Origin: Rhodoferax sp.
GTDB taxonomy: Bacteria > Pseudomonadota > Gammaproteobacteria > Burkholderiales > Burkholderiaceae_C
Length of the DNA: 32,769 bases
Direction: 5' to 3'
NCBI GenBank assembly: GCA_020048895.1
Contig: JAIFLV010000106.1
Location: 1-32,769, forward strand
Part shown: positions 1-32,769 of the stretch, piece after piece
Numbering within the stretch: position 1 is the stretch's first letter
How the letters are laid out: each line of letters begins with the position of its first letter
The notes under the pieces: model-generated
The model's database searches: none
What the model saw: the letters and a program-made list of their open reading frames with translations, nothing else
Told to the model about the DNA's origin: nothing
Made by a program: the position numbers and the translations under genes

Positions 1-8
1 GGTGCAGC

Positions 9-1349
9 ATGAGCCACTTCATGAATACGGTGCGCGCGCATTTTGATACGGTTGCCAGCCACGTGTTGGGGCAACTGGTGGATGACGAAGCCGCCACCCT
101 CAATCTGAGCGCGGAAGATACCCTGTACGTGCGGTTCAACGCCAACCGGGTACGCCAAAATACCGACGTACAGCAGATGGGCCTGTCGCTGCAATTGCAG
201 GCACAGGGGCGCACGGTGGAGCAGTCCTGCACGCTCAGCGGACTGTTGGAGGCCGATCAGGCATTGCTCACGCAGGTGTTGGCAGCGTGCCGCGCTGAAG
301 TGAAGGTACTGGACGTCGATCCCAATCAGGTGCCTATCGTCAACCATGGCAGCAGCTCGGAAGAGTTTCCTGGAGCGCTGGTGGCACCGCAGGACTTGGT
401 GCCCGCAATTCTGGAAAGCGCAGAAGGCTGCGATCTGGCGGGCCTGTATGCGGGGGGCGTGGTCATCCGTGCCAATCGCAATTCGGCCGGGCAGAGCCAC
501 TGGTTTGCCACCGAGAGTTTCTTTCTCGACTACTCGCTGTACGATGGTCCCAAGGCAGCAAAAGGCAGTTACGCCGGGGCGCGCTGGGATGCGCAGCAAT
601 GGGCAGCCAATATCGCGCGCACGCGAGACCTTTTGTACAAACTCAAACGCCCCACCGTCAATGTGCAGCCAGGGCAGTACCGCACCTATCTCGCGCCGCG
701 CGCTTTTGCCGATGTGCTGGGGATGATGGGCTGGAACGCACTGTCTGCGGCCGCTTGGAAGCAGGGACGCAGCCCGTTCAAGAAGCTGATCGAAGGCGAA
801 GCCAAGTTCTCGCCGCTGCTGAGCTTCGGTGAAAACTTTGGTCTGGCCCTCACGCCCCGTTTCAACAGTTTGGGCGAAGTCAGCGCGAGCCATCTGCCGT
901 TGATGGAAAACGGCGCATTGCGATCGCTGCTGGTGAGTTCGCGCACCGCCAAGGAGTATGGCTTGAGCGGCAATGCGGCGGGCGAGGGTGAAGCCCCGCG
1001 CTCACTGGATGTGGCTTGCGGAACTTTGGCCGAAGCAGACGTTCTCAAAGCGATCGGCACCGGACTCTACCTGTCCAACGTGCACTATCTGAACTGGAGC
1101 GACCCGGTGTCGGCACGCGTGACCGGCATGACGCGCTATGCCTGCTTCTGGGTGGAAAACGGCGAGATTGTGGGTCCGATCAATGACCTGCGCTGGGATG
1201 AAAGTCTCTACGACGCGCTCGGACACAAACTGTTGGCACTGACCGACTGGGCCGATATTGACCCAGCCTGCGAGACCTACTACATGCGCGCCCTAGGCGG
1301 TTCACGCGTGCCTGGCGCGTTGATTGAGGGCTGGACTTTTACGCTATAA
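9..1349 (+). CDS. TldD/PmbA (TldE)-family protein, non-catalytic type
   Basis: A 446-residue protein of the TldD/PmbA family. Known members form TldD-TldE heterodimers that trim peptides; TldD carries the HExxxH zinc site and TldE/PmbA lacks it. No HExxH-type motif is present here, so it resembles the TldE-type partner. The central stretch after residue 300 (SRTAKEYGLSGNAAGEG) and the C-terminal block GLYLSNVHYLNW followed by GMTRYACFWVENGEIVGPI are family hallmarks. Length is close to E. coli PmbA (about 450). The catalytic TldD partner would be expected just upstream, outside the window. The ATG lies only 8 bases from the window edge, so its ribosome site cannot be judged; a second ATG lies 12 bases on. 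A hairpin follows the stop. Family call is firm, substrate unknown. Confidence 0.88.
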   Translation: MSHFMNTVRAHFDTVASHVLGQLVDDEAATLNLSAEDTLYVRFNANRVRQNTDVQQMGLSLQLQAQGRTVEQSCTLSGLLEADQALLTQVLAACRAEVKVLDVDPNQVPIVNHGSSSEEFPGALVAPQDLVPAILESAEGCDLAGLYAGGVVIRANRNSAGQSHWFATESFFLDYSLYDGPKAAKGSYAGARWDAQQWAANIARTRDLLYKLKRPTVNVQPGQYRTYLAPRAFADVLGMMGWNALSAAAWKQGRSPFKKLIEGEAKFSPLLSFGENFGLALTPRFNSLGEVSASHLPLMENGALRSLLVSSRTAKEYGLSGNAAGEGEAPRSLDVACGTLAEADVLKAIGTGLYLSNVHYLNWSDPVSARVTGMTRYACFWVENGEIVGPINDLRWDESLYDALGHKLLALTDWADIDPACETYYMRALGGSRVPGALIEGWTFTL

Positions 1350-1351
1350 GG

Positions 1352-1377
1352 TTGACCCCGCCATAGTAGCGGGTCAA
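1352..1377. terminator. Hairpin between convergent genes
   Basis: TTGACCC-(C)-GC pairs with GC-GGGTCAA around a 7-nt loop, with one bulged C. It lies 2 bases after the stop of the TldD/PmbA gene and 8 bases before the stop of the convergent gamma-glutamyltransferase gene, so it could serve both strands. There is no long T-run, so intrinsic termination is plausible, not certain. Confidence 0.55.
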
Positions 1378-1385
1378 TCCTTTGC

Positions 1386-3416
1386 CTACTGGAAGTTATC
1401 GCCTAGCGCGATACCTTCACGGCGTGGGTCTGCGCCGCCCTCAAGCACCGGTGAACCATTGCGCTGGGTCTTCACGATAGTGCTGATGCCGCTCACTTGC
1501 GCTGCCACGCTTACGGTGTGTCCCATGCTGCGCAGTGTCGTAACGATGGGGTCGGCGCCGCCCGCAATTCCGCCAGCGGGAATGGTGGCGTTCACATTGG
1601 GATGCTCACCGCCAAAGTTGGTGGTGGCGCTGTTGGCAGCACCAAAATCGACCATCGATGTCGCTTGCTGGGCGTTCATGCCCCAATCGAGCACGCCCAC
1701 CAGCGTCTTCACCACATACTGAATGATGGTTGCGCCACCGGGCGAACCGGTTCCCATGACGAAGTCGCCCATGGTGCCGTTGTCGGCCAGCTTGAATACG
1801 AGTGTCGGCGCCATGGAACTGCGTGGGCGCTTGTTGGCTTGAATGCGATTGGCAATGATGCCGGTCGAGTCGCTTGGCAGCACCGAGAAGTCGGTCAACT
1901 GGTTGTTGAGCAAAAAGCCATTGGTCATGCGGAATGAACCCATACCACTCTCGATCGTGGTGGTCATGACCAATGCATTGCCTTGCTTGTCCACAATCGT
2001 CATGTGGGTGGTGCCTTTGCCCTCTGCAGTGCTGCTGCCCAAGTTGGAGCCGGTTGCAAAGGTTCCTGCAGAGGCTGTGCCCATGCTCTTGCCCATGTCG
2101 ATCAGTTTGGAGCGACTGAGCAAATAGGACTTGCTCAGCAGCGCGGCGGGCGATCCACCGGGGAGGGGTACAAAGTCGGTGTCGGCAATGTACTTATTGC
2201 GATCGGCATAGGCCAGTCGCTCAGCTTCGCTGATGAGGTGCACGCCCATGGCTGTGGGCTTTCCGCCATTCACATCCATGGCGGTGGGCAGATAACTGGC
2301 CATGTTGAAATTTTCCAGGACACCCAGCGCAGAAGCCACGGTGATGCCGCCCGACGAAGGTGCACCCATCCCGCACACCATATAGCTGCGATAGGTGGTG
2401 CACACTGGATCGCGCTTCTTGGCCTGGTAGTTGGCCAGATCACTAAGTTCTGTCAGTCCGGGCGTGATGGCGAAGGCAGGACTGCCGCCGCTGGACAGCT
2501 TGATCTTCTTGACAATATTCTCGGCTATCGGACCTTTATGCAGTGCGTCGGCACCGGAGCTCGCCAGCGCCGACAGCGTTGCTGCGTATGCCGGATTCTT
2601 GATCATCGTGCCGAGCGTTTTGGCCGTGCCATCCGCATTCAGAAAATAGGCTGCAGCTTCCGGGTCAGTGCCCAGCAATACGCGCGAGCCAGCAATGGCA
2701 TCGGCCATGCGGCCACTGATGGGAAAGCCGTCCGAGGCAAGCTGAATGCCCGACTGGAAAAGATCCTTCCAGGCCATACTGCCGTAGTCTTTATGTGCCA
2801 GTTCCAGCATGCGGACCGCGCCTGGGGTGCCGATGGAGCGGCCACTTTGGCGCAACAGGTTGAAGGACGCACCGGATTCGGGCACCGTCACCACCGGCAG
2901 GGGCGGTGCAGCATTGGTGGCACTGATACGACGGAGGTAGTCTTCCGTTGCGGCCGCCGGTGCGGTTTCGCGACCATCGTAGGCTTGAACTTTTTTGGTC
3001 TTGGCATCGTAGTGGAGCATGAAAGCACCGCCGCCCAAACCAGACGATTGCGGCTCTACCAGGCCGAGTACCATTTGCACTGCTACGGCAGCGTCCACCG
3101 CGGAGCCACCATTTTTCAGCACCTCGCAACCGGCCTTGGAAGCATGGGGGTTGGCGGATACGACCATATACGACTTGGACGACACCAGATTCTTGGACTT
3201 GAACCCGGAAGATGGTTCCGGAGCCGAGGGGTCACCTGCCAGGCCGGAGCCCACCACCACCGAGCCGCTGTCGGTGAGCTGCGCGCATTGGTTGTCGGCC
3301 TCGTTGCCGCCGCAAGCAATCAAAAGCAGCGCTCCGCCAGCAATCGCAGCGAACTGCAAAGCAGTTTTGGTGTGGTGTCTGACCAAGCCCACCGTGGGCA
3401 AACCTTGTAACTTCAT
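1386..3416 (-). CDS. ggt: Gamma-glutamyltransferase, lipoprotein type
   Basis: Gamma-glutamyltransferase splits glutathione and other gamma-glutamyl compounds or transfers the glutamyl group; the precursor cuts itself into two subunits. The family blocks are present: DGRETAP (about 147-153), which holds the carboxylate-binding Arg, the self-cleavage site GTTHMTIVD with the probable nucleophile Thr469, and GSPGG further on. At 676 residues it is longer than E. coli Ggt (580), partly because of the N-terminus: a hydrophobic stretch ending in LLIAC (Cys35), a good lipobox, followed by a Gly/Ser/Pro-rich linker. It is therefore probably a periplasm-facing lipoprotein rather than a soluble enzyme. 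A strong ribosome site (GGGAGGAG) precedes the ATG. It lies 69 bases after glcD on the same strand and may be read from it. The family call is very secure; lipidation is inferred from the motif. Confidence 0.95.
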   Translation of the reverse strand: MKLQGLPTVGLVRHHTKTALQFAAIAGGALLLIACGGNEADNQCAQLTDSGSVVVGSGLAGDPSAPEPSSGFKSKNLVSSKSYMVVSANPHASKAGCEVLKNGGSAVDAAVAVQMVLGLVEPQSSGLGGGAFMLHYDAKTKKVQAYDGRETAPAAATEDYLRRISATNAAPPLPVVTVPESGASFNLLRQSGRSIGTPGAVRMLELAHKDYGSMAWKDLFQSGIQLASDGFPISGRMADAIAGSRVLLGTDPEAAAYFLNADGTAKTLGTMIKNPAYAATLSALASSGADALHKGPIAENIVKKIKLSSGGSPAFAITPGLTELSDLANYQAKKRDPVCTTYRSYMVCGMGAPSSGGITVASALGVLENFNMASYLPTAMDVNGGKPTAMGVHLISEAERLAYADRNKYIADTDFVPLPGGSPAALLSKSYLLSRSKLIDMGKSMGTASAGTFATGSNLGSSTAEGKGTTHMTIVDKQGNALVMTTTIESGMGSFRMTNGFLLNNQLTDFSVLPSDSTGIIANRIQANKRPRSSMAPTLVFKLADNGTMGDFVMGTGSPGGATIIQYVVKTLVGVLDWGMNAQQATSMVDFGAANSATTNFGGEHPNVNATIPAGGIAGGADPIVTTLRSMGHTVSVAAQVSGISTIVKTQRNGSPVLEGGADPRREGIALGDNFQ

Positions 3417-3485
3417 TTTTCTCCTCCCGGTTGTATGAAACGCAATGCGAACGCAAATTGTATGCCTGCGCGACAGCTGGAGCGC

Positions 3486-4988
3486 TTAGAACCGTTCCAG
3501 TTCCGGATGCTTGAGCTTCCCGCCGCGCACCAGCATCTTGCCGTACTCAGCGCAGCGGTGCAGGGTGGGGATGACCTTGCCGGGGTTGAGCAGTCCTTGG
3601 GTATCAAAGGCGTGCTTGATGGCAAACATCTGGGCGTTCTCCTCGGCACTGAATTGCACACACATGCTGTTGAGTTTTTCCACGCCCACACCATGCTCGC
3701 CGGTCACGGTGCCACCCATGGCCACACTGGTTTCCAGAATGTCGGCACCAAACAGTTCGCAGCGGTGCAGTTGGTCGGGGTCGTTGGCATCAAACAGGAT
3801 CAGCGGGTGCAGGTTGCCGTCGCCTGCGTGGAACACATTGGCACAGCGCAACTGGTATTTCTTCTCCATTTCTGCAATAGCCAGCAGAATGTCGGCCAGG
3901 CGTTTGCGCGGAATGGTGGAGTCCATGCACATGTAGTCCGGACTGATGCGCCCCGAGGCCGGGAACGCATTCTTGCGCCCGCTCCAAAATTTGAGGCGCT
4001 CCGCTTCGCTGTTGCTAACGGAGATTTTGGTAGCGCCCGCCGCAGTCAGGACGGCGCTCATGCGGCCAATCTCTTCCTCGACCTCTTCGGGCGTGCCATC
4101 GCTTTCACACAGCAATATCGCTTCAGCGTTGAGGTCATAACCGGCGTGTACATAGTCTTCCACAGCGGCGGTCATCGGCTTGTCCATCATCTCCAGGCCG
4201 GCCGGAATGATGCCAGCAGCAATCACCGCTGCGACCGCGTCGCCCGATTTACGGATGTCGTCGAAGCTGGCCATGATGCAGCGCGCCAGTTGCGGTTTGG
4301 GCACCAGTTTCACGGTGACTTCGGTGGTGACCGCCAGCATGCCTTCGCTGCCGACCACCACACTGAGCAGGTCGTAGCCGGCATCGTCCAGCGCGTCGGC
4401 ACCAAACTCGACTGCGTCACCTTCAATGGAGAAGCCTTTGACCTTGAGCACATTGTGCAGGGTCAGGCCGTATTTGAGGCAGTGCACGCCGCCCGAGTTC
4501 TCTGCCACATTGCCGCCAATCGTGCAGGCGATCTGGCTGGAGGGGTCGGGGGCGTAATACAGGCCAAAGGGCGCTGCGGCATCGCTGATGGCCAAATTGC
4601 GCACCCCACACTGCACCACCGCGGTTCGGCTGCGTGGGTCGATTTTGAGAATCTTGTTGAACTTGGCCAGCGACAGGGTGACGCCCATGGCGTGCGGCAT
4701 GGCCCCCCCCGAAAGCCCCGTGCCCGCACCGCGCGCTACGACTGGCACGTTCAAAGCATGGCAGGTTCGCAGCACCGCAGCCACTTGTTCCTGCGTTTCC
4801 GGCAGGGCAACGACCAGGGGGCGTTGCCGGTAGGCGGTCAGACCATCACACTCGTAGGGGGTGGTGTCCTCGGTGTGGTAGAGCAGCGCGTGCGCAGGCA
4901 AATTGGCCGACAGCGCTTGTACGATCTGCGTCTGCAGCTCTGATTTTGATAGCGAATCGGGTGCCGATGGGGAAGCGGGTGCGTTCAT
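3486..4988 (-). CDS. glcD: FAD-linked oxidase, glycolate oxidase GlcD type
   Basis: Flavoprotein of the FAD-binding type 4 / FAD-oxidase C family that oxidises 2-hydroxyacids such as glycolate or D-lactate. The PP-loop region VVARGAGTGLSGGA, the second FAD segment CTIGGNVAENSGG and the C-terminal signatures FHAGDGNLHPLI and TGEHGVGVEKL are intact. Its 500 residues match E. coli GlcD (499). GlcD normally works with GlcE and GlcF. Neither is in this window and the next gene downstream is ggt, so the partners are elsewhere or the enzyme is a stand-alone 2-hydroxyacid dehydrogenase. AAGGAG stands 8 bases before the ATG. The gene is divergent from psd across an 86-bp gap. The exact substrate cannot be read from sequence. 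Confidence 0.92.
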   Translation of the reverse strand: MNAPASPSAPDSLSKSELQTQIVQALSANLPAHALLYHTEDTTPYECDGLTAYRQRPLVVALPETQEQVAAVLRTCHALNVPVVARGAGTGLSGGAMPHAMGVTLSLAKFNKILKIDPRSRTAVVQCGVRNLAISDAAAPFGLYYAPDPSSQIACTIGGNVAENSGGVHCLKYGLTLHNVLKVKGFSIEGDAVEFGADALDDAGYDLLSVVVGSEGMLAVTTEVTVKLVPKPQLARCIMASFDDIRKSGDAVAAVIAAGIIPAGLEMMDKPMTAAVEDYVHAGYDLNAEAILLCESDGTPEEVEEEIGRMSAVLTAAGATKISVSNSEAERLKFWSGRKNAFPASGRISPDYMCMDSTIPRKRLADILLAIAEMEKKYQLRCANVFHAGDGNLHPLILFDANDPDQLHRCELFGADILETSVAMGGTVTGEHGVGVEKLNSMCVQFSAEENAQMFAIKHAFDTQGLLNPGKVIPTLHRCAEYGKMLVRGGKLKHPELERF

Positions 4989-5010
4989 GCGTTGGACTCC
5001 TTGCCCCCAC

Positions 5011-5016
5011 TATAAT
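5011..5016 (+). promoter_or_regulatory. Perfect -10 box upstream of psd
   Basis: TATAAT lies in the glcD-psd divergent gap, 58 bases before the chosen psd start. No good -35 stands at 16-18 bases: TTGGAC at 4992 is 13 bases away, which is short. It is the best promoter candidate for psd. An ATG overlapping the box could extend the psd frame, but family alignment favours the ATG at 5075. Confidence 0.5.
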
Positions 5017-5074
5017 GCCCGACCGTTTCACCCTACTGGCTTGCGACCTGTTCAAGCCACTTCTGGAAGCCGCC

Positions 5075-5929
5075 ATGTCCGATTCCCTCGCGGTGCTGCC
5101 ACAGTACTTACTGCCGAAAAAAGCCCTCACCATGCTGGCAGGCACATTGGCCGGTGCGCGGGCAGGCGGTGCCACCACTGCAATGATTCGCTGGTTTGTG
5201 AAGCGCTACAACGTCAACATGGCCGAGGCCGCCAATCCCGATATTGCCAGCTACCCCACGTTCAACGAATTCTTCACGCGACCGTTGCGAGATGACGCCC
5301 GTCCGCTGGCCGACAGCCCTTATCTGTGCCCGGTGGACGGTGCCATCAGCCAGTTCGGGCGGATCGAAGCGGATCAGATTTTTCAGGCCAAGGGCCACCA
5401 CTACAGCACGACGGCACTGGTAGGGGGCGACGCCGCTTTGGCAGCGCAGTTTGCGGATGGCGAATTTGCCACGCTGTACCTGAGTCCGCGCGATTACCAC
5501 CGCATCCATATGCCGTGTGACGGTGAACTGCGCCGGATGATTTATGTGCCCGGCGACCTGTTTTCAGTCAATCCGACAACAGCGCGTGGTGTGCCGGGTT
5601 TGTTCGCCCGCAACGAGCGCGTAGTGTGTGTGTTTGACTCCGCACAGGGTCCCTTTGTTCTGGCTCTGGTAGGCGCCACCATCGTAGGCAGCATGGCCAC
5701 GGTCTGGCACGGGCAGGTGAACCCGCCGCGACGTCCTGATGTTTGTGAATGGACCTATGACAAGGATGTTGTGCGACTGGCACGTGGGGCCGAGATGGGT
5801 CGCTTTCTGCTGGGCTCCACGGTGGTGATGCTGTTTCCCAAGGGTGTCTTGAAGTTCAACACGGACTGGGCGCCGACACGAGCGATTCGCATGGGTGAGG
5901 CGATGGCTGACCTCGCGTTGCCGCTCTGA
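5075..5929 (+). CDS. psd: Phosphatidylserine decarboxylase proenzyme
   Basis: Makes phosphatidylethanolamine from phosphatidylserine at the inner membrane. The proenzyme cleaves itself at an LGST motif and turns the Ser into the pyruvoyl cofactor. That motif is at residues 246-249 (Ser248), and the self-cleavage triad partners fit Asp88 (PVDGAIS) and His145 (YHRIHMP). The protein follows E. coli Psd closely from SLAVLPQYLLPKKALTMLAG onward, which fixes the start at the ATG at 5075 (GGAAG 5 bases upstream) rather than an in-frame ATG 129 bases earlier inside glcD. It has 284 residues and lacks the acidic C-terminal extension of the E. coli protein. It is convergent with the TfoX-domain gene, 19 bases apart. 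Confidence 0.95.
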   Translation: MSDSLAVLPQYLLPKKALTMLAGTLAGARAGGATTAMIRWFVKRYNVNMAEAANPDIASYPTFNEFFTRPLRDDARPLADSPYLCPVDGAISQFGRIEADQIFQAKGHHYSTTALVGGDAALAAQFADGEFATLYLSPRDYHRIHMPCDGELRRMIYVPGDLFSVNPTTARGVPGLFARNERVVCVFDSAQGPFVLALVGATIVGSMATVWHGQVNPPRRPDVCEWTYDKDVVRLARGAEMGRFLLGSTVVMLFPKGVLKFNTDWAPTRAIRMGEAMADLALPL

Positions 5930-5948
5930 ATCGGTCGCATTGTTTGGC

Positions 5949-6305
5949 CTACAGCGTGCGCGATTTGTTGGGCTTCGCTGCTTTGGGCTTGGGCGGTGAC
6001 CGCACGGGCAGTGCCAGGGCTGTGGTGCGTACCAACTGGCACAGCGTCTGCGCGTCTTCCCAGGCGTCGGCGTCGAGTAGCAAGTGGGGCTTGGCTCCTG
6101 GAAAAGGGCAACCTTCGCGCGGCTCTGCCAGAAGCGCCCGTCCCTCGGCAGTGGGCTTGAGGTAGAGCTGGTCATCGCACACCAGACCAACCGGTCTGCC
6201 ATCGAAATAAAGGCAGTACTCGCCAAACATTTTTCGGCTCGACACCGGACCGGCATGGCGCAGCTGGTCCAGCAGAAATTCCATGGTGGAAGCGGAGGTA
6301 GACAT
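5949..6305 (-). CDS. TfoX N-terminal domain protein
   Basis: A 118-residue protein made of a TfoX N-terminal domain. The block SSRKMFGEYCLYFDGRPVGLVCDDQLYLKP (split as SSRKMFGEYCLYFDG and VGLVCDDQLYLKP) is the family signature, followed by a basic Pro/Lys-rich tail. Full-length TfoX/Sxy activates competence genes with CRP, but stand-alone N-domain proteins of this size are common and uncharacterised, so a role in competence should not be assumed. The start at 6305 (MSTSASTMEF) fits family length; an in-frame ATG at 6335 would add 10 residues. It is divergent from the crotonase gene. Confidence 0.82.
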   Translation of the reverse strand: MSTSASTMEFLLDQLRHAGPVSSRKMFGEYCLYFDGRPVGLVCDDQLYLKPTAEGRALLAEPREGCPFPGAKPHLLLDADAWEDAQTLCQLVRTTALALPVRSPPKPKAAKPNKSRTL

Positions 6306-6440
6306 GGGTGCAAATGGTAACCCCCTGCAGATCAACTGACCGCTGATAATGCCGCATGTGTGTTACGGAGTGCCAGAGCATGCTAGTTGGGGCTGAACGG
6401 GTGCGCGCTGCTCCTTCCACACGGCTTGAAAGGAAAGACC

Positions 6441-7226
6441 ATGCAGTACAAATACCTTCTTCTGAACCACGACAAGGGCATTGTCACCATCACGCTCAAC
6501 CGCCCCGAGAAGCGCAACGCCCTGGCGATGGAAGTGATGCAGGAGCTGACGCAGGCCCTGCACGACATGGCGCGCAGCGATGCCCAGGGCGTCATTCTGG
6601 CAGCGAACGGCCCGGTATTTAGCGCCGGTCACAACTTTGGCGACATGGCCGGTGCGAGTGAAGCACAGGCTGCAGAATTGTTTGAGGTGTGTACGCAGAT
6701 GATGGACGCGATCCAGGCGATGCCGCAGCCCGTTGTTGCCAAGGTGCATGCACTGGCCACCGCAGCGGGTTGCCAGTTGGTTGCCACCTGTGATCTGGCG
6801 GTAGCGGCTGACACGGCATCGTTTGCTATTCCTGGCGGCAAGGCAGGCTTGTTCTGCCACACACCGCTGGTGGCCATTGCGCGCAACATTGGCCGCAAGC
6901 GCGCCCTGGAGATGGCGCTTACGGGCGACGCCATCGATGCCCAGACTGCCGCGGACTGGGGGCTCATCAACCGCTGTGTTCCTGCCGACCAGCTCGAGTC
7001 CGCGACGCTGGACCTGATACAGCGTGCCACGCGCGGAAGCTTGCTGTCCAAGCAATTGGGAAAACAGGCGTTCTACCGGCAGGTCGGTCTGCCGCAGGAC
7101 CAGGCCTACACGGTGGCCGTGGCGCAGATGGCCAGCGCAGCAGTCACGCCCGATGCGCAGGAGGGTATCGCAGCCTTCCTGGCAAAGCGGCACCCACAGT
7201 TCACGCAGAAACCAGTGGTTTCCTGA
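6441..7226 (+). CDS. Enoyl-CoA hydratase/isomerase-family protein, ECHDC3-like
   Basis: Crotonase-fold protein of 261 residues. The CoA-binding and oxyanion-hole segments are present (NRPEKRNAL near 20-28, VFSAGHNFGDM near 59-69, ATAAGCQL near 106-113). The two acid/base glutamates of true enoyl-CoA hydratases are not: the first (GGGCEL in the rat enzyme) is Gln112, and the second (PE in FGQPE) is Gly132 in FAIPGG. The pattern GCQLVATCDLAVAAD with GLFCHTP matches the ECHDC3-like subgroup as I know it. So the standard name predicts a hydratase, but ordinary hydration activity is doubtful. GGAAAG precedes the ATG at 6441, which fits the family start. It is convergent with purU, only 6 bases apart. 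Confidence 0.87.
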   Translation: MQYKYLLLNHDKGIVTITLNRPEKRNALAMEVMQELTQALHDMARSDAQGVILAANGPVFSAGHNFGDMAGASEAQAAELFEVCTQMMDAIQAMPQPVVAKVHALATAAGCQLVATCDLAVAADTASFAIPGGKAGLFCHTPLVAIARNIGRKRALEMALTGDAIDAQTAADWGLINRCVPADQLESATLDLIQRATRGSLLSKQLGKQAFYRQVGLPQDQAYTVAVAQMASAAVTPDAQEGIAAFLAKRHPQFTQKPVVS

Positions 7227-7232
7227 ATCTTC

Positions 7233-8081
7233 CTACTTGAAGATCACGGTTTTGTGGCCGTTCAGGAGTACGCGGTGCTCGCTGTGCCACTTGACGGCGC
7301 GCGCCAGCACCTGGCTCTCGGTGTCGCGGCCCATCGCTGTAAGGTCTTCGACCGTCTTGCTGTGGTCGGCACGTGCCACGTCCTGTTCGATGATGGGGCC
7401 TTCGTCGAGGTCGGCCGTCACATAGTGGGCGGTAGCACCGATCAGTTTGACGCCCCGCTCGTGCGCCTGGTAGTAGGGCTTGGCACCCTTGAAGCTGGGC
7501 AGGAAGGAGTGGTGGATGTTAATGGCGCGCCCGGACAATTGCGTGCACATTTCATTCGACAGGATCTGCATGTAGCGTGCCAGCACCACCAGTTCAGCCT
7601 CTTCCGCCTGAATGATCTCTAGTTGGCGCTCCTCGGCCTGTTCCTTGCTGGTGCGGGATACCGCGATATGGTGGAACGGCACGTTGTAGCTGGCGGCGAG
7701 CTGGTAGAAGTCGCGGTGGTTGGAGATGATGGCGCGGATGTCGACCGGCAACAGACCGCTCTTCCAGCGAAACAGCAGGTCGTTGAGGCAGTGGCCTTCC
7801 TTGCTGACCAGGATCACGGTGCGCATCGGCTGCGCGGTGGCATGCAGACTGCAGCGCATCTGGTACGGGGCAGCAAACAGGGCCAACTGGCTTTGCAGGT
7901 CCTCGGCGGTGAGCTGCGCGCAGCGGAATTGCACCCGCATGAAAAACAGCCCTGTAGCGGGGTCGTTGTACTGCGCGGCTTCTTCAATATTGCCTGAGCG
8001 CTCCAGCAGAAAGCCGGAAACTGCATGGACCAGCCCGAGGCGGTCCGGGCAGGAGAGGGTAAGTACGTAGGTCGGGTTCAT
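7233..8081 (-). CDS. purU: Formyltetrahydrofolate deformylase PurU
   Basis: Hydrolyses 10-formyl-tetrahydrofolate to formate and tetrahydrofolate, balancing one-carbon pools and supplying formate for PurT. The N-terminal ACT domain (about 5-85, starting YVLTLSCPDRLGLVHAVSGF) is followed by a formyltransferase fold. Catalytic residues fit Asn188 and His190 in INIHHSFLPS and Asp226 in TADLDEGPI. Its 282 residues match E. coli PurU (280). The ATG at 8081 begins right at the ACT domain; no Shine-Dalgarno is visible, and a GACAAT box stands 9 bases upstream. The DUF3567 gene ends 38 bases upstream on the same strand. Confidence 0.96.
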   Translation of the reverse strand: MNPTYVLTLSCPDRLGLVHAVSGFLLERSGNIEEAAQYNDPATGLFFMRVQFRCAQLTAEDLQSQLALFAAPYQMRCSLHATAQPMRTVILVSKEGHCLNDLLFRWKSGLLPVDIRAIISNHRDFYQLAASYNVPFHHIAVSRTSKEQAEERQLEIIQAEEAELVVLARYMQILSNEMCTQLSGRAINIHHSFLPSFKGAKPYYQAHERGVKLIGATAHYVTADLDEGPIIEQDVARADHSKTVEDLTAMGRDTESQVLARAVKWHSEHRVLLNGHKTVIFK

Positions 8082-8090
8082 GGTGCGAGG

Positions 8091-8096
8091 ATTGTC
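8091..8096 (-). promoter_or_regulatory. -10-like box before purU
   Basis: On the minus strand, TGC-GACAAT (an extended -10 form) ends 9 nt before the purU ATG, and no Shine-Dalgarno is seen. This would place transcription start at or next to the start codon. No convincing -35 is present. Confidence 0.4.
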
Positions 8097-8119
8097 GCAC
8101 CGCGGTAGGGCCGGGCTGC

Positions 8120-8398
8120 TTAGTGAACGACCACCGGGTTTTGGGCTAGTTCGGCAAATTGTTCCAGCGTATCTTCCACTTCTTCCTGGGACGGTGTCTT
8201 CACTTGCCAAGCCACGATATGGCGCTGGAACAATTCGGCCCACGACCCGTCAAGGTACACCTCTTTGCCCGCGCGTTTGTCCACAATTTCAAAGCCATGG
8301 CGCGCAAGGCTGGGAGCGGCACTGGGCGCAAATTCGCCTGGGGCATTGGCCAGCATGTGCGTAACGGAGTAAGTGTCGGAATCGTAGAGCGTGTGCAT
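8120..8398 (-). CDS. DUF3567 family protein
   Basis: A 92-residue acidic protein resembling the DUF3567 family, a small betaproteobacterial family of unknown function. Recognisable pieces are the N-terminal MHTLYDSDTYSVTHM, the core GFEIVDKRAGKEVYLDGSWAELF and the C-terminal PSQEEVEDTLEQFAEL. The frame is open for 63 codons upstream, but the family starts at this Met. No Shine-Dalgarno is visible; TATCAT lies 7 nt upstream. It precedes purU by 38 bases on the same strand and follows the DUF3108 gene by 49 bases. No function can be given. Confidence 0.78.
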   Translation of the reverse strand: MHTLYDSDTYSVTHMLANAPGEFAPSAAPSLARHGFEIVDKRAGKEVYLDGSWAELFQRHIVAWQVKTPSQEEVEDTLEQFAELAQNPVVVH

Positions 8399-8405
8399 GG
8401 TGTGG

Positions 8406-8411
8406 ATGATA
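8406..8411 (-). promoter_or_regulatory. -10-like box before the DUF3567 gene
   Basis: TATCAT on the minus strand ends 7 nt before the ATG, with no ribosome site between. It is part of the recurring box-then-ATG arrangement in this window. Confidence 0.35.
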
Positions 8412-8447
8412 GTGCCTGTACTGCAACTGGGTGCGCCAAGCAGTATT

Positions 8448-9590
8448 TCAAGGTTTTTCGGTGGATTTCCAGAGCAGGTCCAGGAAATCACCGTTGGCCT
8501 GGGTGAGGCGAATACGCACCGGTAGGTAATCCATTTCCGGGGCGAGCCAGACATCGCCGCGGGTGTCAAACTCGGCAGCGGATTCACGCGTGAATCGTAT
8601 GGCTTTAACCTTGCCGCCAGGCAGATCCAGCATCTCCGTCACACCCACCGCGAAGGCCCACTGTTCAGCATACCGTGGCCCCACCGCCTGAAAGCTAAGC
8701 TTCATTCCGGGGGGGAAACGGTCCGGATCGCCGCCCACAAGAGCGGCCAGTTGCATGAATGCGCTCACCTGGTCCTGCGCATCGGGTTGCAGTGGCACAT
8801 CGGGGGTGTTGGCGCTAAAGGACACTTTGCCTTTGCTGCGCTCGAAATGCGCCGCCACTTCGGAGCGGTACTTGTCGCCAAAGCGAATCGGCGCCAGCCC
8901 CTGCGGCGTGAGTTCGCCCTTGCTGGTTTGCACTTTGGAGCCCAGCAGGAACACGCTGATCTCCAGCCGCGCTTCGTAATTCTTGCTGTCGTGCAGCCAA
9001 AGTAATTCGCCGCTGGCGGAATAGGGGATTCCCTTGATTTCGCCCCTGAGTCCGTATTTCAGCCGCGCGGGGCCGGGCAACAGCAGGTGCCGTGGCGCAG
9101 TAGCAGGCACCGCAGGTGCAGCTTGCGATGCAACCGTCGCGGCAGGAGGGGCGTGGCTCACTGCAGGCACAGACTCCATGTTTGGCGCAGCCGGCGTTGC
9201 GCTGGCCAACTGCACTGTGGCGGTGTCAGATTCGCTTGAATTCGCTATGTTTTCAGTAGCGTCTTGCGCTTGCTGGGTGGGTTCTGGAGCCATTTTCCCC
9301 TGAATTTCTGCGTTGCGGGCAGTGTTACGAGGCGGGGCCGGTAATCGAGGTATTTCGGCGCGGCGGGGCGCAAGCGGCTCCGCCAGCGTGGCTGCTTGGG
9401 GTTGCGGGTTAATTGTGCGCGTACTAAAGGGCCGCACATCGGGCGTTGATGGGGCCAATGCCATGTCGGGCAACAGCGGTGCACCGTGCAAAACCGCACC
9501 GTGTACCAAAACCACAGCCACGCTCAACAACGTCAGCGCGCGCGCGCGACGGCTCAATGATGGGGCGCAGGAACCGGGAGTGTGTGCCAT
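8448..9590 (-). CDS. DUF3108 domain protein with N-terminal membrane anchor
   Basis: A 380-residue protein with a basic N-terminus, one hydrophobic segment (about 17-35, ALTLLSVAVVLVHGAVLHG), a long Pro/Ala/Thr-rich linker (about 40-170) and a C-terminal DUF3108-like domain. The domain begins near LKYGLRGEIKGIPYSASGELLW and ends in WLAPEMDYLPVRIRLTQANGDFLDLLW. The layout resembles TonB-like proteins: inner-membrane anchor, extended periplasmic linker, folded periplasmic domain. DUF3108 proteins are related to lipoprotein- or LolA-like folds, but their role is not established. The ATG at 9590 immediately precedes the anchor; upstream codons in frame are in the divergent promoter gap. The next gene on the same strand is the DUF3567 gene. 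Confidence 0.83.
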   Translation of the reverse strand: MAHTPGSCAPSLSRRARALTLLSVAVVLVHGAVLHGAPLLPDMALAPSTPDVRPFSTRTINPQPQAATLAEPLAPRRAEIPRLPAPPRNTARNAEIQGKMAPEPTQQAQDATENIANSSESDTATVQLASATPAAPNMESVPAVSHAPPAATVASQAAPAVPATAPRHLLLPGPARLKYGLRGEIKGIPYSASGELLWLHDSKNYEARLEISVFLLGSKVQTSKGELTPQGLAPIRFGDKYRSEVAAHFERSKGKVSFSANTPDVPLQPDAQDQVSAFMQLAALVGGDPDRFPPGMKLSFQAVGPRYAEQWAFAVGVTEMLDLPGGKVKAIRFTRESAAEFDTRGDVWLAPEMDYLPVRIRLTQANGDFLDLLWKSTEKP

Positions 9591-9616
9591 GGTGTTGAGG
9601 CAGTTTAATTCAGAGC

Positions 9617-9622
9617 GACAAT
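9617..9622 (+). promoter_or_regulatory. -10-like box before the FAH-family gene
   Basis: GACAAT ends 8 nt before the ATG at 9631 in the 40-bp gap shared with the divergent DUF3108 gene. No Shine-Dalgarno precedes this start. Confidence 0.35.
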
Positions 9623-9630
9623 TCCCTCCC

Positions 9631-10614
9631 ATGAAACTTGCAACATACCGAGACGGATCACGCGATGGCCAACTGCTGGTGGTCTCGCGCGACCTCACCC
9701 AGGCCCACTACGCTTCGCATATCGCCAACCGCATGCAGCAGGTTCTGGACGATTGGAATTACCTGTCGCCCCAATTGCAGGATCTTTCGGATGCCCTCAA
9801 CGCCGGGCGGGCACGCCACGCCTTCACCTTCGACCCACGTCAATGCATGGCACCGCTGCCGCGCGCTTACCAGTGGGTGAATGGCAATGGGTATCCGAGT
9901 CATGGTGAGGTGCTTGCCCGGGCGGCGGGTGTGCCGATCGACCCCGGCAACGATCAGGAGCCGCAGCTGACGCAAGGAAGTGGGGCCAATGTGTGGGGCG
10001 CGATGGACCCCATCACTGGCGCAAGGGACACCATGGGTCTGGACTTTTGCGCCGGGTTGGCCATTGTGACGGGTGACTTGCCGATGGGTTGTGCGGCAGA
10101 CTCGGCGCTGGATGGCGTGCGCCTGATCATGCTGTGCAATGCAGCGCACCTGTACGTTGGTCCCTTGATACTGCAGCGACCCGGCACCGCCTTTAGTCCG
10201 GTGGCCGTCACGCCTGACGAACTGGGCGAAGCCTGGAGCCGAGGGCGTTTGCACGGTCAGTTGCAAGTTACCTGGAATGGTCGCAAGGTGGGCTTGTGTG
10301 ATGCAGGGGCCAACATGCACTTTCATTTTGGTCGGCTGCTCAGCGCGTTAGCGCAAACGCGCCCGGTGCCGGCTGGCAGCATCGTGGGCGCGGGCCCGGT
10401 GAGCAACAAGGCAGTGGAGCGCAAAGGGCGTGCCGAGTGGCCTCAGGGCTATAGCTGCATTGTCGAGAAACGGGCCATGGAAATCCTGCAGGATGGGCAA
10501 CCCAGCACCGATTTTCTGCACCATGGTGATACTGTGCGCATAGAAATGAAGGGTGCTGGCGGAGCCAGTATTTTCGGTGCGATCGAGCAGGAGGTCGTCA
10601 GGAGCAACTCCTGA
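9631..10614 (+). CDS. Fumarylacetoacetate hydrolase-family protein, probably metal-less
   Basis: A 327-residue protein clearly of the FAH family: N-terminal MKLATYRDGSRDGQL, MAPLPRAYQW (73-82), TAFSPVAVTPDELG (186-199), AGSIVGAGPVSN (248-259) and the C-terminal GDTVRIEMKG. Active members bind a divalent metal through Glu-x-Glu in a DFExE motif and an Asp in an NDxxxR motif. Here these read DFCAG (138-142) and NAAHL (170-174), so all three ligands are replaced. The segment after NAAHL also looks about nine residues shorter than in relatives I recall. The reading frame is unbroken and the flanks are conserved. That argues for a pseudoenzyme, or an early stage of decay, rather than a sequencing error. 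The start codon is supported by family alignment. The gene overlaps the convergent lipoprotein gene by 17 bases. Confidence 0.88.
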   Translation: MKLATYRDGSRDGQLLVVSRDLTQAHYASHIANRMQQVLDDWNYLSPQLQDLSDALNAGRARHAFTFDPRQCMAPLPRAYQWVNGNGYPSHGEVLARAAGVPIDPGNDQEPQLTQGSGANVWGAMDPITGARDTMGLDFCAGLAIVTGDLPMGCAADSALDGVRLIMLCNAAHLYVGPLILQRPGTAFSPVAVTPDELGEAWSRGRLHGQLQVTWNGRKVGLCDAGANMHFHFGRLLSALAQTRPVPAGSIVGAGPVSNKAVERKGRAEWPQGYSCIVEKRAMEILQDGQPSTDFLHHGDTVRIEMKGAGGASIFGAIEQEVVRSNS

Positions 10615-10615
10615 C
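10597..10615. terminator. Perfect palindrome holding both stop codons
   Basis: GTCAGGAG-CAA-CTCCTGAC is a perfect 8-bp stem with a 3-nt loop. The TGA of the FAH-family gene lies in the right arm and the TGA of the convergent lipoprotein gene in the left arm, at mirror positions. It could be a two-way terminator or an mRNA 3'-end stabiliser, but no T-run follows on either strand. Confidence 0.55.
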
Positions 10616-11887
10616 CCGAAATTCGACACGACGGTCCAGGGCATCGCGCAGATCATCGGTGCCGGTGCCAATCAGGTTCTCCCGGTACCCCATGCCCAAC
10701 GACTGCAAGCGTGCTGCCAAGGACGGCACGGTGGTCTCCAGCCGCCGCTGAATGGCTGCTGCACGCGCCAGCGAAAGTCGATCGTTTACGCTTTCTGCAC
10801 CCGTGCGGCTGGAGTGCCCCACGACAGAGACACATTGCTTGGAGTTGCCCATTTCTTTGGCCAGAACCCGAAGCCACATCGGGTACGGGCTGCTGATTTT
10901 GGCATCTGCCAGGAAATCGGTCGTTCCGGGTTTGAAGAGAAACTTGAAGGCCAGGCTGTTGGTTCCTAAACCAAGCGCAACAATGCGACCGAAGGCCTGC
11001 TCGGCGGTCTCTGTGCGGCCCAGTTGCATGTTGCTGAGGTACACGCCATTAAGCACCCGAAGTTGTTTGCCGTCCGGACGTGCCTCTGCGGTTTCATAGA
11101 CCCGCAAAGCCTCTTCAAACTGGCCAGCGTCGTACAGTCTGGCCCCATCAGAAATCAGCGCTGAGACGGTGAGACTGGAAACGTAGACTCCATCGGCTTC
11201 GGAACCGGCTTTGGCTTGCGCTGTGCGAAGTTGTCCTTCGACGATGCGGTCGCGTGTGATGGACGGGCTGTCCTGGAAAAACTTGGTGGGGGTGGTATCC
11301 ACGCCTGCGGCGGTGGTTTGGACCGCGGCCTGTGCCAGCACGTACCCCGTGTTCAGATCCGTCAGGGACAGGTTGATACGAAAACGCGCGTCTGTGCTGT
11401 TTGCTTGTTGTGCAAGTGGTGATAGCACGGCTGCCAGCAGAAAACGGCCATTGGGTACACCACTTGCCGTTATTCCGGCACCAGCCAATGCAGACACATC
11501 AAACTGGGGAAACCGGGCTGTAGCGCGTCCCAGTAGCCGCGCATCGAGCACGCGGGTGGCCAGCGTCTGCTGCCCGGTGATGCTGTCAAGGGCCACGTCT
11601 ACGACGATTTTGATCTTGGGTGGAACCTCACGTTGCAGCACTGCTTCGACGGCACTTTTGGCGGGTGGCTGGAATTCCGGCAGGCGTTGCGCCTGCACAA
11701 GCAAGTCATCTACCGCGTAGTCAATCGCGGTATCAAAAGCCACTGCTGCACTGGGTGCTGCGGGTCGTTCCGGTAACGCCGGTGGGGGAGCGGCGCAGGA
11801 GACCAGAAGGCCAGCCATGCCGACGACAAGAACCAGGGATCGCAGGTACGCAAGGGCGCAGAGAGAGGGCGGTAGTCCCGATTTCAT
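10598..11887 (-). CDS. OmpA-domain lipoprotein
   Basis: A 429-residue probable outer-membrane lipoprotein. The signal peptide ends in LVSC (lipobox, Cys31), followed by a Pro/Ala linker. The middle part (about 60-290) has a lipoprotein-like domain and a short TPR-like stretch (LYDAGQFEEALRVYETAE). The C-terminal 100 residues are an OmpA-like peptidoglycan-binding domain: VVGHSSRTGAESVNDRLSLARA, GMGYRENLIGTGTDDLRDALDRRVEFR. The chosen ATG overlaps the cyclase stop as ATGA, indicating translational coupling; an ATG 6 bases earlier is possible. It is probably the cell-wall partner of the cyclase. The 3' end overlaps the convergent FAH-family gene inside a palindrome. Confidence 0.87.
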   Translation of the reverse strand: MKSGLPPSLCALAYLRSLVLVVGMAGLLVSCAAPPPALPERPAAPSAAVAFDTAIDYAVDDLLVQAQRLPEFQPPAKSAVEAVLQREVPPKIKIVVDVALDSITGQQTLATRVLDARLLGRATARFPQFDVSALAGAGITASGVPNGRFLLAAVLSPLAQQANSTDARFRINLSLTDLNTGYVLAQAAVQTTAAGVDTTPTKFFQDSPSITRDRIVEGQLRTAQAKAGSEADGVYVSSLTVSALISDGARLYDAGQFEEALRVYETAEARPDGKQLRVLNGVYLSNMQLGRTETAEQAFGRIVALGLGTNSLAFKFLFKPGTTDFLADAKISSPYPMWLRVLAKEMGNSKQCVSVVGHSSRTGAESVNDRLSLARAAAIQRRLETTVPSLAARLQSLGMGYRENLIGTGTDDLRDALDRRVEFRVRSCS

Positions 11888-13179
11888 TGGCATGAGGTCA
11901 CCATTTCGTGTTGTTCCTGGGGGGTTAAAGGTTCACCCGAGCCGGCTCTTTGAAGCAGGCTCGTGCACCGCGGATTCGATACAGCAGTGTCCGTATGGGG
12001 TTTTCCAGTCTTTTCGGTTCTTGCCGGGGGAGACTTTTTTATCTGCATCGGGAATGTTTCAGCCCCCGGTGCGACCTTTGGTGAGGCTGGTGGCAATGCT
12101 GCTGTCGCTGAAGCCGGCGTGCTGGGGATGTTGACGGATGTCGCAGGCATAGCAGATGGCTCCGGTTGCGCGACCACTGGCGCACGCGGCGTTGCAACCG
12201 TGTCCTGTGACCTGGTCCGCTCCAGCGTTCCAACGTCCAGCCAGGCACCGCCGAGCATGACAAGACCGACAACAAATGACAACCACGTTACCGGCTTGTG
12301 CTGCAATAGGTTCGCCAGGCGTACGTGCCGCCTGGAAAACAACCGCCCGGGCGGCCTTGAAAACCACCACGCTGCGAGCCCCATCAAAAGCGACAGCATC
12401 AGGAGACCAACGCCGGTATATTCCAGCGCACGGGTGGGGTCGGCGATTTTGCCAATGTTGCTGATGTAAAACGTGATCGAAAACAGCAACGCATTGACTG
12501 GAATGAACCATTGGCGGATAAAGTCGTTGGTCTGTGAGAATCCGCTAGGCTTGGGCGTTGGTAGCTCTGTAACCGCCGGTTTCTTGCCAAACATGTGAAG
12601 TACTTCCAGCGCCAGTTTTTCGAACGGCACCTGAATGAAGTTCAGTGCGAACAACTCATACGATCGACCATGCTTGTCATCTCCCGATCCCGAGACGGAA
12701 AACAGTCGGGCATAGTCGGTATCGAGATGGTCGAATGCATCAAAAAAGCTGCGTGAGGCCAGAATTTGCCCTGGCGCAGCGAGATCCTGAATGCGTTTTG
12801 CTGCATTGATTCCGTCGCCCACATAGTTTGTGCGCCCTTCCACGTCGGGGACTTCTTTCACGGTGCCGATGTGTAAACCCACCCGCAATCGCAGGCGCGG
12901 AAGCGCATCGACTTCGTTGCCCTGACCACATGATTGCCATAGCGCGAGCGCCGTATATAGCGCGAGTTCCGGGGTTCCCCAAAATGCGACATAGCAGCCA
13001 TCGCCCGTATCGCGTAGAAGATATTCGACTGCCGGAATGGGCGCCAGCGCAGTATTGAGTCGCTCGATCAGAACCGCCTTGATCTGATGTTGCGCAGTGG
13101 TCGACTCCTTGGAGAAAGCCACCAGATCCATGAACAGGAAGCTGACAAGCTGGGTACGCACATGAACGGGACTAGACAC
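11884..13179 (-). CDS. Class III adenylate/guanylate cyclase with C-terminal membrane region
   Basis: The N-terminal class III cyclase domain (about 10-180) has the two metal Asp residues (FLFMDLVAFS; DTGDGCY) and the transition-state Asn and Arg in GDGINAAKRI. The purine-specifying Lys position before GDG is Arg (LLRDTGDG), so ATP versus GTP use is unclear. Three hydrophobic segments follow (about 225-244, 256-273, 298-314), then a Pro/Ala/Thr-rich tail ending in a Cys-containing segment (RCTSLLQRAGSGEPLTPQEQ ... SC). Three crossings would put that tail in the periplasm. The order catalytic-then-membrane is less common than the reverse. Start: no ATG is present; GTG at 13179 lies 9 bases after AAAGG, and TTG at 13188 is the alternative. 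The stop overlaps the OmpA-lipoprotein start. Confidence 0.87.
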   Translation of the reverse strand: MSSPVHVRTQLVSFLFMDLVAFSKESTTAQHQIKAVLIERLNTALAPIPAVEYLLRDTGDGCYVAFWGTPELALYTALALWQSCGQGNEVDALPRLRLRVGLHIGTVKEVPDVEGRTNYVGDGINAAKRIQDLAAPGQILASRSFFDAFDHLDTDYARLFSVSGSGDDKHGRSYELFALNFIQVPFEKLALEVLHMFGKKPAVTELPTPKPSGFSQTNDFIRQWFIPVNALLFSITFYISNIGKIADPTRALEYTGVGLLMLSLLMGLAAWWFSRPPGRLFSRRHVRLANLLQHKPVTWLSFVVGLVMLGGAWLDVGTLERTRSQDTVATPRAPVVAQPEPSAMPATSVNIPSTPASATAALPPASPKVAPGAETFPMQIKKSPPARTEKTGKPHTDTAVSNPRCTSLLQRAGSGEPLTPQEQHEMVTSCQ

Positions 13180-13263
13180 AGAATCCAACCTTTGTACAAG
13201 GACTGCGGCGCGAACCGAGGGCGGTGCAGAAATGAGTCGACTTGCCTCTAAGTCTATTCCAAG

Positions 13264-13875
13264 TCAGGGCGAGCCCTTTATCAACTGCTGCGCAAACACC
13301 TTGAAGCCGCGCAGCATCATCTCGATTGCCACCGACACCAGCACCAGTCCCATCAGGCGCTCCATCGCAACCACCAGGCGCGTGCCGATGACACGCTGAA
13401 CCCGCTCGGCCGATACCAGCACAACGGCACTTACGAGCATGGTGACGCACAGCGCGCCGATCCATTCCATGCGCCGTTCCGGCTGTTGTGACACCAGCAA
13501 CAGCACCGTGGCCAGCGCCGAGGGGCCGGCAATGGCCGGCACCGCGAGCGGCACGATCAGGGGCTCTGCGACGAGCTCTTCGACATGGCTGGCCGGGGGC
13601 GGAAACACCATGCGCAGGGCAATCAGAAACAAAATCACACCACCACCAATCTGCAGGGATAACTCGCTGAGGTTCATCACCCGCAGGAAACTCTCACCAA
13701 CAAACATGAAGGTCAGCAACAGTGCAAACGCGATCAGGATTTCCCGCAGGATGACGCGCGCGCGACGCTCTGGTGCCACATGCTTGAGCGCGTTGGCGAA
13801 GATCGGGATATTGCCTATTGGGTCGGTAATGAGTACCAGAAGAATGGTGGCCGAAAGAAAGGTGTAGTGCATCAT
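13264..13875 (-). CDS. MarC-family (UPF0056) integral membrane protein
   Basis: A 203-residue membrane protein with about six hydrophobic segments. ITDPIGNIPIFANAL near the N-terminus and VPLAVPAIAGPSALATVLLL in the middle are the MarC-family signatures. The family was once linked to antibiotic resistance through the mar locus, but that link has not held up and its substrate is unknown. Two adjacent ATGs (13875 and 13872) could serve as start. It lies 24 bases after the DUF3617 gene and 84 bases before the cyclase, all on the same strand. Confidence 0.92.
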   Translation of the reverse strand: MMHYTFLSATILLVLITDPIGNIPIFANALKHVAPERRARVILREILIAFALLLTFMFVGESFLRVMNLSELSLQIGGGVILFLIALRMVFPPPASHVEELVAEPLIVPLAVPAIAGPSALATVLLLVSQQPERRMEWIGALCVTMLVSAVVLVSAERVQRVIGTRLVVAMERLMGLVLVSVAIEMMLRGFKVFAQQLIKGSP

Positions 13876-13899
13876 GTCCAGGAGCCGTCCGCGTGCCTG

Positions 13900-14442
13900 T
13901 TACTTCACTGCCGCTGGCAGGGGTTTCACCGCGCCGCAGTCTGCTTTCAGCCAACGCCCTGAAGACTGCATTTCCGTTTTTTGCGCGTTCACCCTGGTGA
14001 CCATTGTTGTGCTGTAGGCCTCGGGGCTGGTGAACGTGAACTGTCCTTCCCCACTGCTGGGTGGTTTGGTGCAGACAAATGAGAATTTCATCGTATTTCC
14101 GCTACGCTGGCCGTAGGTGTGTTTGCAGTCGCCCTGCTGACTCGGCATGTCGTTACGGTCGACCATCTCCTTGGTCATGCAGATTTTCATGGTGAGGCCG
14201 CCACCGGCTCCCGCGCCAAGTTGCACACCCTGCTGGGCCATCATGGTTTCCATCATCTTGCGCTGCTCCGGGGGCAGATTTTGCAGCTCTTTCATTGCCT
14301 TGGCCATTTCGTCATTCTTCGGCCCACCGCCGCCCTGCATCTGGGTGGCTATTTCCCAGAGGCCTGGTTTGAGATTCTGGGCATGGGCTGCAACAGAGCA
14401 AAGAACAAGCAGCACGGCAACGGTTTGATGTGATGATTTCAT
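13900..14442 (-). CDS. DUF3617 secreted protein
   Basis: A 180-residue protein with a clear signal peptide (cleavage probably after AHA, residue 21) followed directly by NLKPGLWEIATQM, the DUF3617 opening. A Met/Gln/Gly-rich segment (PPEQRKMMETMMAQQG) follows, then a Cys-containing core (KICMTKEM, GDCKHTY, FVCTKPP). It ends in SGRWLKADCG. DUF3617 proteins are periplasmic and uncharacterised. A strong GGAAGGGAAG ribosome site precedes the ATG. It heads the minus-strand run DUF3617-MarC-cyclase-lipoprotein and is divergent from the PhaM-like gene. Confidence 0.88.
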   Translation of the reverse strand: MKSSHQTVAVLLVLCSVAAHAQNLKPGLWEIATQMQGGGGPKNDEMAKAMKELQNLPPEQRKMMETMMAQQGVQLGAGAGGGLTMKICMTKEMVDRNDMPSQQGDCKHTYGQRSGNTMKFSFVCTKPPSSGEGQFTFTSPEAYSTTMVTRVNAQKTEMQSSGRWLKADCGAVKPLPAAVK

Positions 14443-14481
14443 GACTTCCCTTCCGACTTGACAAGTGGACGCCGCGTCACT

Positions 14482-14511
14482 TTACACCGGTGTTGCCCCG
14501 TTGTGGTGTAA
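14482..14511. promoter_or_regulatory. Spaced inverted repeat, possible operator
   Basis: TTACACC and GGTGTAA stand 16 bases apart in the gap between the divergent DUF3617 and PhaM-like genes. The perfect 7-bp arms suit a dimeric regulator. No regulator gene is adjacent, so this is only a candidate. Confidence 0.3.
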
Positions 14512-14553
14512 GCTGTGTGCGACAGTGATCCTCTTAGCCTTTTTGGAGACACC

Positions 14554-15228
14554 ATGAGCGATGCAGACAATGCAGGTTTCGGCAAGTTCGTGCCCGGTTT
14601 TGATTTTCTACAGAATCTCGCCAAGGGTGCAACCACCAATATTCCGCAAATGCCCAACCTGAGCAACTGGGTGGCACCGACCCTGAATGTGGAAGAACTG
14701 GAAAAGCGCATCGACGAACTCAAAGCGGTGCATTTCTGGCTGGAGCAAAACTCGCGGGCCCTGGGCGCCACCATCCAGGCGCTGGAGGTGCAGAAGATGA
14801 CCCTGGCTACGCTCAAGGGCATGAACTTCAATATTGGTGATGTTGCCAACGCACTCAAACTCAAAGCGGCAGATTCGGTCTACTCGGGCGTCAAGAGCGT
14901 GACCGAGAAAGCCGCCAGCACGGCCAAAACCATTTCTGACGTTGCCACTGGCCACAAGTCGCCACCCAAAGAGTCCAAGACTGCCAAGGCAACATCCACC
15001 GTAGCGGGTCTGGTAGACCCTCTGAATCTGTGGGGTTCGCTGACCCAGCAGTTCCAGCAGATCGCTGCGAATGCCATGAAGGAAGCCACCACCAAGACAG
15101 CAGTGGATGTGACCAAAAACATGGCCACCGGGTTGGCCAAAGAGGCTGTCAAGTCGGCCAAGGCCACGGCCAAGCGCAGTTCTGCCGGCGGTCGCAGTAC
15201 GGCCAAGAAGGCATCGTCCAGCCGTTGA
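14554..15228 (+). CDS. phaM: PhaM-like polyhydroxyalkanoate granule regulatory protein
   Basis: PhaM of Ralstonia eutropha activates PHB synthase PhaC1, sits on granules and ties them to the nucleoid. This 224-residue protein has the typical N-terminal core: GFDFLQNLAKG, then VAPTLNVEELEKRIDELKAV, HFWLEQNSRALGATIQALEV and MTLATLKGMN. An Ala/Lys/Ser-rich C-terminus (about 195-224) follows, like the DNA-binding tail of PhaM. A second helical patch (DPLNLWGSLTQQFQQIAANAMK) lies before the tail. GGAG stands 5 bases before the ATG at 14554. No PHA synthesis genes are in the window. A FIST gene follows closely and may overlap this gene. Confidence 0.85.
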   Translation: MSDADNAGFGKFVPGFDFLQNLAKGATTNIPQMPNLSNWVAPTLNVEELEKRIDELKAVHFWLEQNSRALGATIQALEVQKMTLATLKGMNFNIGDVANALKLKAADSVYSGVKSVTEKAASTAKTISDVATGHKSPPKESKTAKATSTVAGLVDPLNLWGSLTQQFQQIAANAMKEATTKTAVDVTKNMATGLAKEAVKSAKATAKRSSAGGRSTAKKASSSR

Positions 15229-15251
15229 GCCTGTTTCCCTGCGCACACGCC

Positions 15252-16442
15252 ATGGCCCCGCAGTGGCCGATGGCCGCTGCATTGGTGCTGGCGCAGTTGC
15301 GCGCGCAAATGACCTCGGGCAGCTATGCCAGAGCCCCCACCCTGGGGCTGCTCTATATCACCGACCACTTTGCACAGGCCGCCCCCGAAATTCTTGAATA
15401 CCTGCAGGCCGAGTTGCCGCTGGTGACGGACTGGTCGGGCAGCGTCGGTGTCGGCATCGTTGCCAGTAATGTGGAGTATTGGGACGAACCCGCGCTGGCG
15501 CTGATGCTGCTGGACATTCCCCCCGATCAATATCGTGTGTTCTCCGGCGTGGCGCCGCTGGGCCTGGGGTTTGACGCCCACACAGCCTTGGTCCATGCCG
15601 ATGGCCAGACGCTGGATCTGGCCGGCCTGATCGAAGAAATGGCAGACCGCACCGACGCGGGCTATGTATTCGGTGGCGTCGCGTCCAGCCGGGCAACCAG
15701 TGTGCACTTTGCGGTTGGCGGCAACGGCAACATCAGCGGACAGGGCGCTGCCAGCGGCGTTTTCAGCGGCGGCTTGAGTGGCGTGGCATTTGGTGCTGAC
15801 GTGCCCCTGGTGTCGCGTGTGACGCAGGGCTGCACGCCGGTGTCGCGCGTCCACACCGTCACCGCGTCGGACCAGAATGTGGTGGTGGAGCTCGATGGTG
15901 TGGCTGCGCTCGACGCCATGCTGGACGACCTGCACATTTCCCTGGACCAGCCGCGCGAAGCACTGGAAGTGGTGCGCGCCACCTTGGTCGGCTTGCAGCA
16001 GTCCAGAGCCCGTGCCGGGGATACGTCGACCATCAAACGCACCGGGAATTTTGGCGACGATGTGGTGGTGCGCCACATCATCGGACTCGATCCTGCGCGC
16101 CGCGGCGTTGCCGTGACCGATCGGGTTGAAAAAGGCGATGAGCTGGTGTTTTGCCGCCGCAATGTGCAGGCTGCGCGGGCCGACCTCACCCGCATCTGCT
16201 CTGAACTGCGTGAGGAACTGGCGTCTTCCGAGGGCGGGACGGATAAAACCATCGTCGGTGCCATTTACGTGAGTTGCACCGGGCGTGGCGGTGCTCACTT
16301 TGGCGGCCCCAGCGCAGAAATGCACATCGTGCGCCGGGCCCTGGGCGACGTTCCCCTGGTGGGTTTTTTCGCCGCTGGCGAGATCGCCCGCAACCACCTC
16401 TACGGCTACACCGGTGTGCTGACCATTTTTACAAGCAAATAG
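15252..16442 (+). CDS. FIST N- and C-domain protein
   Basis: A 396-residue FIST protein: a FIST N-domain (about 30-200, with TLGLLYITDHFAQAA and GVGIVASNVEYW) and a FIST C-domain ending in VGAIYVSCTGRGGAHFGGPS and PLVGFFAAGEIA. FIST domains are thought to sense small ligands such as amino acids and are often tied to signalling proteins; this one has no output domain. The start is uncertain. The ATG at 15252 has no ribosome site. A TTG at 15225 overlaps the phaM stop as TTGA and would add SLFPCAHA, which resembles the N-termini of relatives as I recall them. A hairpin follows, before convergent tgt. Confidence 0.86.
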   Translation: MAPQWPMAAALVLAQLRAQMTSGSYARAPTLGLLYITDHFAQAAPEILEYLQAELPLVTDWSGSVGVGIVASNVEYWDEPALALMLLDIPPDQYRVFSGVAPLGLGFDAHTALVHADGQTLDLAGLIEEMADRTDAGYVFGGVASSRATSVHFAVGGNGNISGQGAASGVFSGGLSGVAFGADVPLVSRVTQGCTPVSRVHTVTASDQNVVVELDGVAALDAMLDDLHISLDQPREALEVVRATLVGLQQSRARAGDTSTIKRTGNFGDDVVVRHIIGLDPARRGVAVTDRVEKGDELVFCRRNVQAARADLTRICSELREELASSEGGTDKTIVGAIYVSCTGRGGAHFGGPSAEMHIVRRALGDVPLVGFFAAGEIARNHLYGYTGVLTIFTSK

Positions 16443-16474
16443 TGCCTGCAGCGCCCGTAAATAAAGCGTGGGAA

Positions 16475-16491
16475 GCTACAAACGTTGTAGC
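16475..16491. terminator. Perfect hairpin between FIST gene and tgt
   Basis: GCTACAA-ACG-TTGTAGC is a perfect 7-bp stem with a 3-nt loop, flanked by GAA on the left and a short AGTTTC on the right. It sits in the 58-bp gap between convergent genes, as expected for a shared terminator, though T-runs are short. Confidence 0.5.
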
Positions 16492-16500
16492 AGTTTCGGG

Positions 16501-17750
<1,250 letters not shown>

Positions 17751-17755
17751 TTGCT

Positions 17756-17772
17756 TTACTTTCAAAAAGTAA
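17756..17772. promoter_or_regulatory. Palindrome at the vapBC transcription start, candidate operator
   Basis: TTACTTT-CAA-AAAGTAA is a perfect 7-bp inverted repeat running into the AAGGAG ribosome site. A half-site-like TTTACTTTT also lies upstream at 17721-17729. VapBC complexes usually repress their own promoter by binding such palindromes. Confidence 0.5.
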
Positions 17773-17783
17773 GGAGATGGCGA

Positions 17784-18011
17784 ATGGATACAGTCGAAGC
17801 AGTAGTTTCCAGCAAGGGGCAGGTGACCCTGCCGGTCGCCATGCGCAACAAGCTTGGCATCCAACCAGGCTCGCATATTCACTTTGAATTGCGAGGCAAG
17901 GAGTTGGTGATCAAACCGGAAGTTCCGATGAGTTCCTACTACGGCATGCTCAAAGGGTACGACCTGGGTGACATTGAGCCTGAAAAAGAACCGGATCGGG
18001 AGTTCGAATGA
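17784..18011 (+). CDS. vapB: VapB-type antitoxin, AbrB/SpoVT fold
   Basis: A 75-residue antitoxin. The N-terminal swapped-hairpin DNA-binding domain reads VVSSKGQVTLPVAMRNKLGI, then GSHIHFELRGKELVIKP. The C-terminal tail (SYYGMLKGYDLGDIEPEKEP) is the acidic, flexible type that blocks the toxin. AAGGAG stands 7 bases before the ATG. The stop overlaps the toxin ATG as ATGA, the usual coupling for these pairs. It likely represses its own promoter through the palindrome at 17756-17772. Confidence 0.9.
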   Translation: MDTVEAVVSSKGQVTLPVAMRNKLGIQPGSHIHFELRGKELVIKPEVPMSSYYGMLKGYDLGDIEPEKEPDREFE

Positions 18012-18382
18012 ATGTTGTGGATTCATCGGGTTGGATAGAGTTTTTTAAGGCAGGTGCCAATGGACCACTGTTCAAACCTGTGATCGAAGAGCGCAACTTG
18101 TTACTGGTGCCTACGATTGCTTTGTTTGAAGTTCACAAGGTGCTGAGCCGCAGCTTGCCGCAAGCCCTGCTGAACCAATGCCTGGACGTAATGCGTCTGG
18201 GTCGCGTGCTGGACCTGACCGATGCGCGCGCGATTGCAGCCTCCCAGGTGGCGCGCCGACATAAACTGGCAATGGCCGATGCCGCCATGTACGCCATCGC
18301 CCAGGAAATGAAGGCCACGTTCTGGACGCAGGATGTGGACTACGACGGTTTGAGCGGCGTGCGTTATCTCCCCAAAATGTGA
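18008..18382 (+). CDS. vapC: VapC-type PIN-domain ribonuclease toxin
   Basis: A 124-residue PIN-domain protein; VapC toxins cut specific tRNAs or rRNA when the antitoxin is lost. The acidic residues of the metal site are all present: Asp5 (NVVDSSGW), Glu41 (ALFEVHKV), Asp91 (MADAAMYAIA) and Asp109 (WTQDVDYDG), so the toxin looks active. The target RNA cannot be predicted. Translation starts inside the vapB stop. An aminotransferase gene begins 10 bases after the stop and is probably on the same transcript. Confidence 0.92.
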   Translation: MNVVDSSGWIEFFKAGANGPLFKPVIEERNLLLVPTIALFEVHKVLSRSLPQALLNQCLDVMRLGRVLDLTDARAIAASQVARRHKLAMADAAMYAIAQEMKATFWTQDVDYDGLSGVRYLPKM

Positions 18383-18392
18383 ACGAAAAACC

Positions 18393-19598
18393 ATGACAAC
18401 GACAACCCACTGGACCCTGGCCGCGCGTGCGGCAAAGATGAACCCTTCGGTGATCCGCGAGATCCTCAAAGTGACGGAGCGGCCCGGCATCATCAGCTTT
18501 GCTGGTGGCTTGCCGTCGAGCAAGACCTTTCCGGTGGCCGAGTTTGAGGCGGCGTGCGCCAAGGTGCTGCACGATGACCCGGCTGGGGCACTCCAGTACG
18601 CGGCCAGCGAGGGCTATGGACCGTTGCGTGAACTGGTCGCGTCGCAGTTGCCGTGGAAGGTGGACCCCGCGCAGGTGCTCATCACCACCGGTTCGCAGCA
18701 GGGTCTGGATCTGGTGGCCAAAGTGCTGATCGATGCGGGCAGCCGCGTGCTGGTGGAGTCGCCTACCTACCTGGGTGCGGTGATGGCCTTCACGCCCATG
18801 GAGCCCGATGTCGTGAGCGTCGCCAGCGACGACGAGGGCGTGGACGTTGCCGACCTTGAGAGCAAAACAGACGGTGCCCGCTTTCTGTATGTGCTGCCCA
18901 ATTTCCAGAATCCCACGGGCCGCACCATGAGCGAGGCACGCCGCGTGGCACTGAGCGCGCATGCTGCGCGTACCGGCTTGCCCTTGATGGAAGACAACCC
19001 TTATGGCGACCTGTGGTTCGATGCGCCGCCGCCTGCGCCACTGACCGCGCGCAACCCGGAAGGTGGCATTTATCTGGGGTCGTTCTCCAAGGTGCTTGCA
19101 CCGGGTTTGCGCATGGGGTTTGTGGTGGCACCCAAGGCGGTCTACCCCAAACTGCTGCAAGCCAAACAGGCGGCAGATCTGCACAGCCCCGGTTTCAACC
19201 AGCGGCTGATTTTTGAAGTGATGCAGGGCGGCTTCCTGGACCGCCACGTGCCCAAGATTCGTGCACTCTACAAAGCGCAGCGTGACGCCATGCTGCAGGC
19301 CCTGGCGCAGCACTTCCCGAATGCGGATACGCAGCGTGAAACTTCACTGACCTGGAACACACCTGCAGGAGGGATGTTTCTGTGGGCTCGATTGCCGGCT
19401 GGCATGGATGCGGTAGCACTGCTGCCGCATGCCGTGGACAAAGGGGTGGCTTTTGTGCCGGGTGCACCGTTTTACGCAGGCGGTGGCGATCCGCGCACGA
19501 TGCGGTTGTCCTTTGTCACGCCCAGTGTGGAAGAGATCCAGCGTGGCGTTGCGGCACTGGCGCAGGCGATCCAAGAGCAGCGAAAAGTCGGCCCATAG
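18393..19598 (+). CDS. PLP-dependent aminotransferase, fold type I (LysN/2-aminoadipate type)
   Basis: A 401-residue class I/II aminotransferase resembling the MocR-associated group but without the GntR DNA-binding domain; such stand-alone enzymes include 2-aminoadipate and aromatic aminotransferases. PLP contacts are in place: ITTGSQQGLDLVAK, YVLPNFQNPTG (Asn173), MEDNPYGDLWF (Asp201, Tyr204) and GSFSKVLAPGLRMGF (Lys233 Schiff base, Arg240). The substrate cannot be read from sequence. It starts 10 bases after vapC with no clear ribosome site, so it is probably read through from the toxin-antitoxin promoter. It is convergent with the deaminase gene. Confidence 0.92.
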   Translation: MTTTTHWTLAARAAKMNPSVIREILKVTERPGIISFAGGLPSSKTFPVAEFEAACAKVLHDDPAGALQYAASEGYGPLRELVASQLPWKVDPAQVLITTGSQQGLDLVAKVLIDAGSRVLVESPTYLGAVMAFTPMEPDVVSVASDDEGVDVADLESKTDGARFLYVLPNFQNPTGRTMSEARRVALSAHAARTGLPLMEDNPYGDLWFDAPPPAPLTARNPEGGIYLGSFSKVLAPGLRMGFVVAPKAVYPKLLQAKQAADLHSPGFNQRLIFEVMQGGFLDRHVPKIRALYKAQRDAMLQALAQHFPNADTQRETSLTWNTPAGGMFLWARLPAGMDAVALLPHAVDKGVAFVPGAPFYAGGGDPRTMRLSFVTPSVEEIQRGVAALAQAIQEQRKVGP

Positions 19599-19616
19599 TG
19601 TGCCTGGGTGCTTGGT

Positions 19617-19631
19617 GCGTCCGAGCGACGC
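19617..19631. terminator. Small hairpin between convergent genes
   Basis: GCGTC-CGAGC-GACGC, a 5-bp stem, lies in the 34-bp gap between the aminotransferase and deaminase stops. No T-run follows, so support is weak. Confidence 0.25.
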
Positions 19632-19632
19632 G

Positions 19633-20646
19633 CTACCAGGATGCCAAGGCGCGCAGCAATGTCGCTTTGATATCCTCATTGGCGAAGCTGGCTTCGATGG
19701 AAGTTCTGGCGACTGCCTTGGTGACCGCATCGGTCCAGCCGAAAGCCTGCCGACACAGAGCATATTCCCCGACCAGAGTGGCGTTAAGCAAAGCTGGATC
19801 GTCGGTGTTGACGCTGACGCGCACGCCCGCCAGACGCAGTTGCTCGATGGGGTGCTCCTGTATGGATGGGTATACGTTCAGGACGAGGTTCGATGTGGGG
19901 CAGATGCCCAAAGGAATCTGACGGTCAGCCAGCATGCGGACCAAGGCAGAGTCCTCGATGGCTCTGACACCATGGTCAATGCGGTCGGCACCCAGCACAT
20001 CCACGGCATCCCAGACACCTTCGGGTCCGCTGGACTCGCCCGCATGGACCGTGCGGCGCAGGCCCGCGGCACCAGCCTGGCGAAAGGCTTGCGCAAATCG
20101 GGGGCCAGTTCGACCCGCTGTGGCCTCATTGCCATCCACCGACAACGCCACGATCCGCGGGTGGCGCATGGCGATCAAGGTGTCGACCAACTCTGTGGCA
20201 GCGGCGGCAGATTGTGTACGCAGCAGGCTGACACACAAGCCCACGCGGGGCAGACCATCCTGTTCGGCTTGCGTAAAGCCCGCATCAATCGCCTCCAGCA
20301 TGGCACCAAAACGCCCGTGCCAGGCGTGCCAATGGGTGGGGTTAAAGATGACATCCGCGTAACCCGTTCCACTGTCAGCCAGCCGCTGGCTCAGACCGTA
20401 GCTCAGTTGCACCAGGCGGTCGGTGGTGGACGCCAAGCCGCATGCCAAATCCAGAAACTCAAGAAAATCGGGCAGACCAGAAAACTTGAACAGGTCTTCC
20501 GCGGGCCGGGGCAATGCCACGCCTTCCAACTTGGCCCATTGCACGATCACATCGGCGTCGAAGCTTCCTTCCAGATGCAGATGCACCTCGGCCTTGGGCA
20601 GGCTTTTCAAGCGATTCGTCTCCAGGGTGGGCTGCAATGCATTCAT
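19633..20646 (-). CDS. add: Adenosine/adenine deaminase family protein
   Basis: A 337-residue zinc hydrolase of the adenosine deaminase family. Zinc and catalytic residues are visible: His22 and His24 (EVHLHLEGS), His201 and Glu204 (VHAGES), His225 (RIDHGVRA) and Asp282-Asp283 (NTDDPALL). E. coli adenosine deaminase has RIGHG where this protein has RIDHG; the Asp form with IPLGICPTSN is what I associate with adenine deaminases of the Aah1/PA0148 type. NTDDP, however, is adenosine-deaminase-like (adenine type: NSDDP). So the substrate is open. AAGGAAA precedes the ATG. The gene begins 13 bases after queA, whose reaction releases adenine. Confidence 0.88.
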   Translation of the reverse strand: MNALQPTLETNRLKSLPKAEVHLHLEGSFDADVIVQWAKLEGVALPRPAEDLFKFSGLPDFLEFLDLACGLASTTDRLVQLSYGLSQRLADSGTGYADVIFNPTHWHAWHGRFGAMLEAIDAGFTQAEQDGLPRVGLCVSLLRTQSAAAATELVDTLIAMRHPRIVALSVDGNEATAGRTGPRFAQAFRQAGAAGLRRTVHAGESSGPEGVWDAVDVLGADRIDHGVRAIEDSALVRMLADRQIPLGICPTSNLVLNVYPSIQEHPIEQLRLAGVRVSVNTDDPALLNATLVGEYALCRQAFGWTDAVTKAVARTSIEASFANEDIKATLLRALASW

Positions 20647-20659
20647 GGCGTGTTTTCCT

Positions 20660-21814
20660 TTACACGGGTTGGTGCGCTGCCCGTTGCAGCAGCATCGCAT
20701 CGCCGTAACTGAAGAACCGGTACTCCCGCGCAATCGCTGCTTGGTACAACGCCTTGATGTGCTCGTAGCCGGCAAAGGCACTCACCAGCATCATCAGGCT
20801 GGATTTGGGCAAGTGGAAGTTGGTGATGAGCAGGTCGACCACTTGAAACTGGAATCCGGGGGTGATGAAGATGTTAGTGTCTCCCGAAAAAGGGGTCGGA
20901 GCGGGCAATGGGGTCGGATCACCGCCCGCAAAGCGGGGGTGTGCTCTGACCCCGTCTTCCGTGGCCGCATTTTCGAGAGCCCAGCTCTCCAGTGTCCGAA
21001 CAGTGGTCGTGCCTACCGCCACAACACGTCCTTTGCGTGCCCTGCATTCGGCAATCGCCTGCTGCGTGGCAATCGGCACGGTACACCACTCGCTGTGCAT
21101 CTGGTGCTCGGCCAGGTTCTCGGTCTTGACAGGCTGAAACGTCCCTGCGCCCACGTGCAGCGTCACATAAGCGCGTTGCACTCCCAGGGTGTCGAGTCGT
21201 GCCAGCAAGGCTTCATCAAAATGCAGTGCAGCGGTGGGCGCGGCGACGGCCCCCGGATGGGCCGCAAAAACGGTCTGATAGCGCTGTGCGTCCTCGGGGG
21301 AATCGGTGTGGGTGATGTAGGGCGGTAGCGGCACGTGGCCGTGGCGCTCCATCAGGGTGTAGGGGTCGTCTCCTGCATCGTTGCAGAGGACAAACCGAAA
21401 CAGCGGACCGTCGGCGTCGGGCCAGCGTCCCAGCAACGTGGCGCTCAGGCCATCGCTGTGACCCGCCGAGCACACCAGTTTCAGCGTGGCCCCCACCTCG
21501 GGCTTCTTGCTGACCCGCATGTGCGCGGCCACCTGGTTACCGCCCAGCACACGTTCGACCAGCAGTTCCACCTTGCCGCCGGTCGATTTCTCGCCAAACA
21601 GGCGCGCGTTGATGACCTTGGTGTCGTTAAACACCACCAGATCGCCCGGTTGCAGCAGCGACGGCAACTCGCGAAAAATCCGATCGATTGGTGGATTGGA
21701 GCGACCATCGAGCAAGCGGGATGCCGAGCGCTCAGACGCCGGATGCTGCGCTATCAGGTGCTCGGGCAGCGCAAAATCAAAGTCACTCAGCCTATAAGTG
21801 TCCAGACTACTCAA
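20660..21814 (-). CDS. queA: S-adenosylmethionine:tRNA ribosyltransferase-isomerase QueA, with an inserted loop
   Basis: QueA transfers the ribosyl part of S-adenosylmethionine to preQ1 in tRNA, giving epoxyqueuosine and releasing adenine and methionine. It matches E. coli QueA throughout: [90 protein letters not shown]. It has 384 residues against 356; much of the excess is residues 288-308, encoded by a REP-like palindromic element, placed between [10 protein letters not shown] and the conserved [11 protein letters not shown]. No ATG stands at the family start. TTG at 21814, overlapping the stop of the upstream binding-protein gene, fits best; GTG at 21823 and ATG at 21880 are alternatives. 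Confidence 0.94.
20892..20953. repeat. REP-like palindromic element inside queA
   Basis: The ends are GGGGTCGGAGC (20892-20902) and GCTCTGACCCC (20943-20953), an 11-bp inverted repeat with one mismatch. A second copy of the left arm, GGGGTCGGATC, lies at 20910-20920, 18 bases on. An inner stem CCCGC-AAA-GCGGG occupies 20925-20937. The outer arm GGGGTCAGAGC resembles the conserved part of REP elements moved by RAYT transposases in proteobacteria, as I remember them. No RAYT gene is in the window. The element is read through in frame by queA. Confidence 0.6.
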
Positions 21815-22790
21815 TCTTGGCACCCGAGGCTTGGACAATGCCTTTCCACTTGGCGTAGTCGGTCTTGAGCAGGTTGGCAAATGCCTCCGGCTTCATGGCC
21901 TGTGGCTCTGCACCCTGCGCCAGGATGGCGGCTTTGACATCGGCGCTGGCCAGCAACTCGTTGACCTTGGCGTTCACCGTGTTCACGATCGCAGCGGGGG
22001 TGCCAGCGGGCATGAACAGACCGTACCAGGTGGCGACATCAAAATCCTTGTAGCCGGACTCCGCCACGGTGGGGACATCGGGTATGGAGCTACTGCGTGC
22101 AATGGAGGTGACTGCCAGGGCGCGCAATTTGCCGGCCTTGATCTGGGCAATGGCAGAGGGGAGCGACGACACCAACAGGTCCACGTTGCCTGCCAGTGCA
22201 TCCATCAAGGCTGGGTTGGAACCCTTATAGGGAATATGGCGGACCTGAATGTTGGCCGCCTTCTCGAACAGGTTTCCGGCCAGATGGATGGTGGTGCCGT
22301 TACCGGGTGAGCCGTAGGTGATGGTGTCCGGCGCGGCGCGTGCGGCGTTGACCACATCGGCCAGGGTCTTGAAGCGCGAGTTGGCGGCGGTGGCAATCAC
22401 CACGGGTGTGTAGGCCACATGGGCTACCGCGACCAGGTCTTTGGTGGGGTCCCAGGGCAGGTTGCCGTACAGCCAGGGGCCGACCACCAGGTTGTCCTTT
22501 TGCCCCATCACCATGTCGTAGCCGCTGGGGGCAGCTTTTACCGCCTCGGTGATACCGATGGTCCCACCTGCACCTGCCTTGTTGTCGGGCACCACATTCC
22601 AGTGCGCAACCTCGGTCAGTTTGTTGGCGACCAGGCGCGAAAGTATGTCGGTGCCGCCGCCGGGTGGAAAGGGCACGATCAGGCGGATAGGCTTTGCGGG
22701 ATAGGGTGCTGTAGTTTGGGCGCTGGCCGTGCCGATGACTGACAGGAATACCGCGGCGGTGACAAAAAATGCAGAAAGCTTTTTGATCAT
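21807..22790 (-). CDS. Bug-family tripartite tricarboxylate transporter substrate-binding protein
   Basis: A 327-residue periplasmic solute-binding protein of the TctC/Bug family, greatly expanded in Comamonadaceae and Burkholderiales. The signal peptide ends at ASA (residue 24). The mature part opens with [23 protein letters not shown], the family hallmark, followed by [10 protein letters not shown] and later [14 protein letters not shown]. These proteins bind small carboxylates; the ligand is unknown. No TctA/TctB membrane genes are nearby, as is usual for orphan Bug proteins. The stop overlaps the likely queA start; the gene is divergent from recG. Confidence 0.93.
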
Positions 22791-22867
22791 GGTGGGTGAA
22801 GTTGGATGGGTGTACACCACGGGAAAACCCGTTGAAGGAGCTGCGAGTTTAGCAACCAAAGCCGGAG

Positions 22868-22873
22868 CACAAT
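22868..22873 (+). promoter_or_regulatory. -10-like box before recG
   Basis: CACAAT ends 6 nt before the recG ATG, with no ribosome site, in the 89-bp gap shared with the divergent binding-protein gene. Confidence 0.4.
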
Positions 22874-22879
22874 CGGGCC

Positions 22880-25039
22880 ATGTCGCCCAGTTCAGCCACT
22901 CCATCCAATACGTTGCCCAGCACGGCTGCTGGCAAGGGTCCGGTGGAAAAGGCGTTGGCCAAGCTGGGCCTGGTGCGCGATATTGATCTTGCCCTGCACC
23001 TGCCGTTGCGCTACGAGGATGAAACCCGCATCAGCAAACTGCGCGATGCCCGTGAGGGCGACACGCTGCAGATTGAAGCAGTGGTGACGCATTGCGAAGT
23101 GAGTTTTCGACCGCGTCGGCAATTGGTGGTGACGGTGGATGATGGTACCGACACCTGCACCCTGCGCTTTTTCAATTTCTACCCATCACAGCAAAAGGCG
23201 CTGGCGGTGGGCTGCCGCATCCGTGCGCGCGGCGAAGTCAAAGGAGGGTTTCTGGGTTGGACCATGCTGCACCCCGCGTTTCGCAGCGCCAGCGGCGAAT
23301 TGCCCAAGTCGCTCACGCCGATTTACCCCACGGTGGCGGGGTTGGCGCAGCCAACGTTGCGCAAGGCGGTATTGGCGGGGTTGGCACAGGCCGATTTGTC
23401 CGATACGTTTTCTCCAGGAGATTTAAGGCAAATCAACCCGCAGGCCTTGTGGACACTGCGTGACGCGCTATTGTTTTTGCACCATCCCAAGCCCGACGTA
23501 GCCCTTGCCACGCTGGCGGACCAGAGTCACCCGGCGTGGCAACGGCTCAAGGCGGAGGAGTTGCTCGCCCAGCAGATCTCACAGTTGCGTTCGCGCCGAC
23601 TGCGTGCCCACTTGCGCGCGCCGGTGTTGCGGCTGGCGGTTGTGGAAGAGGTTGATCTGGCAACAGATTCGACCGACCCGGTGCTGCTGCCGCTCTACGA
23701 GGGACTGTTGGCCAAGCTCCCTTTTGCGCTGACGGCAGCCCAGTTGCGCGTGGTAGAGGAGATTGCCCGCGACATGGCGCGCCTGGTTCCCATGCACCGC
23801 TTGTTGCAGGGCGATGTTGGGGCAGGAAAGACGGTGGTGGCTGCGTTGGCCGCGACCATCTGCATCGATGCCGGATGGCAATGCGCACTGATGGCGCCTA
23901 CGGAAATTCTGGCTGAGCAGCACTTTCGCAAACTCATTGGCTGGCTCGAGCCGCTGGGGGTGACCACCGCCTGGCTGACCGGCAACCAGAAGGCGAAAGA
24001 GCGCCGTGACATGCTGGCCATGATCGAAAGCGGCGAGGCGCAATTGGTCGTGGGCACCCATGCCGTAATTCAGGAGAAAGTGCACTTCAAGAACCTGGCG
24101 CTGGCGATCATCGACGAGCAGCACCGTTTCGGCGTAGCGCAGCGCCTGGCATTGCGCAGCAAGTTGCGCCACGAGGGCATGGAGCCGCATTTGCTGATGA
24201 TGACGGCCACGCCCATTCCGCGCACGCTGGCGATGAGTTACTACGCTGACCTGGATGTGTCGACAATTGACGAACTCCCGCCTGGGCGCACCCCCGTGGT
24301 GACCAAGCTGGTGAACGAAGCACGGCGCAGCGAGGTGGTGGAGCGCATCCGCCAGCAGATTGCACTGGGTCGACAGGTATATTGGGTGTGCCCGCTGATC
24401 GAGGAGAGCGAGGCGCTGGACCTGACCAACGCCACCCAGACCCATACAGAGCTTGCCGCTGCGCTGGCCGATGTGTGTGACTCAATCGGCGCGCCCGCAC
24501 AGGTGGGCCTCTTGCACTCCCGTATGGCCAGCGAAGAAAAGAAGGCCGTGATGGCGGAGTTCGTGCAGGGACGCATGGCCGTGCTTGTGAGCACCACGGT
24601 GATTGAAGTGGGCGTGGATGTGCCCAACGCGTCGCTCATGGTGATCGAGCATGCCGAGCGTTTTGGGCTGTCGCAGTTGCACCAGTTGCGTGGCCGGGTA
24701 GGGCGCGGGGCGGCCGCGTCAGCGTGCGTTCTGCTGTATTCCACAGGGGACGGCGGTCGTCTGGGTGAAACCGCGCGTGAGCGCCTCAAGGCTATGGTAG
24801 AGACCAGTGACGGCTTCGAAATTGCCCGGCGTGATCTGGAAATCCGGGGTCCAGGCGAGTTTCTGGGGGCGCGCCAAAGCGGCGAAGCCATGTTGCGCTT
24901 TGCCGACTTGGGCGTCGATACCGCACTGCTGGACTGGGCGCGTCGCGAAGCCCACGTGCTGCTGGACCACCACCCGCTGCTGGCCGAAAAGCACGTCGCG
25001 CGCTGGTTGGGTGGAAAATCCGAGTTTTTGAAGGCATGA
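22880..25039 (+). CDS. recG: ATP-dependent DNA helicase RecG
   Basis: RecG remodels stalled replication forks and Holliday junctions. The 719-residue protein has an N-terminal wedge/OB domain (about 20-200, VEAVVTHCEVSF in the form IEAVVTHCEVSFRPRRQL) and two helicase domains. Visible are the Walker A GDVGAGKTVVAA (from residue 311), the DEQHRFG box, the TATPIPRT motif and QLRGRVGRG near the C-terminus. Length is close to E. coli RecG (693). The ATG has no Shine-Dalgarno and a CACAAT box 6 nt upstream. Its TGA overlaps the ATG of the next gene. oxyR lies close to recG in many proteobacteria; here one unknown gene separates them. Confidence 0.97.
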   Translation: MSPSSATPSNTLPSTAAGKGPVEKALAKLGLVRDIDLALHLPLRYEDETRISKLRDAREGDTLQIEAVVTHCEVSFRPRRQLVVTVDDGTDTCTLRFFNFYPSQQKALAVGCRIRARGEVKGGFLGWTMLHPAFRSASGELPKSLTPIYPTVAGLAQPTLRKAVLAGLAQADLSDTFSPGDLRQINPQALWTLRDALLFLHHPKPDVALATLADQSHPAWQRLKAEELLAQQISQLRSRRLRAHLRAPVLRLAVVEEVDLATDSTDPVLLPLYEGLLAKLPFALTAAQLRVVEEIARDMARLVPMHRLLQGDVGAGKTVVAALAATICIDAGWQCALMAPTEILAEQHFRKLIGWLEPLGVTTAWLTGNQKAKERRDMLAMIESGEAQLVVGTHAVIQEKVHFKNLALAIIDEQHRFGVAQRLALRSKLRHEGMEPHLLMMTATPIPRTLAMSYYADLDVSTIDELPPGRTPVVTKLVNEARRSEVVERIRQQIALGRQVYWVCPLIEESEALDLTNATQTHTELAAALADVCDSIGAPAQVGLLHSRMASEEKKAVMAEFVQGRMAVLVSTTVIEVGVDVPNASLMVIEHAERFGLSQLHQLRGRVGRGAAASACVLLYSTGDGGRLGETARERLKAMVETSDGFEIARRDLEIRGPGEFLGARQSGEAMLRFADLGVDTALLDWARREAHVLLDHHPLLAEKHVARWLGGKSEFLKA

Positions 25040-26034
25040 CGGGGGTGGAGTCAGTGGGAACAATGCAGGTCGTGTGGTGGGCGCTGATCGCGGCACTGGT
25101 GATTGGTGGGGGCATTTATGCCTACATGGAATACCACGCCTACCTTCTGCGGACCGATGTGGCGACTTTGCCCACCGGCGTGCGCTTTACCGCGCAGGGG
25201 CTTGTCGTGGAGTCGCACAACGCGAGCCGGGAAGTGGTCGTGCAAACCCACCACGGAAGCTATACCCACCAGAAGTCCCCCGACGCGCAGCCACAGCAGC
25301 AGACGGGCAGTCTGACCGCCACCTTTGCAGCGGTGGGTCTCAAGATATCGACATCCCGAGTGGTGATCAAGCCTGACGGTGGCGGTCCGCCGGTTGACAC
25401 GGGGTTCAACACGATTGTGTTTCAATCGTCCGACGACTTGGCGTGCCGCGCTGAAGGGCGCCCTCCCGGCGAGACGTCAAGCGTGCGAATTGATCATGTC
25501 CCCGACGCCATTGCACACGACTTCCAGAGTTACGCCAATCGCTTGCTGCTGTGGGTAGACAAGCTCGAGCACAACGTTCGGATTGATGTCGAGAAGCGCC
25601 GCAAGGAAGAGGAAGAGCGCGAGCGCGCGGAGGCGCAGGCAGCCAAAGCCAGGAAGAATGCGCCGGCGGCCTTGACCGAAGCCGAGCGCGAAGCCAAGGC
25701 GGCAGCGCAAATCGAGGTCTGGCGGGACAAGGCACGTTTCAAGGGCAGTTCATCCGAGATGAGCATCGACGCCAATGGCGATATCGTCTGGTTCATCGAT
25801 CTGCATCCCACGGGTCGCGCCATCCTGCACGCAAACAAGCGCACCTTCCACGGTAGTCTGGAAGGTGCCAAAGTGACTGCGCTCACGGGCGAGCTCGAGA
25901 TTGGTGTGCGAGATGACTACTGGACAGAAGACGACCCGCAGTTGCTCAAATTCCGGATTCTGTCTGGCACCACACCCGAGAGCCGCCTGGCATGGAAGGA
26001 GCGTCTGGAGATACTGATCCGGGGCCTGCATTAG
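25036..26034 (+). CDS. Unrecognised membrane-anchored coiled-coil protein
   Basis: I do not recognise this 332-residue protein. It has one N-terminal hydrophobic segment (about 11-30, QVVWWALIAALVIGGGIYAY), then a soluble, probably periplasmic part. Residues 40-160 look beta-rich, with TGVRFTAQGLVVES and GFNTIVFQSSDDLACRAE. Residues 165-232 are a highly charged helix (VEKRRKEEEERERAEAQAA), likely a coiled coil. A C-terminal beta-rich domain follows (MSIDANGDIVWFIDLH, VTALTGELEIGVRDDYW) and ends LEILIRGLH. The ATG overlaps the recG stop as ATGA, so it is translationally coupled to recG; Met10 is an alternative start. oxyR begins 25 bases later. Confidence 0.85.
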   Translation: MTGVESVGTMQVVWWALIAALVIGGGIYAYMEYHAYLLRTDVATLPTGVRFTAQGLVVESHNASREVVVQTHHGSYTHQKSPDAQPQQQTGSLTATFAAVGLKISTSRVVIKPDGGGPPVDTGFNTIVFQSSDDLACRAEGRPPGETSSVRIDHVPDAIAHDFQSYANRLLLWVDKLEHNVRIDVEKRRKEEEERERAEAQAAKARKNAPAALTEAEREAKAAAQIEVWRDKARFKGSSSEMSIDANGDIVWFIDLHPTGRAILHANKRTFHGSLEGAKVTALTGELEIGVRDDYWTEDDPQLLKFRILSGTTPESRLAWKERLEILIRGLH

Positions 26035-26047
26035 CATTGGCGCCTGC

Positions 26048-26053
26048 GACAAT
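26048..26053 (+). promoter_or_regulatory. -10-like box before oxyR
   Basis: TGC-GACAAT (extended -10 form) ends 6 nt before the oxyR ATG, with no ribosome site between. It would give oxyR its own leaderless transcript despite its position behind recG. Confidence 0.4.
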
Positions 26054-26059
26054 AGCGCC

Positions 26060-27019
26060 ATGACGCTTACCGAACTCAAATACATAGTCGCTGTCGCGCG
26101 CGAACGGCACTTTGGCAAGGCCGCCGAGGCCTGTTTTGTGTCGCAGCCCACCCTGTCAGTGGCCGTGAAAAAGCTCGAGGAGGAACTCGACGTCAAGCTG
26201 TTCGAGCGCAGCGCCAATGAAGTGACGGTGACGGCGCTGGGTGAAGAGATCGTGCGCCAGGCACAAAGCGTGCTGGAGCAGGCGGCCAACATCAAGGACA
26301 TTGCCAAGCGCGGCAAAGATCCGCTGGCCGGGTCCCTCAAGCTGGGTGTGATCTACACCATAGCACCCTACCTGCTGCCGGATCTTGTGCACCAGATCAT
26401 CAAGCGCACGCCGCAGATGCCGCTGATGCTGCAGGAAAACTTCACCGTCAAGTTGCTGGAAATGTTGCGCACCGGAGAGATCGACTGCGCCATTTTGGCT
26501 GAGCCTTTCCCCGACGCCGGGCTGGCAGTCGCACCACTGTACGACGAGCCGTTCTTTGCTGCGGTGCCGATGAACCATCCGCTGGCAATGCAGGACAGTG
26601 TGACTACGGCGGCGCTAAAAAAGGAAACCATGCTGTTGCTTGGCAATGGCCATTGTTTTCGTGACCACGTGCTCGAAGTCTGCCCGGAGTTTGCGCGTTT
26701 CTCCAGTGACGCCGAAGGCATTCGGCGCAGTTTTGAAGGCTCTTCCCTGGAGACCATCAAGCACATGGTGGCCGCCGGCATGGGCATCACCCTGGTGCCC
26801 CGCCTGAGCGTACCCAAGCAGGCGCTGGCAGCCAAACCCAAGCGCGGAGAGGAGGTTCACGTCAAGTACCTGGCGGTGCACGATGGCCCCAAAGGTGAGC
26901 CGCCGATGCGCCGTATCGTGCTGGTATGGCGACGCAGCTTCACGCGCTACGAGGCCATCGCCGCGCTGCGCAATGCGGTGGTTGCCTGCGAGCTGCCCGG
27001 GGTCACCCGGCTTTCATAA
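26060..27019 (+). CDS. oxyR: LysR-type peroxide sensor OxyR
   Basis: Hydrogen-peroxide-responsive transcription factor. It has 319 residues: an N-terminal LysR winged helix (MTLTELKYIVAVARERHFGKAAEACFVSQPTLS split over 1-35) and a C-terminal sensor domain. The redox cysteines fall at residues 199 and 208 in GHCFRDHVLEVC, the same numbers and spacing as in E. coli OxyR, so disulfide switching should work. No katG or ahpC is in the window. The gene sits between the recG-linked gene and ubiA, all on the plus strand. Confidence 0.94.
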   Translation: MTLTELKYIVAVARERHFGKAAEACFVSQPTLSVAVKKLEEELDVKLFERSANEVTVTALGEEIVRQAQSVLEQAANIKDIAKRGKDPLAGSLKLGVIYTIAPYLLPDLVHQIIKRTPQMPLMLQENFTVKLLEMLRTGEIDCAILAEPFPDAGLAVAPLYDEPFFAAVPMNHPLAMQDSVTTAALKKETMLLLGNGHCFRDHVLEVCPEFARFSSDAEGIRRSFEGSSLETIKHMVAAGMGITLVPRLSVPKQALAAKPKRGEEVHVKYLAVHDGPKGEPPMRRIVLVWRRSFTRYEAIAALRNAVVACELPGVTRLS

Positions 27020-27080
27020 GAATAGGGCCGTTTACGCAGGCGGGGTCTGCGCAAGCAGCTACTGAAACCATAGCATTTCC

Positions 27081-27935
27081 GTGCCAATCAAACTTTCGTT
27101 GTACCTGGATCTGATTCGCTGGAACCGGCCCGCTGGCTGGTTGCTGCTGTTGTGGCCCACTCTCAGCGCGCTGTGGATCGCGGCAGGTGGCTTTCCCGGC
27201 TGGCACCTGGTGTTGGTCTTTACGCTGGGAACGATTCTGATGCGCAGCGCAGGGTGCTGTATCAACGATGTGGCCGACCGCGACTTCGACCGGCATGTGA
27301 AACGCACGGCACAGCGGCCCGTTACCAGTGGGCGTATCAGCACGAAGGAGGCACTGGTTGTGGGTGCTGTGCTGGCGCTGACGGCCTTTGGGTTGGTGCT
27401 GACAACCAACCGCGCAACCATCGCCTGGTCGTTCGCTGCGCTGGCGGTTACTCTGGTGTATCCCTATGCCAAACGTTTTGTCTCGATGCCGCAGGCGGTG
27501 CTAGGGGTGGCTTTCAGCTTCGGCATCCCCATGGCCTTTGCCGCGGTCACGGGTGAGGTGCCGCTGCTGGCATGGGGACTGTTGTTGGGAAATCTGTTTT
27601 GGGTACTGGCCTATGACACTGAGTACGCCATGGTCGACCGCGACGACGATCTTCGGATCGGCATGAAAACGTCTGCTATCACGCTGGGGCGCTGGGACGT
27701 ACCGGCAATCCTGCTGTTTTATGCACTGTATCTTGCGTTGTGGAGCTGGTTGCTGGCGCCCATAGTCGCCTCGCCGTGGTGGTGGGTTGGAGTGGTGCTC
27801 GCCTGTGCACAGGTGGTGTGGCACGGCATGCTCATCCGCACACGTACGCGAGACGGATGCTTCAAGGCGTTCCGCCTTAACCATTGGGTGGGCCTAGCCG
27901 TGTTTGCAGGCATTGTTGCCGGTCTTGTGCGCTAG
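27081..27935 (+). CDS. ubiA: 4-hydroxybenzoate polyprenyltransferase UbiA
   Basis: Integral membrane enzyme that attaches the polyprenyl chain to 4-hydroxybenzoate in ubiquinone synthesis. Both Asp-rich, Mg-prenyl-diphosphate-binding motifs are present: NDVADRDFD (62-70) and [12 protein letters not shown] (179-190), within about eight hydrophobic segments. Its 284 residues match E. coli UbiA (290). It starts with GTG, followed by [19 protein letters not shown], where family homology begins. The stop codon lies inside the left arm of a long inverted repeat. Confidence 0.96.
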
Positions 27936-28029
27936 GAGGCTGGGTGGCAGGGCGCTCTGCTCCGTGTCCCCCGCCCGCTGCGCGGGCTCCTCCTTGACCT
28001 ACGCAGAACGCCCTGCCACCCAACCTCCT
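27934..28029. repeat. Long inverted repeat with nested hairpin after ubiA
   Basis: Two 27-bp arms (27934-27960 and 28003-28029) are inverted copies with only two mismatches. The 42-base centre holds a further stem, GCCCGC-TGC-GCGGGC. The left arm contains the last two bases of the ubiA stop. The whole unit lies between ubiA and the convergent PsiF gene. It could be a two-way terminator, a miniature mobile element or a dispersed chromosomal repeat. No coding potential is evident. Confidence 0.75.
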
Positions 28030-28073
28030 GACAAAGTTGGGTCGGGCTACATCAAACTGCAATCCGGAAAGGA

Positions 28074-28385
28074 TTACTTGGCGCTGAGGCACTCTTTCAT
28101 GAATTTCTTGCGCTCATCGCCCTTGAGGTCCTTGGTCTTGGCGTCTGCATTGCAGGTCTTCATCTTGTTTTGCTGTGCTGTGCCGCCACCTTCGGCTTCG
28201 GCTGGTTTGGCGCTCAGGCACTCTTTCATGAACGCTTTGCGCTCGTCACCCTTGAGGTCTTTGGTTTTCGCATCGGCATTGCAGGTTTTCATCTTGCCTT
28301 GTTGGGCCGTGTTGCCATCGGCAGCGTAAGCGGTGCAAAGGGACATGGAAAGGCCCAAAGCGGCCAGAGTGAGTAGTTTTTTCAT
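28074..28385 (-). CDS. PsiF-repeat secreted protein, two repeats
   Basis: A 103-residue protein with a signal peptide (cleavage near AYA, residue 21) and two near-identical PsiF repeats (about 28-60 and 71-103). Each contains KMKTCNADAKTKDLKGDERK, then FMKECLSAK, joined by a short Gly/Glu linker. PsiF repeats were named from a phosphate-starvation-inducible E. coli protein; function is unknown. Each repeat has two Cys that could form a disulfide in the periplasm. The DNA copies differ at many third-codon positions, so the duplication is not recent. It is convergent with ubiA and divergent from argS. Confidence 0.92.
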   Translation of the reverse strand: MKKLLTLAALGLSMSLCTAYAADGNTAQQGKMKTCNADAKTKDLKGDERKAFMKECLSAKPAEAEGGGTAQQNKMKTCNADAKTKDLKGDERKKFMKECLSAK

Positions 28386-28517
28386 CGGAAGTCCTGAAAG
28401 TTAAATGGCTTGGGATGCCATTGTTGCAAAAGAAAAGTAGCAGGGGATTCGAGCACAGAACGCAGTGCATGGCAATGCGGTTGACCCGAAGCAATTACTT
28501 GGCCCCCACGCCCCCCG

Positions 28518-28523
28518 TAAAAT
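28518..28523 (+). promoter_or_regulatory. -10 box before argS
   Basis: TAAAAT ends 6 nt before the argS ATG; no Shine-Dalgarno is present. The closest hexamer at a 17-base distance is a poor -35 (TTACTT). Confidence 0.45.
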
Positions 28524-28529
28524 CCTCCG

Positions 28530-30203
28530 ATGCATTTTGTAAAACTTGAACTACTCGAAGCCCTCGCCGCTTCTCTTGAGGCTTTGTCCCCCGGCGCGGG
28601 GGCCAAAGCGGCGTTTGAATCGCCCAAGGTTGCCGCCCATGGCGACCTGGCCACCACCGCTGCGATGCAACTGGCCAAGCCCCTGAAGATGAATCCTCGC
28701 CAGCTCGCAGAGAAATTGCGCACCGATTTGCTGGAAACGACGAGTTTCCAGAAGTGGGTGGACGCCATCGAAATCGCTGGCCCTGGGTTCATCAATTTCC
28801 GTCTCAAGCCTGCGGCCAAGCAGCAAGTGGTCCGCGAGGTGTTGCAGCAGGGCGCGAAGTTTGGTGTGCAGCCGCCCAATGGCAAACGTGTGTTGGTGGA
28901 GTTTGTGTCGGCCAATCCGACCGGTCCGTTGCATGTTGGCCATGCCCGCCAGGGCGCGCTAGGCGATACCATTTGCTCCCTGTTCCAGACCCAGGGCTGG
29001 GACGTCTACCGCGAGTTCTATTACAACGACGCAGGGGTGCAGATCGCCACCCTGGCACAGTGCACCCAGTTGCGCGCCAAGGGCATCCACCCGGGCCATG
29101 CGCTGTGGCCCGAGTCAGCCTACAACGGGGACTACATCGCCGACATCGCCACCGATTTCCTGGCCTGCAAGACCGTGAAGGCCGACGACCGGGAAGTGAC
29201 TTCTACCGGCAACGTGGACGATCTCGATGCCGTACGCGAATTTGCGGTGGCCTACCTGCGCCATGAGCAGGACCTCGACTTGCAGGCATTCGCGGTCAAG
29301 TTCGACAACTATTACCTGGAAAGCAGCCTGTACACCAGCGGGAGGGTGGATGCGACCGTGCAGGCCCTGCAGGCGTCGGGCAAGACGTACGAAAAAGACG
29401 GTGCGCTGTGGCTCCAGTCGACCGAGTACGGCGACGACAAGGACCGGGTGATGCGCAAGCAGGATGGCACCTACACCTACTTTGTCCCGGATGTGGCCTA
29501 CCACATTGCCAAATGGGAGCGTGGTTTCAGCAAGGTGGTCAATATCCAGGGTACCGACCACCACGGCACGATTGCGCGTGTGCGGGCGGGCCTGCAGGCT
29601 GCCAACGTCGGCATCCCGCTGGGCTACCCGGACTATGTGCTGCACACCATGGTGCGGGTCGTCAAGGGCGGCGAAGAAGTAAAGATTTCCAAACGCGCCG
29701 GCAGCTATGTGACGCTGCGCGACCTGATCGAGTGGACCAGCAAGGATGCGGTGCGCTTCTTCCTGCTCAGCCGCAAGCCCGATACGGAATACACCTTCGA
29801 TGTCGACCTGGCGGTCGCCAGGAACAACGACAACCCGGTGTACTACGTGCAATACGCCCACGCGCGCATCTGTTCTGTGCTGACTGCCTGGGGTGGTGAC
29901 CTTGGGGCGTTGTCCGCCGTAGACCTGTCTGCGTTGCAAAGTCCGCAGGCGCTTGCGCTCATGCTGCTGCTGGCCAAATATCCCGACATGCTGTGCGCTG
30001 CCGCGGCAGACTTTGCGCCGCATGATGTGACCTTCTACCTGCGCGAACTGGCGGCCAGTTACCACAGCTATTACGACTGTGAGCGTATTCTGGTCGATGA
30101 CGAACGCTTCAAGCTGGCCCGACTGGCGCTGGTGGCAGCCACGGCGCAGGTGTTGCACAATGGGCTGGCGGTGCTGGGTGTGGGTGCACCCGCAAAAATG
30201 TGA
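28530..30203 (+). CDS. argS: Arginyl-tRNA synthetase
   Basis: Class I aminoacyl-tRNA synthetase charging tRNA-Arg. It has 557 residues, with the Arg-specific N-terminal Add-1 domain (about 1-110), HVGH (135-138) in [15 protein letters not shown], and the KMSKS counterpart KISKR (385-389) in [18 protein letters not shown]. The C-terminal DALR-type anticodon-binding domain ends near [18 protein letters not shown]. The start has a -10-like box but no ribosome site. A SPOR-domain gene follows after 21 bases and is likely cotranscribed. Confidence 0.98.
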
Positions 30204-30224
30204 AGCGTTGCGTGAAGGAATGGC

Positions 30225-30905
30225 ATGAGGCGAGAGCAAGGCGGAACCCTGCTGGGGTTCATCATCGGTTTAATGGTGGGTCTCGGGCTGGCCCTGGCGG
30301 TGGCGGTGTACGTGACCAAGGTGCCGATTCCATTCATGAACAAGGGGCAAAGCCGCTCGGCCGAACAGGACGAGGCTGAGGCACGCAAGAACAAGGACTG
30401 GGACCCCAACGCGCCCCTGTACGGCAAGAACCCGGCCCAGACCACGTCGACCAACGTCACGCCCGGCGCACCACCGGCCGCCCCTGCATCTGCAGCATCT
30501 GCGCCCAAGGCAGAACCGAAACCAAGTGGCAAGGACATTGCCGGCAAAGCGGAACCCAAGGCAGACAGCAAAGCCGATGCAAAACCCGATCCCAAGCCTG
30601 CTGTCTCGGCCGACCCGCTGGGGGACCTGGCCAAAGCCAAGTCCAAGACCAGCGCAGCCGAGGCCGAGCCATTTTTGTACTTTGTCCAGGTGGGGGCTTA
30701 CAAGACCATGGAAGATGCAGAGGCACAGCGCGCCAAATTGTCCCTGAGTGGTATTGAGACCAAAATATCCGAACGTGAACAGTCTGGGCGAACCGTTTTT
30801 CGCGTGCGGGTTGGCCCGTTTGAAAAAAAGGAAGATGGCGAGAAATCCAAGACCAAACTGGACGAGGCCGGTCTGGAAACATCGTTGGTGCGCGTGCAGC
30901 GCTAG
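30225..30905 (+). CDS. SPOR-domain inner-membrane protein (FtsN-like layout)
   Basis: A 226-residue protein with a short cytoplasmic N-terminus, one membrane segment (about 8-30, LLGFIIGLMVGLGLALAVAV) and a long Pro/Ala/Lys-rich linker (about 45-145). The C-terminal SPOR domain (about 150-226) reads YFVQVGAYKTMEDAEAQRAK, then VFRVRVGPF and LETSLVRV. SPOR domains bind denuded septal peptidoglycan, so it may act at the division site as FtsN does; identity with FtsN cannot be shown. It stands between argS and dsbA, an arrangement I associate with betaproteobacteria. Confidence 0.92.
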   Translation: MRREQGGTLLGFIIGLMVGLGLALAVAVYVTKVPIPFMNKGQSRSAEQDEAEARKNKDWDPNAPLYGKNPAQTTSTNVTPGAPPAAPASAASAPKAEPKPSGKDIAGKAEPKADSKADAKPDPKPAVSADPLGDLAKAKSKTSAAEAEPFLYFVQVGAYKTMEDAEAQRAKLSLSGIETKISEREQSGRTVFRVRVGPFEKKEDGEKSKTKLDEAGLETSLVRVQR

Positions 30906-30969
30906 GAGTGGGTGGCGGAACTATTGTTGCGCACCCCGATCACAGGAAGCCTATCAGGAGAGCATTAGC

Positions 30970-31599
30970 ATGAACATGAAGCGTAGAGATTTTTCGAAAG
31001 TTGCCACAGGGCTGGCCCTGGTGCCGGGCGCGCTATGGGCGCAGGCGGCAAAACCGGTGGCCGGCAAGGACTACCAGGTGCTCGATCCACGTGCACCGGT
31101 AGACGCTCCGGCGGGCAAGGTGGAAGTGGCGGTTTTCTTCTCCTACATGTGTCCGCACTGCAACCTCTTTGAGCCCACCTTTGCGGCCTGGAGCAAGCGG
31201 GCACCGAAGAATGTGGCGATCCGCCAGGTGCCGGTCGCATTCATGCAGGATTTTGAGGTGCTGCAGCGCATGTATTACGCGATCGAGGCGATGGGCATGG
31301 TTGACAAGTTGCATGCGGGGGTGTTCTCGGCCATCCATTCTGAACGCAGAAGCTTCAGGGACGCTGCAGCAGCGGCCGATTGGGTGGCCATGCAAGGAGT
31401 GGACCGTGCCAAGTTCATGGAGCAGTTTGCTTCGTTTTCTGTGGTTTCCAAAGCCACGCGGGCGGGCCAGTTGACCAGGGCGTACAAGATCGAAGGGGTC
31501 CCGGCGATTGGTGTGGGAGGGCGCTTTCTGACCGACGGCACCACCAAAGGCCTGCAGACCGTGGAGGCGTTGGTGGCAGACATTCAGGCAGGGCGATAG
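30970..31599 (+). CDS. dsbA: Thiol:disulfide interchange protein DsbA, Tat-like signal
   Basis: Periplasmic oxidase that introduces disulfides. It has the thioredoxin fold with CPHC (61-64) in VEVAVFFSYMCPHCNLFEP, the cis-proline loop GVPAIGVGG (Val177-Pro178), and 209 residues. The signal sequence begins MNMKRRDFSKVATGLALVPG and ends near AQA; KRRDFSK fits the twin-arginine pattern (RRxFxK), unusual because E. coli DsbA uses the SRP/Sec route. Export route is an inference. AGGAG precedes the ATG at 30970; the ATG at 30976 is an alternative that leaves the twin-Arg motif intact. Confidence 0.95.
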   Translation: MNMKRRDFSKVATGLALVPGALWAQAAKPVAGKDYQVLDPRAPVDAPAGKVEVAVFFSYMCPHCNLFEPTFAAWSKRAPKNVAIRQVPVAFMQDFEVLQRMYYAIEAMGMVDKLHAGVFSAIHSERRSFRDAAAAADWVAMQGVDRAKFMEQFASFSVVSKATRAGQLTRAYKIEGVPAIGVGGRFLTDGTTKGLQTVEALVADIQAGR

Positions 31600-31626
31600 C
31601 CGGATTGCGTGCGTTGCAGGCCAACT

Positions 31627-31656
31627 TTGCAGACGTTGCGCGCGTCGGGCTAGAAT
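31627..31656 (+). promoter_or_regulatory. Promoter of the DHH phosphoesterase gene
   Basis: TTGCAG (31627-31632) and TAGAAT (31651-31656) are 18 bases apart; the expected start near 31663 leaves a leader of about 27 bases with GGAGAG before the ATG. Confidence 0.5.
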
Positions 31657-31689
31657 GCATTTTCTATAACCCCACGTGGAGAGCACCCC

Positions 31690-32622
31690 ATGGCAAATCA
31701 GAAGTTCCGACTGGTCACCCGTAGCGATTTTGATGGCCTGGTGTGCGCCGTATTGCTCAATGACCTCGATCTGATCGACGACATCAAGTTTGTCCATCCC
31801 AAGGACATGCAGGACGGCAAGATCGAAATCACCGAGCGCGACATCACCACCAACCTGCCCTTCGTGCAGGGCGTCCATCTGGCCTTTGACCACCATGCGT
31901 CCGAGACGGTGCGCAACGTCGGTGAGCGGTCCAACCACATCATCTTGCCGCATGCCGCTTCGGCGGCGCGCGTGGTGTACGACCATTACGGTGGTGCCAC
32001 ACGATTTCCTGCGCGCTTTTTCAACATGATGGAAGCCGTGGATAAAGGGGATTCTGCCCAATTCTCTGCGGACGAAATCCTGGAGCCCAAGGATTGGGTG
32101 CTGCTCAACTTCCTGATGGATTCGCGTACCGGACTGGGGCGCTTCAGGGAATTTCGTGTCAGCAATTACCAGTTGATGATGGATCTCATCAAGTATTGCC
32201 GCGACCACGACATTGACGAAATTCTGCAACTGCCCGACGTGGTCGAGCGCATTGACCTGTATTTTGAACATACTGCCAAGGCGCGCGAACAGATAGAGCG
32301 CTGCACCACGGTCTATGGAAACCTGGCCGTGCTGGATTTGCGCAATGAGGAAACCATCTTCGCAGTCAACCGTTTCATGATTTATGCGATGTTTCCGAAC
32401 ACCAACATCTCGATCCATGCGATGTGGGGTGTGCAGAAGCAAAACACGGTTTTTGCAACCGGCAAGTCGATCCTGAACCGCTCATCCAAAACCAATATCG
32501 GCGATCTGATGCTGACCTATGGCGGCGGCGGCCATGAAAACGCTGGCACATGCCAGATTGACAATGACCGCGCTGCGGATGTGCTACAGGAATTGATCAA
32601 GCAGATCAATGCGGACGGCTAA
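31690..32622 (+). CDS. DHH-family phosphoesterase (exopolyphosphatase-like)
   Basis: A 310-residue soluble protein with the DHH metal-binding motifs: TRSDFDGLVCAVLL (Asp13, Asp15), AFDHHAS (Asp67-His69) and a DHHA1-like C-terminal GGGGHENAG (278-286). Family members hydrolyse phosphodiester or phosphoanhydride bonds (RecJ, oligoribonucleases, cyclic-dinucleotide phosphodiesterases, exopolyphosphatases). Which substrate this one uses is not evident, and its compact size rules out RecJ. A good promoter and ribosome site precede it. It converges with the gene at the window edge, 22 bases apart. Confidence 0.9.
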   Translation: MANQKFRLVTRSDFDGLVCAVLLNDLDLIDDIKFVHPKDMQDGKIEITERDITTNLPFVQGVHLAFDHHASETVRNVGERSNHIILPHAASAARVVYDHYGGATRFPARFFNMMEAVDKGDSAQFSADEILEPKDWVLLNFLMDSRTGLGRFREFRVSNYQLMMDLIKYCRDHDIDEILQLPDVVERIDLYFEHTAKAREQIERCTTVYGNLAVLDLRNEETIFAVNRFMIYAMFPNTNISIHAMWGVQKQNTVFATGKSILNRSSKTNIGDLMLTYGGGGHENAGTCQIDNDRAADVLQELIKQINADG

Positions 32623-32626
32623 GCCG

Positions 32627-32643
32627 CCCGCATGGGGCGCGGG
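32627..32643. terminator. Weak hairpin between convergent genes
   Basis: CCCGC-(7-nt loop)-GCGGG lies just after the DHH gene stop and next to the stop of the convergent gene. It is a 5-bp GC stem without a T-run, so support is low. Confidence 0.25.
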
Positions 32644-32644
32644 A

Positions 32645-32769
32645 TCAACCGCCCTTCTTGGAGCGTTTGCCCGGGTTTTTCTTGCTGCGTGTCGCGACGC
32701 CACGCTCCAGGCTGACGCGCTGGCCACGGCCGGCGGATGGCAGGCTCATGCCAGGCAGAGGTGTCGGAG
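32645..32769 (-). CDS. 3' end of a protein with a basic tail (partial)
   Basis: An open minus-strand frame enters from the window edge and ends at TGA (32645-32647). The last 40 residues are visible, ending RSKKNPGKRSKKGG. Such Lys/Arg/Gly-rich tails are common at the C-termini of RNA-binding proteins, for instance DEAD-box RNA helicases of the RhlE type or pseudouridine synthases. The visible part has no domain, so identity is unknown. Support for its being coding: codon use like its neighbours and a convergent stop 22 bases from the DHH gene. Confidence 0.6.
   Translation of the reverse strand, partial: PTPLPGMSLPSAGRGQRVSLERGVATRSKKNPGKRSKKGG

Follow-up and report, generated by a model that had tools for sequence, protein, structure and literature searches.

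How did an imperfect palindrome come to be translated as part of QueA in a Rhodoferax genome, and has it kept the orientation in which it arrived? We analyzed a 32,769-nucleotide stretch of DNA (hereafter the window) in which queA, encoding tRNA preQ1(34) S-adenosylmethionine ribosyltransferase-isomerase, carries such an element. The open reading frame represents a complete QueA according to a profile search (NCBIfam NF001140, 442 bits against a cut-off of 324). The features concerned are the following.

20660..21880, minus strand: queA, an open reading frame of 406 aa, listed with a TTG start (true start uncertain).
20885..20977, minus strand: expanded QueA loop, 31 codons from SWA to GDT against 6 in a plain loop (coordinates derived by hand).
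20892..20909: partial third arm and spacer adjoining the 44-bp core; GGGGTCGGAGC at 20892-20902 on the plus strand.
20910..20953: 44-bp imperfect palindrome core; its coding strand, GGGGTCAGAGCAC..GTGATCCGACCCC, is translated.
20910..20920, plus strand: core arm 1, GGGGTCGGATC, one mismatch to GGGGTCGGAGC.
20925..20937: inner stem CCCGC-AAA-GCGGG, read off the window sequence.
20943..20953, minus strand: core arm 2, GGGGTCAGAGC (GCTCTGACCCC on the plus strand).

An earlier, sequence-only reading of this DNA had described two arms with one mismatch, a repeated left arm and an inner stem, all of which were located at the positions above, as well as a frame running through the insert, which is indeed stop-free on the minus strand. 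The same reading put the addition at about 21 residues, numbered 288-308. That residues were added in frame holds true, but the loop, which we located by aligning the sequence with 1VKY and 1YY3, comprises 39 residues instead of the usual 14 (SWA plus six residues plus GDT), which amounts to 25 extra codons, and the insert lies at about residues 310-330 of the 406-aa frame, a numbering that shifts because the choice of start codon is uncertain.

The queA palindrome is real and coding. A chance origin is ruled out by the whole genome to which the window belongs (G000; 4.6 Mb in 188 contigs), where the arm pattern GGGGTCRGAGC has 24 exact matches against 1 for a reversed-pattern control; the relaxed pattern GGGGTCRGAKC has 49 against 2. 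Within the window, arm matches with at most one mismatch number 5 (1.61 expected; one shuffle was equally high). Nor is an error confined to a single assembly likely to explain it, because the carriers described below stem from separate genomes. The window's own cluster in the protein database (P0001) comprises three sequences on seven contigs. One could suppose that the hairpin has been retained because it acts as RNA within the queA transcript, given that the predicted fold around it is stable (z -3.65, with 0 of 200 shuffles equally stable). However, palindromes fold well by construction and the hairpin is absent from most compared relatives, and we consider this explanation most improbable.

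The element belongs to a dispersed family. The sequence-only reading had proposed a repeated 62-bp unit and held that a single occurrence would speak against it; the full 62-bp unit is in fact single-copy in G000, whereas the family unit is the 44-bp core. A gapped two-arm pattern returned three cores in G000, located in queA and on contigs C85 and C172. In ungapped comparisons, the C85 core is identical to the window core at 37/44 positions and a core in a related genome (G015) at 39/44; such cores elsewhere led us to reject a simple lengthening of the loop with no mobile source behind it. At 46 bp and with 17/46 positions matching the window core (ungapped), the C172 element looks like another subtype. 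By script, the fetched G000 loci hold 21 distinct palindromes (22 rows, queA contributing two nested ones), of which 14 measure 73-74 bp, five 40-46 bp and two 91-92 bp. The bases flanking the GGGGTC/GACCCC arms are often complementary yet variable (gaaat/atttc, gaatt/aattc, gaatc/gattc), as if the stem reached outward with compensating changes.

Counting GGGGTCRGAKC on both strands of 18 genomes, alongside a control pattern, gave 25 to 87 matches (controls 1 to 5) in the ten genomes G000, G008, G025, G095 and G127-G132, all with an element in queA. G135, counted as having a queA remnant, yielded 35 (control 1), and G133, G134 and G136, whose queA loops hold merely 26-bp minis or a remnant, yielded 12, 12 and 8 (controls 2, 5 and 5). 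Three genomes with an element-free queA loop (G062, G001 and G034) returned 4, 3 and 5 (controls 9, 2 and 3), and G015 returned 22 (control 5) despite its plain QueA loop. The association between arm richness and the queA insert is thus imperfect. When 101 bases at the insert end of one carrier locus (L146), that is, a partial element, were used as a BLAST query against 17 genomes, the matches listed were mostly queA itself, and outside queA consisted of partial matches alone (E 0.0016 or weaker).

What might have moved such a core? The sequence-only reading had suspected a REP element served by a RAYT transposase. G000 has three matches to PF01797, two of which appear IS200-like from their length and score. 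The third (C103, locus L138) is a REP-associated tyrosine transposase (NF047646, 80.7 bits against a cut-off of 80), and its gene (1061-1914 of the locus) is bracketed by the inverted repeats GGGGTCAGATTCCAATT ... AATTGGAATCTGACCCC, forming a TIRtron-like unit. These repeats begin with the same nine bases as the queA core (GGGGTCAGA) and share merely those nine with it. The core arm GGGGTCAG matches the terminal motif GGGGWSAS. Di Nocera et al. 2013 (PMC3733652) described under the name TIRYT a RAYT-like Y1 gene lying between inverted repeats with GGGGWSAS, copies of the terminal inverted repeat (TIR) being numerous in some species and often paired; in the part of PMC6006769 covered, the same consensus is given for a subclass 2.1 that is probably TIRYT. 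Judged by its sequence, the G000 transposase with its ends is a TIRYT arrangement carrying this motif. No GTAG tag was seen by eye in the queA core, which therefore does not qualify as a classic REP; a CGTC at 20953-20956 overlaps the arm end, and this flank differs in other queA copies. The suspected RAYT link was therefore upheld and the classic GTAG type was not, the element being of the GGGGWSAS terminal-inverted-repeat kind instead.

PF01797 matches across 20 genomes numbered 38, of which 30 were fetched, and 20 of these had an open frame of at least 185 aa. Ends of the GGGGTCAGATTCCAATT type lie on both sides of eight of the 20 (G000, G025, G127 with one base changed, G128, G130, G131, G132 and G134) and on one side of at least four (G008, G095, G100 and G133); the remaining loci have variants or none, so that at 12 of the 20 the repeat is missing from at least one side. 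We infer from the common nine-base end and from co-occurrence that the queA core was probably moved by such a RAYT.

We then compared the loop across relatives. A search found QueA in 89 of the 103 genomes of the genus, and loops were read from fetched loci, a subset of the matches selected by likeness to the query. This gave 123 distinct full-length QueA rows, including 12 from other families of the order; 12 loci without a full frame were excluded, and one of them (G025) was restored from two overlapping contigs, giving 124 rows. The plain 14-residue loop occurs in 91 of the 123 rows, and a palindrome occupies the same loop in 12 of the 124, as listed here.

Palindrome: G000, G008, G025, G095, G127 (L146), G128 (L149), G130 (L172), G131 (L173) and G132 (L186).
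Palindrome with arms altered to GGGGGG: G129 (L157).
26-bp minis: G133 (L166) and G134 (L153).

Two further loops (L150 and L174) are remnant-like and two (L159 and L167) doubtful. The arms were not seen by eye in the longer loops of other families (17-35 residues), nor in some 22-residue loops near the genus. Among the sequences examined, the inserted residues were not found in many species without the palindrome, a pattern that the sequence-only reading had named as contrary to its proposal. Its central idea, a mobile palindrome turned coding, is supported: a member of a dispersed family lies in frame in queA, and most compared relatives are without it.

Elements of the same kind occupy the same QueA loop in several lineages. 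In a quickly built tree of 122 QueA protein rows from which the loop had been removed, G000 and G025 are sisters (98, starred) within a group (99, starred) that also contains the insert-free G033 and G100. A single clade of all 12 carriers was rejected (AU p 4e-54; 51 rows, the group having been named after the tree was seen), while a clade holding L146, L149, L157 and L173 together was not (p 0.25). The plain state requires 11 changes on this tree, at least five of them forced by starred branches. Repeated gain at the queA loop is the simpler reading, although change counts cannot separate gain from loss. That blindness leaves room for one ancient queA insertion that later underwent many exact losses as well as internal replacements, as do the similar loop borders in distant lineages, the mostly equal reading phase and the apparent deletion remnants (P0010, P0011, P0037, L150 and L174). 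Under such a history, however, the losses must have restored exactly 14 residues again and again, the subtypes would still have to vary by lineage (44-bp type B, 41- and 59-bp type C, 26-bp minis), and the 11 changes would still be required. We regard it as unlikely.

The orientation of the element also varies. The queA cores of the sisters G000 and G025 are identical at 42/44 positions when one is inverted and at 27/44 when compared directly, the G000 core matching its own inverse at 28 of 44. By eye, a segment resembling the third arm sits on the opposite side of the core in G025, which has further arms, as inversion of the whole composite would give. Elements from different clades behave likewise (L146 against L172: 57/59 inverted, 40/59 direct). 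At the protein level, P0002 and P0004 are identical at 347/349 positions outside the loop, with loop borders equal but for one residue, and the P0002 core, GVRAHTRSAGGDPTP, is the exact translation of the reverse-complemented G025 core; P0002 is a single record on one contig, and three records (P0004, P0005 and P0009) are of the opposite state. A more divergent pair, P0041 and P0078 (307/352 identical outside the loop), looks like the two strands of a type-C core, judging by the resemblance of P0078 GVRSELRVDSALT to the inverted L173 translation GVRSE*RVDSALT rather than by exact DNA for the pair.

In a census of the best 120 of 8000 scored proteins, a list biased towards the query, 49 loops differed from 14 residues. 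A pattern assigned 20 to one orientation and 20 to the other; by eye, the nine unsorted loops comprised three sense-like, three deletion-remnant-like and three ordinary 22-residue loops. Such near-equal numbers are what independent insertions in either direction, without flipping in place, would produce. Against that explanation stand the P0002/P0004 pair, with almost identical sequence on both sides of opposite cores, and the extra-arm composite common to G000 and G025, inverted by eye and single-copy in G000, the genome searched for it. Independent insertion therefore seems to us decidedly improbable as the source of the opposite orientations, and we favor flipping of the queA core in place as the probable one.

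Is queA an exception? The fetched loci contain 49 palindrome rows (the queA composite counted twice), 30 of them within some open reading frame of at least 110 aa. Because DNA of this kind often contains open frames by chance, only domain-supported cases were counted as coding, which leaves 16 in-frame palindromes outside queA.

PolA: L027, L243, L266 and two in L223 (identified via the fuller locus L312).
MmeI-like methylase: L010, two in L021 and two in L253.
UvrA family: L003, L259, two in L264, and L268; the downstream part of L003 is unproved because the contig ends soon past the element.
Radical SAM N-terminal domain: L267 (G130, C11), a 73-bp palindrome at 1439-1511, in frame within a PF08497 match of 379 residues over 301 model positions.

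Elements in L016 and L026 were not counted, being located ahead of the matched domain of their frames. These sites, too, recur. By eye, the UvrA-family elements of G000 and G132 both lie ahead of an LDVVADRF block, and the MmeI-like elements of G000 and G131 both lie ahead of a GNPPFLG block. The MmeI-like frame of L021 (G000, C172) holds its two palindromes at 1466-1511 and 2730-2821, the first inside the match to an Eco57I methylase model (363-580); a further palindrome lies at C172:32912, and the two palindromes of G131 L253 lie in a frame similar to that of L021.

In PolA, a 42-bp element occupies the linker past FYEKYGFK in 10 of 17 readable genomes, the other seven being plain (G008 was unreadable, and G128 and G136 had no PolA match). 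The linker of G095 (L312, C76) carries two palindromes in opposite orientations within one protein. The polA cores of G127 and G129 match those of G130 and G131 at 40-41/42 positions when inverted and at 23/42 directly, and between G129 and the inverted G131 core a single differing base decides whether the other orientation contains a stop. Eight of eleven polA cores remain open when flipped, as do nine of ten queA cores in true phase (a count that excludes L149 and L157, which had been read in a different phase). The stops that queA L173 and polA of G127, G129 and G000 would gain if flipped count against flipping in place. Openness in both directions over 8 to 19 codons may be at chance level for GC-rich DNA, and two-way open frames permit flipping but do not prove selection.

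Two in-frame states at one site might also be taken for a programmed intragenic inverton, in which a dedicated recombinase switches QueA or PolA isoforms; intragenic inversions have already been published, as cited in the part of PMC11892184 covered. Yet the arms are short, the elements lie in unrelated housekeeping genes and some alleles gain a stop on flipping, all of which makes a programmed switch very unlikely.

We conclude that a non-autonomous mobile GGGGTC...GACCCC palindrome, probably served by a TIRYT, entered a permissive QueA loop in frame, where it probably flips and persists as ordinary residues, an explanation we hold with considerable confidence. Mechanistically, a Y1 transposase acting on a single-stranded hairpin could have inserted the element into queA, and exchange between the inverted arms, or template switching from one to the other, with breakpoints inside GGGGTC/GACCCC, could then turn it in place. 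We propose that either orientation would pass selection because the site sets a phase (GGG GTC ... ACC CCN) in which both strands of the core are frequently free of stops. The loop would simply tolerate the added residues, without an adaptive role. To our knowledge, QueA, in which the sequence-only reading saw an essential fold, is not essential in model bacteria. What that reading took for a one-off event is better described, on the evidence supporting it, as recurrent and orientation-changing; beyond it go the assignment to a family, the recurrence at one site, the similar insertions in other genes and the flipping in place, by a route that is conjectural.

A coding palindrome such as that in queA has precedents in the Rickettsia palindromic elements and in REPs that lie in frame. 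Chanin et al. 2024 and Milman et al. 2023 reportedly described intragenic invertons, coding DNA between inverted repeats that occurs in both orientations, the segments being said to be enzyme-driven. The queA palindrome resembles these in that almost identical genes carry it in opposite orientations at the same site (P0002/P0004, at the protein level only) and differs in that the invertible piece is itself a mobile palindrome. Closer in kind are the GTAG and CGTC REPs that, in the parts of PMC3733652 covered, lie within many genes, many of them for repair (uvrA, DNA polymerase I), are thought to be located in flexible linkers or loops, and struck recB at nearly the same position in two Xanthomonas species. 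The likeness lies in short palindromes within genes including uvrA and DNA polymerase I, the difference in the family, GGGGTC here; a term search of that main text returned none of queA, GGGGTC or inversion. TIRtrons and TIRYT elements share the GGGGWSAS ends, the dispersed copies and the flanked Y1 gene, whereas coding copies of this TIR class are undescribed in the parts of PMC3733652 and PMC6006769 covered. The Rickettsia palindromic elements likewise lie in frame in unrelated genes but measure about 150 bp, and the part of PMC10969869 covered does not mention flipping in place. Among the titles and abstract openings of the matches listed, with most subscription literature outside reach, we found no published palindrome in queA and no flipping coding REP.

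Insertions and inversions of one family, all in frame and in enzymes whose fold is known, here form a natural series that can be counted, from which one can ask how a transposable palindrome survives in proteins, how it flips and which loops accept it. Rickettsia belongs to another class of bacteria than the host, and the present genomes add a distant bacterial group in which 'extragenic' palindromes supply protein sequence. More tentatively, and with somewhat less than even confidence, Rhodoferax-type bacteria may harbor an orientation-blind family of coding palindromes, with both strands open at recurrent sites of housekeeping proteins (QueA, PolA, UvrA-family and MmeI-like), that flips often enough for both forms to be present in one species. 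In QueA, a parasitic repeat appears to have turned into protein sequence that the working enzyme tolerates and that can be reversed.
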